From positions 1-64,000 of the forward strand of contig JBDRWD010000008.1 of NCBI GenBank assembly GCA_039802205.1: a stretch of DNA of 64,000 bases. Direction: 5' to 3'. The notes beneath the pieces were generated by a model that was not told where the DNA came from, made no database searches, and saw only the letters and a program-made list of their open reading frames with translations. This DNA comes from a candidate division WOR-3 bacterium. GTDB lineage: Bacteria > Hydrothermota > Tepidihabitantia > SM23-42 > JAOAFX01. Numbering within the stretch: the first letter of the stretch is position 1; each line of letters begins with the position of its first letter. Shown here piece by piece: positions 1 to 64,000 of this stretch. The position numbers and the translations under genes are program-made.

Positions 1-110
1 GGGGCTTCCTTTTGTCATTCCGTGCTTGACACGGAATCCAGACAGATTGGAATCCATCCCGCAGCGAGAAGGGTCCTGGAAAAAGTCGTGCTCCTCGGGG
101 ACCGGGGTGG
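1..110 (+). repeat. Island repeat, copy 1 (may extend beyond the window edge)
   Basis: This 110-base segment is repeated base for base at 4042-4151, and bases 53-116 recur at 10672-10735. It contains an inverted repeat TTCCGTG/CACGGAA at about 19-36 and a second GC-rich half with GGTCC/GGACC arms. It ends 45 nt before the start codon of the small secreted protein at 155; the other two copies lie 48 and 44 nt before small-peptide starts. In copies 1 and 2 a TTGACA is followed 16 nt later by TGGAAT, a weak promoter candidate. Function is unknown: it could be a mobile repeat, a shared 5' leader, or a recombination site. Confidence 0.9.
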
Positions 111-154
111 GTGTTGCTTTAATAAAAAATAAATAATAAACAATAGGAGGAACA

Positions 155-556
155 ATGAAGAAACTTCTAGTTGCCTTAATCCCGTCGCTGATTATTGTAT
201 GCTTTGTCGTATCGCTCACGCCAACACAGATAATTGCAGGAGATCGCAATAATTGGCTCTATGGTCACGTTCATTACAGTAATGGTAATGGTGTCGGTCC
301 GGGCAAGCGAGTATATGTTTATGATAGTCCAGACCATTATCTCGGGTATGTTGAGACTAGGTCAGGCAACGAAGACAGTTGGTATAAATGGAGTTTTGAT
401 GCTCCATGTTACTTCTATAAAGTAAGATGCGGATTCTATGTCGGAACCACCTACTACTCGGGCGAAACCATAATTGACGATACACTTACAGCAGATAGAC
501 GGATTGATATAACAGTATATCCTGGTGGTGCGCCGCCTGATGGTGCTGGTTATTAA
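155..556 (+). CDS. Small secreted protein, unknown function
   Basis: This is a 133-residue protein with a clear Sec signal peptide: KK, then a hydrophobic stretch to about residue 25, then a polar mature part starting near AGDRNN. The mature part has many Tyr, Trp and Gly residues and alternating patterns that suggest a small beta-sandwich of the carboxypeptidase-regulatory/CNA-B kind; this is inference. It ends in a Pro/Gly-rich tail. The ATG is preceded by an AGGAGG box at 145-150. The gene sits 45 nt after repeat copy 1 and is followed 12 nt later by a perfect hairpin. I do not recognise a family. Confidence 0.75.
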   Translation: MKKLLVALIPSLIIVCFVVSLTPTQIIAGDRNNWLYGHVHYSNGNGVGPGKRVYVYDSPDHYLGYVETRSGNEDSWYKWSFDAPCYFYKVRCGFYVGTTYYSGETIIDDTLTADRRIDITVYPGGAPPDGAGY

Positions 557-568
557 GAAGATAATCAA

Positions 569-595
569 AAGGGGGCAGATAATTCCTGCCCCCTT
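569..595. terminator. Perfect hairpin after the small secreted protein gene
   Basis: The arms AAGGGGGCAG (569-578) and CTGCCCCCTT (586-595) are exactly complementary, with a 7-nt loop. There is no T-run on the plus strand after it; on the minus strand the stem runs into TTTT. It may protect the 3' end of the mRNA or mark the cassette end rather than act as a plain terminator. Confidence 0.6.
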
Positions 596-661
596 CGCAA
601 AAAAATACTACCAGTGGGATACCAAATATTCCAACCGTATTCTTACATCAGAAATTTATTC

Positions 662-689
662 TTGACCTCACAGGAATTCTGCATACAAT
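662..689 (+). promoter_or_regulatory. Promoter of the YVTN-propeller gene
   Basis: TTGACC (662-667), 16-bp spacer, TACAAT (684-689). The predicted start of transcription is near 696, just ahead of the AAGGAGG ribosome site (699-705) and the ATG at 710. The spacing matches the pattern seen throughout the window. Confidence 0.7.
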
Positions 690-709
690 TGCTCTACCAA
701 GGAGGTTGG

Positions 710-3226
710 ATGGGTAAGTTGTCGCTTATAATATTAATAAGTTGTATTGCGCTTTGTACTGCTCAATGGTTGGAAAATACTATATATGTTCCAGATGAAT
801 TTAGCGGAGTTCTTTTTCCCAAGACTTTAGCATATAACGCAATAAACAACAAAGTATATGTCGCAGGACTTGCGGGCTATGCGGTTGTAGTAATTGATGG
901 TATGACAGACTCAAAGATTGCAAGAATCAATACCGGCTCGCAGATTTTTGCCCTTTGCTGGAATTGGGTGAATAACAAAGTATACACGGCCAATTATACC
1001 AACCAAACCATAACCATAATTGATGGTCCAACAAATATGGTTATAACTGAAATTCCTGTGGGAAATCGTCGACCCTTGGCATTTACTTATAATGCTACGA
1101 ATAATAAAATCTATTGCGCTAATGAAGGGGATTCTCCGATAATAAACGGAACGCTATCAATAATTGATGGGGCTTGCGATTCGTTAATAAGAAATATTTT
1201 GATCGGAAAAGGTCCGCAGCGTTTGGTCTGGAATGCAACAAATAATAAAGTCTATTGCACAAATTTTTACAGCGGTTTTGTATCGGTAATTGATGGAAAT
1301 ACTGATTCAGTAATTAAAACAATCGGTGTAGGCAGTTCGCCATCAGCAATCGTATGGAATGCTACCAACAATAAGGTGTACTGTACTAACAGAAATAGCA
1401 ATACGGTCAGTGTTATTGATTGTGTAACGGATGCGGTTATCAAGACTATTCCTGTCGGAAATGGACCTGATGCATTATGCTGGAATGAGACGAATAACAG
1501 GATTTATTGTGCCAATAGTAATAGCAATACAGTATCGGTCATTGATTGCAATAGTGATTCAGTGATAGCGACGATAACAGTTGGAAGTGGACCCTGTGTT
1601 CTATTATGGAATCCAACCAATAATAAGGTTTATGCGGGTAGTAAGAATAGTGATTATGTGACGATAATTGATGGCGTAACGAATGCAGTGATTAGATTAA
1701 TTCCGCTAAGTGATGACCCCACAGCTTTGTGTTATAATCCTGTAAACAATAAAGTCTATTGTGCGTATGGAGATATAGGAATGGTGTCGGAACCTTTTGA
1801 GGCGAGTAACGTTACAATTATTGATGGTTCAAGTGATTCAATTCTTACCGATATTGTTGTAGGCGTTAGACCATTTGCTTTGGTATGGAATGCAACGATG
1901 AATAAACTTTATTGTGCGAATGGCAATAGCAAGATAATGAGTGCTATTGATTGTGGAATTAATGCGGTGATAAAGAATATAATAGTGGATGGACCATTTC
2001 AGACTATCATTCCATATGGTCTGGTTTGGAATTCAACAAATAATAAAATATATTTTGCTAATTACCATGCAAACGCAGTGACAGTGATTGATTGTCTTAC
2101 AGATTCAGTTATAACCAACATTTCTGTAGGGATTCACCCTAATGCTCTGGTTTGGAACTCAACCAACAATAAGATCTATTGTAGTAATGAAGGTAGTAAT
2201 ACGGTATCTGTTATTGATTGTGCAAGTGACACCGTAATAAAAAATATCGTCGTTGGCAATTATCCATATGCTCTAATATGGGTGACTCCAACAAACAAAA
2301 TTTATAGCAGTGCAACTGGAGATTATTATATATCTGTAATTGATGGAACAAGTGATTCTCTGATAAAGAATATCGCTGTAGCAAGGCGACATGGAACTTT
2401 AGGTTGGAATCCCGTAAACAACAAAATCTATTGTGGAAATCTTGATAGTGGGTATGTTACAGTCATTGACGGTAATTACGATACTGTTCTTACAAGAATT
2501 GTAGTAGGTGGGAAACCCGACATCTTTGCCTATAATTGCAGCAATAATAAAATCTATTGGGGTGATGTTTGGGAAAGCAGAGTGATTATAATTGATGGTG
2601 CAGGCGATTCAGTGGTAACGACCTATGATTTAGAACCTTATAATAACCCGCTCCCAATGGTCTGGGATTCGATCAGTAACAAAATTTATGTTGCTGATGG
2701 TAGCAATGAGGTGTATGTGATTGATGGTTTAACAGATTCAATAATAGAAGTAATAACGGTTGGAGTTTGGCCCTGTGGTATTGCCTGGAACTTTATTCAA
2801 GGCAAAATTTATGTAGCAAATTTCTTTTCCTCCAGTATTTCGGTGATTGGTGATTTAGGAATAGAAGAAATTTCAAAATTGGATTTGAAGGACAAAATAT
2901 TAGAGGTTTATCCGAATCCATTCAGGAATCACTGCTTGATTAAATTCCAAATCCCAAATCCCAATGACCAAACAAATTATAATTCCCAAATTCCAAACCA
3001 TTTCGAAATCCGCAATCCGAAATCCGAAATGTCTTTAAAGATCTATGATGTTGCAGGTCGTGTTGTAAAATCCTTTAATCCTGAATCCGGTATCCTGAAT
3101 CATGCATCAGGTATCATCTGGTCTGGTAATGATAATTCTGGTCGCAGACTCCCTGCAGGTGTTTATTTTGTGAGATTGGATACGGGTGGCTACTCATCAA
3201 CAAAGAAGGTCATTTTGATAGAGTAG
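710..3226 (+). CDS. Secreted YVTN-type beta-propeller repeat protein with C-terminal sorting domain
   Basis: This is an 838-residue protein. The start at 710 is chosen because AAGGAGG precedes it and a signal peptide (GKLSLIILISCIALCTAQ) begins there; the longer frame from 614 lacks a ribosome site. The body is about 16 repeats of roughly 40 residues with the pattern WNxTNNKVYC, a variable SNT, VSVIDG, TDSVIKTI, VGxxP, typical of YVTN/NHL surface propellers that bind or scaffold at the cell surface. Residues from about 745 carry a type IX-style sorting domain (YPNPF, IYDVAGRVV, AGVYFVRL, KKVILIE). An Asn/Pro/Gln-rich insert lies inside that domain and is a repeat read in frame. The repeats are very similar at the DNA level, so copy number could vary. 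Confidence 0.85.
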   Translation: MGKLSLIILISCIALCTAQWLENTIYVPDEFSGVLFPKTLAYNAINNKVYVAGLAGYAVVVIDGMTDSKIARINTGSQIFALCWNWVNNKVYTANYTNQTITIIDGPTNMVITEIPVGNRRPLAFTYNATNNKIYCANEGDSPIINGTLSIIDGACDSLIRNILIGKGPQRLVWNATNNKVYCTNFYSGFVSVIDGNTDSVIKTIGVGSSPSAIVWNATNNKVYCTNRNSNTVSVIDCVTDAVIKTIPVGNGPDALCWNETNNRIYCANSNSNTVSVIDCNSDSVIATITVGSGPCVLLWNPTNNKVYAGSKNSDYVTIIDGVTNAVIRLIPLSDDPTALCYNPVNNKVYCAYGDIGMVSEPFEASNVTIIDGSSDSILTDIVVGVRPFALVWNATMNKLYCANGNSKIMSAIDCGINAVIKNIIVDGPFQTIIPYGLVWNSTNNKIYFANYHANAVTVIDCLTDSVITNISVGIHPNALVWNSTNNKIYCSNEGSNTVSVIDCASDTVIKNIVVGNYPYALIWVTPTNKIYSSATGDYYISVIDGTSDSLIKNIAVARRHGTLGWNPVNNKIYCGNLDSGYVTVIDGNYDTVLTRIVVGGKPDIFAYNCSNNKIYWGDVWESRVIIIDGAGDSVVTTYDLEPYNNPLPMVWDSISNKIYVADGSNEVYVIDGLTDSIIEVITVGVWPCGIAWNFIQGKIYVANFFSSSISVIGDLGIEEISKLDLKDKILEVYPNPFRNHCLIKFQIPNPNDQTNYNSQIPNHFEIRNPKSEMSLKIYDVAGRVVKSFNPESGILNHASGIIWSGNDNSGRRLPAGVYFVRLDTGGYSSTKKVILIE
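2942..3030 (+). repeat. AAATCCCAA-type degenerate direct repeat inside the sorting domain
   Basis: The stretch consists of runs such as CCAAATCCCAAATCCC, TTCCCAAATTCC and GAAATCCGCAATCCGAAATCCG, read as IPNPN, SQIPN and IRNPKSE. It interrupts the sorting domain between LIKFQ and LKIYD, which are adjacent strands in the other sorting domains of this window. This looks like a simple-sequence repeat that settled in frame. Confidence 0.7.
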
Positions 3227-3392
3227 GCTTATTTACCAATCTTCCCAACCGCGATAGGAATAGCGCACCAATCCCAATTACCCTACCAGCATCCCAACCC
3301 GTAAACCAACAACCATTTTTTGTAGTGGTCAAGCTTGCTTGACAAAAAATCTGTAAAATGATTTCTAACTGCAATAGTGCATCAATCAACCA

Positions 3393-3420
3393 TTGACATA
3401 CTACTTTTTTTGGATACAAT
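3393..3420 (+). promoter_or_regulatory. Strong promoter for the 3427-3490 RNA element
   Basis: TTGACA (3393-3398), 16-bp spacer, TACAAT (3415-3420). Transcription should start at about 3427, exactly where the hairpin element begins. Confidence 0.7.
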
Positions 3421-3426
3421 CACCAT

Positions 3427-3490
3427 AGAGGTTTAAGATGGCCCCACAGGGTATAACAGCCCTGAATGGACCTCTTAAACCTTTTTTCTT
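3427..3490 (+). ncRNA. Structured RNA ending in a terminator: short sRNA or attenuator leader
   Basis: Directly after a good promoter, AGGTTTAAG (3429-3437) pairs with CTTAAACCT (3474-3482), and inside it CAGGG (3447-3451) pairs with CCCTG (3460-3464) around the loop TATAACAG. A T-rich run (TTTTTCTTTT) follows at once. This is the full anatomy of a roughly 62-nt terminated RNA. The next gene starts 32 nt later with its own AAGGAG, so the element could also attenuate that gene. I do not recognise it as a known riboswitch class. Confidence 0.55.
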
Positions 3491-3521
3491 TTACATAAAA
3501 ATTTTTACTAAAGGAGCAAAG

Positions 3522-3907
3522 ATGAAAAATAATACAAATTCAAATAGAAAACCATCTAATTCCAAAAGCTCTTATAGGGGGAGTATAAAGGGCTTAGTGA
3601 AAAGAGACTCCGATATTTAAGGGCTTACCGTCGGGGCAAGGTCTATAAACTACAAATCTCTGCCTGGCATAGCAAACATCCTGATTATTATAAACTTTAC
3701 TATCGTCGGCGTATTCAGAAAGACCCGGATTATTTTAGAAGATACCGTGAGCAACATCAGGAGCAATTAAATGAATACTGGCGAAGATACCGAAGAAAAG
3801 AGCGATTGCGTAAGTATATGGAAAATGTTCATAACCAAAAACAGGGTGCTGAAAATTCAGAGTCTTTAGATAAAATTGGGCATAATGGTAATGATGAGAC
3901 TGAATAA
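3522..3907 (+). pseudogene. Frameshifted Tyr/Arg-rich small basic protein
   Basis: An ATG with AAGGAG (3511-3516) opens a frame that stops at 3620, but from a run of five G at 3577-3581 the -1 frame continues to 3907. Joined there, the product is about 128 residues: a polar Asn/Ser-rich start, then three Tyr-rich units (HPDYYKLYYRRR, DPDYFRRYRE, LNEYWRRYRRKER) and an acidic tail. Similar Pro-Asp-Tyr/Arg repeats occur in small proteins near mobile elements in other bacteria (recollection, not checked). One extra G would restore the frame. The cause may be a real mutation, a sequencing error in the G-run, or slippage by -1 on GGG. Confidence 0.55.
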
Positions 3908-3941
3908 ACGGATGAGGACGGATATACGGATGCAGGAGACA

Positions 3942-3973
3942 CAGTATCGTTCCTTACGGAACTCGCAGTATCG
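3942..3973 (+). repeat. CAGTATCG-hairpin-CAGTATCG element, copy 1
   Basis: Two direct copies of CAGTATCG (3942-3949 and 3966-3973) flank a small hairpin GTTCC/GGAAC. The same architecture in the opposite orientation is at 16144-16180, where the hairpin is CCCGAC/GTCGGG. The flanking octamer is conserved while the hairpin sequence is not. Confidence 0.6.
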
Positions 3974-4041
3974 CTTCGCTATACATCCTGGTGTGCTTGC
4001 AGGAAACGGCGTATTGTAGTGGTTCCGGTCCTGACCCCTGT

Positions 4042-4151
4042 GGGGCTTCCTTTTGTCATTCCGTGCTTGACACGGAATCCAGACAGATTGGAATCCATCC
4101 CGCAGCGAGAAGGGTCCTGGAAAAAGTCGTGCTCCTCGGGGACCGGGGTGG
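4042..4151 (+). repeat. Island repeat, copy 2 (upstream of the RiPP precursor)
   Basis: Identical to 1-110. It ends 48 nt before the ATG of the six-cysteine peptide at 4199. A frame running through it (3991-4206) is an accident of the repeat and overlaps the precursor start. Confidence 0.9.
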
Positions 4152-4198
4152 AATAAAATTGGATTTACTTTTTATCTTATTAATGATGGAGGAAAAAT

Positions 4199-4357
4199 AT
4201 GATTGAATTAGATTTTAAAGGATTGATAAATCTCATTTCTCCGGGGAACCCCAGCCCAAACGCTGGTTTTGGATGCGGAGATAATTGCAATGGCGTGATT
4301 TGTGGTGGAACTTGTCCCGGCGGTTTCTGTGGGTATAGTCAGTGTCCTGTAACCTAA
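4199..4357 (+). CDS. Six-cysteine RiPP precursor peptide
   Basis: This is a 52-residue peptide, too short for most gene callers. GGAGGA at 4188-4193 lies 5 nt before the ATG. The N-terminal half (residues 1-25: hydrophobic-acidic MIELDFKGLINLI, then SPGNPSPNAGFG) has no signal peptide and reads as a leader. The C-terminal half is Gly/Cys-rich, with Cys at 26, 30, 35, 39, 44 and 49 (spacing 3-4-3-4-4) and motifs CGDNC, CGGTC and CGYSQC. A radical SAM/SPASM enzyme follows after one hairpin, then export genes. This is the arrangement of SCIFF/ranthipeptide, sactipeptide and Clo7bot systems, in which Cys thiols are joined to backbone carbons. The modification type and the family are inference; the precursor call rests on size, Cys pattern and neighbours. 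Confidence 0.85.
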   Translation: MIELDFKGLINLISPGNPSPNAGFGCGDNCNGVICGGTCPGGFCGYSQCPVT

Positions 4358-4380
4358 TGATATCGAACACCAAGGAAAAC

Positions 4381-4421
4381 ATCATAGTCCCCCACTTGTT
4401 AAGCACGTGGGGGACTATGAT
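4381..4421. terminator. 15-bp perfect hairpin between precursor and maturase
   Basis: ATCATAGTCCCCCAC (4381-4395) pairs without mismatch with 4407-4421 around an 11-nt loop. No T-run follows on either strand. Placed between a small precursor and its enzyme, it probably stabilises the precursor mRNA or lowers readthrough so that peptide exceeds enzyme. It matches the hairpins that close the other two repeat-peptide units. Confidence 0.7.
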
Positions 4422-4439
4422 AGATAATATTCTACTATA

Positions 4440-5804
4440 ATGGATGATAGATATTGTAAGTTAATTTTATTTAACAATTCAGACATAATTTTTTTACCGA
4501 ATAGTTTTAGAATTTTTTCAAACCAACATAGTAACGATTATCAATCAGATTTAAAGAAACTTATCGATGAGGAAATTAGTTTAGAAGAATCTTACCTAAA
4601 CCAGAACCACATTGAAAAATTTATTACCACTACACGATTCATACTCAATCGGTGTGTATTAGGAATAAGCAATGCTTGTAATTTTGCATGTAAATACTGC
4701 TATGCTGGGCATGGCAATTACGGTTCTGATGAGAGAACCATGGATTTTAGCGTTGTCAAGGAAACGATTGAAAAATTTTATAAGGCATTCACCGAAATAA
4801 ACACGATTCAATTTTTTGGCGGGGAACCATTTTTAGCGTTTGAAACAATCACATATGCGTGTAATTATATAAGCATGCTTTATAAGAAAAACATTATAAA
4901 AAAAATGCCAAGATTTGGTATAACTACTAATGGCAGTATTCTTGATGATACTAAATTAAAAATCTTAAAGAAGTATGACATTGCGATAACTGTAAGTCTT
5001 GACGGATGGGCTGATATAAATAATAAACTTAGAAAATACAAAAATGGCTTGGAAACTTCAAATATAGTTGAACAAAATATTTATAGGTTGAAAAAAGAGA
5101 ATATCAGAGTAGAAATCGAAGCAACTTACACCAACATCCATATTGAAGAAAATATCGGCGTTTTCGATATTCTTGAATATTTTTATAAGAAATTTGGCCC
5201 TATCTCAATTCACATACCTCCCGTTTCAGCTGGTGTAAATGAAAATTCATCGTGGCGTATATTTCCCAAAATGACTCAGAAATGTATAGAAAATTACAGA
5301 GAGGCTATTAATAAATCTTTTAAAACATGGATTGGAGACAACCAACCTGTAAGTTTCTCATTTTTAGATAGATATTTGCACGCTTTGTTGAAAAAAAATA
5401 AAATGCATTTACTCTGTCCAGCTTACCTCGATACTCTTGCAGTATGGTATAATGGTGACATTTACCCATGTTTTATGTTTTGGGGGAATAAATTTTTCAG
5501 AATTAGTAATGTTTTTGCTATTAAACCTGAAGAACTAATATATTTAAATTTTGACTATCTATATACCAAGTTAAAATACGAAAGTTGTAGATCTTGCTGG
5601 GCACGCTGGCTTTGCTCTTCATGTATTGGAGCAATATTAATGAGTCAAGGAAATCTGAATTATCCAAATCAATATTTATGCGAATTTAACAGAGCTATCA
5701 TAGAAGAGGTTATACTTAACCTCGCCAAATTAAGGTTAGATGAATTTAGATGGAATACATTAATTGCGAATTTAGAACGACTAAAGAAAACTCATAAGTT
5801 ATGA
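4440..5804 (+). CDS. Radical SAM/SPASM peptide maturase
   Basis: This 454-residue protein should install radical-based crosslinks in the peptide encoded just upstream. An N-terminal region of about 75 residues (possible leader-binding part) precedes the radical SAM barrel: the [4Fe-4S] SAM cluster motif CNFACKYC has Cys80, 84 and 87, followed by GGEPF at 127-131. The C-terminal SPASM region has a full set of auxiliary-cluster cysteines: Cys326, Gly339-x4-Cys344, Cys383-x2-Cys386-x5-Cys392-x2-Cys395, and Cys414. This set matches the SPASM pattern used by SCIFF and other thioether maturases and by anSME. The first ATG after an in-frame TAA is at 4440. It has no Shine-Dalgarno sequence, so translation may be weak. 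The gene is visibly more AT-rich than the core genes of the window. Confidence 0.92.
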   Translation: MDDRYCKLILFNNSDIIFLPNSFRIFSNQHSNDYQSDLKKLIDEEISLEESYLNQNHIEKFITTTRFILNRCVLGISNACNFACKYCYAGHGNYGSDERTMDFSVVKETIEKFYKAFTEINTIQFFGGEPFLAFETITYACNYISMLYKKNIIKKMPRFGITTNGSILDDTKLKILKKYDIAITVSLDGWADINNKLRKYKNGLETSNIVEQNIYRLKKENIRVEIEATYTNIHIEENIGVFDILEYFYKKFGPISIHIPPVSAGVNENSSWRIFPKMTQKCIENYREAINKSFKTWIGDNQPVSFSFLDRYLHALLKKNKMHLLCPAYLDTLAVWYNGDIYPCFMFWGNKFFRISNVFAIKPEELIYLNFDYLYTKLKYESCRSCWARWLCSSCIGAILMSQGNLNYPNQYLCEFNRAIIEEVILNLAKLRLDEFRWNTLIANLERLKKTHKL

Positions 5805-5851
5805 AGAAAAGATACCCATTGTCAATTTAAGAACATCGTCAGATGAGATGC

Positions 5852-5880
5852 TTGACTTAGTGATTACGCTTCGATATAAT
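5852..5880 (+). promoter_or_regulatory. Consensus promoter inside the RiPP locus
   Basis: TTGACT (5852-5857), 17-bp spacer, TATAAT (5875-5880). The next ATG is at 5887, six bases after the -10 box, so transcription would start at or beside the start codon. It gives the export half of the locus its own transcript, separate from precursor and maturase. Confidence 0.7.
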
Positions 5881-5886
5881 ATAATT

Positions 5887-6012
5887 ATGAAAATTAATGA
5901 TCTCGTTGCTCATAGGCTTACAGTAGAATTCCGCTATCGTTATCCAAGTTTAAAATTTGACGAGAGCAATTATATGCTTCAAATGCGAGATTTTTGTCGA
6001 ATCGTAAAATGA
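5887..6012 (+). CDS. 41-residue ORF leading the export operon
   Basis: The ORF starts six bases after a consensus promoter and its stop overlaps the next gene's start as ATGA (6009-6012), a sign of translational coupling. The product (MKINDLVAHRLTVEF... ending CRIVK) is mixed and charged, with no signal peptide or membrane segment. I recognise no family. It could be a small accessory protein of the peptide system, a leader ORF that controls the export genes, or the remnant of a longer gene. Confidence 0.5.
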   Translation: MKINDLVAHRLTVEFRYRYPSLKFDESNYMLQMRDFCRIVK

Positions 6013-6602
6013 ATTTGCTTTGCTCAGAGAAAAATCTGAAAAAAGTTATAATTTTTTATATTCTTTTGCATTGCATTGTGTTATTTATAGAAGATAGAAT
6101 ACGATATGTTCCAGAAGTTGTTTCACATTGGGAAGAGCGTGAGAGTGGTGAGTTATTTGTTAACTTTATTAAGAGTCTATGGCGGACGGGTTTGTCAGTA
6201 ACTGTATCCCTAACAATATTCTGGATGTGGTTTTTTGCCAAATGGGGATATTTTATATCTCTTTTTGAAATGATAGGAGTTTTTAAGAAAGAAAAGATTA
6301 TATTAATTTCCTTATTAAATTCGCTTGTTCCAGTTTATACTTTGATTTTTTTGAAATTTATCTTTATTATCTTTTTCAACAAGAACTTTGTATCTAATGG
6401 GCTTTTACTATTAAATCCAGGAAATCCCTTACTTAAGTTTCTTTTAAGTTCAATCGAAATTTTCAAGATATTTGAATATATGCTATTATACATAATCCTT
6501 AGACAAAAAATAAAAATAAATTCTTTTTACTTGATTCTTTCATTCATACCACCATTCTTTGGGGAAAATCTGATTAGTTTTACTTTAGCAAAAGGTGGAT
6601 AG
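6009..6602 (+). CDS. Polytopic membrane protein of the RiPP/export operon
   Basis: From the ATG at 6009 the product is 197 residues; a TTG at 5994 would add five. The ATG is preferred because it overlaps the preceding stop. The protein is rich in Phe, Ile and Leu, with about five membrane segments (near 13-28, 52-75, 88-115, 140-165 and 168-190 by eye). Its layout resembles small YIP1-like membrane proteins that accompany ABC-2 transporters, but I see no diagnostic motif. The ATPase gene starts immediately after its stop, so the two are surely co-translated. Confidence 0.65.
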   Translation: MNLLCSEKNLKKVIIFYILLHCIVLFIEDRIRYVPEVVSHWEERESGELFVNFIKSLWRTGLSVTVSLTIFWMWFFAKWGYFISLFEMIGVFKKEKIILISLLNSLVPVYTLIFLKFIFIIFFNKNFVSNGLLLLNPGNPLLKFLLSSIEIFKIFEYMLLYIILRQKIKINSFYLILSFIPPFFGENLISFTLAKGG

Positions 6603-7307
6603 ATGCTGGAGATAAGAAATTTGTGGAAATATTATAAAAAGAATAAGTGGATATTAAAAGGATTAAATTTTGACATCCATAAAGGCGAGATTGTGGCATT
6701 TTTAGGACATAATGGTGCTGGGAAAACGACAACGATGAAATGTATAATGAATTTGGTTTTTCCCCAGAAGGGTTCAGTTAAAATATTTGGGATAGAAAAT
6801 AAAAATCCGGATTTTAAAAAATATATTGGCTACCTACCCGAAAACGCATTTTTACCGCCCTACTATAAAGTAAAAGAAGTAATAAAAATTGCTTGTACTC
6901 TACGAGGAATAAAATGGAGCAATTTAGAAGGAGAAATATCAAAATTAATAGAATACTTTGAACTAATTGATTACAACGATAAATATATAGGGAGTCTTTC
7001 AAAAGGAACATTACAGAAGGTATCTCTGATTGTTTCCATAATTTCTTCAAGCCACCTATATTTGTGGGATGAACCAACACAAAATCTTGATCCTATAATC
7101 AGAAAAAAACTCAGCGACTTCATACAAGAATCAGCAAAAAACGGAAAATCATTTCTTATTTCTTCCCATATCCTGACGGAAGTTGAGAAGATAGCCACAA
7201 GGGTAATGATAATAAAACAAGGAGAGTTGATAATAAATGAAAGAATTGATAATATATTAAAGACTGGCAAAACCCTTGAAGAGATTTATTTGGAGGTCCA
7301 TAATTGA
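6603..7307 (+). CDS. ABC-2-type transporter ATPase subunit
   Basis: This 234-residue nucleotide-binding protein has Walker A GHNGAGKTT, a Q-loop region near YIGYLPE, Walker B with LYLWDEP, a D-loop LDP and an H-loop SSHIL. The signature is degenerate, LSKGTLQK instead of LSGGQ, as is common in the CcmA/NatA/DrrA branch. It should power the two membrane subunits encoded next (7304 and 8089). Such ATPases next to RiPP genes usually serve peptide export or self-immunity. It begins directly after the stop of the membrane protein gene and overlaps the next gene by four bases. Confidence 0.9.
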   Translation: MLEIRNLWKYYKKNKWILKGLNFDIHKGEIVAFLGHNGAGKTTTMKCIMNLVFPQKGSVKIFGIENKNPDFKKYIGYLPENAFLPPYYKVKEVIKIACTLRGIKWSNLEGEISKLIEYFELIDYNDKYIGSLSKGTLQKVSLIVSIISSSHLYLWDEPTQNLDPIIRKKLSDFIQESAKNGKSFLISSHILTEVEKIATRVMIIKQGELIINERIDNILKTGKTLEEIYLEVHN

Positions 7308-8092
7308 AGCGGGTCGTAATTAAAGACACAATTATGGAACTATGGCGCGGGAATATTTCTTACGTCATTCTAACCATTATGGCAATCGGATTAATTCAGT
7401 CAATTTCTGCAACATATGCATTTAAGGAAATACAATGGGTTAAATCAATAGAAATAATAAATGTGAAGAAGTACGCTTACATGGGCAGTCTTTTTTTATT
7501 CTCTTTTATATGGAAAGGGATAGTAATTTCTGTATTAGGTTCCTTCGCTTTTTCAAAATATTCTTTTTCGGATAAACTATCTTTTTTGTATTTACCTCTT
7601 AAACGAAGTACCTACTTAGCCCTAAGGGCATTAGGATTTGTATTATTCATTTCAATTTTCTTTATTGTCTGGAATATTACTCTAACACTTTCAACAATTC
7701 CTTTAAAAACATTATCCACCATTGAAGTTCTCATTTTTTCAGTGATTGGTGATCTACTCTTTTTCCTCTTTTTATCTGTGCCGCTATTTTTTGGTCTTCA
7801 TCTTCCGCCCATTTCGGCAAGTTTTGCATCACTAATATTATTTTTTATAGGAACAGCGCATTTACTTTTGACTCCTTTCGTAAACCTTCAAATATCACCC
7901 AGGTTAGAGAAACTGTTAACTCAATTTCCTAATGTGATAAGTTTAGTTATGTATTTCCCGGCAAGGTATTTTAATGTCCCTCTTGGTTTATACGATCTCT
8001 ATCCGTCTCTTAAATCACTTGCACTGTATTTAATGCAATTTATTGCCTTTTTAGTTCTTTTCATATTAGGGCAAAAAAATATTGAGTTATGA
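7304..8092 (+). CDS. ABC-2-type permease subunit 1
   Basis: This is a 262-residue membrane protein with about six hydrophobic segments and an N-terminal cytoplasmic start typical of ABC-2 permeases. The start is TTG at 7304, overlapping the ATPase stop (TTGA); no ATG fits. The gene lies between the ATPase and a second permease. Sequence similarity to a named family is not evident by eye; the role follows from topology and context. Confidence 0.7.
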   Translation: MKRVVIKDTIMELWRGNISYVILTIMAIGLIQSISATYAFKEIQWVKSIEIINVKKYAYMGSLFLFSFIWKGIVISVLGSFAFSKYSFSDKLSFLYLPLKRSTYLALRALGFVLFISIFFIVWNITLTLSTIPLKTLSTIEVLIFSVIGDLLFFLFLSVPLFFGLHLPPISASFASLILFFIGTAHLLLTPFVNLQISPRLEKLLTQFPNVISLVMYFPARYFNVPLGLYDLYPSLKSLALYLMQFIAFLVLFILGQKNIEL

Positions 8093-8763
8093 ATTTCATT
8101 AAATTATTTCGTTATGAGTTCATCTCTTATTTCCGCAGGTGGCGCATTATTATTAATTTACCCATTCTACTATTTTTTAGTTTGATTTTTAGACATAATA
8201 CTACTGCGCCTAAATTTAATATCTCATTCTTTAGTAGTATATTTATTTATTTAGTTACATTTTTGAATTTAGATATAATGTGGGATTTTTTTAATAAGAA
8301 GTATGAATTTCCTTTCTTAATTCATTTTCCTTTTAAAAGAAAGGAAATTTTCATCGCAAAGTGGGTTTCGCTTTTATTTTATTTCGGTTTATTCTTATTA
8401 TTGTTTCTTATCACCACACAATTTCGGATGAGAAGAATATTTATTGAACCCTTTATTTACACTTTCCTTGAGTTAATTATATTTTTGAACATCATAACGA
8501 TATTCTCATTTTCCCGGACATTATATCTCCCTTTATTTGCTTTTATATTCTTTAATGTTGTCGCTATTTTATTAAGAGCCAATCTGTTTTCTTACAATGG
8601 TTATTTTAGAAAAGTATACATCATTATCGGACTTTTATTGCCGCCATTGAATAGCCTTATTATACATTCGCTTTCTATATTTGATGTCTTTTCTTTGGCA
8701 ATATATGTTTTTTTATTATTCATATTGGCAATATATTATGTTGAGAGATACGAATTTTCCTGA
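8089..8763 (+). CDS. ABC-2-type permease subunit 2
   Basis: This 224-residue, very hydrophobic protein starts at an ATGA overlap with the preceding permease. About six membrane segments are separated by short basic loops (for example HFPFKRKEIFIAKW, a coupling-helix-like stretch often seen in ABC-2 permeases). It probably pairs with the 7304 product. The following exporter gene starts inside its last codons in another frame. Confidence 0.7.
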   Translation: MNFIKLFRYEFISYFRRWRIIINLPILLFFSLIFRHNTTAPKFNISFFSSIFIYLVTFLNLDIMWDFFNKKYEFPFLIHFPFKRKEIFIAKWVSLLFYFGLFLLLFLITTQFRMRRIFIEPFIYTFLELIIFLNIITIFSFSRTLYLPLFAFIFFNVVAILLRANLFSYNGYFRKVYIIIGLLLPPLNSLIIHSLSIFDVFSLAIYVFLLFILAIYYVERYEFS

Positions 8764-10528
8764 CAGAAATAGTCTTTTTCATTTTGATGCCGATACCTTT
8801 TTGCTTCAACGAATACCTTTCTGGAGATTTATAAAATTTCTCGTCCCCTACTGGCGTAAGGGGCTTTTTGCCTTTATTTTTATGCTTCTATCAGTAGGAC
8901 TACAACTCCCAATGCCATTTTTGACGAGGTTTCTTATTGATAAGGTAATCGTTCTTAAAAGTTTTCAATTACTGAATATTATCGGGCTTGTCTTGATTGG
9001 CGTTCTTTTTATATATGCGGTCTCAACATTCTTACAGAGTTTCTTATTAACTACTTTCCGTGGACGAGTCTTGTTTGATATAAGACTAAAATTATTTGAG
9101 CACATACAAAAATTATCACTAACATTCTTCCATAAAGAAGAGACCGGTTATCTAATGTCCCGATTGAGTGATGATGTCAATGCAGTTCAGGGATTGCTTG
9201 CGGATACATTGGTCTCCGCAGGACAGAATATCTTGACTTTTATCGCTGGTGTTGGTTGCACGCTATATATCCATCCCAAACTTGCTTTAATCTGCTTTTT
9301 GATTCTGCCATTTTATCTACTGTCATTAATGGTATTTAATAAGAGAATTAGAAATATGAGTTATGAGGTGAGGGAAAGGTATGCCTTATTGAATAAAAAC
9401 CTACAGGAATTATTATCCGGGGTCTCGGTGATTAAGGCATTTACTGGAGAAAAGCGAGCAACGATAAAGATGGTTAAAAAGATAAGTGAGGCAATCCGTA
9501 AGGAGGTCAGGTTAGATATTACTGCCACGATTGCCTCTATCTCTTCGGCATTAATCTCTGCGGCAGGGCCGATTGTCTTAATCTGGTATGGTTGTGCAGA
9601 GATAATGAGGGGGAATTTAACGGTTGGTAGTTTGATTGCATTCAATTCTTTTATTGGCTATCTATTTGGACCAACGAGAAATTTGTATAATTTAAATCTT
9701 AATGTTCAACGCTCACTGACAGCAGTAGAAAGAATTTTTGAAATGCTTGATTTAGCACCTGAAAAAGACGGCAAAAAAGAGATTGAGATAAAAGAGGGCA
9801 GGGTTATATTTGAAAATGTCTCTTTTTCTTATAATGGGGCTGAGGAAGTATTAAAAGATATTTCATTTGAGGTAAACCCTGGTGAGATAGTTGCGATTGT
9901 GGGTCGAAGCGGTGTCGGTAAGACAACATTAGTCTCTTTACTTCCAAGATTCTTTGAGCCAGAAAGGGGGAGGATATTGATTGATGGTGAGGATATAAAA
10001 GATGTAAGATTAAAATCATTAAGGGGTCAAATTGGTATATGCTCACAGGATGTATTTTTATTTTCAGATACAATAAGGGAGAATATAAAATTTGGCAATC
10101 CCGAGGCAAAAGATGGTGCGATAGAAAATGCGGCAAGGTTGGCTTACGCAGATGAATTTATTAAAAACTTGCCGCAAGGATATGAAACAAAGGTAGGTGA
10201 GCGTGGTGTTAATCTTTCTGGTGGTGAGCGACAGCGGATTGCAATAGCGCGGGCTTTAATAAAAAATCCCAAGATTTTAATTCTTGATGAGGCGACTTCA
10301 CAATTGGATTCAGAATCAGAAAAGGCGATTCAAGAGGCATTAAAGAACTTATTAGAAAACCGCACCACTTTTATCATTACCCATAGATTATCAACAATTC
10401 GAAATGCGGATAAGATTTTGGTTTTAGATGAAGGCAAGATTGCTAGTATTGGAAGGCATGAAGAATTGTATAGTACCTGTGCGGTTTATAGACATCTTTA
10501 TGATGAGCAATTTTTGAAACAAGATTAA
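8738..10528 (+). CDS. MsbA/LmrA-like ABC exporter (fused membrane and ATPase domains)
   Basis: From the ATG at 8738 the product is 596 residues; the longer frame from 8681 would lie within the preceding permease gene and encodes an unlikely Tyr-rich start. Six membrane helices with the intracellular coupling motif (FHKEETGYLMSRLSDD) lead into a nucleotide-binding domain: Walker A GRSGVGKTT, signature LSGGERQR, Walker B ILILDEA, H-loop ITHRLST. It has no C39 peptidase domain, so if it exports the peptide, leader removal must be done by another protein. Codon use is closer to the core genes than that of the genes before it, so it may have joined the locus separately. Confidence 0.88.
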   Translation: MLRDTNFPDRNSLFHFDADTFLLQRIPFWRFIKFLVPYWRKGLFAFIFMLLSVGLQLPMPFLTRFLIDKVIVLKSFQLLNIIGLVLIGVLFIYAVSTFLQSFLLTTFRGRVLFDIRLKLFEHIQKLSLTFFHKEETGYLMSRLSDDVNAVQGLLADTLVSAGQNILTFIAGVGCTLYIHPKLALICFLILPFYLLSLMVFNKRIRNMSYEVRERYALLNKNLQELLSGVSVIKAFTGEKRATIKMVKKISEAIRKEVRLDITATIASISSALISAAGPIVLIWYGCAEIMRGNLTVGSLIAFNSFIGYLFGPTRNLYNLNLNVQRSLTAVERIFEMLDLAPEKDGKKEIEIKEGRVIFENVSFSYNGAEEVLKDISFEVNPGEIVAIVGRSGVGKTTLVSLLPRFFEPERGRILIDGEDIKDVRLKSLRGQIGICSQDVFLFSDTIRENIKFGNPEAKDGAIENAARLAYADEFIKNLPQGYETKVGERGVNLSGGERQRIAIARALIKNPKILILDEATSQLDSESEKAIQEALKNLLENRTTFIITHRLSTIRNADKILVLDEGKIASIGRHEELYSTCAVYRHLYDEQFLKQD

Positions 10529-10671
10529 TGACGTAAAATATATTTAAAAGTTAATGTATTTCTTAAGACTTGCAATAAATTCAATAGAGGCAGTTTCTCA
10601 CCACCCTGTTGTTTAGACAGGCATGGTTATTGGTCTTTGGGCATGTCAGCCTGTAATAATAAAAATTTATT

Positions 10672-10735
10672 TCCATCCCGCAGCGAGAAGGGTCCTGGAA
10701 AAAGTCGTGCTCCTCGGGGACCGGGGTGGGTGTTG
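10672..10735 (+). repeat. Island repeat, copy 3 (3' part only)
   Basis: It matches 53-116 of copy 1 with no visible difference over 64 bases and includes the GTGTTG tail that copy 2 lacks. The hairpin half of the repeat is absent. GGGGTGG ends 44 nt before the ATG at 10773. Confidence 0.9.
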
Positions 10736-10760
10736 ACAAAAATCATGAAGTGTATAAAAT
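10733..10760 (+). promoter_or_regulatory. Possible promoter at the end of repeat copy 3
   Basis: TTGACA (10733-10738), 16 bp, TAAAAT (10755-10760). If used, transcription would start inside or after the AAGGAGG box (10761-10767) of the gene at 10773, which argues against it being the main promoter. Confidence 0.35.
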
Positions 10761-10772
10761 AAGGAGGTTATT

Positions 10773-10928
10773 ATGGCGAACAAAATAAAAACTTTGCTGT
10801 GTCTATATACAGTGGTGATGCTGGGATTTGCTGGCACATACTATTTCATAAAAGAAGGTGACGTCGGCAACCCAACACAATCACCGAATGCACCAGGTCC
10901 ACAGCCTGTAGAATATAAGTTGGTTTAG
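10773..10928 (+). CDS. Short membrane/secreted peptide (possibly the 5' part of a frameshifted gene)
   Basis: This is a 51-residue product with AAGGAGG (10761-10767) before the ATG. It has a basic start, one hydrophobic segment (about residues 8-25, signal peptide or anchor) and a Pro/Gly/Asn-rich tail. It is too short for most callers. The next frame begins 8 nt after its stop and is open from just upstream of it, so 10773-11290 may once have encoded one secreted protein of about 170 residues. It is the third small peptide gene placed right after the island repeat. Confidence 0.6.
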   Translation: MANKIKTLLCLYTVVMLGFAGTYYFIKEGDVGNPTQSPNAPGPQPVEYKLV

Positions 10929-10936
10929 GGGGCAGT

Positions 10937-11290
10937 GTGGATGCAGGTACTGTAGAAGGTTACTCTTACGCTTCCTGGATTACAACATACACCAAAAATA
11001 ATAGTAAATATGCTGAAGGTGGTTCAAGGACCGGCAGAACATGGGTTCCAGGGAAGTTATTCTTGATGGCACGCAATGCATGCTTGTGGGATGATAATCC
11101 AAATATCATATTCCCAAGAGTACTCTTTAAACCCGACTCTACATACCATCCGGCGTGGGGTTATAATACTCAGTGGACTATAATAAGGCAATATCCTACA
11201 GGGACAACTGCGAGATGGCAACAAAAGGGGTGGCATAAGTACAGTGTCGATCAAACTCCGTATGTGACGAATGTAGTAAAACAGTATTAG
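10937..11290 (+). CDS. Trp/Tyr-rich protein, likely the body of a secreted protein split by a frameshift
   Basis: The frame gives 117 residues from a GTG at 10937; no ATG or ribosome site is present. In this frame the codons before the GTG read VGLGGS, a natural continuation of the Pro/Gly-rich tail of the 10773 product. The sequence has features of secreted beta proteins (many Trp, Tyr, Thr, Gly). I recognise no family. Either a one-base slip near 10918 broke the gene, or a programmed shift joins the parts. Confidence 0.5.
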   Translation: MDAGTVEGYSYASWITTYTKNNSKYAEGGSRTGRTWVPGKLFLMARNACLWDDNPNIIFPRVLFKPDSTYHPAWGYNTQWTIIRQYPTGTTARWQQKGWHKYSVDQTPYVTNVVKQY

Positions 11291-11297
11291 TTTAATG

Positions 11298-11336
11298 GCA
11301 GAAGGAGGAAGGGATATTAAACCTTCCTCCTTCTGC
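11298..11336. terminator. 15-bp perfect hairpin after the third repeat-linked gene
   Basis: GCAGAAGGAGGAAGG (11298-11312) pairs perfectly with 11322-11336 around a 9-nt loop. It starts 7 nt after the stop at 11290 and lacks a T-run. The left arm is purine-rich and Shine-Dalgarno-like. It is the same position and type as the hairpins at 569 and 4381. Confidence 0.65.
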
Positions 11337-11356
11337 ACAGTAAAAAGGAGTGAAAA

Positions 11357-11959
11357 ATGAAAAAAACGAATATAAAATGCATTACATTAATAGCCATTAC
11401 AATCACACTGGTTTCCGCTGAACAAAGTGTGGAAGTAGGGATTAAGATAACCAGATTTGCAACCCATTGTGTTACTTATTATTCAGAAGGATACTGGAAT
11501 GTGGACTGGTGGTATGAGCCATATTGGGGGTTCAACATTGAAGTGCTTGCAGGGCTGGTAAAAAATTTGTATCTTAGATTTGAAATGATTGAGGCGCGTA
11601 AGTATACAGGTAATGGTGGAACAGGATTTAACATATTCTATGACCTGGCTACAGATATCGAATATTTTATTCCTATCGGTCGCAAAATTTCCCCTTTAGT
11701 ATATGCTGGAATAAAATATAAGCGATATGATAATAAACCATTTAATGACCCAAGAAATGGACATATTCATCATGAATATTATCTTGGGAGTGGTATTACT
11801 TATAGATTGAACAAGCAGAGCAAGATTATTTTAGAAATCCAGTTGTTCAATGATTTTACGATCTGGCGTGAATTTGCTCCAACGGATATGCTTTATGGAG
11901 GTTCGGGTCGAACAATTGGTTTTGGACGGGCAAATTTAGGTTATAGAATTAAACTATAG
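11357..11959 (+). CDS. Predicted outer-membrane beta-barrel protein
   Basis: This 200-residue protein has a signal peptide (KK start, hydrophobic to about residue 19, cleavage near VSA). The mature part has alternating hydrophobic strands with aromatic girdles (YLRFEMIEARKY, PLVYAGIKYKRY) and ends in NLGYRIKL, the kind of last strand seen in outer-membrane barrels. AAAAGGAG precedes the ATG. A decayed paralogue lies directly downstream at 12127-12539. Specific function unknown. Confidence 0.65.
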   Translation: MKKTNIKCITLIAITITLVSAEQSVEVGIKITRFATHCVTYYSEGYWNVDWWYEPYWGFNIEVLAGLVKNLYLRFEMIEARKYTGNGGTGFNIFYDLATDIEYFIPIGRKISPLVYAGIKYKRYDNKPFNDPRNGHIHHEYYLGSGITYRLNKQSKIILEIQLFNDFTIWREFAPTDMLYGGSGRTIGFGRANLGYRIKL

Positions 11960-12126
11960 CAACAGAAGATGGCACTTCTGGTGCTATTATTTTAGCAAAC
12001 CACCCAACCCTGTGTTGAATTAGGATGCAAATTTACAAAATTTAATACTACTTTTGTCACAGAACGGCGGTGCTTTAAAATATGGATTTTAGAGAACTGT
12101 TTAGGTACGAATGCTGAAGGTCTACT

Positions 12127-12539
12127 TTGTTTTTTTTCAACAATTTATATTGCCGCTTGGAACTTATTGAACTCCGCAAATATGTATACACAGGTGAAAT
12201 TCAGTGTGTAGCATTATCAAATCTCGCTATGAATCTGAAGTATCAAATACCAATTAGATACCGCGTGAAACCTTTCGTATATTGTGGAATTAAATATGGG
12301 CATCTTTTTATCACGTCCAACCTGATACTTTTTTGGATATATTTAATCATGAATTCCATTTTGGTTATGGCCTAACATGCCAATTAGGGCTTAAATTCAA
12401 AATTGTCTTTGAAAGTCAGTTATACAGTGATAATAAATGGTGGTGGACAGATAGTTTAGGAATAACTCACCATCGTATTCAAACCTGGGGTTTTGAAAAA
12501 TTAAGTTTGGGTTTAAGATATAAATTTATCACTTTATGA
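12127..12539 (+). pseudogene. Decayed tandem copy of the 11357 barrel gene
   Basis: Two frames (12127-12375 and 12333-12539) together align along the 11357 product: NLYCRLELIELRKY against NLYLRFEMIEARKY, PFVYCGIKYGH against PLVYAGIKYKR, and KLSLGLRYKFITL against RANLGYRIKL. The N-terminal third with signal peptide is missing and the frame changes near 12310-12340. No ribosome site or good start is present. It is a relic of a tandem duplication. Confidence 0.75.
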
Positions 12540-12652
12540 GAGAATATTCCAAACCAATATTCGCAACATTTGTGTCCAGTATTTGCAGAATCGGCTTTTA
12601 GTCGCAATAAAATTGAATATCGGAACATCTACGAAGACTGAAAATTTGTGTA

Positions 12653-12680
12653 TTGACAGAATCCATTTAATATATAGAAT
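12653..12680 (+). promoter_or_regulatory. Promoter of the PHP-domain gene
   Basis: TTGACA (12653-12658), 16 bp, TAGAAT (12675-12680). It gives a leader of about 55 nt before the ATG at 12740, which has AAAGGAGG before it. The stretch 12540-12652 shows nothing else. Confidence 0.6.
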
Positions 12681-12739
12681 TTTACAGCATTATGGACATA
12701 ATTTAATTTCTAAAAAAGGTATGTTATAAAGGAGGTTTT

Positions 12740-14794
12740 ATGGCGGTCTTTATAAATGTTATGGGAATTATCTATTTAGCAGTCGGTCTCTTACCCCTTG
12801 AGACTGATAAAGTATTAATGAAAGGCACTGGAAAAATTGAAGAAAGCGGAAGTTATACTATCCAATTCTCTCTTCCTGAAACAAAGAATGGCTTATTTCT
12901 TAACATTGAGGAATTACCTTCATTTAAGGTTTATATAAATGGTTCATTTTTTTCTGAATTCCACAATCAAAATAGAGTGACGCTCAATTTGAATGCAGTA
13001 AAACATACTCTGGAAAAAGTCAATAGAATAGAAATCCAAGCTTCTGTAAATACTCCTGATTTTTATTATCTCTTATGGCAGTCTGATTTTAACTGGCATT
13101 TTGGAACCTTGCATATCCATACAACATACTCTGATGGTGTTCATACCGTATCAGAACTTCTGCATCTCGTGAATAACGAAGGCGGAAATTTTTGTGCTAT
13201 CACTGACCATGATACACTGGGAGCGTGTTATGATACTGCCTTTCATAGAACAGGAAATTGTGAGCCAATAAGAGGCACCGAATGGACGACCGACTCTGGT
13301 CATGCAAATATTTTAGGACCTGAAGGTGCAAACACTTTTTATCATGGTTCAATCTTTCAAATGATTGACGATGCTACATATCGCGGTGGTTTAGTGCAAA
13401 TAAACCATCCCTGTGACGATGAACTTGGAATGGGCTGGGACCGGTATCCGATTTTGGACCCAGGTATTGATGTAATTGAAATATTCAATAATTTCACCTG
13501 GTTTCCTGAAAAAAAATACCGTAGTGATCCAGAGGCTGTAGCCTGGTGGCAGCAGTTATTATGCGGTGGAAAAAGAATCGCAGGTGTTGGGAATTCTGAT
13601 TATCACGGCAATATTCCTGGAGAACACCCACTGACATCTCATTCTGCTGTCTTTGCCCGTTCAAACCATCCTGATACAATATTGAAGGCATTGAAATTAG
13701 GCAGAGTGATGGCTTGTGATGAAATGGATGACTCCAGATTGTATATTTATGCGGACACGAATAATAACAATGTTATGGACCTGATTATGGGAGAGAATGT
13801 TTCAATCAAAACTGGCAGTAAAACAATTAAATTTAGACTTGAGGTTGACGACGCCGACCCCTTTGACAGAGTTCTGGTATTTTCAAAAGAAGGTGAAATT
13901 TATAGTCATACAATTATTTTTGGTGGTGATTACGATTACGAATGGCAGAGAACTTACACTGCCAATGACACAAATTTTATGCGTGTGGAGTTAAGAAGTG
14001 TTGTAGGTGATTATGAATACTGCACAAATCCCATTTATGTTAATTATCCTGATTATGAATTAGGTCCCTGTAATTTAGCTATTAAGCCTATATTTCCTGA
14101 GACCACATATGTTAATACTGATACAAATTTGAGTTTCTGGTTGGGCAATACAGGTCTTGTTTCGCCTTATAGGTTTGGAATACTATCAGCAGTGGATACA
14201 CTTGAGTTTGATATTATCGGATGGCAGGGGACTGGTCCGGGCATTGGCGAGGTTATACACACACCTAATCTTTCTGGTTATGAGATAATTGAATGGCGAG
14301 GTGGCTACCCTTATTCTGTCCGTCTTGCTCCGCGTGATTCTTTCAATTATTGGTTAAGAATAAGAGCAAAGAAAGAAGGGTATGGCAAGATTTATTCTCG
14401 GAGTTGGGCTGATGATAGATTGTTCATAATAGAAAAGGAGCCGGTGTCTGGATTTTTTGGTCCTGATGGTCAATACTGGAAGGTTGATTCTATGTATGTG
14501 AAACCAGGAGGCGGTATAAAGGAAGAATTTTCAATATCCCATCATAGTTCACCAATCTTTTCCTGCCAACCCAATCCTGCCAAAGATAGGGTGCAAATTC
14601 TCCTGCCTGAAGAGTTAATAAAAAGCAAAAAATTCTCATTAAAAATATATGATGTGCAGGGAAGTCTTGTATATGATTTTCCCACAAACATTGAACCTGT
14701 ATGGAATTTGAATAAAGTAAAAAGTGGGGTCTATTTTATAGTCCTAAAAACAGGTTCTGCAGAAATAGTTAAAAAAATAGTTATAATCAACTAA
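12740..14794 (+). CDS. Secreted PHP-domain (CehA/McbA-like) metallohydrolase with sorting domain
   Basis: This is a 684-residue protein with a weak signal peptide. A short N-terminal sandwich (residues 25-110) is followed by a PHP metal-dependent phosphoesterase domain: LHIHTTYSDG gives the HxH and Asp ligands, AITDHDTLG the next His/Asp pair, INHPC and GNSDYHG the remaining His ligands. These motifs match the CehA/McbA branch of periplasmic PHP hydrolases. Domains after about residue 340 are Ig-like, and the end (QPNPAKDR, IYDVQGSLV, GVYFIVLKT, KKIVIIN) is a type IX-style sorting domain. It is likely a surface phosphodiesterase or phosphatase; the substrate is unknown. Confidence 0.85.
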   Translation: MAVFINVMGIIYLAVGLLPLETDKVLMKGTGKIEESGSYTIQFSLPETKNGLFLNIEELPSFKVYINGSFFSEFHNQNRVTLNLNAVKHTLEKVNRIEIQASVNTPDFYYLLWQSDFNWHFGTLHIHTTYSDGVHTVSELLHLVNNEGGNFCAITDHDTLGACYDTAFHRTGNCEPIRGTEWTTDSGHANILGPEGANTFYHGSIFQMIDDATYRGGLVQINHPCDDELGMGWDRYPILDPGIDVIEIFNNFTWFPEKKYRSDPEAVAWWQQLLCGGKRIAGVGNSDYHGNIPGEHPLTSHSAVFARSNHPDTILKALKLGRVMACDEMDDSRLYIYADTNNNNVMDLIMGENVSIKTGSKTIKFRLEVDDADPFDRVLVFSKEGEIYSHTIIFGGDYDYEWQRTYTANDTNFMRVELRSVVGDYEYCTNPIYVNYPDYELGPCNLAIKPIFPETTYVNTDTNLSFWLGNTGLVSPYRFGILSAVDTLEFDIIGWQGTGPGIGEVIHTPNLSGYEIIEWRGGYPYSVRLAPRDSFNYWLRIRAKKEGYGKIYSRSWADDRLFIIEKEPVSGFFGPDGQYWKVDSMYVKPGGGIKEEFSISHHSSPIFSCQPNPAKDRVQILLPEELIKSKKFSLKIYDVQGSLVYDFPTNIEPVWNLNKVKSGVYFIVLKTGSAEIVKKIVIIN

Positions 14795-14921
14795 AAAGTG
14801 GTTTGATTGTGTAGAAAAGGCTATTAATTTAATTTCTCCTCTTTCTTTCCTATATTGTGATTGCCTTATTCTCCACTTGACAGCAAAAAATCTTGTATAA
14901 ACTCTAACCAGGGAGGTTTAA

Positions 14922-15965
14922 ATGAGTAAACATTTTCTAAAAACCTTCATTTTTCTACTGATTGTAGTCTTCATAAACTCTGCACAATCGCAAACCCAAA
15001 AACAGAATTTACACACTAAGATTGCATCATTAAAATTCATTTCACCGGATGAACTTGTTGATAATCTTCTAAAACAAAGACAATTGGATGATAATTATAT
15101 TCTTAAAACAAAACAGGGTGATGTCAAACTTCTTGTCAATAACTCAACAAATCAATTATTGCTCACCGGAGACTCAATTTCGATTTCTGAAGCAAAAAAT
15201 ATGATTGAATTTTTAGATGTGGCACCAAGGCAGATTGTGGTCGAAGCCAAAATAGTAGAACTCAATAATTCAAGAATGAAGGAATTGGGTTTTGATTGGC
15301 AGAAATTTTTGGATAACACAAGAATTAGCGAGCAACTATTAGTTGATGCATATCAAGTGAAAAGGCAATATCAGGGTAACGAAGCAGAAGAAAAAAGCAT
15401 TCATACTGCGTTAAACGGCTTTATCCAGCATACCATATCTATTGGTGACCTATTAAAAATTATTCAGGAAAATGACATTGGCAAAATAACGAATACACCA
15501 CAAATAGTTACGATCAACAACAAGACCGGTATTCTATTAGATGGTTCACGGGTGACCTATGTAGCACGCTATTCAAGTTATGCTAATATCTATGAAACTT
15601 CGGAATTGAATGCTGGTCTTTATCTTGAAGTAACCCCTTCTTTAGGTGATAATGACTACTTAAGACTTGATGTAAAAGCAAAAATCACGAGCCTGGGTGA
15701 GGTTATTGGTGGGAGTCCGAGCGAACTTGGACAGCAAGTTCAAAACACGGTAATAGTAAAGAATGGTCAGGAATTCCTGCTGGGCAGTTTTAAGAAAACA
15801 GAAAAAGTGAAAATAAAGAGAAAAACTCCGATTCTCGGCACAATATTGCCATTTCTATTCTCACGCACATATGAGGTTGATACCGCTAAGGATTTTCTGG
15901 TTATATTAAAACCGATTGTCGTTGACCTTAATCCACCGGTACCACCGAAAATAGAAGAAAAATAA
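14922..15965 (+). CDS. Secretin-domain protein (GspD/PilQ-like), orphan
   Basis: This 347-residue protein has a signal peptide (to about residue 23, NSAQSQ) and GGAGG before the ATG. Residues 35-100 form an N1/STN-like domain with the VDxLL... and TNQLLLTGD pattern. From about residue 105 the secretin core follows: QIVVEAKIVELN, the IGDLLKIIQENDIGKITNTPQIVTINN region, the ITPxL-like LEVTPSL and the closing NTVIVKNGQEFLLGSFK. It is shorter than full type II secretins (usually above 600 residues), and no other secretion genes adjoin it. It may be part of an outer-membrane pilotin-like or pilus system, or stand alone. Confidence 0.85.
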   Translation: MSKHFLKTFIFLLIVVFINSAQSQTQKQNLHTKIASLKFISPDELVDNLLKQRQLDDNYILKTKQGDVKLLVNNSTNQLLLTGDSISISEAKNMIEFLDVAPRQIVVEAKIVELNNSRMKELGFDWQKFLDNTRISEQLLVDAYQVKRQYQGNEAEEKSIHTALNGFIQHTISIGDLLKIIQENDIGKITNTPQIVTINNKTGILLDGSRVTYVARYSSYANIYETSELNAGLYLEVTPSLGDNDYLRLDVKAKITSLGEVIGGSPSELGQQVQNTVIVKNGQEFLLGSFKKTEKVKIKRKTPILGTILPFLFSRTYEVDTAKDFLVILKPIVVDLNPPVPPKIEEK

Positions 15966-16143
15966 ACTATATTACGCAAGCCGATTTAATTAAACGACTA
16001 AACAACGCATCAGCAAGCTGGTGCACTCCAGTTCTACTCTTCATCCACAAGTTGATGTACTCCATTTTGCAGAGCAATCTCTGCCACTACAGTACTTTAA
16101 CTTTAATCCTCATATTCTTTTTTTGCGTTTTCTGCAAGTGGAA

Positions 16144-16180
16144 CGATACTGCAAGACCCGACACCGTCGGGGCGATACTG
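16144..16180 (-). repeat. CAGTATCG-hairpin-CAGTATCG element, copy 2
   Basis: The plus strand shows CGATACTG at 16144-16151 and 16173-16180 around the hairpin CCCGAC/GTCGGG (16157-16171). This is the reverse orientation of the element at 3942-3973. It lies just beyond the 3' end of the ABC exporter gene. The rest of 15966-16196 shows no gene. Confidence 0.6.
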
Positions 16181-16196
16181 CATTTCCTGCGATTAT

Positions 16197-18266
16197 TTAC
16201 TGCATTGCCTGCAATTGATAAAGGTGATAATATACACCCTTCTTTGCCAGCAACTCTTGATGGGTTCCGACTTCTTTTATCTCTCCTTTATGTAGGACAT
16301 ATATCCTATCCACATCCTTTATTGTGCTCAATCGGTGGGCAATGATTATTGCAGTCCTGCCTGTAATCAATTTCTTCAATCCATCCTGGATATACTGCTC
16401 GGTCTCCGCATCAATGCTTGCTGTTGCCTCATCCAGAATCAAGATTTTCGGATTGAATGCTAAAACCCTTGCAAATGAGAGCAACTGGCGCTCGCCAGTA
16501 GAGAGTGTCACTCCCCTTTCCATCACCATTTCGTCATACTTATGGGGAAACCGGTCAATGAATTTATCCGCATTGATATATGCGGCAATTTCCTTTACCC
16601 GGTCATCCTCAATCGGTAGATTCAATCGGATGTTTGATTTTATATCACCGGAAAACAAGAATACATCCTGCATCACCACACCAATCTTTGAACGTAGTGA
16701 TTCAAGTTTTATATCCCTGATATCAACACCATCAATCAATATTCTTCCCTTTTGTATCTCATAAAGCCTGGAGAGCAAACTTATTATTGAAGTCTTGCCT
16801 GCACCTGTTGGACCCACAAATGCTACTTTCTCACCGGGTTTGATCTTGAAGCTCACATTTTTTAAAACCCATTCTTTCTCATCATAACTGAACCAAACAT
16901 TCTGAAATTCAATCTCGCCTTTGACCTCAGTCAGTTCTTTAGCACCAGGCAATGAAGTTATCTTTATCTCTTCATCAAGCAACTGGAATATCCTTTCACT
17001 TGATGCCATTGCGGATTGTAGTATTGTATAAGATTCGGTCAATTCCCTTATCGGTCTGAAGAACATCTCTACATAGGTCAAGAATGCCACAAGAATACCG
17101 AGCGAAAGATTGCCGGTGATTACCCTTCCTCCACCATAATACAGAACAAGCCCTATCCCCAGCGAACTTATAACTTCAATCAGCGGTCTGAAGAATGACA
17201 TAAGTGTAACTTCTTTTAAATTTGCTGATAGATATTCCCGATTAATCACATCAAACTTTTGCTGGCTCTCTTTCTCATTTGCAAATACCTTTATCACCCG
17301 CATACCTGAAATATTTTCCTGTAATGTCGCATTCAACCGGGCAAGTTTCCGGCGCACAAGGCGATAAATCTCTCGGGCTCTAATCCTGAAGTATGAAGTC
17401 AATACTACAACCAGGGGCACGACAATAAATGTAATCAGGGCAAGTCTGATATTTATCGCAATTAGAATAACAACAATTCCAATTAATAGTAATATATCCC
17501 TTGAGAGTGTTGCAAAGACACTCGTCAACGCCTCATTTATCGCCTCAACATCGTTTGTTGCACGGGTAACGAGCCTGCCCACCGGATTATGGTCAAAAAA
17601 TGCAAGGTCTAAATCCTGGAGTTTCTGGAAGACCTTCATTCTCAACGAATGCATAAAGAGTTGGCCGGCATATTGCATCAGATAGAGATGGCTAAAATTG
17701 ACAATTACGCCTAAAAAGATAATGGCAAGAAAGATAAGTGCCATTCTAAACACGCCGTTCAAATCATTCTTTCTAATTTTCAGCAAATCCAATGAATTTA
17801 TCTTTGCAAATTTATCATAGGGTGCAATTATCAAATTTTCATATTGTTCAAAGACTTCGGGATTATTACTTATCAACGATTGGGCATCTTTATCAATCTC
17901 ATTTTTATATAAGTAATAATATCGTTCTTTTGATAGAAGATTTTCTTTCTGCCATTTGTGAACGGTGTCGGGTGAGACTTTGGAGAGTTGGGATTGGGTT
18001 ATGAAATAAAGATTCTCACCAAGTTTCGGCAATTTTTTATCGTATTCAACATAAAGTTTGTATCCGGTCTTGGTTATATATCTATCAATCGTAAATCTCA
18101 TAATATTGGGAAAGACGAGTTCAACGAGGGCAGCAATGATTAGAAGGACAAAAGAAATGATAAGATATTTGAGGTAAGGTTTGAGTAACCCCAGTAATCG
18201 GGCAATCAGTCTTCGGTCAAATACCCTGCCGAGATCTTTTTCTTCAGTATGGAATTCGTGTATCAT
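16197..18266 (-). CDS. ABC exporter half-transporter, subunit B of a heterodimer
   Basis: This 689-residue half-transporter fuses six membrane helices to an ATPase domain. Between helices 1 and 2 it carries an insert of about 90 residues (charged, Tyr-rich, near residues 55-165), as in the larger subunit of BmrC/BmrD and TM287/288 pairs. Motifs: FFDHNPVGRLVTRATND coupling region, Walker A GPTGAGKTS, signature LSTGERQL (altered from LSGGQ), Walker B ILILDEATASIDAETE, H-loop AHRLST. It starts inside the stop of the upstream exporter gene (ATGA overlap), so both subunits are made together. The substrate is unknown; lipid, drug or peptide efflux are possible. Confidence 0.9.
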   Translation of the reverse strand: MIHEFHTEEKDLGRVFDRRLIARLLGLLKPYLKYLIISFVLLIIAALVELVFPNIMRFTIDRYITKTGYKLYVEYDKKLPKLGENLYFITQSQLSKVSPDTVHKWQKENLLSKERYYYLYKNEIDKDAQSLISNNPEVFEQYENLIIAPYDKFAKINSLDLLKIRKNDLNGVFRMALIFLAIIFLGVIVNFSHLYLMQYAGQLFMHSLRMKVFQKLQDLDLAFFDHNPVGRLVTRATNDVEAINEALTSVFATLSRDILLLIGIVVILIAINIRLALITFIVVPLVVVLTSYFRIRAREIYRLVRRKLARLNATLQENISGMRVIKVFANEKESQQKFDVINREYLSANLKEVTLMSFFRPLIEVISSLGIGLVLYYGGGRVITGNLSLGILVAFLTYVEMFFRPIRELTESYTILQSAMASSERIFQLLDEEIKITSLPGAKELTEVKGEIEFQNVWFSYDEKEWVLKNVSFKIKPGEKVAFVGPTGAGKTSIISLLSRLYEIQKGRILIDGVDIRDIKLESLRSKIGVVMQDVFLFSGDIKSNIRLNLPIEDDRVKEIAAYINADKFIDRFPHKYDEMVMERGVTLSTGERQLLSFARVLAFNPKILILDEATASIDAETEQYIQDGLKKLITGRTAIIIAHRLSTIKDVDRIYVLHKGEIKEVGTHQELLAKKGVYYHLYQLQAMQ

Positions 18267-20074
18267 TTAGACACCGTCCTACTTCCACCCTCACCTTTAT
18301 CCTCTCCCTTCAAGGGAGAGGACAGGTGAGGGGCTGATATCTTCTCCAGTCTCATCTCAAGTTGCTGGGTTTTATAAATACTATAGTACAGACCACGCTG
18401 TTTGATCAATTCCTGATGGGTTCCTCTTTCCACAATCTTACCCTCATCAAGCACAACAATCAACTTTGCCTCTTTTATCGCAAAAAGTCGATGGGAGATA
18501 ACTATTGTCGTGCGATTTGCCATTTCTGATTTTAGATTTTTCACAATCTTCTGTTCGGTATTTGCATCTACCGCAGAAAACGCATCATCAAGAATCAAAA
18601 TCGGTCGCTTAAGAATCAGTGCCCGTGCCAGGGCAATCCTTTGTTTCTGCCCACCACTCAAGGTAATACCCCTCTCCCCCACAATCGTCTCAAACTTATC
18701 CGGAAATTCCATTATCTCATCATAGATTTCGGCAATCTTTGCCACATTCTCTACTTCCTGCAAACTCGCCTTTTGATTACCAAACAGGATATTATCTTTT
18801 ATTGACTCAGAAAATAAAAATGTATCCTGAGGAACAAAGGCAATATTCTTACGCAGTTCATCAATTTTGTATTCTTTTATATCAATGCCATTGAGCAGAA
18901 TTACACCATGCTGTGGTTCATAAAGTCTTAACAACAAATGGACAAGACTTGATTTTCCAGAACCAATCGGACCGGTGATGCCGATGAAAGAACCCGGTTC
19001 TATAACAAGATTGATATTACTCAATGCAGGTTTTTCTTTACCAGAATAGGTAAAAGTTATATCTCTAAATTCGATCTTCGCTTCGGCATTAGTTATTGAA
19101 TGAGTGCCGCTTTTTATCGTTGGCTGTGTCCTGAATATCCGGTTCAGCCTTCCCTGGGATGCAGCACCACGCTGGAACATATTTATCGCCCTGCCGATCG
19201 CCATCATCGGCCAGACCAGCATTTGTAAATAGACCATAAATGCAACAAAAGAACCCACTGAGATTGCACCGATAATCACATATCTACCACCCAGTCCTAA
19301 AACAATCACCTCGCCAATACCTGCCAATCCCATTATAATTGGAAAGAATAATGCAAGTATCTTCCATAACTTCATATTCTTATCCACATAATCCTGGCTT
19401 ACTTTTTTAAATTTTTCTATTTCAGCATCTTCCTGGACGAATAATTTTACTACCCTGATTCCAGAAAGGTTCTCACGCACCCGTTCGGTGAGGTCAGAAA
19501 AAGACGCCTGCACTTTTTCAAACAGCCTATGGATGAAACGGCCAAAATAAGTAGAGAAAAACGCAATAAATGGAAATGGTAAAAGTGAATATAGCGTAAG
19601 GCGTGGACTGATCAGAATCATCATCACCAATGAGGCAATACCCAATGCAAATATATCAACTAAAATAACCAGTCCAAAGCCGATGGACATTCTTATTGCA
19701 TTTATGTCATTCACCGCATGCGCCATTAAATCACCGGTCTTATGGGTATCAAAGAAACTTGTATCAAGGGTTGTCAAATGGTTATAAAAATCTTCTCGTA
19801 GTTCTTTTTCAATTCTTCGTGCCGAGCCGATGAGTAGATAGCGCCACCAGAATCTACCAAATGCAATGCCGATCGCTATCACCATTATCAAAAAGAAATA
19901 ATGACCAAGCAAATTAGGTGTTGCCCTACCCTGGGCAAGGGCATCTATCGCCAGTTTTAAAACCCTCGGAACGAATAACTGCAAAAGGTCAATTATGACA
20001 AGGGCAATAACGCCGATTAGAATCTGCCACGAGTATTTTTTGAAGTATTTTTTTAGAGCAAGCAATTCACGCAT
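18263..20074 (-). CDS. ABC exporter half-transporter, subunit A of a heterodimer
   Basis: This 603-residue protein has the same fold as its partner: six helices, coupling motif FFDTHKTGDLMAHAVND, Walker A GPIGSGKSS, signature LSGGQKQR, Walker B ILILDDAFSAVDANTE. The Asp replacing the catalytic Glu after Walker B marks the degenerate site of heterodimeric exporters. The last 25 or so residues (SSPLKGEDKGEGGS) are not part of the fold and come from a palindromic repeat read in frame. It begins 1 nt after the beta-helix gene and overlaps the next exporter gene by four bases. Confidence 0.9.
   Translation of the reverse strand: MRELLALKKYFKKYSWQILIGVIALVIIDLLQLFVPRVLKLAIDALAQGRATPNLLGHYFFLIMVIAIGIAFGRFWWRYLLIGSARRIEKELREDFYNHLTTLDTSFFDTHKTGDLMAHAVNDINAIRMSIGFGLVILVDIFALGIASLVMMILISPRLTLYSLLPFPFIAFFSTYFGRFIHRLFEKVQASFSDLTERVRENLSGIRVVKLFVQEDAEIEKFKKVSQDYVDKNMKLWKILALFFPIIMGLAGIGEVIVLGLGGRYVIIGAISVGSFVAFMVYLQMLVWPMMAIGRAINMFQRGAASQGRLNRIFRTQPTIKSGTHSITNAEAKIEFRDITFTYSGKEKPALSNINLVIEPGSFIGITGPIGSGKSSLVHLLLRLYEPQHGVILLNGIDIKEYKIDELRKNIAFVPQDTFLFSESIKDNILFGNQKASLQEVENVAKIAEIYDEIMEFPDKFETIVGERGITLSGGQKQRIALARALILKRPILILDDAFSAVDANTEQKIVKNLKSEMANRTTIVISHRLFAIKEAKLIVVLDEGKIVERGTHQELIKQRGLYYSIYKTQQLEMRLEKISAPHLSSPLKGEDKGEGGSRTVSK
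18288..18332. repeat. Palindromic repeat fused to the 3' end of an exporter gene
   Basis: Nested inverted arms: CCCTCACCT (18288-18296) with AGGTGAGGG (18324-18332), and TCCTCTCCCTT (18300-18310) with AAGGGAGAGGA (18312-18322). It is read on the minus strand as SPLKGEDKGEG, an extra tail on the exporter. Similar palindromes are scattered in many bacterial genomes (general knowledge). Confidence 0.8.
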
Positions 20075-20075
20075 A

Positions 20076-21245
20076 TTATTCTATTTTCTTTGCCCTTGGT
20101 CCACCATATATTCCCATATCTGAACGCGAACCATCCAAATCAATAATCAATGTATCACCCGCATCAATACAGGGCGAGTCTTTCTTCAAGATAAAGGTCA
20201 TTCCATCAAATTTCGGGTCAACAGAGATATTCCCATTGCTACCAGTCTGGTCATCCATTCCCTGATAATTCCCTGCTTTGTTATTCCAGAAATTATTAAA
20301 TCTGATGGGGAATTTTTCTGAGACCCCATTCATCCAGGCACCGACACAGGGGCATACCCATTCTTCTTTCCAACCATTCTCAGCAACGATATTGTTTTCA
20401 AAAATACCGGTCGCATTTGAATCCCATACCGCAAATCCACAATTGCCATTATGATAAATCACATTATTCACAACCTTCATATATGAACTGCCGGTGGCAA
20501 TGATCCCCCAGCCTAAATTGTCATATACCGCATTATTCATCACCACCGCACTTGAATTTCCAAAACAACCTATCCCTTTCCAGTATTCAGAGATAAAATT
20601 GCGATAGACCAAGGCATTCGCATCCCAGGTTATCCCGATCCCTGCACCCCTGCCTTTTTTAATAATATTATCAGTTATTACTGCACTCGCCCCACGATAA
20701 AGGGCAATTCCATCCCAGGTGTTGTTATAGATATAACAATTACGGATATAAATCTCTGCCCCTTCCCTGCCGAATATGCCACCAATCCCAACGACCACCG
20801 TATCAATTCTATGGGTATTATCAATCACTGCCACATTATCAATGAGTACCTTACTATTTTTGACCACAATCCCGGCATCGGTCGCATTGCCATCAGGGCT
20901 CCTTCTGCCACCGGTTATGGTGAGATTTGAAAGATAGACACTTTCGCAGTCTTCAAAAAGTAAGCCATAACCCGCATTTGTGACCAAGACAGTGCTATCC
21001 CGTTTTTCACCGATTATTACCAGCGATTTACTTTTAATATGAAATCCAGCCGTGGTTTTTACTTCGGTCAAAGGCTCGACACAATTCCCACATATCTTTT
21101 CTATATATGGTTCTGCCCGGGCACTAAAAACTCCTTTTTTAATAAAAACTGTATCTTTGGTCTTTGCACCCATAAAGACCGAATCAAGATTCATATCAGG
21201 TATAACCGTAATAAAATCGCTTATTAAAATCAATAATATCAACAT
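20076..21245 (-). CDS. Secreted right-handed beta-helix protein
   Basis: This 389-residue protein has a short hydrophobic N-terminus. Residues 90-330 show the ladder of parallel beta-helix (PbH1/NosD-like) repeats: VYLSNLTITGG, VLIDNVAVIDN, IYIRNCYIYNN, ALVYRNFISEY, VVMNNAVYDN, MKVVNNVIYHN, TGIFENNIVAENG. Such folds bind or cleave polysaccharide. The C-terminal part (VDPKF, SPCIDAGD, SRSDMGIYGG) is the usual end of this family. It heads an operon with the two ABC exporter genes, 1 nt upstream of the first. No sorting domain is seen. Confidence 0.8.
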   Translation of the reverse strand: MLILLILISDFITVIPDMNLDSVFMGAKTKDTVFIKKGVFSARAEPYIEKICGNCVEPLTEVKTTAGFHIKSKSLVIIGEKRDSTVLVTNAGYGLLFEDCESVYLSNLTITGGRRSPDGNATDAGIVVKNSKVLIDNVAVIDNTHRIDTVVVGIGGIFGREGAEIYIRNCYIYNNTWDGIALYRGASAVITDNIIKKGRGAGIGITWDANALVYRNFISEYWKGIGCFGNSSAVVMNNAVYDNLGWGIIATGSSYMKVVNNVIYHNGNCGFAVWDSNATGIFENNIVAENGWKEEWVCPCVGAWMNGVSEKFPIRFNNFWNNKAGNYQGMDDQTGSNGNISVDPKFDGMTFILKKDSPCIDAGDTLIIDLDGSRSDMGIYGGPRAKKIE

Positions 21246-21263
21246 ATTTTTAAGTTTCTGGTA

Positions 21264-21291
21264 ATTATATCCAGATTTTAAATTTAAGCAA
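21264..21291 (-). promoter_or_regulatory. Promoter of the beta-helix/exporter operon
   Basis: On the minus strand TTGCTT (21286-21291), 16 bp, TATAAT (21264-21269), 18 nt before the ATG at 21245. Confidence 0.6.
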
Positions 21292-21444
21292 TACGGGTCA
21301 GAAAATTAATCCTACCTCACGACTTGTCCATTTTTGAATAAAAAAATAATCTTAGGACAGGCTTTCTTATAGACGGTTATTATCGTAATTATGGATTATC
21401 TTTCAATTAAATCCGAATCTCATGCTTTCCGCTATTGGTGTATA

Positions 21445-22854
21445 TTATTTTACAAGAATGAATTTTTTTGAAACTTGTTTATTATTCTGTCTGATAACAA
21501 GAAAATAGATACCACCAGAAAGGTTAGTTAAGTTTAATATCTTCCGATAATTTCCTGACTCACTTTCGCCAATCTTTATTGATTTTCTCGTTGCACCTGT
21601 TATATCATATACTATAAGTTCAGCATCACAACCATTTCTGAGATTGTATTCAATGCTTAACAACCCGTATGAAACGCTCGGATAGACCTTCATATTTAAC
21701 CCTGCATCCTGCATCGTGTATCTTGTACCCACTTCTTCTATTCCTACAAGCCCGCGCCAAGCGTGCTTGAAAAATCCCGTAATAAATGAATCACACGAAT
21801 ATGCCGCATGGATGGTATTATATTTGTCCATCTCCAAGCCGAGGTCACAAGTAAATACCCCGTCTGATGAATCACAAAGCAAACTCACATGCCATGTGAT
21901 ATCTTTATAATAGTAGATGGCTTTTGACTGCATCGCTGGCTTAACGGCAATATGGGGACGATCATAATTATCCAGTTCAAGCGCTATCCTCACACCTACC
22001 CAGCCAATAGTCAAAAGTGTATCTATATGCCAGGTTGAACCATCCCACCACCTATACTCAAGGTCACCACCTGCATCATATGCAAGATGGGGATATTGGT
22101 CTTTATCAAGTTCAAAATCCAAGGATGGCGCACTTAAATCAATATACTCTATCCACTTCATTACCCAGTTATTAAGACTATCATAAGTGTATATCTTTAA
22201 GGAGTTAACCCCATAACCAATCTGCTCCCTGAATGCAATATGCGGTATATTGTGTTTGTCAAATTTTAATGTCGGACTCCAATCACGGGAATCTGACTGT
22301 CCATTATACTCTACCGTTGATATCTCCCAGATGACGCCATTATAATGGGCATATTTGATATACTGCGCCTCTATGGAATCATGTTGAATATAGGCAATGC
22401 CCGGCAATCCCAGGGTATCAAGGGCAATAGAACTCTTAATATCAGTCCAACCCGGGAATCTATACCAAATTGTGTCAATGACCGAAATATGCCAGCCATT
22501 ATAATCCCGAAATGCATAACACAAAAGGGTATATTGGGAATTCTGGTCATTTACCCGGTAATAACTCATATGGGGAATGTTATTGTTATCGTAGATGAGT
22601 GAATATCCAAAACTAACAGAGAATCCGCTATCAGCAATTTCCTTTTGCCATTCATTTTCAAGCCGGCGTGCATAAAAAATCTTGTGTATAGCATCGTCGC
22701 AATAAACAACACCAGGAATACCACTGGTATCAAGTGCCAGAGAGTTAAAAACAGCAAAGTTACTTGGCGAACTCACTGTATCAATCACTTCTCTTTCCCA
22801 CATAGCCTGTCCAGACCCCAATACAAAGATAAAGAATATCAAACATTTTTTCAT
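21445..22854 (-). CDS. Secreted BNR-like propeller protein with sorting domain
   Basis: This is a 469-residue protein with a signal peptide (to about residue 17). Between residues 40 and 360 a motif of the form ALDxxGxPxIAYxD recurs about six times (LALDTSGIPGVVYCD, IALDTLGLPGIAYIQ, FDKHNIPHIAF, LELDNYDRPHIAV, EMDKYNTIHAAYS), like BNR or sialidase-type propellers that report on surface binding rather than catalysis. The end (YPSVSYGLLSIEYN, VYDITGATRK, GGIYFLVIR, KKFILVK) is a sorting domain. It lies 44 nt after the broken C25 protease gene and was probably in one operon with it. Confidence 0.75.
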   Translation of the reverse strand: MKKCLIFFIFVLGSGQAMWEREVIDTVSSPSNFAVFNSLALDTSGIPGVVYCDDAIHKIFYARRLENEWQKEIADSGFSVSFGYSLIYDNNNIPHMSYYRVNDQNSQYTLLCYAFRDYNGWHISVIDTIWYRFPGWTDIKSSIALDTLGLPGIAYIQHDSIEAQYIKYAHYNGVIWEISTVEYNGQSDSRDWSPTLKFDKHNIPHIAFREQIGYGVNSLKIYTYDSLNNWVMKWIEYIDLSAPSLDFELDKDQYPHLAYDAGGDLEYRWWDGSTWHIDTLLTIGWVGVRIALELDNYDRPHIAVKPAMQSKAIYYYKDITWHVSLLCDSSDGVFTCDLGLEMDKYNTIHAAYSCDSFITGFFKHAWRGLVGIEEVGTRYTMQDAGLNMKVYPSVSYGLLSIEYNLRNGCDAELIVYDITGATRKSIKIGESESGNYRKILNLTNLSGGIYFLVIRQNNKQVSKKFILVK

Positions 22855-22898
22855 CTTAACTCCTTTATGAAGAGCGGCAATGGCATTTTGTTTTTCAT

Positions 22899-25323
22899 TT
22901 ATTTTGTAATAATAATTTTTCTGCTCACTTTTTCTTTACCCTGTGTAAGGACAAGAAAGTAAATGCCACTTGTCAAATTTTTTAAATCTATTCGCTGTGT
23001 GTAATAACCAGGGAAAGATACCTTTTGATTGCATTCCCACACGCATGCACCGATTGAGTTATAAATTGAGATTGAAATATTATTTTGAATCGGAACCCTG
23101 TATTTTATTGTTATATTATCCTTAATCACGGTTGGTAACTCGGTAATACCGAGGGTCGCAGGAATAATCTCTTGTGCATCCGAACTCTGTTCACCACCAG
23201 GCCAACCAACCTGGCAGGTAGTCCTGGAAGGTAAATACTGAATATAATCATCGCTAAGATTATGAGAGCGGGTGACCGTTACTTTTAGTATCCCTACTGT
23301 CTGAGGTGTAATATTAAAGGTAACCAATCCGGTAAGATCAGTGTAACCAATCAGATAAATATCCCCAGGCTTATTCAAGCAAACCTTGGCAAAAGGAACA
23401 GGACTGTTTGTTATAGCATCCCTAACCCGAACTCTAAATCGTGTTTGTTGTCCTACTGGAATCTGGATGGGATGAAAAACAATAAGATTACGCGGTGTAT
23501 TCGTCCAGACTTCTGTATACGGTGAGCCAAAGAGGTTATGGGAATAGCAGACATACCGGTATCGCCATAGATACAACCAATTAGTATCCGGCAAAAGACT
23601 CTTTGAAAGCGCTTCTGCAATACCTAATCTGGAAAACGCATTATCATTAAATGGACTATTGTTCTGGGTAAACAAAACATCATAAAAGCTATGCTGAATT
23701 GCATGAGATGGTCCGACATCAGCATAGTCTAACTGACCATCCCTTGTATTACCAAGATAAGCACAGGCCCCTTTGTCTGCATAGGTATCGACAAAACCAT
23801 CCGCAATACAGGTGTCAGTAATCAGCAAATCCCCGTGAGCAAGTGTGTCATAAGCACCATTCCAGCAACTTATTGAATAACAAACAAAATACTTATTGTA
23901 ATTATTCAATTCATTCAAACCAGCATGGCCATTTGGTGTCTGGAGATAACTATAGATATAGGAGCGAGGCTGAGGCCATCTGGAAGCAAACAGATTCACA
24001 TCGCCATGGCAATCTATCAATACCATATCCTGAATTGAATTCATTTATCACCACAGAGGCATATTGGTCTTCACAATTACGATGGGAAAAATAGGACGGA
24101 AACTCATTATAAGCAAAACCCTCACCTACTTCATGATTATAGATCCATAAGGCAGTTATAAGATTATCTGGTTGGAAACCCGGTGCAATCTCATAGTTCA
24201 GTGCCTTGCATACCCAGTTGGTAACCTCATTGGGACAACACGCAGGAATTCTACCGACAAAGACCTCAGGGAATCGATCAGCCTGATCCTGACTCAATTC
24301 ACCCCACACATAATCACCGTCTACATCCCAGTTTCCGGTAAGGTCAGAATAGTACATATCACAGGGAATAGAATCAGACACTGGGATAGGCTCGCCAGGA
24401 TTTTTATCCGTAGATGTTGCATATCTCACCGGTAAAAATTCAGCATCTCCCCCGAGGATGAAATAAGTTCCACCCCATTCCATATAACAGTATTTTATGT
24501 AATTGCGAATCCTTTCAGCATTATCGCAACCTGAAAAATGCTCATATATCCATTCTGGTGTGACCATTACAGTTGGCAATCCCTGGTCAACAAGCCAATC
24601 AGCCTAAGGTTGGAAATAAGGTTTGAACCACTCGGGCGTAATTATCACTCATGGTGCGAAATTGCTCGTCATTAATGCGGACTCATCAACCAATGTTGGT
24701 CTCATGTAATAAGCAGAAATTTCGTAATCATTTACAACAACTTTTGCGAGTGCTTGGTCATAGACCAACTGTTCATACCTTCCCCTGACTTGCGGTCTTA
24801 ATTCCGGTAGCGCATTTGGACCAAAAGAAAATTCAAAACTGATTTGCCTTGCAAGAAAAAGTCGTTTTGTCTTTGGACGATATTGGAGTGGTTTTACTTC
24901 CACCGTAATGATCCGCGCACCATCCATAATTCCACTACCAATAATGCTAATAAATTTACCAGGAAAGAGACTATCAGAATTGTAGATCAAAGTATCAGGG
25001 GGAACCCAGGGTACAGATTCACCAATGGCCCGCGGCGATTGCGTAGGATAAATATAGTACTCACTAGGGATCTGAACGAGTTGGAACTGGGAAACAATTA
25101 TAGAATCAGCCTTTGCATTGGGTGGAATGATGTAATTAAGATAGACTGCGGGTAACTCAGGTGTCCCGGGTTTACAGCAAAGGCTGAACTTAGGTGCACT
25201 TATCCGGTCAAACCCATTCTCTTTATAAAAAGAAAATTCACCAGGAGAGTAATCAAACGTATACCCCCCCCATACAAGAATGACCGGTGCACTGCTTAGT
25301 AACAGTATTTTTAAGACTTTCAT
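22899..25323 (-). pseudogene. Gingipain-like C25 cysteine protease gene, disrupted
   Basis: Three open pieces form one protease. The first (25323-24649) is a signal peptide plus a C25 propeptide-like region. An in-frame TGA (24651-24649) and, 14 codons on, an in-frame TAG (24606-24604) follow, with sense codons VIITPEWFKPYFQP between them. Then the catalytic domain (MVTPEWI, GGDAEFLPVRY, FVGRIP) runs to about 24040, where the frame shifts by one base into a piece with the catalytic His (DCHGD) and Cys (SISCWNGAYD). Ig-like and sorting domains end it (GIYFLVLTQ, RKIIITK). Gingipains are T9SS-exported proteases. Three lesions make an inactive gene most likely. Confidence 0.8.
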
Positions 25324-25366
25324 CTATACCTCCTTACATCCTTTGCCTTTGCCGCTTTTAATTCTA

Positions 25367-25394
25367 ATTATAATAAAAATTTTCAAGATGTCAA
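25367..25394 (-). promoter_or_regulatory. Promoter of the C25 protease gene
   Basis: Minus strand TTGACA (25389-25394), 16 bp, TATAAT (25367-25372). The leader is about 40 nt with GGAGG before the ATG at 25323. The promoter is intact although the gene is broken. Confidence 0.65.
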
Positions 25395-25532
25395 GAATAC
25401 ACTCTTTCTGCCGAGCAGACAAAGTTGATTTTTGAAAATTGCTTTAGATGGAAAAATGCTTCATTTTTCACCCACAAATAGTTTAATATTGCCGTTAAGT
25501 GAACTGTCATAATAACAAATATTATTATTTTA

Positions 25533-25560
25533 TTGACATTATACTAATTTTGTGTAATAT
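25533..25560 (+). promoter_or_regulatory. Promoter of the 25583 gene
   Basis: TTGACA (25533-25538), 16 bp, TAATAT (25555-25560), with TGTG just before the -10 box. ATGGAGG lies between it and the ATG at 25583. Confidence 0.6.
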
Positions 25561-25582
25561 ACCTTATTAAAATGGAGGCACA

Positions 25583-26821
25583 ATGCTGAAAGATTTAGAG
25601 TATCTGGCACTTACCACTTTATTAATCTTTCCCCTATTTGCCCAGGTTGCTGATAGCTTGACCGAAATAGAGTCACCTCGGGTCTTTATTGATTGTGAAT
25701 GGATAGACATGGATTTCATCAAACAAGAAATTCCCTATGTGAATTATGTGATTGAACGTAAAGATGCGGATATTTATATATTGATAACAAAAAGGGCAAC
25801 CGCAGGGGAAGGAACAGAATATAGTATCTATTTTACGGGTCAACAGAATTACTCCGGAATGGCTGATACCCTGCAGTATATTGCGTTGATATCCGATTCG
25901 GATGATACAATCCGAAGAGAAATTACAAAAAGATTGAAATTAGGCCTTGTCCGTTATCTTGCCCGAACACCCATCGGTGAGAAATTACAGATATTAGTTC
26001 CAGAAAAAAAGATTACATTAAAACCCAAAGACCCCTGGCACAACTGGGTATTCAGTATCAGTCTTAACGGTTATTTTAGCGGACAGCAAAAATATAATTT
26101 CAATAATCTATATTCCACATTCTCGGCAAATAAAGTGCTGGAAGAATGGAAGATTCTCAATTACCTGAGTTATTATTACACAAAAAACATTTACAAATTG
26201 AACGATACCACAACGATTATCAATGAGTCAAAAAGTTATGATGGCTCAACAAACCTTGTCATCAGTCTGGGTGACCATTTTTCTGCAGGTTATTATCTGT
26301 CTTTCTACTCTTCAACCTACGAAAATGTTCTGATAAGCAGTGGCGTTGCACCGGCGGTTGAGTATAACATCTATCCTTACCGAGAATCCTCAACACGAAA
26401 ATTAACGATCCTTTATGATATTGGATATGTCTATTATGAATATTATGATACAACGATATTCAATAAACTCCAAGAAAAGTTATTCAAAGAATCAGCCTCG
26501 ATAGAAACCAACATTATTCAAAAATGGGGCTCAATCAATCTCCGTCTAAAGGGTTCCCATTATTTCCACGATTTCAAAAAAAATCGCCTGACACTGTTTA
26601 CCGATATCTCCCTTCCCATTGTTAAAGGTTTGTCATTCAAGGTCTATTCCTATGTCTCAATGATTCACGACCAGTTATCGTTGCCTAAGAAAGAATTGAC
26701 TGAAGAAGAAATCATCCTGCAGAAAAGATTACTTGCGACCCAATATTCTTATTATGCATCAATTGGTCTCTCTTACACATTCGGCTCAATATACAGCAAT
26801 ATCGTGAATCCCAGATTTTGA
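25583..26821 (+). CDS. Predicted outer-membrane beta-barrel protein
   Basis: This 412-residue protein has an N-terminal signal-like segment (hydrophobic to FAQ). Residues 30-130 form a soluble domain (PRVFIDCEWID... DIYILITKRAT) that resembles the N-terminal domain of lipopolysaccharide-linked or DUF-type barrel proteins of the FCB group. From about residue 150 alternating amphipathic strands with many Tyr (YLSYYYTKNIY, FSAGYYLSFYS, YYASIGLSYTFGS) indicate a barrel. I cannot name the family. It stands alone with its own promoter and converges on proC with 1 nt between them. Confidence 0.6.
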   Translation: MLKDLEYLALTTLLIFPLFAQVADSLTEIESPRVFIDCEWIDMDFIKQEIPYVNYVIERKDADIYILITKRATAGEGTEYSIYFTGQQNYSGMADTLQYIALISDSDDTIRREITKRLKLGLVRYLARTPIGEKLQILVPEKKITLKPKDPWHNWVFSISLNGYFSGQQKYNFNNLYSTFSANKVLEEWKILNYLSYYYTKNIYKLNDTTTIINESKSYDGSTNLVISLGDHFSAGYYLSFYSSTYENVLISSGVAPAVEYNIYPYRESSTRKLTILYDIGYVYYEYYDTTIFNKLQEKLFKESASIETNIIQKWGSINLRLKGSHYFHDFKKNRLTLFTDISLPIVKGLSFKVYSYVSMIHDQLSLPKKELTEEEIILQKRLLATQYSYYASIGLSYTFGSIYSNIVNPRF

Positions 26822-26822
26822 T

Positions 26823-27635
26823 TTATGATTTTTTAAACAACTGCCCTGCCTTTTCCGCAGAGGTCTTTATCCCCTGGATAATTGCAGAACTGAATCCTTC
26901 GTGCTCCATTTGATTCAATCCGGCAATTGTACAGCCCCTCGGGGTTGTTACTTTATCCACTTCCTGCTCTGGATGATGATTAAATTCAAGCAATAATTTT
27001 GCCGCACCGAGTGCGGTCTGTGCCGACATAAATATTGCGTCTTCAGGATGAAAACCTATTTCAATCCCGCCCTGTGCCGCTGCCCTTATCCCCCTTAAAA
27101 AGAATGCAACACCACAGGCACACAGGGCGGTCGCCGCAATCATATCATCTTCAGGAATTATTTTAGTCCTACCCAGTGTATCAAAAAGTTCCTTTATAAA
27201 ATTAATGTGCGGTTCGGCTTTTTTGTTGAAGGCAAGGCAGGTCATCGATTCTTGCACGGCAATAGCAGTATTAGGCATCGCCCTGATAATTGGTAGTTTC
27301 TTGCCAATTTTTTCCTCAATCGCACTAATCGGAACTCCGGTCACCACCGAAATTAATATATGGTGGCTGGATTGAAGAACAGTTTTAACCTCGCCAAGCA
27401 GTTGCATTATTTCATCAGGCCGTACCGTGAGAAAAATATATTTAGCATTTTTAACTGCATTTCGATTATCGGTAGTTACATTAAAGCCTTTTTTTCTCAA
27501 ATCACTCAGACCATCAATCCTACGTCTTGTTATCACAATCTGCTCTGGCTTATATTTTTTAGACTTCACAAGACCAATAGCGATTGCCGAACCAATATTT
27601 CCACCACCCAGAATAGCTACATTTATATTTTTCAT
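26823..27635 (-). CDS. proC: Pyrroline-5-carboxylate reductase
   Basis: This enzyme makes proline from 1-pyrroline-5-carboxylate with NAD(P)H. It has 270 residues from the ATG at 27635, the usual family length; an upstream ATG at 27653 overlaps the AAAGGAG ribosome site and is rejected. The Rossmann motif AILGGGNIGSAIAIGL is at the start, followed by VRPDE and the conserved RAMPNTAIAVQES. The C-terminal dimer domain has the family pattern GxxxFxxxxIRAAAQGGIEIG and the end TPRGCTIAGLNQMEHEGF. It has its own promoter and is not in an operon with other proline genes. Confidence 0.95.
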   Translation of the reverse strand: MKNINVAILGGGNIGSAIAIGLVKSKKYKPEQIVITRRRIDGLSDLRKKGFNVTTDNRNAVKNAKYIFLTVRPDEIMQLLGEVKTVLQSSHHILISVVTGVPISAIEEKIGKKLPIIRAMPNTAIAVQESMTCLAFNKKAEPHINFIKELFDTLGRTKIIPEDDMIAATALCACGVAFFLRGIRAAAQGGIEIGFHPEDAIFMSAQTALGAAKLLLEFNHHPEQEVDKVTTPRGCTIAGLNQMEHEGFSSAIIQGIKTSAEKAGQLFKKS

Positions 27636-27655
27636 CAAATGCTCCTTTCGCATTG

Positions 27656-27683
27656 ATTATATTTACAATGTTTTCTATTTCAA
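27656..27683 (-). promoter_or_regulatory. proC promoter
   Basis: Minus strand TTGAAA (27678-27683), 16 bp, TATAAT (27656-27661), 20 nt before the ATG. Confidence 0.6.
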
Positions 27684-27746
27684 GCACCAGGTTCTTAAAC
27701 GGTATTATCCATTATCTGTTTCAATGCGTAGACGATAAATTTTTAT

Positions 27747-27815
27747 GCAAACCTAAAGGTTTGCCATACATTTTTCCTTATTGCATACTCAATATAGGAC
27801 AAGGCTTCAGCCTTG
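27747..27815. repeat. Paired CTAAAG/CTTCAG hairpin element, copy 1
   Basis: GCAAACCTAAAGGTTTGC (27747-27764) is a perfect palindrome, and CAAGGCTTCAGCCTTG (27800-27815) is a second one 35 nt later. A closely similar pair is at 31978-32043, and a related pair at 43682-43758. This is a composite of two REP-like hairpins facing each other. Confidence 0.8.
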
Positions 27816-27837
27816 CAAATAAATTCTGTATTATGTA

Positions 27838-29256
27838 TCAGACATTATATCTCACCCATTGTAAATTTTTGGCGATGTATCTCTTTATCTCACTAATGGA
27901 CTGTGTTACATTCTTTAAACCAGTACTACCCTCAGAAATCTTTGCCCGTACCGAGAATTCAGGTCTCATCTTATCAGCAATTATCTCAGGTGAAAATTTT
28001 GTCTTATGACTTAATAGGCGTATAAAATTCTGGACCTCACCATTAGTTTCCCTTATACATTCAGCAATGAGATTATATATGTCGCGGAATCGGTAGCCAT
28101 TTTTTACAAAGAATTCAACGAGATCCGTGGCACAAATGAAATTTGGAGTTTTCAGCCAGTCTCTATTGGATTTGAATTTTGTATTAAGCAAGACCACCCT
28201 TAGAATATTCAGACAGTCAAGGCATTCTTTAATTTGATTAAAGAGTATCGGCTTCAATTCCTGTAAATCACGGTTATAAGATGATGTTATCCCTTTTATA
28301 ATCACCAGCCCACCTGTCAAATTTCCGATTGCCTTTGCGGACTTTGCCCGCAATAATTCACATACATCCTGGTTCTTTTTTTGAGGCATAATGCTTGAAC
28401 CGGTGACAACCGCATCATCAAATTCCACAATCTTAAATTCATTAGTGCTGAAGATTATCAAATCAGTAGCCAGCATGGAGATATGGAGCATCAGCCGCGT
28501 AATGTAGTATAAAACATCTATCATAAAATCCCGGTCTGACACGCCATCAAGGGCATTCTCACAAATTTTATTGAAGCCGAGTCTCTTTGCAAGGAACCTT
28601 CTATCAATTGGAATTGATGTCCCGGCAAATGCACAACTACCCAATGGTGAAACATTTATCCATTTATTGAGCAGCGCCAATTGTTCAAAATCACGCTGGA
28701 ATTTATAGAAGTAACTGGCAAGGTAGAAAGAAACGAGCATGGGCTGCGCCTGCTGGAGATGGGTGTAACCAGGAATGATTACATCCTGGTATTTCACTGC
28801 CTGATTTAAGATTTCCTTTTGCAAACCAACAATGCCTTTTAATATCTTTTTAACCGCATCCCGACAATACATCCGCAATTCAGTCGCAATCAAATCATTT
28901 CTGCTCCGCGCGGTATGTAGTTTTTCCGCAATCAAACCGATTTCTTTCCTCAACTGGAACTCCACATTCATATGGGCATCTTCAAGTTCCGTTGCTAATC
29001 TAAATTTCCCTCTTTTAAAGTCACTCAATATTTTATTGAGTCCGGTCTTAATCTTTAAGAATTCAGATGCTGAGATAATCCGCTGCTTCCGCAACATTAC
29101 GGCATGGGCCAAAGAACAGGCTATATCATATTCAACAAGATTTTGGTCATCCATAGTTGAATCAGTAAATAGCAGAACCTGTCGGCATACTCTCCTTTTG
29201 ACCCTTTTCTGCCAGACGGGATTTTTTTTGTTCTTAGGCACTCTTGATTTTCGCAT
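27838..29256 (-). CDS. argH: Argininosuccinate lyase
   Basis: This enzyme splits argininosuccinate into arginine and fumarate, the last step of arginine synthesis. It has 472 residues from ATG 29256, which overlaps the end of the preceding aminotransferase gene. Family motifs: EDAHMNVEFQL, KLHTARSRNDLIATELR, the catalytic-loop signature GSSIMPQKKNQD, and HLQQAQPMLVS. The N-terminus differs from the common WGGRF start and resembles the shorter variant of some thermophiles and archaea. It lies in the argG-aminotransferase-argH operon. Confidence 0.93.
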   Translation of the reverse strand: MRKSRVPKNKKNPVWQKRVKRRVCRQVLLFTDSTMDDQNLVEYDIACSLAHAVMLRKQRIISASEFLKIKTGLNKILSDFKRGKFRLATELEDAHMNVEFQLRKEIGLIAEKLHTARSRNDLIATELRMYCRDAVKKILKGIVGLQKEILNQAVKYQDVIIPGYTHLQQAQPMLVSFYLASYFYKFQRDFEQLALLNKWINVSPLGSCAFAGTSIPIDRRFLAKRLGFNKICENALDGVSDRDFMIDVLYYITRLMLHISMLATDLIIFSTNEFKIVEFDDAVVTGSSIMPQKKNQDVCELLRAKSAKAIGNLTGGLVIIKGITSSYNRDLQELKPILFNQIKECLDCLNILRVVLLNTKFKSNRDWLKTPNFICATDLVEFFVKNGYRFRDIYNLIAECIRETNGEVQNFIRLLSHKTKFSPEIIADKMRPEFSVRAKISEGSTGLKNVTQSISEIKRYIAKNLQWVRYNV

Positions 29257-30604
29257 ATTTATTTGCGGCCTCAGCGCAGGCAGATTCAAAGATACCAAAT
29301 CCTTTTTCAAGCAGGCTCATCGGAATATTTAAAGCAGGAACAAATCGGATGGAAGAAAATCCGCAGGGCATAAGGACAAGCCCTTTCTGGAAGCAGTATT
29401 CGGTTATATAGTCAGCAAGTTCTGCATTCGGTTTCTTGGTAAATGGGTCGGTAATAAATTCACAGGCGATAAACATTCCCCGCCCCCGCACATCACCGAT
29501 GAATTCATATTTTGACTTCAATTCCTCAAGACGCTTTTTCATATATTTTCCTTTTTCATTTGCTGCAGCAACCAGTTGTTCTTCTTCTATCACTTCCAGT
29601 GTTGCAAGCGCAGAAGCGCAACATACTGGATTGCCGCCGAAGGTATTTGAATGGGCACCTTTTACCTTGAAATCAAATTTTGCATCGTAGATCGCTGCAC
29701 CGATTGGTAGACCTGATGCCAGTCCTTTTGCCATCGTGATAATATCCGGGATAACACCCGTATACTCTATTGCAAAGAATTTCCCGGTCCTTCCCAACCC
29801 GGTCTGTACCTCATCATCAATCAAAAGAATCCCATATTTTGTCGCAATCTTTCTCAATTCCTGGATAAACTCATCCGGTGGCACGATATATCCACCTTCA
29901 CCCTGTATCGGTTCAACAAGTATTCCCGCGATCTCTTCAGGAGAGACGAGTTGTTTGAAATATACCTCTTCAATTATCTTTGCACACCAGATATCACATT
30001 TGGGATACTCCTCATGGTATGCACACCGATAGCAATAGGCATAAGGCAGTTGCCAGACCCCTGGCATCATTGGAAAATACCTTTCACGCTGGACCACCTT
30101 ACAACCCATAAATGCATTTGCACCCATGGTCCTGCCATGGAACCCACCAATAAAACCTATGAATTGGTTCCGTTTTGTTGACCACTTACTAATCTTTATT
30201 GCTGCCTCAACCGCCTCTGCCCCGGAATTGGCGAAAAAGACCTTTTTGGGAAATTTTCCCGGGGTGATTTCGGTCAACCGTTTAGCAAGATTTGCCTGCA
30301 CCTCATACGAAAAATCGGTTCCCGCAAAATAAATAAAATCTTTGATCTGATTTTTGATCGCCTTTATAACCTTCGGATGTCCAATGCCAATATTTGTCAC
30401 ACAAACGCCGGTCGTAAAATCGATAAATTTATTCCCATCAACATCTTCTACGATTGAACCTTTCCCCTTTTTTATCACAAGAGGAAGATGTTTGGTCGTG
30501 GTTGCAAGATATTTTTCTTCCATTTCAATAATCTTACTTCCGTTCTTTCCCGGAACCCTTTGCTTTATGTCCGGGATTTTTGATTTTTTCTTTTCATCAG
30601 ACAT
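29234..30604 (-). CDS. Class III aminotransferase (acetylornithine/GABA aminotransferase family)
   Basis: This is a 456-residue PLP enzyme with the class III signature LLIDDEVQTGLGRTGKFFA and the PLP Lys in ITMAKGLASGLPIG. The FANSGAEAVEAAIKISK and FHGRTMGANA loops are typical. It carries a Cys-rich insert (YCYRCAYHEEYPKCDIWC) known from the longer GABA/ornithine-like branch of thermophiles, where some members are amino-acid racemases. It sits between argG and argH, so a role as acetylornithine or ornithine aminotransferase in arginine metabolism is likely, but the sequence does not prove the substrate. It overlaps argH by 23 nt. Confidence 0.85.
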   Translation of the reverse strand: MSDEKKKSKIPDIKQRVPGKNGSKIIEMEEKYLATTTKHLPLVIKKGKGSIVEDVDGNKFIDFTTGVCVTNIGIGHPKVIKAIKNQIKDFIYFAGTDFSYEVQANLAKRLTEITPGKFPKKVFFANSGAEAVEAAIKISKWSTKRNQFIGFIGGFHGRTMGANAFMGCKVVQRERYFPMMPGVWQLPYAYCYRCAYHEEYPKCDIWCAKIIEEVYFKQLVSPEEIAGILVEPIQGEGGYIVPPDEFIQELRKIATKYGILLIDDEVQTGLGRTGKFFAIEYTGVIPDIITMAKGLASGLPIGAAIYDAKFDFKVKGAHSNTFGGNPVCCASALATLEVIEEEQLVAAANEKGKYMKKRLEELKSKYEFIGDVRGRGMFIACEFITDPFTKKPNAELADYITEYCFQKGLVLMPCGFSSIRFVPALNIPMSLLEKGFGIFESACAEAANKYAKIKSA

Positions 30605-30613
30605 TTTTTTCTC

Positions 30614-31852
30614 CTATATTGTTGGTACCTGGACAACTGGTTTTCCTGATTCTGAAAACACTTTTTGTTCTGCCGAGACCTTTGAATAAACTTTAAGCGG
30701 CAATGACCATATCTCAATAAATCCCTTGGAATGTGTCTGATCAAATTCATCAATCCCTTCATAGGTCGCGAGATTCTTTAAATAAAGCCCCTTTTCTGAT
30801 GAACGACCCACAACCGTTGCCGAACCTTTATACAATTTCATCCTGACTGTCCCAGAGACATTTTTCTGGGTTTCTTCAATAAATGCCGAGATTGCCTGGC
30901 GCAACGGACTGAACCAGAGACCATTGTAAACCAGCTCCGAAAACAAATTCTCAAGCATTGGCTTGAAATGTAAGACATCCCTGGTCAGAACCAGTTTTTC
31001 CAAATCCTGGTGCGCCTTGATGAGAATGACTGCAGCGGGTGCCTCATAGACCTCACGGGATTTTATCCCAACGAGTCGCGATTCAATATGGTCAATCCTG
31101 CCGATACCATGTTTTCCACCAATTTCATTTAATTGTATTATCAGATTAAGAAGGCTCATCGCGACACCATTTAAAGAAACTGGCACTCCTTGTTTAAATT
31201 CTATCTCAATATATTCAGGCTCATCTGGTGCCTCCTGCGGAGATTTTGTCCACAAAAATGCCTCGTCGGGTGGTTCCCGGGTCTCATCCTCGATGGGTCC
31301 GCATTCAATACTCCTCCCCCAGAGATTCTCATCTATTGAATAAACCGATTTCTTCTCTTCAACCGGAATATTATGCTTCTTTGCATACTCTATCTCATAA
31401 TCGCGCTTGAGATTGAATTCCCGCATCGGCGCAATTATTTTCAAATCTGGATTCAATGCGGCAATCCCACATTCAAAACGTACCTGGTCATTCCCTTTGC
31501 CAGTGCAACCATGGGCGATGTAATCAGCACCAATCCTTTCAGCAATCTTTACAAGATGTTTAACAATCAATGGTCGGGCAAGTGCAGTGGCAAGCGGATA
31601 GGCTCCTTCATACAAGGCATTTGCCTTTAGTGCCGGAATGATATAATCCCGGACAAATTCTTCTTTGGCATCATAGATGAATGCCTGAACCGCACCAATC
31701 ATTAAGGCTTTGTCCCTTATCTCCTGTATGTCCTCATTCTGACCCACATCAACAGTCAGGGTGGCAACCTGTGTCTGATAGTTCTCTTCTATCATCTTGA
31801 TTGCCACCGTCGTATCAAGACCGCCTGAATAGGCGAGTAAGACCTTTTTCAT
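30614..31852 (-). CDS. argG: Argininosuccinate synthase
   Basis: This enzyme joins citrulline and aspartate with ATP to give argininosuccinate. It has 412 residues from ATG 31852, chosen because AAGGAGG lies just upstream. The PP-loop LAYSGGLDTTV starts the protein. YIAHGCTGKGNDQVRFE, the ENLWGRSIECG region and GRIDHIESRLVGIKSREVYE are diagnostic. It is the first gene of the operon, under a promoter covered by an ArgR-type operator. Confidence 0.96.
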   Translation of the reverse strand: MKKVLLAYSGGLDTTVAIKMIEENYQTQVATLTVDVGQNEDIQEIRDKALMIGAVQAFIYDAKEEFVRDYIIPALKANALYEGAYPLATALARPLIVKHLVKIAERIGADYIAHGCTGKGNDQVRFECGIAALNPDLKIIAPMREFNLKRDYEIEYAKKHNIPVEEKKSVYSIDENLWGRSIECGPIEDETREPPDEAFLWTKSPQEAPDEPEYIEIEFKQGVPVSLNGVAMSLLNLIIQLNEIGGKHGIGRIDHIESRLVGIKSREVYEAPAAVILIKAHQDLEKLVLTRDVLHFKPMLENLFSELVYNGLWFSPLRQAISAFIEETQKNVSGTVRMKLYKGSATVVGRSSEKGLYLKNLATYEGIDEFDQTHSKGFIEIWSLPLKVYSKVSAEQKVFSESGKPVVQVPTI

Positions 31853-31868
31853 TATGCCTCCTTTTTGC

Positions 31869-31920
31869 ATAATTATTCATAAAAAGTGAATAATTATATT
31901 TAAAATTGGGGAAATGTCAA
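31869..31920 (-). promoter_or_regulatory. argG promoter with palindromic ArgR operator
   Basis: Minus strand TTGACA (31915-31920), 16 bp, TATAAT (31893-31898). The palindrome ATAATTATTCA (31869-31879) and TGAATAATTAT (31887-31897) overlaps the -10 box and the transcript start; its TGAAT half-sites match ARG boxes. argR is encoded 320 bp upstream. Arginine-bound ArgR should block this promoter. Confidence 0.8.
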
Positions 31921-31977
31921 GGGAGAAATGAAATACAAAAAATTTACGGTGGTTCTATTGAAAATGCAAGAATAATT

Positions 31978-32043
31978 GCAAACCTAAAGGTTTGCCCTAC
32001 ATGCTAAAAAACAATTTCAATGTAGGACAAGGCTTTAGCCTTG
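31978..32043. repeat. Paired CTAAAG/CTTTAG hairpin element, copy 2
   Basis: GCAAACCTAAAGGTTTGC (31978-31995) and CAAGGCTTTAGCCTTG (32028-32043) enclose inverted CCTACAT/ATGTAGG bases. The unit fills the middle of the gap between argG and argR (31921-32189), in which I see no gene. Confidence 0.8.
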
Positions 32044-32189
32044 CGGAATAATACTACTAATAAAGGCGAATTAGCATAAGGACAAAAAGAACAGTTAAGG
32101 TGCCACCACGAGGTCAGCGTAGGCCGATTCAAACCCTGTGAATGTTGGGATGAAAATGCCAAAATGGTGATGATCAGAAGATAGAGATA

Positions 32190-32672
32190 TTACTCAGTCT
32201 TTGGCTTCACCAACAAATCTTGAAATCGCTTTTTTACTTTTTTAGTATTATCGGCTGAATCAACAACAACCAAAATTGTATCATCGCCGGCAACGGTACC
32301 AAGGATGTGTTCCATCTCAGCAAGGTCAATGACTCGTGCTACACCCTGTGCCTCTCCTGGAGGGGTTTTAATCAAAATCAAATTTCCTGTATCCTTGATA
32401 TCCCGGACCAGATTTAGAAACTTATTCTTCAATTCCCTTTCTGGGGGATTTACTTCCTCAGCAATTTTATAAATATAGTTCCCCAGCCCTTTCGCGACCT
32501 TAATAACTCCGATTTCGCGTAAATCCCGTGAAAGTGTTGCTTGAGTAACTGGGATACTGCATTTTTTAAGTTCATTAACAAGTTGTTCTTGGGTAGCAAT
32601 TTCCTTTGTTTCAATCAATTCCCGTATCTTCTGCTGGCGTATTTTTTTTATTTTGAACTTTTCCCAAGGCAT
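32190..32672 (-). CDS. argR: Arginine repressor
   Basis: This 160-residue ArgR/AhrC transcription factor represses arginine genes when arginine is bound. The N-terminal winged helix contains KIRELIETKEIATQEQLVNEL and the recognition part VTQATLSRDLREIG. The C-terminal hexamer/arginine domain contains TPPGEAQGVARVID and the conserved GTVAGDDTILVV with its Asp pair. It is separated from argG by a repeat. It has a leaderless-type promoter with a palindrome that could allow self-control. Confidence 0.95.
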   Translation of the reverse strand: MPWEKFKIKKIRQQKIRELIETKEIATQEQLVNELKKCSIPVTQATLSRDLREIGVIKVAKGLGNYIYKIAEEVNPPERELKNKFLNLVRDIKDTGNLILIKTPPGEAQGVARVIDLAEMEHILGTVAGDDTILVVVDSADNTKKVKKRFQDLLVKPKTE

Positions 32673-32674
32673 GG

Positions 32675-32705
32675 TTGATTATACAAATAATAATCAAAAT
32701 GTCAA
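32675..32705 (-). promoter_or_regulatory. argR promoter with overlapping palindrome
   Basis: Minus strand TTGACA (32700-32705), 16 bp, TATAAT (32678-32683), only 5 nt before the ATG, so the mRNA should have no leader. TTGATTAT (32675-32682) and ATAATCAA (32690-32697) form a palindrome with the same 7-nt centre as the argG operator, placed over the -10 box. Autoregulation by ArgR is plausible, though the half-sites differ from TGAAT. Confidence 0.6.
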
Positions 32706-32725
32706 GACTTGACACAAAAATTTTC

Positions 32726-32753
32726 TTGACTTTTAAGGGAAAATATATATAAT
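32726..32753 (+). promoter_or_regulatory. recF promoter (leaderless type)
   Basis: TTGACT (32726-32731), 16 bp, TATAAT (32748-32753), ATG at 32761 seven bases later. No Shine-Dalgarno sequence is possible. Confidence 0.7.
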
Positions 32754-32760
32754 ATTATCA

Positions 32761-33801
32761 ATGATACTACAGGAGTTAGAATATGAAGGATTTCGCAATC
32801 TGATGGATGCGAAATTGTCTTTCTGTGCCGGATTGAACATCATCACCGGGGACAATGGTGCCGGCAAAACCAATCTTCTTGAGGCGATTTTCTTTTCCGC
32901 TTATGGAACTTCATTCCGCACCCATGACGACCGGAATATGGTTAAATTTAATGCGCCTTTTATGCGGGTAACGGGATTTGCGCCAACCACGATGGCAACT
33001 ATTTTTTATAACGGCACCAAGAAATTGGCAATAAACGGTAACGAAAAACAAAGGCTGAGCGAATACATCGGCTGGCTTCCCTGTGTGGTCATGTCGGTCA
33101 ACGATATCTGGATAATCCGGGGTGCCCCAGTGAAAAGAAGAAATTTTTTGGACTGGCTTTTAATCAAAATCCATCCAGTTTATGGAGCTAATCTCAGTGA
33201 ATACCGGAAAATCCTGCGCCAGCGGAATGCCTTGCTCCGGCAAAATCCTTCCCGGGATTTATTGGAAATCTACAATCACCAATTCGTCCATTGGGCAAAT
33301 CTAATCTATGAGGAACGACTTAGCATCCTCCCTTATCTCCAGGAAAAAATTAAAACCATAGGCAGGATGCTCGGGCTTGATGAGATTTCATTTGAATATT
33401 TCAGTTCCGCACCGGATTTGAAAATAACCCTTGATGACCTGAAAAAGAATGAAAGTAAAGACCTGGAAAGAAGTGAAACCACCATTGGTCCCCATCGCGA
33501 TGATTTCATAATTAAAATAAATGGTCGTTCGGCACAAAAATATGCCTCCCAGGGTGAATGCCGGTTACTGGCAATCCTATTGAGACTGATTGAGTGTGAA
33601 ATAATAAAACAAAAGACAAATCAAGAACCAGTATATCTCCTTGATGAAGTAACTGGTGAACTTGACCACGCGCACCGGAAAAAAATCTTTGAATTGATAA
33701 GAGGCCAAATCTTCTTCGCCACCGTTCAGGATCTTGACGATCTACCATTTGTTGAAAGAAAAAAAATTGTGCTAAAGCGAGGGGCAATTGCGATATCCTG
33801 A
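32761..33801 (+). CDS. recF: DNA replication and repair protein RecF
   Basis: This 346-residue SMC-like ATPase loads RecA at gaps. Walker A GDNGAGKTNLLEAI is at residues 30-43, the family stretch EYEGFRNLMDA at the N-terminus, and the signature region YASQGECRLLAILLRL and Walker B PVYLLDEVTGELD at the end. The start follows the promoter by seven bases. It leads an apparent recF-dciA-gyrB cluster, a classic grouping, but dnaA and dnaN are not beside it. Confidence 0.93.
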   Translation: MILQELEYEGFRNLMDAKLSFCAGLNIITGDNGAGKTNLLEAIFFSAYGTSFRTHDDRNMVKFNAPFMRVTGFAPTTMATIFYNGTKKLAINGNEKQRLSEYIGWLPCVVMSVNDIWIIRGAPVKRRNFLDWLLIKIHPVYGANLSEYRKILRQRNALLRQNPSRDLLEIYNHQFVHWANLIYEERLSILPYLQEKIKTIGRMLGLDEISFEYFSSAPDLKITLDDLKKNESKDLERSETTIGPHRDDFIIKINGRSAQKYASQGECRLLAILLRLIECEIIKQKTNQEPVYLLDEVTGELDHAHRKKIFELIRGQIFFATVQDLDDLPFVERKKIVLKRGAIAIS

Positions 33802-33805
33802 AAAG

Positions 33806-34087
33806 ATGGATAAAATTCTACCCCGGGTTTTGAGAACGCTCGATTTAGAGGAACGGCTTAAAGAGATAGAAATCTTGAAACAGTGGCCCGCTATAGTAGG
33901 TGAAAAGATTGCGCGTCATGCCCGGGCTATAAATATCAACCAGGCAAATCTCTATGTGGCAGTAGATAACCCTCTATGGCAGGTAGAATTATTTCTTTTA
34001 AAGAATAACATCATCAAGAAATTTAACGAGTTAGGTGCGCATTTAAAAGATGTTAAATTTATCCTTAAAAAGGAGGATGCCACTTAA
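33806..34087 (+). CDS. DciA-like DUF721 protein
   Basis: This is a 93-residue protein from the ATG at 33806 (a TTG at 33788 would overlap recF). The pattern LKEIEILKQWPAIVGEKIARHARAININQANLYVAVDNPLWQVELFLLK is that of DUF721/DciA proteins, which help load the replicative helicase in bacteria lacking DnaC. Its place between recF and gyrB is the usual one for this family. Domains beyond DUF721 are absent. Confidence 0.85.
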   Translation: MDKILPRVLRTLDLEERLKEIEILKQWPAIVGEKIARHARAININQANLYVAVDNPLWQVELFLLKNNIIKKFNELGAHLKDVKFILKKEDAT

Positions 34088-34096
34088 GGAGCAATT

Positions 34097-36010
34097 ATGG
34101 AAGAAGAAAAGAAAAATAAAGTTGAAGAAAAATATGATGCCTCGCAAATTCAAATTTTAAAAGGTTTGGAAGCTGTCCGGCGCCGTCCGGCAATGTATAT
34201 CGGCGATGTGGGAATCCGGGGTTTACATCATCTCATCTTTGAGGTCGTTGACAATAGTGTGGATGAGGCACTCGCCGGTCATTGCGATCATATCATTGTG
34301 AAGATCGATAAAGATATCGTGGAGGTTGAGGACAATGGTCGGGGGATTCCTACCGACATCCACCCTACCCAGAAAAAGTCCGCCCTTGAAGTGGTGATGA
34401 CCATGCTCCATGCGGGTGGAAAATTTGATGATAAAGTCTATCGCATCAGCGGTGGACTCCACGGGGTTGGGGTCTCGGCGGTGAATGCCCTCTGCGAATT
34501 TCTGGAAGCAGAGGTCTATCGGGACGGCAAGATTTATTTCCAGCGCTATCACCGGGGTGAACCCGAAGAGCCGGTAAAGGTCATTGGCAAGACCAAAAAG
34601 CGCGGAACCAAGATACGCTTCAAACCCGATAAAGAAATCTTTCGGAAAGTGGAATTTAACAAAGAAATTGTCGCCCAGCGGCTAAGAGAAATTGCCTTTT
34701 TGAATAAAGGACTCAAGATTGACTTTGAAGATGTGAAATCCGGCACCAAAGAAAGATTTTACTCTACCGAAGGGGTTCTGGATCTTGTCAAATACCTTGA
34801 TTCAGGAAGGCAGCGCTTGCATAAACCTTTCTATGTCCATGAGGTACAAAACGGTATTGAAATTGAAATTGCGATGGAATACAACGATTCTTATCTGGAG
34901 AATATCTTCACCTTTGCTAATACAATAAACACCCACGAAGGGGGAACACACCTCATCGGGTTTAAATCGGCATTAACCAGGACTTTGAACGAATACGCCC
35001 GCAAACACAATCAATTAAAGGATGACCTCGTATTCACCGGTGAGGATACCCGCGAGGGTTTGACCGCGGTGATATCAATAAAAATAAAAGAACCACAGTT
35101 TGAAGGTCAGACCAAAACCAAATTAGGTAATCCTGAAGCGAAAGGCGCAGTCGAATCCTTGATGAACGAAAAATTCTATGCCTTTCTTGAAGAAAATCCT
35201 CGAATTGCCAATGTGATCATAAATAAAGTGCTCACGGCAGCAAAATCCAGAGAAGCCGCGCGCAAAGCACGGGAATTGACGCGGCGCAAATCCCTTATAG
35301 ATAGTGAATTTCTTCCGGGTAAGCTCGCAGATTGTTCTTCAGAAAATCCAAACGAAAGTGAAATATTTGTAGTTGAAGGTGATTCAGCCGGAGGTAGTGC
35401 AAAACAGGGTCGGGACCGTCGGTTCCAGGCGATATTACCATTGCGCGGCAAAATCCTCAATGTGGAAAAGAGTGGTTTAAATAAGATCTTGAGCAATGAA
35501 GAAATCCGAACTTTAATCTCTGCCCTCGGTTGCGGTATCGGGGAGGAAGATTTTGATATCTCTAAATTACGCTATAAAAAGATTGTGATCATGACCGATG
35601 CCGATGTCGATGGTGCCCATATCCGGACCCTGCTTTTGACCTTCTTCTTCCGGTTTATGAAAGAGTTGATTGATGCGGGTGTGATTTATATTGCGCAGCC
35701 ACCCCTCTATCGAGTGCGCTACGATAAAAAAGAGGAATATTTATACTCTGACGAAGAATTACAGAAATTCTTGAAAAAACATTCCGGAGAAAAATATGAA
35801 ATTCAGCGCTACAAGGGTCTGGGTGAAATGAATCCTGAGCAACTCTGGAAAACGACTATGGATCCAGAGCGGAGGATATTAAAAAGGGTAACGATGGAAG
35901 ACGCTGCCGAAGCCGATCGATTATTTTCCATCCTCATGGGGGATGAAGTAGAGCCGCGGAGAAAATTTATTGAAGAAAATGCCAAATTTGTGGAAAATCT
36001 GGATATTTAG
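34097..36010 (+). CDS. gyrB: DNA gyrase subunit B
   Basis: This is a 637-residue type IIA topoisomerase ATPase subunit. GHKL ATP-binding motifs: EVVDNSVDEALAG, EDNGRGIP and SGGLHGVGVSAVNAL. The transducer lies in the middle. The TOPRIM domain has EGDSAGGSAKQGRDR, PLRGKILNVE and the metal-binding DADVDGAH. The C-terminal RYKGLGEMNPEQLW motif completes it. Length is normal for non-proteobacterial GyrB. gyrA is not in the window. Confidence 0.97.
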   Translation: MEEEKKNKVEEKYDASQIQILKGLEAVRRRPAMYIGDVGIRGLHHLIFEVVDNSVDEALAGHCDHIIVKIDKDIVEVEDNGRGIPTDIHPTQKKSALEVVMTMLHAGGKFDDKVYRISGGLHGVGVSAVNALCEFLEAEVYRDGKIYFQRYHRGEPEEPVKVIGKTKKRGTKIRFKPDKEIFRKVEFNKEIVAQRLREIAFLNKGLKIDFEDVKSGTKERFYSTEGVLDLVKYLDSGRQRLHKPFYVHEVQNGIEIEIAMEYNDSYLENIFTFANTINTHEGGTHLIGFKSALTRTLNEYARKHNQLKDDLVFTGEDTREGLTAVISIKIKEPQFEGQTKTKLGNPEAKGAVESLMNEKFYAFLEENPRIANVIINKVLTAAKSREAARKARELTRRKSLIDSEFLPGKLADCSSENPNESEIFVVEGDSAGGSAKQGRDRRFQAILPLRGKILNVEKSGLNKILSNEEIRTLISALGCGIGEEDFDISKLRYKKIVIMTDADVDGAHIRTLLLTFFFRFMKELIDAGVIYIAQPPLYRVRYDKKEEYLYSDEELQKFLKKHSGEKYEIQRYKGLGEMNPEQLWKTTMDPERRILKRVTMEDAAEADRLFSILMGDEVEPRRKFIEENAKFVENLDI

Positions 36011-36019
36011 GGAGGACGA

Positions 36020-37087
36020 ATGAGTCATTTAGAAAGTTTAAAGGAGCTGTCCGAAGCGTTTGGTATCTCGGGCTACGAAGACGATGTCGTCGCAATATTA
36101 AAAAGCAAATTTGAAAGGCATGCCCGCATTTTGCGCGACCGTATCGGTAGCATCATTGCCGAGAAAAAAGGAACAAGCGAAAGTCCCAAGATTATGTTTG
36201 CTGCCCATATGGATGAGATTGGTTTTATTGTTAAAGAAGTAACCAAAGAAGGTTTCATCAAATTTCTACCCATTGGCGGCTGGTGGGATGGGAGTTTACC
36301 GGGTATGCGGGTACACATAAAAAACAAAAAGGGTGAATTGATCCCCGGGGTCATCGGTTTAAAACCTATTCACGAATTATCCCCAGAAGAACGTAAAAAA
36401 TTACCCGATATCGAGCAGATGTATATTGATGTGGGAGCAACGAAGGAATTCCAGGTTTCGGAAAAACTCGGCATAAAGCCCGGGGATCCGATAGCACCCG
36501 TGGGTGCATTCGAGACGATGGCGAATACCGATCTCCTTCTTGCGAAAGCCTGGGATGACCGGGTCGGTTGTGCACTCCTTGTCGATGCCCTTGAACAACT
36601 GGTGGCGATTGACCACCCCAACACGGTTTATCTCGTGGGGACGGTTCAGGAAGAAGTAGGATTGAGGGGTGCCCGGACTTCGGCCTCTTTAATTCAACCG
36701 GATGTTGCCTTTGCCTTAGATGTAAGCATCTGTCGGGATACCCCCGGGAATGGTGCTGAGGTGAGCGAAAAACTTGGTGCAGGGGTTGCAATCCTGATCT
36801 ATGACCGCACGATGATACCCCATAAAAATTTAAGAGACTTCGTTATTGAACTCGCTGAGACAAATAATATTCCTTACCATCTCACTTCCATCAAAGGAGG
36901 ATATGATACCGGCGCGATCCATTTAACCAATTTTGGTGTTCCCAGTTTAGCCTTAGGAATACCGACAAGATATGTCCATACCGCATCGAGTATCATATCT
37001 TATGAAGATTATGTGCGGTTACTAAATTTAATCATCCTCATCATCAAAAATTTAAACCGCGAGGTGTTGGAACAGATTTTAAAATAG
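36020..37087 (+). CDS. M42 family glutamyl/deblocking aminopeptidase
   Basis: This 355-residue dinuclear metallopeptidase of the M42 family releases N-terminal residues from peptides inside the cell. Metal ligands and catalytic residues: AAHMDEIGF (His, Asp), AKAWDDRVGCA (Asp), GTVQEEVGLRGA (the Glu pair), ALDVSICRDTPG (Asp), and a late His in IPTRYVHTASSI. GGAGG precedes the ATG. It is co-transcribed after gyrB (9-nt gap) and before the Y1-like protein (8-nt gap). Confidence 0.92.
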   Translation: MSHLESLKELSEAFGISGYEDDVVAILKSKFERHARILRDRIGSIIAEKKGTSESPKIMFAAHMDEIGFIVKEVTKEGFIKFLPIGGWWDGSLPGMRVHIKNKKGELIPGVIGLKPIHELSPEERKKLPDIEQMYIDVGATKEFQVSEKLGIKPGDPIAPVGAFETMANTDLLLAKAWDDRVGCALLVDALEQLVAIDHPNTVYLVGTVQEEVGLRGARTSASLIQPDVAFALDVSICRDTPGNGAEVSEKLGAGVAILIYDRTMIPHKNLRDFVIELAETNNIPYHLTSIKGGYDTGAIHLTNFGVPSLALGIPTRYVHTASSIISYEDYVRLLNLIILIIKNLNREVLEQILK

Positions 37088-37095
37088 GAGGAGCA

Positions 37096-37587
37096 ATGCC
37101 CAAGCGGGTAATAAAACCAGGGGCGATATATTACATTTGGACCACGACCAAGGACTGTGTGGAAATTTTCAACGATCCCCACTGGGCACGGTTTTTACTC
37201 TTATCCATCGGTTATCATCGCTATATGCTCAATTACAGAATTTTCGGGTATCTTATCATGCCTGAATCATTTTATGTAATAATCCAACCTGGAAAGATGT
37301 TCAGTGTCTCTAAAATCATGAAATTGATCAAAGGGAACTTTGCCCGCAAGTATAACGAAGTCAAAAAACGGGAAGGAACAGTGTGGGCGCAGAGTTTTGA
37401 AGCAGAGATTGTCGAAAATATGAATGAACTAAAAGAACGGCTTGAGTATATCCACATGCAGCCGGTGACCCGCGGACTGGTTCAGAACCCTGGCGAATAT
37501 GAATTTTCAAGTTACAATAATTATTCCCGTGCCCGGCGGACCACTGTCCAGTTGGTTATTGACCCACTGCCGGAAGATTTCAAATAA
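37096..37587 (+). CDS. Y1-transposase-like (RAYT-type) protein lacking the HUH motif
   Basis: This 163-residue protein has the overall pattern of REP-associated tyrosine transposases: an N-terminal YYIWTTT, the IFGYLIMP strand, LSKIMK-like LIKGNFARKYN, VWAQSFEAEIVEN, and the family end YIHMQPVTRGLVQNPGEYEFSSYNNY. However, the stretch where the family has MPNHVHLL reads MPESFYVI, so both metal-binding His (positions 58 and 60) are gone. The Tyr at 118 remains. It cannot be a normal HUH nuclease. It sits in an operon between M42 peptidase and comM with GGAGG before the ATG and is not flanked by repeats, which suggests domestication as a DNA- or RNA-binding protein. Confidence 0.8.
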   Translation: MPKRVIKPGAIYYIWTTTKDCVEIFNDPHWARFLLLSIGYHRYMLNYRIFGYLIMPESFYVIIQPGKMFSVSKIMKLIKGNFARKYNEVKKREGTVWAQSFEAEIVENMNELKERLEYIHMQPVTRGLVQNPGEYEFSSYNNYSRARRTTVQLVIDPLPEDFK

Positions 37588-37615
37588 TTGACATAATATC
37601 TTTTTTGATTATAAT
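37588..37615 (+). promoter_or_regulatory. comM promoter (leaderless type)
   Basis: TTGACA (37588-37593), starting right after the stop of the Y1-like gene, 16 bp, TATAAT (37610-37615), ATG at 37621 five bases later. Confidence 0.7.
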
Positions 37616-37620
37616 CACCC

Positions 37621-39165
37621 ATGCTTTCCCGGGTGCTTTCCTGTGCTACATTTGGGATCGAAGGCTATCTGGTAAATGTAGAAGTAGATCTATCGGGTGG
37701 CCTTCCGGCTTTTACCACCGTTGGCCTTCCCGATAACGCAGTTAAAGAATCAAAAGACCGGGTCTATGCAGCGATCAAAAACGCTGGTTTTCGTTTTCCC
37801 TCAAAGCGGATCACAGTGAATTTAGCCCCGGCAGATATAAAAAAAGAGGGCTCAAGTTTTGATTTACCAATTGCTATCGGTATCCTTGCCGCTTCCCAAA
37901 CCATTCGCACCAGTGGATTGGAACGCTACGCTATCTTAGGTGAATTATCTCTTGATGGCTCATTGAGGCCTATAAAGGGGGCAATCTCTATTTCGCTTGC
38001 GGCACAAGCAAACAAACTTGAAGGATTGATTTTGCCCTCAGCCAACGCCCGCGAAGCAGCGATTGTGGAAGGAATAAATGTCTATGGATTTGACAATCTT
38101 ATTGAAGTCGTAGCGTTTCTGAATGGTGAACTCCAGGTCAATCCTGTTACGGTCAACCGCGAGGAGATATTTAAAGCCGTCTCCAAATATCCCATAGACT
38201 TTGCAGAAGTCAAAGGTCAATACCATGCCAAAAGGGCATTGGAGATCGCTGCCGCCGGTGGTCATAATATCTTAATGATTGGTCCGCCTGGTACTGGCAA
38301 GACGATGCTAGCAAGGAGGTTGGTGACAATTCTCCCCCCGATGACATTACAGGAAGCCTTGGAAACGACCAAAATCCATTCGGTCGCTGGAATTCTGCCA
38401 CCGGGCGAATCACTCATTGGCACCCGGCCATTTAGGGCACCTCATCATACCATTTCGGATGCGGGAATCATCGGTGGGGGTCATATCCCTAAACCAGGAG
38501 AGGTTTCGCTTGCCCATAATGGCGTGTTGTTCCTTGATGAGCTTCCGGAATTCCATAAAAATGTGCTGGAGGTATTGCGCCAGCCACTTGAAGATGGATT
38601 TGTAACCATCGGTCGTGCCAAAGTGACCCTAACTTATCCGGCCCGTTTTATGCTCGCGGCGGCGATGAATCCGTGTCCTTGCGGATATTTTACCGATCCA
38701 TATCACGAATGTCGCTGTACGCCACTCCAAATCCAACACTATCGAGCCAAAATCTCCGGTCCCCTTCTGGATCGTATTGATATCCATATTGAAGTTCCGG
38801 CTCTGAAATATGATGAATTGAAATCCGCACAGAGCGGGGAGACTTCGGAAGAGATCAAAAAGAGAGTGACCCGGGCCCGTGAGATTCAGCTTCAAAGGTT
38901 TAAAGATACCAAAAGGAAAATCTTCTGTAATGCCCATATGGAAGCAAAAGAAATTAGAAAGTATTGCACAATAGATGAGGAGTGTCAAAATCTGCTCAAA
39001 ACGGCCATAGAAAAATTTGGACTCTCTGCCCGTGCCTATGATAAAATTCTGAAAGTGGCTCGGACTATTGCGGATTTGGAGGAAAGCGAAGAAATTAAAG
39101 TGCCTCATATTGCTGAGGCCATCCAGTACCGGAGTCTTGATAAAGATGTCTGGCAAAAATTATAA
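37621..39165 (+). CDS. comM: YifB/ComM family Mg-chelatase-like AAA+ ATPase
   Basis: This is a 514-residue protein. The N-terminal ChlI-like domain ([38 protein letters not shown]) is followed by an AAA+ core: Walker [12 protein letters not shown], Walker [10 protein letters not shown], and the sensor regions. A Cys-rich loop ([18 protein letters not shown]) is typical for ComM, a hexameric branch-migration helicase acting in recombination of taken-up DNA. Its last 20 bases overlap the next gene. Confidence 0.93.
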
Positions 39166-40570
39166 ATTATCATTGAAAAAATTAGCAAAACAGATCATTG
39201 GTATAGATGAAGAAGTTCCACTTTTAGATGGTTCAAGACGAAGGTATATAAATTTTGATAATGCAGCGAGCACACCAGCACTGTTGCCGGTCCAGAAAAA
39301 AGTTGGTGAATTCTTGAAATGGTATTCCAATGTCCACCGTGGCACCGGTTTTAAATCGCAAATCTCTTCCTGGGTTTTCGAAGAAGCAAGAAATATCATT
39401 GCTGATTTTGTCAAAGCCGATGAGCACTGTTGTGTAATATTCTGTAAAAACACCACCGAAGCGATAAACAAGCTTTCCAGTCGGTTACAATGTCCAGCAT
39501 TAGGTAAAGAGAAGCCTATCGTCCTGACGACGATTATGGAACACCATTCTAATGAGTTACCCTGGCGCAAGGTTGCTCAAGTCATTCATGTGGAATTAAA
39601 TCCCGATGGGACGATCGACAAGAATGACTTTTATGAAAAACTAAAGAAATATGCGGGTAGGATTCAACTTGTGGCAGTCAGCGGCGCTTCCAATGTCACC
39701 GGATATATCAATCCCATCCATGAATTTGCCCGTCGAGTCCATGAAATAGGTGCCCAGATCGCCGTAGATGCCGCCCAGTTGGCTCCCCATCGGCCTATTG
39801 ACATGAAACCTAAAAGCGATCCGGAACACATTGATTATCTTGCCTTTTCGGCACATAAAATGTATGCGCCATATGGTATAGGGGTGCTGGTGGGTGATAA
39901 ATCAGCCTTTTTGTATGGCACCCCGGATGATGTCGGAGGTGGGACGGCCGATATCGTGGATCTGGAAAGTGCCTACTGGAAAGACCTGCCGGAACGGGAA
40001 GAAGCTGGAACCCCAGACATAATTGGTGTCGTCGCTCTGGCAGAAGTGATAAGATTGATTCAAAAAGTGGGTTTTGACCAGATCATTGCTCATGAAACGG
40101 AACTGACGGCTTATGCCCTTGAAAAATTGAATGAAATACCTGAAATAATCATCTATGGTGACCGTGATCCCAAAAATGCCCATAACCGCCTCGGGGTGAT
40201 ATCTTTCAACATCCGAGGTATGCACCATGCCCTGGTCGCTGCCATCTTAAGTTACGAAGGGGGAATCGGGGTGCGCAACGGCTGTTTCTGCGCCCATCCA
40301 TATGTCAAATGTCTGCTTGGTGTTACACCAGAAGAGGCAAAAAAGATTGAACAGATGATAATAAATCGTGACCGTTCCGAAGTTCCTGGAGCAGTCCGCA
40401 TAAGTTTCGGAATATACAACACCAAAGAGGAAATAGACTATCTCATTGAAATGTTACAAAAAATCATAAAAAAAGAATATCGAGGAAATTATATTTTAAA
40501 TAAAGAACGGGGTGAATACCATCCCGAAAATTTTGAATTCCGCTTCCACGAACTTTTCAATTTTGATTAA
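39146..40570 (+). CDS. Class V aminotransferase (SufS/CsdA-like)
   Basis: This is a 474-residue PLP enzyme from the ATG at 39146 inside the end of comM. PLP-binding motifs: [57 protein letters not shown] and the Schiff-base Lys in [13 protein letters not shown] Cys in RNGCFCAHP lies where SufS/CsdA have the persulfide Cys, so cysteine desulfurase-like activity is possible. A C-terminal extension of about 40 residues is unusual. No suf or isc genes adjoin it. Confidence 0.85.
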
Positions 40571-40609
40571 AATATTGCGCGGGAATTTAATTGCCGCCTT
40601 CAGAAAAAA

Positions 40610-42211
40610 TCACTTTATTACCACCAGTTTTTCAGTCCATATTTGGTTATCCGGATAATATATTTTAATAAAATAAACGCCCGGTGCATTTATCTCCACC
40701 TTTTTCCCGTTCTGTTCCTGAATCATTCTGCCCGAAGCATCAAATACCTGAATTCTTATTACAGGTAGATCTGTTCTGATCACAAAATTTCCGTTATTAG
40801 GATTGGAAAAATGAAAATCCGTCAATTCCCTATCACGGGTTTGAGCAATACCTTGATTCAACGTATTCAAGAATAAAAAATTACCCCTGGTTTGATGCCA
40901 GTTGGTAACAAGCAGATCAAGGTTTTTTGAATATGTATAATCAACCCAGATTGTTTCTGGTTGAGTAATAATATTCGCAATTGATAGCCAGCCATCCGTA
41001 TATGAAAAGCAGTACTGATTTCTATTCAAGTCACCACTTGATCTTCTCACTCTTGTGATATTCCTTATCCAGCGTTTGTTTAGATAGAAAACTCGCCTCG
41101 TTGGTGTCACAATATGCGGTTCATTTATGATTGCTGCCGGTTGGTTATTATCAACATCGCCAAAAACAATGTTTTCACAGACCAGTTGATATGGATTTGA
41201 TGGACTCCATTGCCAGGATGGTGTCAAAGGGAATGTGCCACCGAGATTTTCAAACACCTTCACTGATTCCCACCAGCCACCAGCCGCAAGGTCTAAATCG
41301 CCATCCTGGTCTACATCGCCCAAGGCAACACAAGAATAATAAGTTAGGTTCTGACTGGTCCAGGAAGGATTTGGTGATAAATTTGTTCCGTTGTTAAGAT
41401 ATAACTGACAATTGCTCTGCCCGCCGAGCTGCCCATTGTTGGCACATACCATATCTAAGTCTCCGTCATTATCTATATCGCCAAAAGCAAGCTTTAAGGT
41501 ATTTAATGAATTGGCTGAGTACCAATAGGGCATGGATTCTAAAATACCATTGGTATTACGATATATCAAATTTGGACCCAATTCTGCAGCAAGTCCCAAA
41601 TCTAAATCACCATCATTATCAATATCCACCCAGGCGACATCATAGAAGTAAGAAGCGATATTTGATTCCCAGATCGCCATGGTATCAAAAATACCGTTTT
41701 GATTTAGATAAACTTTAGCCTTCTGGGCGCTATCACCATACGATTCGCCACAAGCCACTGCCAGATCCAAATCTCCATCTCCATCCATATCCCCGAGCGC
41801 ACAGGCGAATGAATTATCGCGGTCGTGAGGTCGCCATGAAGAACTGGATTGGAAAGTTCCGGAAAAATTATAATAAAATTTGTCATATTGTGGAGTATAA
41901 GGGTCGCCATAATTGGCTACTGCCAAGTCCGGATAACCATCGTAATTTATATCGCCCAAACTGATATGGGCATTATAGCCTACATCAGAAGATTGCCAAC
42001 CCGCTATCCGCTGGAGTGTGTCATTATAGTTATAGTTTACTTTATTTCTATTCTGCGCCATGTCATTGCCATTTCCGGTGATAAAATCAAGGTCACCATC
42101 TAAATCAACATCAACAAGTGCTCCACCTGTTGAATAATCAGAATCAATAGATTCCCAGTTTGGCTGATTGGGATAGGGGATTATTGAAAAAAGCAAAATT
42201 ATAAAGACCAT
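40610..42211 (-). CDS. Secreted FG-GAP/VCBS repeat protein with sorting domain
   Basis: This 533-residue protein starts at ATG 42211 (GAGAGGTGG before it; signal peptide VFIILLFSIIPY). About eight repeats contain DVDLDGDLDFITG, DINYDGYPDLAVAN, DMDGDGDLDLAVA, DIDNDGDLDMVCAN, the Ca-binding FG-GAP propeller motif of surface adhesins. The end (DASGRMIQE, GVYFIKIYYP, EKLVVIK) is a sorting domain. It follows asnS by 10 nt and is likely read on the same transcript, an odd pairing. Confidence 0.88.
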   Translation of the reverse strand: MVFIILLFSIIPYPNQPNWESIDSDYSTGGALVDVDLDGDLDFITGNGNDMAQNRNKVNYNYNDTLQRIAGWQSSDVGYNAHISLGDINYDGYPDLAVANYGDPYTPQYDKFYYNFSGTFQSSSSWRPHDRDNSFACALGDMDGDGDLDLAVACGESYGDSAQKAKVYLNQNGIFDTMAIWESNIASYFYDVAWVDIDNDGDLDLGLAAELGPNLIYRNTNGILESMPYWYSANSLNTLKLAFGDIDNDGDLDMVCANNGQLGGQSNCQLYLNNGTNLSPNPSWTSQNLTYYSCVALGDVDQDGDLDLAAGGWWESVKVFENLGGTFPLTPSWQWSPSNPYQLVCENIVFGDVDNNQPAAIINEPHIVTPTRRVFYLNKRWIRNITRVRRSSGDLNRNQYCFSYTDGWLSIANIITQPETIWVDYTYSKNLDLLVTNWHQTRGNFLFLNTLNQGIAQTRDRELTDFHFSNPNNGNFVIRTDLPVIRIQVFDASGRMIQEQNGKKVEINAPGVYFIKIYYPDNQIWTEKLVVIK

Positions 42212-42221
42212 GCCACCTCTC

Positions 42222-43511
42222 TTATGGATATATTTTTTCCAGCATCCTGGGGAAAGGAATAGCTTCGCGTACATGTGGAATTTTACAAATCCAAGCAACA
42301 GTCCGCTCCAAACCTAAACCAAAGCCGCTATGGGGACAAGTTCCGTATTTTCTCAAATCCAGATACCACCGGTATGCCTCCTCAGGCAGATTATATTCCT
42401 TAATTCTTTTTAAGAGAATTTCATAATCATCCTCCCGCTGCCCTCCTCCAATGATTTCACCGTACCCTTCTGGAGCAAGCATATCAACACTCAACGAAAG
42501 TGTCTCATCGGTAGGATCCCTCTTCATATAGAATGCCTTGCATTGGGCTGGATAATGATGAACCAGCACCGGGCGGTCAAAGCTTTCGCTAAGCAAGGTC
42601 TCCTGGGGTGCACCAAAATCCTCACCATATTTAAAAGTCGGGTCTTTCTTATGAATTAAATCCACCGCCTCTTTATAGGTGATCCTCGGAAAGGGTTTTT
42701 TGATATTTTCCAGTTTGCTCGTATCACGCTCAAGAATCTTTAACTCTTCTTTTCTCTGTTCCAGGACGCGTGCTACGATATAGACCACAAAATCCTCTTC
42801 AAGCTCCATCAAGCCATCAAGTTCCAGATAAGCTACCTCCGGTTCTACCATCCAGAACTCTGTGAGATGCCGCCGGGTTTTCGATTTCTCTGCCCGAAAG
42901 GTCGGACCAAAACAATAAACCTTCCCGAGGGCGGCGGCGGTTGCTTCATTGTATAACTGACCACTCTGAGTCAAATAAACAGTTTCTCCGTAGTAATCAA
43001 CCGGAAACAAGGTGGTCGTTCCTTCCACTGAAGCGGGAGTCAGTATTGGAGTATCAGCACAGATAAATCCGCGGTTATCCAGGAAATCTCTTATCGCCTT
43101 GATCACGGTATGTCTTATCCTCAGGATGGCATTTTGTTTCTTGGAACGGAGCCAGAGATGGCGAATGGGTAAAAGAAATTCTACCGAATGGGGTTTGGGG
43201 GTAATAGGATAATTCTCCGTGAGCTGGATAATCTTCAAATCGGTAGCAACAATCTCAAATCCTCCGGGTGCACGACTATCCTGACGCACTAAACCTTTTA
43301 TGATTAGCGAAGATTCCTGGGTAATTTTATCAGCAATTTCAAAGATTTCTGGTTTGGCTTCATCTGCGCTGATCACCGACTGGATGATACCTGTTCCATC
43401 ACGGATGAGCAGAAAGCGAACCTTACCCGAGGACCTTTTATTATAAAGCCAACCCTTGATTTCTACTTCTTTACCTTCATATCGCCCGATTTCTTCAATA
43501 TAAACCTGCAT
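42222..43511 (-). CDS. asnS: Asparaginyl-tRNA synthetase
   Basis: This is a 429-residue class IIb synthetase. The N-terminal OB-fold anticodon domain ([26 protein letters not shown]) is followed by the catalytic domain: motif 2 [21 protein letters not shown] and motif 3 [14 protein letters not shown]. The Asn-type signature is clear against aspartyl enzymes ([10 protein letters not shown]-like [10 protein letters not shown], and [17 protein letters not shown]). The start follows its promoter by about five bases. Confidence 0.93.
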
Positions 43512-43516
43512 TATAT

Positions 43517-43545
43517 AATATAATCCAATTTTGTCAAAAAGTCAA
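43517..43545 (-). promoter_or_regulatory. asnS promoter (leaderless type)
   Basis: Minus strand TTGACT (43540-43545), 17 bp, TATATT (43517-43522), 5 nt before the ATG. A second reading with TTGACA (43532-43537) and TATAAT would place the -10 box on the start codon and is less likely. Confidence 0.5.
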
Positions 43546-43681
43546 TCCTAATTTTTTCTGAGTACTCTCCATCTATAAAGCATTTGTAATGGTAATCAAT
43601 GATTTAGCGTTGTGAAAGGCTTTCGCATTGTATAAATAAAAAATGCCAACCTGAAATTCTTTGGGTGTTAACCGGTAAAAT

Positions 43682-43758
43682 GGTAGGCGCAGGCTTTAGC
43701 CTGCGGATAAATGTTTTTAAATCTGAGGGTATCTCGCACCCTAAAGGGTGCGGCTACC
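43682..43758. repeat. Paired CTTTAG/CTAAAG hairpin element, copy 3 (divergent)
   Basis: GCAGGCTTTAGCCTGC (43689-43704) and GCACCCTAAAGGGTGC (43736-43751) are enclosed by inverted GGTAG/CTACC ends. The hairpin tips CTTTAG/CTAAAG are the same as in copies 1 and 2, but the arms differ and the order is reversed. It lies in the 386-nt gap between asnS and the glycan operon; the rest of that gap holds only the two promoters. Confidence 0.75.
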
Positions 43759-43860
43759 TCTAATAATCCAGTGCATAAAAATAATTTGACAAAAGTGGAA
43801 AAAAATCAGTAATTTTTTAGCAAATTCAAAACCACCAGCTATGGATGTGCTATAAACTAT

Positions 43861-43888
43861 TTGACTTTTGTCTTTGATTAGATATAAT
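43861..43888 (+). promoter_or_regulatory. Promoter of the glycan operon
   Basis: TTGACT (43861-43866), 16 bp, TATAAT (43883-43888), nine bases before the ATG at 43898, leaving at most a minimal leader. Confidence 0.7.
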
Positions 43889-43897
43889 AAGAAAGGT

Positions 43898-44794
43898 ATG
43901 AAGGTAGGTATTCTCATCCCGGCTTATAATGAAGTAGAAAATATACCACACCTTATCGCAATGTTGGACGTTTTTATAAAAGAACACCCCGATTATAAGA
44001 TTGTATTCGTTGACGATGGTTCCACGGATGAAACCCAGGAAGTTTTAAAAGGATATAAAAGAGACTATCTTACAGTTGTCCGACACAAAAGGAACTTAGG
44101 CAAAACCCAGGCCCTCATCACCGGTGCCCAATCTACCGATGCTGACATTCTGGTGATTTACGATGCCGATATGCAATTTGACATTGCGGATGTTCCTAAG
44201 TTAGTAGATTTGATTGTAAAAGAAGATGCGGATGTTGCTACCGGATGGAAACAGGGGAAATATGAAAAAAAATTCGTCTCCAGCATCTATAACTGGTGTG
44301 GTCGAAAATTATTCAATCTGAAAGTGCATGATATGAATGCAATCAAGGCTTTCCGTCGCGAGGTAATCGAAACAATCCCCCTGCGCCGGGATTGGCATAG
44401 ATATATCGTGCCGCTGGCTTCGGAGTACGGATTTTTGATAAAAGAAATACCGGTAAAATTAAGACCCCGCTTATATGGTACACCCAAGTATCAAAAAAAG
44501 AGCCGCATCATCATTGGGTTCTTTGATCTGCTTGCGGTGAAATTCCAATTATCCTTTTTGAGAAAACCTCTGCTTTATTTTGGAACTGCCGGGATGTTTC
44601 AAACTCTTCTGGGAATCCTAATTGGTATTGTTGCCATCATTCTCCGGCTCTTCGGACATGGTTTCCGTCCATTGCTTTATTTAGTAATTCTTCTTATCGT
44701 CTCTGGTATCCTCTTTTTCGCCTTGGGCCTCATCGGAGAAGCAATCCGAGCTATAATTGACCGCTTAGAGAAAATTGAGGCACGCAATAATTAA
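43898..44794 (+). CDS. Family 2 glycosyltransferase, membrane-anchored (dolichol-phosphate-mannose-synthase-like)
   Basis: This is a 298-residue protein from ATG 43898 (an earlier ATG at 43868 lies upstream of the -10 box). The GT-A domain has ILIPAYNEVENI, VFVDDGSTDET, and DADMQFD with the DxD metal site. RRDWHRYIVPLASEYGF and KLRPRLYGTPKY are typical of polyprenyl-phosphate glycosyltransferases of the DPM1/GtrB type. Two membrane segments lie at the C-terminus. It should transfer a sugar to undecaprenyl phosphate for cell-surface glycan synthesis. The next gene starts at its stop. Confidence 0.88.
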   Translation: MKVGILIPAYNEVENIPHLIAMLDVFIKEHPDYKIVFVDDGSTDETQEVLKGYKRDYLTVVRHKRNLGKTQALITGAQSTDADILVIYDADMQFDIADVPKLVDLIVKEDADVATGWKQGKYEKKFVSSIYNWCGRKLFNLKVHDMNAIKAFRREVIETIPLRRDWHRYIVPLASEYGFLIKEIPVKLRPRLYGTPKYQKKSRIIIGFFDLLAVKFQLSFLRKPLLYFGTAGMFQTLLGILIGIVAIILRLFGHGFRPLLYLVILLIVSGILFFALGLIGEAIRAIIDRLEKIEARNN

Positions 44795-45801
44795 TGAGTG
44801 AATTTGATAAAGGGGACAAAAAAAAGAAAAACATAGGCATCCTCTGGACAATCCTGCGGATTTTGATTGGCTGTGGATTAATCATTCTTCTATTCATAAA
44901 GCTTGATGCAGAAAAAATCCTGTCCAATTTGAAAAATATGCGAATGATTTATCTTTTCCTTGCGCTCATCCCCTATCTCTTATTCATCATCGTTTCTACC
45001 TGGCGCTGGCAGGTGCTGCTTGAGTATCGAAAAATCAATATTCGCTTCAAAGATTCTTTAATCATCTATTTTATTGCCCTTTTTTTTAATAACTTTCTAC
45101 CCACCACAGTAGGGGGAGATGTGATGAGGGTCTTTTATACAATGAAAAATAATAAAACCGATGCAATTGCAGTAGTAATTGCCGACCGCATGCTGGGATT
45201 TATTGGTTTGTTCATCTTTGGACTTTTTGCCGTGCTTTATCTTTATTTAATGCAGAAACGAAGTGAATTTCTATCCCTCATGGTGATAGGGCTCATCCTA
45301 CTTACTCTTCTCACCTCCCTCCTCTTCTCAGAGCGCGCTTATTCTCTTCTCCAACCGGTCCTGGCTCATTTAAAAGTCTTCGGGTTAGGTGAAAAAATAA
45401 ATAACCTCCACCGGACGATGACCGAATTCGGCAGTGCCTACAAGGTAATCTTTATCTGCCTGTTGCAATCAATCATTATCCAAGCACTCCTTGCCTTCTC
45501 TCCTTTTCTGGTCCTGCGCAGTATGGGTAATTTTCAAGTCTCCATTCTCCCCTTTTTTATCTATCTGCCGATAATAAATGTCATCTCCATGCTCCCGATT
45601 TCCTTTAATGCCCTCGGGGTTCGGGAAAATGCCTATGTTTTGCTTTTCAGTCGGGCGGGTTTGAATGGCGAAACATCCCTTACCGTTTCGCTTGTCTCAT
45701 TTTTTTTAGCATTCTTGTGGTCGCTTTTGGGTGGAATATTTTTTATTTTTTATAGAAAGCCTCCAACTTCTGAAAATCTGAAGAAAAAAGGAGGAATATG
45801 A
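44794..45801 (+). CDS. Lysylphosphatidylglycerol-synthase-fold (UPF0104/YbhN) membrane protein
   Basis: This 335-residue, eight-helix membrane protein has the FNNFLPTTVGGDVMRVFY motif of the AglD/LPG-synthetase transmembrane family and the later NALGVRENAYVLLF motif. In glycan operons such proteins act as flippases or lipid-carrier factors. It overlaps the stop of the glycosyltransferase gene by one base and the next gene by four. Confidence 0.85.
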   Translation: MSEFDKGDKKKKNIGILWTILRILIGCGLIILLFIKLDAEKILSNLKNMRMIYLFLALIPYLLFIIVSTWRWQVLLEYRKINIRFKDSLIIYFIALFFNNFLPTTVGGDVMRVFYTMKNNKTDAIAVVIADRMLGFIGLFIFGLFAVLYLYLMQKRSEFLSLMVIGLILLTLLTSLLFSERAYSLLQPVLAHLKVFGLGEKINNLHRTMTEFGSAYKVIFICLLQSIIIQALLAFSPFLVLRSMGNFQVSILPFFIYLPIINVISMLPISFNALGVRENAYVLLFSRAGLNGETSLTVSLVSFFLAFLWSLLGGIFFIFYRKPPTSENLKKKGGI

Positions 45802-47087
45802 AAGTATGTATGATTGGCACGGGTTATGTCGGTCTTGTCTCAGGAACCTGCTTTGCCGAAATAGGTCATGAGGTGATATGTGTCGACAACGATGTCAAAA
45901 AAATTGAGATTTTAAAGAGTGGAGGAATTCCCATCTATGAGCCGGGATTGCTTCCGATGGTGGAAAGAAATGTAAAAGAAGGAAGATTGAAATTCACAAC
46001 CTCCATTGCTGAAGGTGTGTGCGAATCGCTCTTTATTTTCATCGCCGTGGGTACCCCCCCAAAAGAAAATGGCGAACCCGACCTCTCCAGTGTGGAAAAA
46101 GTGGCGAGTGAAATTGGAGCAGCAATGGAAGATTACAAAGTGATTGTGGAAAAGAGCACCGTTCCCGTTCAAACCGGGCGTTGGATCCGGACAATTGTAG
46201 AGCGGTTCAATAAACGAAAGGTTGAATTTGATGTTGCCTCCAATCCTGAATTTCTAAGAGAAGGTTCAGCAATTGAGGATTTCTTAAAGCCAGACCGAAT
46301 TGTACTGGGTGTGGAAAGTGAAAAAGCCAAAAATCTATTGTTAGAATTATACCGACCAATTAACGCCCCAAAAATCATCACCGACCTGGCAAGTGCCGAG
46401 TTGATAAAACATGCCTCTAATTCTTTTCTCGCAATGAAAATCTCCTTCATCAATGCCCTCTCCATCATCTGTGAACGTTCGGGTGCCGACATTCTCAAAG
46501 TGGCAGAAGGCATCGGGCTTGATAAACGGATTGGCCGGGATTTTTTGAATGCCGGTGTGGGATTCGGCGGTTTCTGTTTCCCTAAAGATTTGAAGGCATT
46601 CATCGGGATTGCGGAAAGACTTGGTTACGATTTTCGGTTATTGCGGGAAGTAGAAAGAATCAACGAAGAACAGATGCACCGAGTAACAAAGAAACTCCAA
46701 GACCTGTTGTGGAATTTGCGGGACAAAAAAATTGGTATTCTTGGACTTTCTTTCAAACCCAATACCGATGATATGAGATTTGCGCCTTCCATAACCATCA
46801 TCAACGATCTAAGAAAAGAAGGTGCCATAGTCCGAGCTTATGACCCGGTAGCCATGGAAAAAGCCAAAGAAATAATACCCGATATCGAATATGCACGAAA
46901 TCCGTACGAAGCAGCAGAAAATGCCGATGGGATAATTCTGGTCACCGAATGGGACGAATTTAAAAAATTAGATTTAAAAAAATTAAAAGAGCGGATGCGG
47001 CAGCCTGTATTTTTGGACGGCCGGAATGTCTTTGAGCCGGAAGAAATGAGAAAAATCGGTTTTATATATGCTGGGATAGGTCGATGA
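45798..47087 (+). CDS. ugd: UDP-glucose 6-dehydrogenase
   Basis: This 429-residue enzyme oxidises UDP-glucose twice to UDP-glucuronate with NAD. Motifs: the Rossmann start MIGTGYVGLVSGTCFAEIGH, VEKSTVPVQTG, SNPEFLREGSAIEDFL, and the active Cys in GFGGFCFPKDL. The C-terminal UDP-binding domain contains GLSFKPNTDDMRFAPS. It starts in the ATGA overlap with the preceding gene. With the next gene it forms a two-step route to UDP-xylose. Confidence 0.95.
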   Translation: MKVCMIGTGYVGLVSGTCFAEIGHEVICVDNDVKKIEILKSGGIPIYEPGLLPMVERNVKEGRLKFTTSIAEGVCESLFIFIAVGTPPKENGEPDLSSVEKVASEIGAAMEDYKVIVEKSTVPVQTGRWIRTIVERFNKRKVEFDVASNPEFLREGSAIEDFLKPDRIVLGVESEKAKNLLLELYRPINAPKIITDLASAELIKHASNSFLAMKISFINALSIICERSGADILKVAEGIGLDKRIGRDFLNAGVGFGGFCFPKDLKAFIGIAERLGYDFRLLREVERINEEQMHRVTKKLQDLLWNLRDKKIGILGLSFKPNTDDMRFAPSITIINDLRKEGAIVRAYDPVAMEKAKEIIPDIEYARNPYEAAENADGIILVTEWDEFKKLDLKKLKERMRQPVFLDGRNVFEPEEMRKIGFIYAGIGR

Positions 47088-48022
47088 AAGTATTGATCAC
47101 TGGAGGTGCCGGCTTCATCGGCTCTCATCTGGTCGATTACTACTTAAACCAAGGTGCCGAGGTCATCGCCCTTGATAATCTCATTACCGGCCGCGAGGAG
47201 AATATCAAACACAACTTTTCGAATAAAAAATTCCGATTTATAAAAGGCGATGTCTGCGATTTTCCGGGCTTAAAAGAGGATATCGATTTACTCCTCCACT
47301 TCGCTTCGCCAGCAAGTCCATTTGATTATCTAAGATATCCGATAGAGACGATGAAAACCGCCGCATTGGGGACGATCAATATGCTGGAACTCGCCCGGAA
47401 CAAAAACGCACGCTTCCTTTTGGCTTCAACGAGCGAAGTATATGGCGACCCTCTAATCCATCCCCAGGTAGAAGAATACTGGGGAAATGTCAATCCGGTT
47501 GGAGTGCGTTCGGTTTATGATGAAGGAAAACGATTCGCGGAAGCACTGACCGTTGCCTATCATCGGAAATATCACTTGCGGATAAATATTGTCCGGATAT
47601 TCAATACCTACGGGGAGCGGATGCGTCCGGGCGATGGCCGGGTAATCCCAACCTTCATCGAACAGGCATTGAAAAATGAACCAATTACCATCTTTGGCGA
47701 TGGAACCCAAACCCGCAGTTTCTGCTATATCAGTGATTTGATAAGAGGTATTGCATGTTTGGCCGAAACTGACTATCCCTTGCCCATCAATCTGGGCAAT
47801 CCCAAAGAGTTCACCATCCTCCAGCTTGCCCAGAAGATAAAAATTCTGTGTAACAGTCAAAGCACATTTATTCACAAACCCCTTCCCGAAGATGACCCGC
47901 ATCGGAGAAACCCGGATATCACTAAAGCTAAAAAAATTCTCAAGTGGGAACCGGTGGTAGATCTTGATGAAGGACTTAAACGAGTTATCGCCTGGTTCAA
48001 AACCACTCTCTTCAATGATTGA
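47084..48022 (+). CDS. UDP-glucuronate decarboxylase (UDP-xylose synthase-like)
   Basis: This is a 312-residue short-chain dehydrogenase of the extended type. NAD motif TGGAGFIGSHL, LLHFASPASPFDYL, and the active-site Tyr/Lys in RSVYDEGKRFAEAL. The YDEGKR context and the LASTSEVYGDPLIHPQ stretch point to the UDP-glucuronate decarboxylase branch rather than a 4-epimerase. It takes the product of the upstream dehydrogenase. It overlaps that gene by four bases and closes the operon. Confidence 0.9.
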   Translation: MKVLITGGAGFIGSHLVDYYLNQGAEVIALDNLITGREENIKHNFSNKKFRFIKGDVCDFPGLKEDIDLLLHFASPASPFDYLRYPIETMKTAALGTINMLELARNKNARFLLASTSEVYGDPLIHPQVEEYWGNVNPVGVRSVYDEGKRFAEALTVAYHRKYHLRINIVRIFNTYGERMRPGDGRVIPTFIEQALKNEPITIFGDGTQTRSFCYISDLIRGIACLAETDYPLPINLGNPKEFTILQLAQKIKILCNSQSTFIHKPLPEDDPHRRNPDITKAKKILKWEPVVDLDEGLKRVIAWFKTTLFND

Positions 48023-48047
48023 TTTTCATCTTCTTTAAAACTCTGCC

Positions 48048-48075
48048 TTGACGGAAATAAAATTTGGAATATAAT
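48048..48075 (+). promoter_or_regulatory. Promoter of the solute-binding/TonB fusion gene
   Basis: TTGACG (48048-48053), 16 bp, TATAAT (48070-48075). AGGAGG at 48088-48093 precedes the ATG at 48100. Confidence 0.7.
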
Positions 48076-48099
48076 GTATATATAACCAGGAGGTAGCGG

Positions 48100-50169
48100 A
48101 TGAAAAAGCCCTGTCTTTTGATAATATCTTTATGTCTGGTGTTTTATTGTGCAAAAAAAGAGGAACTATTAAAAGGCGAAAAGGGTGGAAAGCTCATAAT
48201 CGGCACAATGGATTTACCCAGTGTACTCTCTCCTTTGCAACCCTCAATGTTGGGATCCAATGAGATTCTTGATTTGCTATTCATGAGATTACATCGTCAG
48301 GACCCGCATACCGGAAGGATGAAACCCGAATTAGCTTCCTCTTGGGAGTTTTCAGAAGACCTCACCTCCATCACCTATTATTTGAGAAAAGATATCAAAT
48401 GGTGGGACGGTGAACCAGTGACGGCTGAAGACATTCTTTATACCTATGAAAAAATGCAAGACCCCAAAACCAATTATCCTTTCATCGCTTCACTCAAATA
48501 TATCAAAAAGGTGGAATTGCTTGATAAATACACCATAAAATTCACCTTTAGCCAGGTCTATGCAGATTTGCTTACCGACTCGGATATCATGCCGGTTCCA
48601 AAACATATTTATGAAAAATATGGTGCTGAGTTCGGAACGACCAAAATTGTGGGCAACGGTCCCTATATGGTTAAAGAATGGGTGCCCGGGTCAGGTCTGG
48701 TTCTTATTGCTAATGAAAATTACTACCGTGGAAGGCCACCTCTTGATGAGATCACGATCAAATACTATAATAATGCACCCGCAATGATTGCAGATTTTGA
48801 ACAGGGGAATATTGACATAATCTTGAATCTCACTCCAGCGGATGCCAAAAGATTATCCAGCAATCAGAATATCAATATCGTTTCGCAAACTGGAAATAGT
48901 TATGTTTACATTGGATGGAATTTAGCGAATGAGTTTCTGAGGGATAAAGAAATTCGCAAAGCCTTGACCATGGCGATAAATAGAACCCAGATTCTAAACG
49001 ATGTGCTTTTAGGTATGGGACAGATTTCACTAGGTCCTTTACCCCCATCATCCTGGGCATTCAATGAGAATATCAATCCTATAGAATTCAATCCCGTAAA
49101 GGCGAAAGAGATTCTTACCAGCAAGGGATTTGAAGACCGTAACCGCAATAAAATCATCGATAAAAATGGCAAAGATTTTACCCTGACAATAATTACCAAT
49201 GTTGAAAATCCGGAACGCGTCCAGATTCTTAACTTTGTCGCAACCTATCTCTCCCAACTCGGTATAAAAGTGAACGCTCAAACAATGGATGTATCTTCCT
49301 TCATCTCTGCCCTGATAAGTCGGAAGTTTGACGGCTTCATCATGGGTTGGAGTGTGGGAGATAAAATCGATCCATACCCTTACTGGCACTCGGACCCGAA
49401 TCGGGGTAGATTCAACTTCGTTGGCTATCGGAATCCAGTGATCGATTCACTCATTGAAGTTGGAACACTGGTGTTGAACCGGAAAAAGGCTAAAGAAATC
49501 TGGGGCGAGTTTCAGAGGATCATCTATGAAGATCAACCCTATACCTTCCTTGTGGTTCCCAACGATGTCGCTGCGAATTATAAAAGGGTAAAAGGGATTG
49601 AAGAAAGAATTTCCCTTGCCAATGCCTATACTTACTGGATTCCTGAAGCAGAAAGGCGCGTGGCTGTCGTGGCAAAAATCACTCCTCCCACATCATCTCC
49701 CGGAGTTACTCCTCCTCCAGCAGCTCCTGCCACTACCACTCCCGCTCCTGTCACTCCACCCCCCACTACCCGGAGAGAGGAAACCCCCAAACCGCCTCCT
49801 ACGGTATCGCCAGAAAAACTTTTAGAAGCTGCAGCATCTAAAGAAACAACCACTGTTGCCGCACCCCCTCCCCCTCCTGTGACCCCGCCTAAACCTTCAG
49901 TAATTACCCGTCCGGAACCAATCAAAAGAGTACTGCCTAAATATCCGGAGGCAGCACGGGCAATTGGTGCTACCGGCAAAGTGATAGTGAAAGTCGTTGT
50001 TGGCATTGATGGCAAGGTTAAATCTGCCACTATCTATTCCAGTTTCGGCAATCCAGCATGTGAGGAAGCGGCACTGGCGGCGGCCAAACAATGGGAATTT
50101 AAACCTGCTACCAAGGATGGCGAACCATTTGAACAGACGATCCAGATTCCGTTTGATTTTAAACCTTAG
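48100..50169 (+). CDS. Lipoprotein: family 5 solute-binding domain fused to a TonB C-terminal domain
   Basis: This is a 689-residue protein. A lipoprotein signal (KKPCLLIISLCLVFYC, lipid on Cys17) is followed by an oligopeptide/nickel-type SBP_5 domain from about 30 to 530 (WWDGEPVTAEDILYTYEKM, VGNGPYMVKEW, AMIADFEQGNID, the RKALTMAINR motif). A Pro/Thr/Ala-rich linker (about 535-610) leads to a TonB C-terminal domain: RVLPKYPEAARAIGATGKVIVKVVVGIDGKV, AALAAAKQWEFKPA. I know no standard family with this fusion. There is no transmembrane TonB anchor, and no permease genes follow, so the role is likely in surface assembly or signalling, not classical import. Confidence 0.85.
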   Translation: MKKPCLLIISLCLVFYCAKKEELLKGEKGGKLIIGTMDLPSVLSPLQPSMLGSNEILDLLFMRLHRQDPHTGRMKPELASSWEFSEDLTSITYYLRKDIKWWDGEPVTAEDILYTYEKMQDPKTNYPFIASLKYIKKVELLDKYTIKFTFSQVYADLLTDSDIMPVPKHIYEKYGAEFGTTKIVGNGPYMVKEWVPGSGLVLIANENYYRGRPPLDEITIKYYNNAPAMIADFEQGNIDIILNLTPADAKRLSSNQNINIVSQTGNSYVYIGWNLANEFLRDKEIRKALTMAINRTQILNDVLLGMGQISLGPLPPSSWAFNENINPIEFNPVKAKEILTSKGFEDRNRNKIIDKNGKDFTLTIITNVENPERVQILNFVATYLSQLGIKVNAQTMDVSSFISALISRKFDGFIMGWSVGDKIDPYPYWHSDPNRGRFNFVGYRNPVIDSLIEVGTLVLNRKKAKEIWGEFQRIIYEDQPYTFLVVPNDVAANYKRVKGIEERISLANAYTYWIPEAERRVAVVAKITPPTSSPGVTPPPAAPATTTPAPVTPPPTTRREETPKPPPTVSPEKLLEAAASKETTTVAAPPPPPVTPPKPSVITRPEPIKRVLPKYPEAARAIGATGKVIVKVVVGIDGKVKSATIYSSFGNPACEEAALAAAKQWEFKPATKDGEPFEQTIQIPFDFKP

Positions 50170-50184
50170 TAATAAGAAGTCCTC

Positions 50185-50212
50185 TTGACAACGGGAAAAA
50201 ATTAATTATAAT
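50185..50212 (+). promoter_or_regulatory. Promoter of the 50289 gene
   Basis: TTGACA (50185-50190), 16 bp, TATAAT (50207-50212); leader about 70 nt with AAGGAGG before the ATG. Confidence 0.7.
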
Positions 50213-50288
50213 ATTCCATAAATGGAGACTATCAACAATTACTTCCGCGTCAAGAAAACAAAAAAACATTGGGTTAACAAGGAGGTTT

Positions 50289-51374
50289 ATGAAAAAATTA
50301 ATCGTGATCGCTTTTATTTTTTTATTGGCCGGTGCTGAATGGCAGAAGCGGGATGAATTTAGCTTACCCAAAGGAATCCAGATAAATGACATAAAAGTCG
50401 GAGCTGATGGTAATATCTGGATTTTGACCAAATCTTCGATTTCTCGGCTTGAACCCGGGAAGAGAAATCTCAGCCTATTCTCAGAAATTCGGGAAGCGAA
50501 GCTTTTCGCCGTGGATGACGACTTCTTTATTGTGGATGCCAACAATAAGATTTCGGTGCTTTCCCCCAGTGGCGAGGTGAATAACATTCCCGTGCCTTTG
50601 CTCAATCCGCTCCAGGCAGAACTATTGAAGATCGGTGGTAAGGAAGTGCTGGCAATCGGCGAACCCAACCGGATTATCTTCATTGAGAGAAATGAAATCA
50701 TTGGAAGTTTGACCACCAACCTCAAAAAATTCTCAATTCGTCCCCGGATTGATGGAAAAGGTGAAATCGTAATTTATACCATGAATAACAATCAGATACA
50801 TCGTTGGACGGGTAAGGATCTGAAAGCACCTACAGACTTTAAAAACGAGTTATTATACAGTGCTCCGGAAAACATCTTAGACTTTACCACCGGTTTCGAC
50901 GAGAAAAGTTACATACTGGTTAAAGATTCCATCATTGTACTCAATGACAAGGGTGAACGCGAAGTCAGCATCGTCCATGAATCCATCACGCCTGAGGCAC
51001 GAATTTACCCTTATCTCACCAATAATAACCTCCTCCTCTTCAATCCGAATGAGAAGAAACTGATCATATTCTCTCCTATCCGTTCCGCCTCTCCGGAGAT
51101 CGTGATTTTGCATAAAAATCGACCGAATCCTGTGGAAAATTACACCGAGTTCGAATTCACCCTTAACGAGCCTATGTATCTTACCTTCACGATCTATAAT
51201 CTCATCGGGAAACCGGTGAAGGTTCTCGCTCACGGATTTTATAACAAAGGGACATACACCATCCCCTGGAATGCTGATGATGAAAAAGGATTACCGGTAC
51301 CTAACGGTGTTTATTTCTATCGGCTGGAAACCAAAAAGGGTGTGTTGATAAAACAATTGATCGTTCTCAAATAA
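50289..51374 (+). CDS. Secreted propeller-like protein with FlgD/Por-type C-terminal domain
   Basis: This 361-residue protein has a signal peptide ending near AGAEW. Residues 25-260 show loosely repeated units (IKVGADGNIWILTKSSISRLEPG, LFAVDDDFFIVDANNKISVLS) like those of bacterial surface or sensor propellers. The last 85 residues (NRPNPVENYTEFEF, IYNLIGKPVKVL, GTYTIPWNADDEKG, GVYFYRLETKKG) form a FlgD-Ig-like sorting domain. Function unknown; it may share a transcript with the PP-loop gene 6 nt downstream. Confidence 0.75.
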   Translation: MKKLIVIAFIFLLAGAEWQKRDEFSLPKGIQINDIKVGADGNIWILTKSSISRLEPGKRNLSLFSEIREAKLFAVDDDFFIVDANNKISVLSPSGEVNNIPVPLLNPLQAELLKIGGKEVLAIGEPNRIIFIERNEIIGSLTTNLKKFSIRPRIDGKGEIVIYTMNNNQIHRWTGKDLKAPTDFKNELLYSAPENILDFTTGFDEKSYILVKDSIIVLNDKGEREVSIVHESITPEARIYPYLTNNNLLLFNPNEKKLIIFSPIRSASPEIVILHKNRPNPVENYTEFEFTLNEPMYLTFTIYNLIGKPVKVLAHGFYNKGTYTIPWNADDEKGLPVPNGVYFYRLETKKGVLIKQLIVLK

Positions 51375-51380
51375 AAATTT

Positions 51381-52109
51381 TTGTCTGACATAACTCACCT
51401 GTTAAGCCCGGCATTCACCGCTATAAGGCGGTTGATACTTCATTACCAGATTTTAGAGAAAAAAGCCGGAGTAGTGGTTGGAGTATCCGGAGGTACTGAT
51501 AGTCTTGTCCTTTTGTTCCTTTTAAACGAATACAACAAAAGGTTTAATCAAAACTGGGACATCAAACCCTGTCATATCTATCCTGATTTTCCGAATTGGA
51601 ATACAAGCTATATTGAGGAATATTGCGAGAAATTAAATTTACCATGCAAAATTATAAAAGTAAAAATTGAGGAGCGTTTGCAGTCGTTAGAAAAGAAATG
51701 CTTCTTTTGCGCCCGAGAACGCCGCCATCGTCTCCTGGAATACGCAGACTCTTTAAATATCTTCAGGGTTGCTCTCGCCCACCACCTTGAGGACGTTGTG
51801 GAAACTTTGCTTTTAAATCTTATCTATAATGGCGAGATATCAACATTTCTACCCGCCCAATCAGTAATTCAGGGGCGTTTTTTGTTCATAAGGCCGCTTT
51901 ATTATCTCAAAAAAGAATATCTCATCAAAATTGCCCAGTCCCTAAAAATTCCCGAAAATATTAACAAATGTCCATATTATCAATTTTCCAAACGAGAAAA
52001 AGTCCGACACTTTTTGATGGAATTGACAAAAGAATACCCGGATGTTTACAGCAGTATTTTTAATGGGATTTTTAACATTAAAAAGGCTTATCTTCCGTAT
52101 TACAAATAA
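51381..52109 (+). CDS. TtcA-like PP-loop tRNA-thiolation enzyme
   Basis: This is a 242-residue PP-loop ATPase. SGGTDSLVL is the PP-loop at residues 35-42, and KKCFFCARERRHRLLEYA has the CxxC pair that in TtcA binds an iron-sulfur cluster, with a third Cys in INKCPYYQ. ALAHHLEDVVETLLLNLIYNGEISTF is the conserved GHHxDDxxET block, here AHH-EDVVET. TtcA proteins make 2-thiocytidine at tRNA position 32. A TTG at 51381 is the only start before the PP-loop that fits. It follows the previous stop by 6 nt. Confidence 0.82.
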   Translation: MSDITHLLSPAFTAIRRLILHYQILEKKAGVVVGVSGGTDSLVLLFLLNEYNKRFNQNWDIKPCHIYPDFPNWNTSYIEEYCEKLNLPCKIIKVKIEERLQSLEKKCFFCARERRHRLLEYADSLNIFRVALAHHLEDVVETLLLNLIYNGEISTFLPAQSVIQGRFLFIRPLYYLKKEYLIKIAQSLKIPENINKCPYYQFSKREKVRHFLMELTKEYPDVYSSIFNGIFNIKKAYLPYYK

Positions 52110-52270
52110 ATTCCTCTTAAACCATTAGTGTACTAATTTTCTGACCCCTAAATTCAAACGATGAAAAAATTTTACCCTGATCAAAATATAGCAGTAGCTT
52201 GTCGATGGTTTGCGGGATGTTGTAAAGAAGGTTAAAGGACGAGCATGGATTAAACAAAAATACCCAACAA

Positions 52271-52927
52271 TCACTTCAGTATTTCATCTAATTTTCTTTC
52301 CAGTTCTTTAATTTTTTTGTGGAGTTTTTCCTGCTCTTTCATTACAAACTGTAAAGCATCCGCAATCGGGTCAGGTAATTTGCCGTGTTCCAGTTTCTGA
52401 ATCTCTTCAGCTGTAAAACCTAAACCGATTCTCCCCGGCACGCCGATGACCGTGGCATTATCGGGCACATCTTTAACCACCACTGAACCCGCGGCAATCC
52501 GCACATTATTCCCAATCCGGATTGGTCCTAGCACAATTGCCCCGGCGCCAATTATTACATTATTGCCGATTGTCGGATGGCGTTTTTTCTTTTCCAGACT
52601 CGTACCACCTAAGGTGACACCCTGGTATATTAATACATCATCGCCAATCTCAGTAGTTTCACCAATTACAATACCTGCACCGTGGTCAATGAAAAATCTC
52701 CTTCCAATCTTAGCACCCGGATGGATTTCGATACCTGTCAAAAATCTATTCATGTGGGATAGAATGCGAGCAAGAAATTTGAAATTGTGACACCATAAGA
52801 AATGCGTCACCCGGTGCAGCCAGATCGCATGCAATCCAGGATAACAGAACAAAACTTCAAAAAAATTTCTTGCTGCCGGATCGCGTGCGAATACTGTCTC
52901 GATATCCTCTTTGATTCGCTTAAACAT
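52271..52927 (-). CDS. cysE: Serine O-acetyltransferase
   Basis: This 218-residue enzyme acetylates serine, the first step of cysteine synthesis. The N-terminal helices ([34 protein letters not shown]) and the left-handed beta-helix hexapeptides ([58 protein letters not shown]) are typical, with the catalytic His in DHGAG. The charged C-terminal tail is a predicted coiled coil. The gene is monocistronic; the 161-nt gap before the preceding gene (52110-52270) shows nothing. Confidence 0.94.
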
Positions 52928-52932
52928 ATTTA

Positions 52933-52960
52933 AATATAGCGATTTTGTATACTATGTCAA
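52933..52960 (-). promoter_or_regulatory. cysE promoter (leaderless type)
   Basis: Minus strand TTGACA (52955-52960), 16 bp, TATATT (52933-52938), 5 nt before the ATG at 52927. Confidence 0.65.
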
Positions 52961-53233
52961 GTTGGAATTAATCCATTTACATCACGATTTTTAATGCCAG
53001 CTCACTCCCTCTTCTAAACAGACACATTTCAACTGGCTATGAAGATTTTATACATTCTGCTGGAGTTATAAATATTTGCACTCCCTAAACTCCTAAGCTA
53101 ATATCATCTCTCCAACCTTATTTCTCTCAACTATAAAAATTTAATAAGCTAACCAAATGAAATAAATGAAACGAATTTTCTCTGGACAAGAAAAAATTCT
53201 ACCGACTAATCCGGTTAACCAACTTAACCCCCA
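52961..53233. other. Gap without recognisable gene
   Basis: About 270 bases between the cysE promoter and the end of the ARPP-1-like gene, AT-rich, with short stop-interrupted frames and no hairpin, repeat or ribosome site that I can see. Confidence 0.6.
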
Positions 53234-54250
53234 CTAATCTGTGTTTCGTTGCTGCCGGCGGAAATCCAGTTTTAAATCCGAGTCCTGGTCTCTGTTGATC
53301 GCCGGGAAAAAATCCATATGGACAATTAAATTTTTATAGACAAGTGCGGCACCCTTGCCATGCTCACTCTCTAATGAGAACAAATCGCCTAAACCCGGAT
53401 TGCTTTTCGAAACCAATCGTACCGCGCTAATCAAATCGATAAATCTTTCTATCTTTTCTTTTGTGATTCTACTCTTTGCATTACCAATTGCATCCATGGC
53501 ATAGGATTTTATTAATTTTTTCCAAAGTTTATGCAACAAATCATTAGAGGCAAAAAGATCTAAACAGATGATTTTATCCCCGGTGGTCACAACCACCCCG
53601 ATTGTGGAGTCTGATAACTTCGGTATCTTTTCAAAACCTTCTACATAATCTTCTATTGTCTGCTGAACTTTTTTATCTTCGTAATTTGCCCTGACAGTCC
53701 CAGTTCCAGAAACAACACCAAGTCGGTCCTGGGTCCGAGCAATTTCTGCCCAAACCTCTCCCTGGCTCTCACTCAACTTTGCCCGCTGCCTCACAATATT
53801 TGGAACCACCAGCCCACTGCTTTTAAATTCTTTTGATACTTCAACCCACCGGCCGTGTTCCACACAATAAACCTCTATTTTTATCCAACCGCTATTTGGC
53901 GGCAAAAGAATATCTTCTTTTATCATTCTATCTTGTTTCGCACCCGTAATCATCTCACCCGTTAAAATAAATACTGGCTCATCACCGTAATTCTTTATCT
54001 CTACCTGATTTACATTTCCCAAACCGATTTCCCTTATCTTAATCCACCCTTTATCCGTCGCCTCATCAAGGGTAACAAAACCTTTCGTTCCTGTTATCAT
54101 TGTCATCTCCAGCGGATAAATTTTAAGATTTTTGTATTCTATTGGCTTTCCGATCTTAAGCCGATCAAGATAATCTTTCATCGCCGAGTCCGATTTTTGG
54201 GCAAAAAGCATTATCATTGGTATGATTGAAATCAAAATTAGTATTTTCAT
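53234..54250 (-). CDS. Secreted ARPP-1-like (DUF6569) protein
   Basis: This is a 338-residue protein with a signal peptide (to about residue 17). The body has the pattern of the ARPP-1 domain: YKNLKIYPL at the start, GFVTLDEATDKGWIKIRE, NYGDEPVFILTGEMITGAKQDRMIKEDILLPPNS, and VYCVEHGRW, followed by QGEVWAEIAR. This domain is known from ADP-ribosylglycohydrolase-linked operons, but no such partner is next to it here. GGAGG stands before the ATG. Cell location is outside the inner membrane; the activity is not known. Confidence 0.75.
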   Translation of the reverse strand: MKILILISIIPMIMLFAQKSDSAMKDYLDRLKIGKPIEYKNLKIYPLEMTMITGTKGFVTLDEATDKGWIKIREIGLGNVNQVEIKNYGDEPVFILTGEMITGAKQDRMIKEDILLPPNSGWIKIEVYCVEHGRWVEVSKEFKSSGLVVPNIVRQRAKLSESQGEVWAEIARTQDRLGVVSGTGTVRANYEDKKVQQTIEDYVEGFEKIPKLSDSTIGVVVTTGDKIICLDLFASNDLLHKLWKKLIKSYAMDAIGNAKSRITKEKIERFIDLISAVRLVSKSNPGLGDLFSLESEHGKGAALVYKNLIVHMDFFPAINRDQDSDLKLDFRRQQRNTD

Positions 54251-54319
54251 TTTAGCCTCCTTTTATTAATTAATACAACTTCCTAATGGAAATATTCCCA
54301 CAAACTACAACAGCAACTC

Positions 54320-54347
54320 TTGACACTGCAATAATAATTTTTATAAT
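54320..54347 (+). promoter_or_regulatory. Promoter of the glycoside-hydrolase-like gene
   Basis: TTGACA (54320-54325), 16 bp, TATAAT (54342-54347), AAGGAGG, ATG at 54366. Confidence 0.75.
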
Positions 54348-54365
54348 TCCTTGTAAGGAGGAACG

Positions 54366-57170
54366 ATGAAAATGTGTTGGATATTTTTCTTTGTTCTCAT
54401 AAATCTCATTTATGCCCAGTATATCACTCCTAAACAGGGTTGGTTTAATTTTGTAACCCCGTTTCCGGATACAGTTAATAACATAACCCACATAGGAAGA
54501 TTTATCCTCCAGCCCCCAGCCGGTGTCCACGGCCGGGTCATTGCCCAGCCTGATGGCCATCTATATTTCGCCAATGGTGTCCGTGCAAAATTTTTCGGAA
54601 CGAATTTTTGCTTTTCCGCCACCTATCCTACCCCATCGGTGAGCAATCAAATTGCCTCTCATATTGCCAAGCAGGGTTTCAATATGATCCGTTTCCATCA
54701 CATTGATGGTGCCCTGACGAGCGCACCCGGTTCTAATACTACCCGAAGGCTTAATCATGAAGTTTTGGATAGGTTTGATTATCTGTTTTATCAGTTGAAA
54801 CAAAAAGGGATATATTCAGCCATTGATCTTTACAGTATCCGCTATTTTAAATCTGGTGATGGTATCCCCTATTACGATAGTGTAAACCGTTCCCTGGATG
54901 TTGTAAAAAGGATATATATGTTTTATGAACCGGCCTATGCATTATTTCGTGATTATCCCGATAGCCTGCTCAATCATATAAATCCTTATACTGGCATCGC
55001 TTACAAAAATGAACCTGCCTTAGTTTTTATCAATCCAATGAATGAAGGAACTCTCATTGACCATTATTTCTGGGATAACTGGGATAACCCACAATCAAGT
55101 TATTATCTCCCAAGATTTTATAAAACTGATCTCCAGAACCAGTGGAATGACTGGTTATATAATAGATACCACTGGGATTCCACCCTAATTCGCGTCTGGT
55201 CAGGCGGTGATACAGCCACGGGTCCTAATAAGATAATCAATGGTGAATTTTCTGATACCCTAAATGGTGTTCCACGATATTGGTGGTTAAATCAATTCAG
55301 TGGAAATTCCTACTGGGGTGTGCAGAATGCCGGTTTAAGCCAGGAGCCAGCCGTTTTTGTCCATGTTTATTCGCCTGGGCAGTATTCCTGGCATATCCAG
55401 TTGCTGCAATCGGGATTCACCATCACTCTTGATTCCACTTATCGTCTCAGTTTTAAGGCGAAGTCGAGCAGGAATCGGAGTATGGATGTTGTTATCCAAA
55501 GGAATAGAACACCCTGGACCGTCTATTATTCAACAACAGTGAATCTCACAACCTCTGGCCAAAATTACATTTTGCCATTTTATTCAGGAACCTCTGATAC
55601 AGTCCAGCTAACTTTTAATCTCGGACTGGATACCGGACGGGTCTGGATTGATGACGTGCAGTTGCGGAAGGCACCATTTAGCATAATATTAGATCCGGGC
55701 GAAAGTCTGGCAACCCGAAACATAAGACTGGTGCGCTGGAGTAATCGGTATGATTATTCGCCTTACCGTTATTTTGATCAGATAAGATTCTTTTATGAAA
55801 AAGAGAGCAAATTTTATCAAAGGATATCTGCCCTGCTAAATGATACCCTCCATGTCCAAGCGTTGATTACCTCATCATACTTCTGGGCGAACCAGCTCCA
55901 TCAGTACACCTGGGCGAATATCGTCCCAGTTTTGGATGCCCATCCCTATTTTGACCATCCCACATTTCCCAACCAACCTTGGGATACCCTTGATTTCCGG
56001 ATAACAAATTCATACTTTGGCGAAGGTAGTAATGGAGAGTGGTTTTTTACCTATATGAATCAATGTGCTGCACTACAGAAACCAATGATAATAACCGAAT
56101 GGCAACATCCGGCACCCTGTGAATCACGTTATGTGACCCTCTTACCTTTTGCTAGTTATGCCGCGCTCCGGGATTATGATGCAATCATTAACTTTGCTTT
56201 TGCCCATTCTGAAGGGGGCTTTTCTAATAACCGAATAAGGCCTTTCTTTGATGCTGCTGGGCAACCAATACATTTTGTTTTATTAAGAATGGCAGCACTC
56301 GCCTTTTTACGTGATATCCATCCTGAAGATCTGGAACGAACTCCTTGGACGAGTTTCAATTTGGAGCAAATAATAAGGGATATCTACGCCGGAAACTACT
56401 GGAGCAGATCGATACCGAGTTCACCCCGGGATCGAATTTTCAATCAATTTCACTGGAATTCACAAAAAGCGATATTTAAGGTTAACTCAAAGGGGACCAA
56501 AATATTTGCTGGGAGGACAGCCGGGGATACTGTGGTTTTGGGAGGTATAAAGGTAATTGGAAACAGTGATGGCGTAATCGGATTTACCAGAATTGATAGC
56601 ACACTTCACCAACAAACATTTCTCGTCAGTGCCTTAGCCCGGGCCGAGAATACAAATATGATATGGGTTGAACAGACAAAAACCCAGGGAATGTTAAATT
56701 GGGGCATCACGCCCTGTCAAGTAGAGAGTGTCTCTTATTATACCCAATGGCATGCCGATTCTCTTTTGATTAGCAAACTAAACCCTGCAGGTAATATTAT
56801 AAGTTCTACCAAATTGATTGGGACCAATCACACCACCAACTGGATGCTCCGCACAGGCATAGATTCGGTACCCTGGTTTTGTGTAATTGCCTATAATTTT
56901 TCAGATACCATTATAGGGATTCTCGAGAAAAAAGAAATCAAACCACCAATTATTCAGATCGCTGTGATCCAGAAAAACTTGATATTGAAAGATGTACCTG
57001 CTGGGACCGAAATAAGGTTATACTCCGTAATAGGAAGGCTCAATTACTACCAGAAATTAATCTTACCTCATAAGCAACTGGTAATACGAAATCTGCCTTG
57101 TGGCGTATATTTTTATCGACTTAAGAACGAAGACTTTGAGCAAAAAGGTAAGATATTGATTATTAAATAA
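54366..57170 (+). CDS. Large surface glycoside hydrolase-like protein with carbohydrate-binding and sorting domains
   Basis: This is a 934-residue protein with a signal peptide (to IYAQ). Residues 50-280 and 430-680 make up a (beta/alpha)8 clan GH-A-like fold: FFGTNFCFSATYP, GFNMIRFHHID, YSAIDLYSIR, INPMNEG (candidate acid/base Glu), and IITEWQHPAP (candidate nucleophile Glu). Between them a CBM4/9-like sandwich is inserted (IINGEFSDTLNGVPRYWWLNQFSGNS, YRLSFKAKSSRNR, VWIDDVQLRKAP). The end (IRLYSVIGRLNYYQ, GVYFYRLKN, KILIIK) is a sorting domain. It likely cleaves an extracellular polysaccharide; I cannot name the GH family. Confidence 0.8.
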   Translation: MKMCWIFFFVLINLIYAQYITPKQGWFNFVTPFPDTVNNITHIGRFILQPPAGVHGRVIAQPDGHLYFANGVRAKFFGTNFCFSATYPTPSVSNQIASHIAKQGFNMIRFHHIDGALTSAPGSNTTRRLNHEVLDRFDYLFYQLKQKGIYSAIDLYSIRYFKSGDGIPYYDSVNRSLDVVKRIYMFYEPAYALFRDYPDSLLNHINPYTGIAYKNEPALVFINPMNEGTLIDHYFWDNWDNPQSSYYLPRFYKTDLQNQWNDWLYNRYHWDSTLIRVWSGGDTATGPNKIINGEFSDTLNGVPRYWWLNQFSGNSYWGVQNAGLSQEPAVFVHVYSPGQYSWHIQLLQSGFTITLDSTYRLSFKAKSSRNRSMDVVIQRNRTPWTVYYSTTVNLTTSGQNYILPFYSGTSDTVQLTFNLGLDTGRVWIDDVQLRKAPFSIILDPGESLATRNIRLVRWSNRYDYSPYRYFDQIRFFYEKESKFYQRISALLNDTLHVQALITSSYFWANQLHQYTWANIVPVLDAHPYFDHPTFPNQPWDTLDFRITNSYFGEGSNGEWFFTYMNQCAALQKPMIITEWQHPAPCESRYVTLLPFASYAALRDYDAIINFAFAHSEGGFSNNRIRPFFDAAGQPIHFVLLRMAALAFLRDIHPEDLERTPWTSFNLEQIIRDIYAGNYWSRSIPSSPRDRIFNQFHWNSQKAIFKVNSKGTKIFAGRTAGDTVVLGGIKVIGNSDGVIGFTRIDSTLHQQTFLVSALARAENTNMIWVEQTKTQGMLNWGITPCQVESVSYYTQWHADSLLISKLNPAGNIISSTKLIGTNHTTNWMLRTGIDSVPWFCVIAYNFSDTIIGILEKKEIKPPIIQIAVIQKNLILKDVPAGTEIRLYSVIGRLNYYQKLILPHKQLVIRNLPCGVYFYRLKNEDFEQKGKILIIK

Positions 57171-57174
57171 CTGC

Positions 57175-58767
57175 TTAGCGGAATAGAATTAATCGCGAAA
57201 CTACCGATTTCTTTTCGTTATTTATACCCACGAAATAAACTCCAGTGGGTAGTGGATTCCCTTTATCATCGTCGCCGCTCCATATCACATCACCGGTGTA
57301 GTCTTCAAACTTTCGGACAACCTGCCCGAGGGCGTTGTATATGAATAGCACCTCCCCTTTTTCTTTAGACATTTGCTCACGAATTAAGAAACGCCTCCCA
57401 ATCGTTGGCTGAACTAAAATTGCCGCTTGGTATAAAGGTTTCTTTTCATTAATACCTACGACATGGATCGGCACCGCAAGTTTTGCGAGGGCAGCAACAC
57501 CGGTCTTTATCACCTGGGTGGCAAAGGGGAGATGATTAACTCCACAGTTGGTATAAAGATGAGGTCCAAGCGTATCACCCGTAGTGTGATATGTCGGTGT
57601 CAATTGTCGTTCAATCCCGAGCATCGCCTTATAGCCACGTTTCCAGAAACTCGCATGATCCGAAGAACCACTCGTTCCACTATTTGCTACAAATCTTATT
57701 TTTAATTGCGTGTAAGTATCCGCAACCGCTTTATAAAATTGGGTCACAAATGTTTGACAACCAGGCACCGCAGTTGTATAATGAGCATTCATTGTATCCC
57801 GATTGGGATTTGAAGGCGTCACATAACCGATCATATCATAATTTATCACACCAAGGATTGTGTCGCCGTTGCGATAGGCACGAGCCGCAAAGGAGTCGCT
57901 TCCGTACAATCCTAATTCTTCAGCATTGAACGCGACATAATAGATGGTGTTTTCAAATAAGTAGTTTCGCATCACCCGTGCTGCTTCAATCATTGCCACT
58001 GTGCCCGAGGCATTGTCATCGGCTCCTGGAGCATAACCACTCGAAGGTACATCATCTAAATGCCCACCGATCAAACAGTATTTTTTTAGCGTTGGATAAA
58101 GATAACCTTTTTTAATTCCGACGACATTCGGACCGTAATTGGCATTAAAATATTGAAAATAGACACTATCACAGCCATAGCTGAGAAGTTTATTTCTTAT
58201 CCAGTTCACTGCGGCAATTTTGTTAGAATCTGTCGTAGTATACCTTGTATACATCCTTTGCAATCTCAAAATGAACGATTGGATACTATCCTGAGAAACC
58301 GCCGCTACCATCTTCTGGATAAGGGTATCTGGTGCAAGATTATTCATCGGGACGGGATAAGGATCTTTATCCAGAAACCGCACCGGGTCAAAGGTCAATA
58401 CTCTCAATTCCACTTTCAATTTATTCAATTCCAGCACTTGTTCTTCAGTAGTGCGTAAAAGAATACAATCTTCAAAATGGTCAATCACCTCACCATACTG
58501 GGCAACACGGCTTGGGTCTTCATCAATCAAATAAACTATCTGGTAATATTTTTCCCGGGGATTTTCATCAAGGATGCGATATTCAATATTTTTATTCGCA
58601 AGCCGCAAGATATCACCTTCGTCCGCGATAAGCAAGGCATGATCTTCAATCAGCTCGATAATATTAAAATCGCGCTCCTTCAAATCATCCACCCGCACTA
58701 AATATTCGTGGGCGAAGGCAACATTCACACTCAGCGCTACCAGAATGGCTAGTGTCATTTTTTTCAT
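57175..58767 (-). CDS. Secreted M28 family zinc peptidase with sorting domain
   Basis: This 530-residue protein has a signal peptide (to about residue 19) and a pro-region. The M28 core at about 210-430 has the zinc ligands GGHLDDVP, GADDNASGTV (bridging Asp), NAEELGLYGS (catalytic Glu-Glu), INYDMIGY (Asp) and a late His in TPTYHTTGDT. It acts as an aminopeptidase. The final 80 residues (IYNALGQVVRKF, VIWSGDDDKGNPLPTGVYFVGINN, SRLILFR) form a FlgD/Por-type domain. It converges with the 54366 gene, 4 nt between their stops. Confidence 0.92.
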   Translation of the reverse strand: MKKMTLAILVALSVNVAFAHEYLVRVDDLKERDFNIIELIEDHALLIADEGDILRLANKNIEYRILDENPREKYYQIVYLIDEDPSRVAQYGEVIDHFEDCILLRTTEEQVLELNKLKVELRVLTFDPVRFLDKDPYPVPMNNLAPDTLIQKMVAAVSQDSIQSFILRLQRMYTRYTTTDSNKIAAVNWIRNKLLSYGCDSVYFQYFNANYGPNVVGIKKGYLYPTLKKYCLIGGHLDDVPSSGYAPGADDNASGTVAMIEAARVMRNYLFENTIYYVAFNAEELGLYGSDSFAARAYRNGDTILGVINYDMIGYVTPSNPNRDTMNAHYTTAVPGCQTFVTQFYKAVADTYTQLKIRFVANSGTSGSSDHASFWKRGYKAMLGIERQLTPTYHTTGDTLGPHLYTNCGVNHLPFATQVIKTGVAALAKLAVPIHVVGINEKKPLYQAAILVQPTIGRRFLIREQMSKEKGEVLFIYNALGQVVRKFEDYTGDVIWSGDDDKGNPLPTGVYFVGINNEKKSVVSRLILFR

Positions 58768-58785
58768 GCCTACCTCCTTTTTTAA

Positions 58786-58813
58786 ATAATAACCAAACTA
58801 ACGGCAAAGTCAA
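58786..58813 (-). promoter_or_regulatory. Promoter of the M28 peptidase gene
   Basis: Minus strand TTGACT (58808-58813), 16 bp, TATTAT (58786-58791); GGAGG follows before the ATG at 58767. Confidence 0.65.
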
Positions 58814-58884
58814 GCATTCAGAAAACATTTAAACGAGCGTTGTTTCAGCAATAGGAATCAATCCCTTTTAGAAATGAAGAAGCA

Positions 58885-58912
58885 TTGACTTTCAAAATAT
58901 TTTCGTTATAAT
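58885..58912 (+). promoter_or_regulatory. Promoter of the 58920 gene (leaderless type)
   Basis: TTGACT (58885-58890), 16 bp, TATAAT (58907-58912), ATG at 58920 seven bases later. Confidence 0.7.
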
Positions 58913-58919
58913 TTGGCAT

Positions 58920-59150
58920 ATGGTAGAAATCTTGATAGTTCTCCTCATCCTTTCTTTTTTGTCCTTGATCTTCTCCATCCTCCAGCGTCATATGCCCATT
59001 AGCATCTGTCAGTCCTTAGTAATCTTGCTTACTATATATCTACTGATACGCGTTCGGGTTAAAATCTCCCGGGCAGAAAAAGAAAAACTCCGGGCTAAGA
59101 TTGAAGAATTAGAGAAGAAAATAGCAAGTCTGAGTGGAAAAGAATCTTAA
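58920..59150 (+). CDS. Small membrane protein with coiled-coil tail
   Basis: This is a 76-residue protein: two hydrophobic segments (about 3-20 and 28-43) and a basic-acidic C-terminal helix with heptad pattern (AEKEKLRAKIEELEKKIASL). Its layout is like small envelope or division-linked proteins, but no family is recognised. It has a consensus promoter of its own and no Shine-Dalgarno sequence. It ends 2 nt from the stop of rpsN on the other strand, where rpsH would be expected in a normal spc operon. Confidence 0.7.
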   Translation: MVEILIVLLILSFLSLIFSILQRHMPISICQSLVILLTIYLLIRVRVKISRAEKEKLRAKIEELEKKIASLSGKES

Positions 59151-59152
59151 TA

Positions 59153-59338
59153 TTACCAGGTGGCTTTTCTCACCCCAGGGAGTTCACCCTGAAGGGCAAG
59201 TTCCCGGAAACAAATCCGGCAGAGATTAAATTTCCGGTAAAACCCGCGGGGCCTTCCGCAGCGCTGGCAGCGGTTATACCTCCGGGTAGAGTATTTTGGA
59301 GGTCTTTTTGCCTTAATAATCAAACATAACTTAGCCAA
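59153..59338 (-). CDS. rpsN: Small ribosomal subunit protein uS14, zinc-binding type
   Basis: This is a 61-residue S14 of the short, zinc-containing (type Z) form: [25 protein letters not shown] gives two CxxC pairs that hold one zinc. The end [11 protein letters not shown] is the family terminus. It is the last gene of the ribosomal cluster in this window, 9 nt after rplE. Confidence 0.95.
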
Positions 59339-59347
59339 TATACCCCC

Positions 59348-59908
59348 TTATTTCTTTTTCTCAAAAGGCATGCCTAAACCTTCCAGCAATGCCAGGGCAT
59401 CTTCATCTTTTCTGGCAGTAGTCACAATCGCGATATCCATCCCGAAAATTTTCTTTACCTTGTCATATTCAATCTCCGGAAATATTGTCTGTTCGGTTAA
59501 ACCCAGATTGTATGAACCCCGTCCATCGAAAGAATCCCTTTTGAAACCACGGAAATCCCTGATTCGGGGTGCAGCAAAATTTATAAAGCGGTCAAAGAAT
59601 TCATACATCCGGTTTCCGCGCAGTGTCACTTTCATACCAATTACCATTCCTTTTCGTATTTTAAAATTAGAGATCGGCCTTTTGGCGCGGGTATATGCAG
59701 GTGCCTGCCCGGTTATCTTCGCCAGATCCTCTTTAATGATTTCTAAAATCTTAGGGTCGGCAACTGCCTCACCACAGCCCACATTGATAACGATTTTTTT
59801 TAACTGTGGAACCTGATAGATATTCTTGTAGCCCAATTTTTTCATCAAAGATTTTCTAAGAGTTTCTTCATAAAATGCTTTTAACCGTGGTTTATAGCCG
59901 GTTTTCAT
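59348..59908 (-). CDS. rplE: Large ribosomal subunit protein uL5
   Basis: This 186-residue protein binds 5S rRNA. The ATG at 59908 overlaps the rplX stop (ATGA) and is preferred to one at 59926. Family motifs: [66 protein letters not shown] and the end [15 protein letters not shown]. Confidence 0.96.
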
Positions 59909-60237
59909 TCTATCATCTCCCCGCATTTCTTACAAATTCTTACCCTTCTTTTTTCTATTTTTTCTCTTTTTACCTTTGTCTTTTTGCCACATTTCGGACA
60001 AATGAGTGCAAGATTTGAAATATGGATCGGCGCGGGCTTGGTGATAATTCCCGAAGGTTGAGTCTGGGAGCGCGCGCGCTGGTGTTTCTTCACCAAGTTA
60101 ATACCTTCGACAATTGCGCGCCCTTTTTCTCGGTCAATCTCCAAGACTCTACCGCGGCGACCTTTTTCCTCTCCGGTGATGACCTCAACCAGGTCATTCT
60201 TTTTGATATTAAATTTTAACCGTCTTGTCTCTTTCAT
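59905..60237 (-). CDS. rplX: Large ribosomal subunit protein uL24
   Basis: This is a 110-residue protein with a KOW motif ([23 protein letters not shown]). A CxxC...CxxC zinc-ribbon-like stretch ([30 protein letters not shown], read as two pairs) lies at the C-terminus, as in many thermophile-like L24 proteins. It overlaps rplN by four bases. Confidence 0.95.
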
Positions 60238-60602
60238 ACCACTTCACTTGCCAAAGAAAGTATCTTGGTAAACCCTTTTTCCCGCAATTCCCGTGCTACT
60301 GGACCAAAGACTCTGGTTCCCTTTGGTTCTTTTTGCTCATTAATTAAAACACAGGCATTATCATCAAACCGCACATAAGAACCATCCGGACGCCGGATCT
60401 CCTTTTTGGTCCGCACGATAACTGCCTTCGCCTTATCCCCCTTTTTAATAGGGGCATGGGGCAGGGCATCCTTTATGGTCACATTGATAATATCACCAAC
60501 ATAACCATAGCGTCTGCCGGAACTGCCAGTCACATGAATGCACATCGCGATGCGCGCACCCGTGTTATCACAAACTTTTAATCTTGAGTAAATCTGAATC
60601 AC
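60234..60602 (-). CDS. rplN: Large ribosomal subunit protein uL14
   Basis: This is a 122-residue protein with the family patterns [65 protein letters not shown] and [14 protein letters not shown]. It is in the usual place after rpsQ, with a 33-nt gap. Confidence 0.97.
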
Positions 60603-60635
60603 CTGAACCTCACTATCCTTGATTAAACTCTAATC

Positions 60636-60872
60636 TCATGATAATTTGCGTAATACCCGCCATCTCTTTAATTTAGAGAGTGGTCGGGTTTCTTCGATCA
60701 ATACTTTATCACCCACTTTGCACTCATTGTTCTCATCGTGGGCATAGACCCGTGTCGTCTTTCGGATATATTTTTTGTATAACGGATGCTGAACAAATCT
60801 TTGAAATTCAACAACCACTGTTTTTTGCATTTTATCACTCACTACCACACCCACCTTAGTTTTGCGCATCAT
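60636..60872 (-). CDS. rpsQ: Small ribosomal subunit protein uS17
   Basis: This is a 78-residue OB-fold protein with [67 protein letters not shown] as its diagnostic blocks ([23 protein letters not shown]). It overlaps rpmC by four bases. Confidence 0.96.
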
Positions 60873-61120
60873 TCTCCTTTCTTTGTCTTACCCTTGGTAG
60901 GAATTGCTTTTGATTGAATCAACTTTCTGATACCTAATTCATCCTCATGCAGCAGGGTCTTTATCCGGGCAATATCCTTTTTTATCGTGCGCAGTCGGAG
61001 GGGATTAGGCAGTTGCTGGGTTGCATGCCGGACACGGAGGTTAAATAATTCCCGATATAATCCGTTGAGCATTTCAATCAATTCTGCACGCGATTTCTCT
61101 CTCAGTTCATAAACCTTCAT
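60869..61120 (-). CDS. rpmC: Large ribosomal subunit protein uL29
   Basis: This is an 83-residue protein: [53 protein letters not shown] contains the typical ELFNLR and [10 protein letters not shown] blocks. A Lys-rich tail extends it. It overlaps rplP by 14 nt and rpsQ by four. Confidence 0.94.
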
Positions 61121-61538
61121 ATTTCACTCCTTCATCTCTTTTTACAAATTTCGTCTTTATTGGCAGTTTACTCGCAGCGATACGTAGTATTTCCCGGGCT
61201 TCCTCATCAGGTATCCCTTCCAGTTCGAAGAGAATACGACCGGGTTTGACCACGCTCACCCAGAACTCGGGTGCACCCTTTCCTTTTCCCATTCTTGTCT
61301 CCGCAGGTTTTTTGGTCACCGGCTTATCCGGAAAAATCCTTATCCAGACCTTAGCGCCTTTTTTTACGCTATGGGTGATTGCTACCCGCGCCGCCTCTAT
61401 CTGGCGGGCGGTAATCCATGCCGGTTCCAGAGCCATCAAGCCATATTCCCCAAAGACGATGGAATTGCCGCTGGTCGCCTTGCCTTTCCTCCGGCCACGC
61501 TGTTGTTTACGATATTTAACTTTTTTTGGTTCTAACAT
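61107..61538 (-). CDS. rplP: Large ribosomal subunit protein uL16
   Basis: This is a 143-residue protein with the family start [39 protein letters not shown] and [25 protein letters not shown]. It overlaps rpsC by one base. Confidence 0.97.
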
Positions 61539-62161
61539 TACTGGATATCTCCTTTATAAATCCACACCTTTACTCCCACGGTACCGTAGATGGTGAAAGC
61601 AGTAGCCCGCGCGAAATCGATATCCGCTTTTATCGTCTGTAAAGGAACCCGTCCTTCCCGATACCACTCAGTACGTGCAATCTCCGCACCACCCAATCTT
61701 CCTCCGCAACTTACCTTGATGCCTTTGGCACCAATCTTCATCGCCGAAATGACCGAACGTTTCATAGCCCGGCGATGAGAAATCCTCTGCTCAATCTGGC
61801 GGGCAATATTCTGTGCCACCAGGCTGGCATCAAGCTCTGGGATGCGGACCTCTTCAATATTAATAACTACTTCGCTTTTGATCAAACTCTTGATTTCCTC
61901 ATGGAGCTTTTTAATCTCTTCACCACCCTTACCAATGATCTTGCCTGGCTGGGCAGTATGAATGGTAATGATTACCTTATTGGAAACCCGTTTAATAACG
62001 ATACTGGAAACCATGCAATCTGCAAGTCGCTTACTCAAATACCGGCGGATATTAAAATCCTCGACAACGAGTTTTGGATAGGAAAGTTCATCAAACCACT
62101 TTGATTTCCAATCTTTGGTTATCCCCAGTCGAAAACCTATTGGATGTGTTTTCTGTCCCAT
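61538..62161 (-). CDS. rpsC: Small ribosomal subunit protein uS3
   Basis: This is a 207-residue protein: [22 protein letters not shown] at the start, the KH RNA-binding domain with [14 protein letters not shown], and [27 protein letters not shown]-like [15 protein letters not shown] and [11 protein letters not shown] blocks. It overlaps rplV by one base. Confidence 0.97.
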
Positions 62162-62529
62162 TACGCTCCTTTCTTAACCTGAATTGGTTTATAAGATTCA
62201 ACAATAATCTTAATATGACAGGTAGGCCGTTTAATTATTGCTGGCCGACCCCGGAATCCAGGTCGGAGTCGCTTGTATCTTGGGCCATCATTTACTACAG
62301 CTTCTTTTACATACAATTCTTTGTCCTCAACCCGCACAGAACCGACTTTATCCTTCAAATTTGCTACCGCTGAATTCAATGTCTTAAGCACCGGGATTTT
62401 GGTGCGGGAATGATAGAATTCAAGTATCGCACGTGCTTCAGGAACGGCCTTGCCTTTTATTGCCCTCAATATCTTCCTCACCTTCAGAGGCGAAGCTCGT
62501 TCGTAACGTTTAACTGCCCGTGCCATCAT
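62161..62529 (-). CDS. rplV: Large ribosomal subunit protein uL22
   Basis: This is a 122-residue protein with [34 protein letters not shown] and the exit-tunnel loop region [23 protein letters not shown]. It overlaps rpsS by four bases. Confidence 0.96.
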
Positions 62530-62819
62530 TTTTCTGACTCCCTTTCTCTTTCTGCCTTTCGAGTACCGGAATGAGCACGGAAGGTCCGGGTAGGGGCAAA
62601 CTCACCAAGTTTATGTCCCACCATCCTTTCGGTGATGTAAACCGGAATGAACCGGTTGCCATTATGGACCGCGATCGTAAATCCTACAAATTCCGGTGGA
62701 ATCGTGGAGTCTCGTGCCCAGGTTTTAATCACCTTTTTTTCTTTGGTTTCAATGAGTTTCAATATTTTTTTCAGGAGTTTCTGGTCTACATAAGGACCTT
62801 TTTTTAAGGAACGGGACAT
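62526..62819 (-). CDS. rpsS: Small ribosomal subunit protein uS19
   Basis: This is a 97-residue protein: [56 protein letters not shown]. All are standard S19 blocks. It overlaps rplB by one base. Confidence 0.97.
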
Positions 62820-63640
62820 TACTTTCTCCTTTTTAGAATGAACTTATCCGAAACCTTTTTCTTCTTCCGCGTCTTTTTGCCTTTGGTCAACCAGCCCCAG
62901 GGAGATGTGGGATGTCTACCTCCATGGGCCCTACCTTCACCACCACCTAATGGATGGTCAATCGGATTCATCGCTACTCCTCGCACATAAGGTCTTATGC
63001 CCATATGTCTTGTTCTGCCTGCCTTACCGATAGAAACACTGGAATGGAGAGCATTGGAAACCCGACCAATTGTTGCCCGGCACCGCAAATCAATCAAACG
63101 CACCTCACCCGATGGAAGTTTGATATGAGCATACTTCCCTTCTTTCGCAAGAATCTGACATGAGAGTCCAGCACTACGCACGAGTTCACCACCTTTTTTC
63201 GGTGCCAGTTCCACATTGTGAATCTCCACCCCCAGCGGAATATTACTCAGGGGTAAACAATTGCCAATCTTGATCGGTACATCTTCACCGGAAATCACCG
63301 TATCGCCAACATTGAGCCCCTCCGGACAAATGATGTATCTTTTTTCACCATCCTGGTAAGTCAAAAGGGCAATGAGAGCACTCCGATTTGGGTCGTACTC
63401 GATGGCACTCACCACAGCAGGAACATTGTCTTTATCTCTTTTGAAATCAATTATCCTTATCTTTTTATGGTGTCCACCCCCACGATGGCGGGCGGTGATC
63501 CGCCCCAGATTGTTTCGTCCGCCGCTCTTCTTTTCAGAAATAACAAGACTCTTTTCTGGCTCGGTTTTGGTGATCGGTGGAACATTGACCGTATAGAAAC
63601 GGCGACCTGGGGTTAGGGGACGATATACTCTGATACCCAT
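62819..63640 (-). CDS. rplB: Large ribosomal subunit protein uL2
   Basis: This is a 273-residue protein from ATG 63640 directly after the rplW stop; a GTG three codons upstream is not needed. Blocks [33 protein letters not shown], and the peptidyl-transferase-centre region [17 protein letters not shown] with the conserved His are present. Confidence 0.97.
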
Positions 63641-63641
63641 T

Positions 63642-63926
63642 TTATACACCCTCGACTATCTCAATTTTCTGTCCTGGTTTGATCCAGACCGATGCTTTTT
63701 TATAACCAGGACGATAACCTTCAGACCGTCCCAAACGACGCAATTTGCCACGGAAGTTTGCAGTCCGCACTTCCAGAACATTGACTCCAAAAAGCTTTTC
63801 TACCGCATCCTTGATCATGCGTTTGTTCGCTTTCTTGGCTACAACAAATTGATAACAATTCAGTTCCCTTAAACGGTCGGCTTTCTCAGTTATTATTGGT
63901 CGGATGATTATTTGCTCTGGTCGCAT
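63642..63926 (-). CDS. rplW: Large ribosomal subunit protein uL23
   Basis: This is a 94-residue protein: [46 protein letters not shown] and [14 protein letters not shown]. It overlaps the end of rplD by 19 nt. Confidence 0.96.
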
Positions 63927-64000
63927 CTCTTCTCCAATTCAGATAAACCATTTTTTGTGAATAAGACGTAATCCGCCCAGATCACATCGTAGCAGTTGAT
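63908..64000 (-). CDS. rplD: Large ribosomal subunit protein uL4, C-terminal end only
   Basis: From the window edge, the frame reads INCYDVIWADYVLFTKNGLS, then [10 protein letters not shown] and a stop at 63908, which fits the L4 C-terminus (xNVYDLLxxDxVVxTKxAL). It lies exactly where rplD belongs before rplW. The rest of the gene is outside the window. Confidence 0.75.
   Translation of the reverse strand: MNCYDVIWADYVLFTKNGLSELEKRCDQSK

Follow-up and report, generated by a model that had tools for sequence, protein, structure and literature searches.

A predicted SBP_5-type lipoprotein with a TonB C-terminal domain in candidate phylum WOR-3: a possible capture protein beneath TonB-dependent receptors

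Introduction

Opinions differ on how a TonB-dependent receptor transfers its cargo to a periplasmic binding protein. TonB is reported to contact two such proteins, FhuD and BtuF (Carter 2006 and James 2009, cited in PMC3813593 and PMC9853854), which suggests a scaffold role for TonB. In these contacts, a periplasmic binding protein is brought to the C-terminal part of TonB, the two partners are separate proteins and an importer (BtuCD or FhuBC) is present. The fusion protein from candidate phylum WOR-3 described here resembles this arrangement, but it is a single covalent protein and its class has no detected Opp/Dpp importer. FhuD and BtuF are solute-binding proteins (SBPs) of cluster A-II, and the SBP of the fusion belongs to cluster C.

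Two further kinds of protein are close to the fusion. By sequence, the solved protein closest to its SBP part is AppA of B. subtilis (1xoc, profile match over aa 22–514, 8e-92), and the fold is common to the oligopeptide-binding proteins of AppA/Opp4A type. The fusion differs from these by the added linker and TonB C-terminal domain (CTD), by a score of 222 bits with the Opp4A model (NCBIfam, equivalog cut-off 650) and by the missing Opp/Dpp permease in the class. With the TonB energy transducer it has a complete TonB_C domain and a Pro-rich linker in common, and in one genus its CTD is nearest to that of an adjacent TonB. It differs from TonB in carrying a lipoprotein signal instead of a membrane helix, in lacking ExbBD coupling and in the 500-residue SBP that precedes the linker. 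Both SBPs and TonB-family proteins are known kinds, and the fusion is a variant of these, not a new category. No published report of an SBP_5-TonB_C architecture was found in the literature searched, in keeping with an earlier note on this DNA, whose author knew of no named family with this order; none was found here either.

A covalent fusion of an SBP and a TonB CTD that is kept phylum-wide is a Rosetta-stone case and makes the hand-over question testable with purified parts.

Results and discussion

Gene and signal peptide

The fusion gene occupies positions 48100..50169 (+ strand) of the window, the whole 64,000-nucleotide stretch of DNA that was analysed. It was assigned from the open reading frame, its translation, Pfam and orthologues. 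The frame opens with an ATG at 48100 and runs for 689 codons to a stop, without internal stops. A Shine-Dalgarno sequence (AGGAGG, 48088..48093, +) lies 6 bases 5' of the ATG.

The first 17 codons (48100..48150, +) encode a putative signal peptide with a lipobox, of which Cys17 is probably lipidated. This cysteine is kept in all 41 fusion sequences with an intact N-terminus, which bears out the lipoprotein anchor proposed in the earlier note. The lipobox of the window copy reads LVFYC, with an off-consensus Tyr at –1; in many relatives this position is Ser, Ala, Gly or Thr. The same note had described the protein as lacking the membrane helix of TonB, and this holds as well. The highest hydropathy over 19 residues (KD-19) is 1.51, compared with 2.75 and 2.49 for genuine TonBs, the former being the TonB of the window's own genome. 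An uncleaved N-terminal anchor serving as TonB membrane helix is ruled out by the hydropathy and the conserved cysteine. As the fusion protein has no TonB-type membrane helix, it cannot be coupled to ExbB/ExbD in the usual way.

Domain architecture and predicted structure

The domain order read from the letters in the earlier note, SBP_5 followed by a Pro-rich linker and TonB_C, is confirmed by Pfam, which places SBP_bac_5 and TonB_C in the one 689-aa frame, both far above the cut-offs. The SBP_5-type domain spans aa 30–515 (48187..49644, +), on the evidence of Pfam, the AppA profile match and Foldseek, and contains the Pfam core at aa 74–429 (E 2.6e-86, 290.5 bits, cut-off 32.4). Foldseek matches of its fold include AppA, C. 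jejuni NikZ and MppA (4toz). The TonB_C domain (aa 613–688, 49936..50163, +) is recognised by Pfam (E 1e-21, 77.6 bits, cut-off 24.6) and by the TonB-family CTD model TIGR01352 of NCBIfam (2.8e-18, 66 bits, cut-off 27.1). The best solved relatives of the C-terminal tail are TonB CTDs.

The AF2 model, built from 18 sequences with a mean pLDDT of 79.7, agrees with this order. Both the SBP and the TonB_C domain are predicted with confidence as well-folded units, and residues 521–599 between them are disordered except for one short helix (571–580). Together with the alignment of relatives, the model delimits the Pro-rich linker (49657..49923, +), which is 80–121 residues long in 42 fusion relatives. 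The short helix (49810..49839, +) carries the motif PEKLLEAA, in which PE..LLEAA is near-invariant; across the relatives a (P/A)E..LLEA-like pattern is conserved.

Conservation of the fusion

Forty-five genomes, which represent 12 families of candidate phylum WOR-3, have a full-length, uninterrupted fusion, with 34–82% identity. Relatives in the order and class of the window have it in one frame with 53–82% identity, and those in other WOR-3 families have 34–44%. The carriers are classed as candidate division WOR-3, Stahlbacteria or Hydrothermus and include the single-contig assemblies G005, G009, G011, G016 and G018. The count of 45 comprises full-length frames without internal stops; several further copies are truncated where their contig stops, and in the relative G002 the frame is broken into two overlapping pieces, on a contig with a coverage of about 3.8. 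An artefact of assembly or gene prediction that joined two genes can be dismissed with near certainty, since the full-length fusion is one frame in 45 genomes. The earlier note had allowed for a join found in this assembly only, and this is excluded by the other genomes, single-contig assemblies among them. The fusion is a genuine, old single protein that has been kept throughout this uncultured phylum. No SBP_5-TonB_C fusion turned up outside the phylum in 2,620 plasmid records matched by SBP_5, none of which covers 80% of the query. A match from Gemmatimonadetes (L110) runs past the end of its contig.

The mean majority-residue fraction over 42 fusion sequences is 0.57 for the SBP, 0.35 for the linker and 0.63 for TonB_C. 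By this measure TonB_C is conserved at least as well as the SBP part, and both domains are intact and under constraint throughout the phylum.

Of the 42 fusion CTDs in a 70-CTD tree, 36 form one clade (support 97/89). Vertical inheritance is likely, and the clade is consistent with one old fusion event. The fusion CTDs of two genomes of one distant genus, G126 and G127, group instead with the bona fide, membrane-anchored TonB whose gene adjoins the G126 copy (support 100/98). They are 62–64% identical to this TonB and 37–41% identical to sister fusions, whereas the SBP parts stay in their family clade (support 100). High identity is expected if the CTDs of fusion and TonB have to suit one set of receptors. 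Read most simply, the two CTDs are interchangeable and would face the same partner, and the likeness points to a shared docking partner. The AU tests are no more than suggestive, as vertical inheritance of the swapped CTD is not formally rejected (p 0.085 and 0.084). An apparent CTD exchange between the TonB (L127:10889-11488) and the adjacent SBP fusion (L127:8529-10601) is visible in G126, with 62% identity to each other and 37–39% to sister fusions.

An SBP without its usual permease

In the class of the window, SBP_bac_5 is present in 28 of 61 genomes, and it is in these 28 that the fusion, whole or in fragments, was found. Ten of them, including the single-contig assemblies G005, G009, G011 and G021, have no SBP_bac_5 match other than the fusion. 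The N-terminal models of the Opp/Dpp permeases, DppB-N (PF19300) and OppC-N (PF12911), exceed the cut-off in none of the 61 genomes but are detected in 11 and 10 of 14 control genomes, respectively. The role assumed for the SBP in the earlier note, service to an inner-membrane ABC importer of SBP_5 type, therefore finds no support in this class. An Opp-like operon that includes an SBP of its own can occur outside the class (G127). The maintenance of an SBP_5 family in a class without detectable Opp/Dpp importer means that SBP_5 need not signify ABC import.

It is very unlikely that the fusion is an ordinary ABC-importer SBP working with a permease of another type. The genome of the window (G000) has six BPD_transp_1 (PF00528) matches, which correspond to two Pst pairs and one UgpA/UgpE-like pair (G000:C4). 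No SBP gene adjoins the latter, and it might be the orphan partner. However, the PF00528 regions of G015, a 96% complete genome with the fusion, hold only one Pst pair and two permeases of TauC/SsuC type that are accompanied by periplasmic proteins of their own; these types were assigned from gene order and sequence. The UgpAE pair was set aside as partner permease because G015 lacks one. We know of no SBP_5 protein that serves a Ugp-type permease. SBP matches of 1047–1094 aa, considered as candidate SBP-permease fusions, were rejected; the two that were scanned are MCPsignal-SBP_5 proteins.

A capture protein docking under receptors

The search for ExbB and ExbD suggested in the earlier note was positive. 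The genome of the window encodes six TonB_C proteins, three MotA/ExbB proteins (ExbB/TolQ-type) and seven plug-domain proteins above the cut-off. A compact cluster at G000:C21 has the order ExbB-ExbD-ExbD-TonB-(lipoprotein)-receptor, in which the ExbD genes are named by position and sequence.

Among the explanations considered, we favour, at a probability of about 0.4, a lipid-anchored periplasmic protein that docks beneath TonB-dependent receptors and captures the cargo they bring across the outer membrane. The observations behind it are the architecture, the phylum-wide conservation, the orphan status of the SBP, the presence of TonB-ExbBD systems and receptors and, in one genus, the likeness of the CTD to that of the neighbouring TonB. 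The lipidated protein would be anchored in one of the membranes, and the flexible linker of about 90 residues would allow TonB_C to reach the opposite one. There, TonB_C may pair with strands that resemble a TonB box in the TonB-dependent receptors of the outer membrane. The SBP_5 clamshell, which probably binds a peptide or a metal/peptide chelate of AppA/NikZ type, would be held where the receptor opens into the periplasm and take over the arriving cargo. Energy would be supplied not by the fusion but by the genuine TonB-ExbBD systems, whose genes lie elsewhere in the genome. The cargo could then be processed in the periplasm, given to a different transporter or serve as a signal; it would not be passed to an Opp/Dpp importer in the class, because none was found.

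The earlier note had suggested that outer-membrane transport and substrate capture are linked by a direct hand-over, and with inferred docking this is still the best reading. Its wider form, a phylum-wide, importer-independent receiver that plugs its own unenergised TonB domain into receptors and takes cargo by a built-in SBP, is put forward more tentatively. If true, the fusion would dock in the manner of TonB but passively, and it would support the proposal that TonB sites are points of hand-over from receptor to binding protein.

Gene neighbourhoods and alternative functions

Upstream of the fusion gene (43898..48022, +) lie genes for a glycosyltransferase 2, a flippase-like protein, a UDP-glucose dehydrogenase (by motif) and an NAD-dependent epimerase, a set that is syntenic in 8–10 of 12 neighbourhoods. 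In many relatives of the window's order an mscS gene is inserted between this set and the fusion. The neighbourhoods vary between families and no receptor is consistently linked to the fusion gene. Since no functional context is common to all families, the neighbourhood leaves the ligand unsettled. The alternative idea of the earlier note, an adaptor for a surface (T9SS) secretion system, has only a positional hint: porX (527 bits, cut-off 300) and a histidine kinase gene adjoin the fusion in many genomes of the sister family (f2). Both are absent from the neighbourhoods of the window's own family (f1). Downstream of the fusion, at 50289-51374 of the window, a 361-aa protein has a T9SS type A sorting domain (32.9 bits, cut-off 23).

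The porX and kinase genes also bear on an envelope sensor, in which the SBP_5 domain would have turned from transport to sensing. At the outer membrane it would detect peptides or chelates and signal to a two-component or T9SS regulatory pathway, with TonB_C only placing it. Such a sensor is unlikely, though it is the alternative to be taken most seriously. All five other SBP_bac_5 matches in the genome of the window are fused to chemoreceptor signalling domains (two, with MCPsignal) or located beside genes recognised by sequence as histidine kinases, the class has no SBP_5-type permease, and in family f11 a gene with an Hpt domain lies 4 bp downstream of the fusion (L118:7560-7895, with equivalents in L120 and L121). 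On the other hand, porX and the kinase gene are convergent to the fusion, not co-transcribed with it, and missing in its own family, and no signalling neighbour is common to all families. Less probable still is a cell-wall or envelope tether, in which the SBP would bind murein peptides and the TonB CTD peptidoglycan or an outer-membrane protein, for muropeptide recycling or envelope bracing. MppA, an SBP_5 protein that binds murein peptides, is among the fold matches, and TonB CTDs are reported to bind peptidoglycan as well. Peptidase genes directly precede the fusion in the same orientation in f21 (M42-M42-M23, the M42 genes encoding aminopeptidases and the M23 gene an endopeptidase; L129:5755-10645, L130, L131) and f20 (M23; L125:7849-10725), and mscS and envelope sugar genes lie upstream in the window's order. 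The M23/M42 context is, however, confined to these two families, and the top matches by sequence and fold are AppA and NikZ, not MppA.

A nickel or metallophore uptake module, in which a binding protein resembling NikZ/NikA would work together with a TonB-dependent nickel system, appears slightly less probable again; it is a ligand version of the capture-protein explanation, not a separate mechanism. NikZ of C. jejuni has the highest TMt (0.88) among the listed fold matches of the SBP part. A nikR gene follows the fusion directly in the same orientation, 13 bp downstream in G127 and 110 bp in G126. Near the fusion, G126 has larE-larB-larC and the bona fide TonB (L127:5074-11488), and the fusion of G127 is followed by a co-oriented gene for a TonB-dependent receptor (L128:4819-10820), which also favours the docking reading. 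[NiFe] hydrogenases are widespread in WOR-3 (PMC12542636). The nickel-related neighbours, however, are found in one genus only, and the NikA models score far below their cut-offs (149.5 of 600 and 137.6 of 393). Furthermore, His26 of NikZ, a nickel-contact residue, is not conserved in the profile alignment of the SBP part with solved proteins. NikZ-type nickel binding is held unlikely in view of the low NikA scores, despite the fold match. The capture protein docking under receptors, with peptides or a nickel chelate as possible cargo, is preferred, and the sensor and the tether are its main rivals.

In several families outside the class, a membrane protein of ~400 aa without reliable Pfam match adjoins the fusion (L112-L116, L122-L124).

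Other TonB_C and SBP_5 proteins

Further proteins of the class have lipoprotein-like starts and one or two TonB_C domains without a TonB helix (L038:14044-14826, L164:781-1482, L036:1405). Because TonB_C occurs on other helix-less proteins in the phylum, its presence by itself does not imply that a protein docks to receptors.

Two SBP_bac_5 proteins of the window's genome, encoded at L037:6132-9272 (–, G000:C14) and L038:7889-11047 (+, G000:C47), are soluble, ~1050 aa long and have no membrane helix; an MCP signalling domain is followed by a C-terminal SBP_bac_5 domain. The signalling domain is weak and below the cut-off in the L038 protein, and the L037 gene is located in a chemotaxis-like cluster recognised by sequence. 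These proteins may be cytoplasmic chemoreceptors with a built-in binding protein. SBP_5 matches in open reading frames of ~1050-aa size are found in most genomes of the window's order. At L039:4882-10985 and L043:4585-10267, in each of which one SBP_bac_5 protein was scanned, the SBP_bac_5 gene lies beside sensor-kinase, receiver, GGDEF or NtrC-type-like genes and no permease. SBP_5 is apparently used for sensing in this clade.
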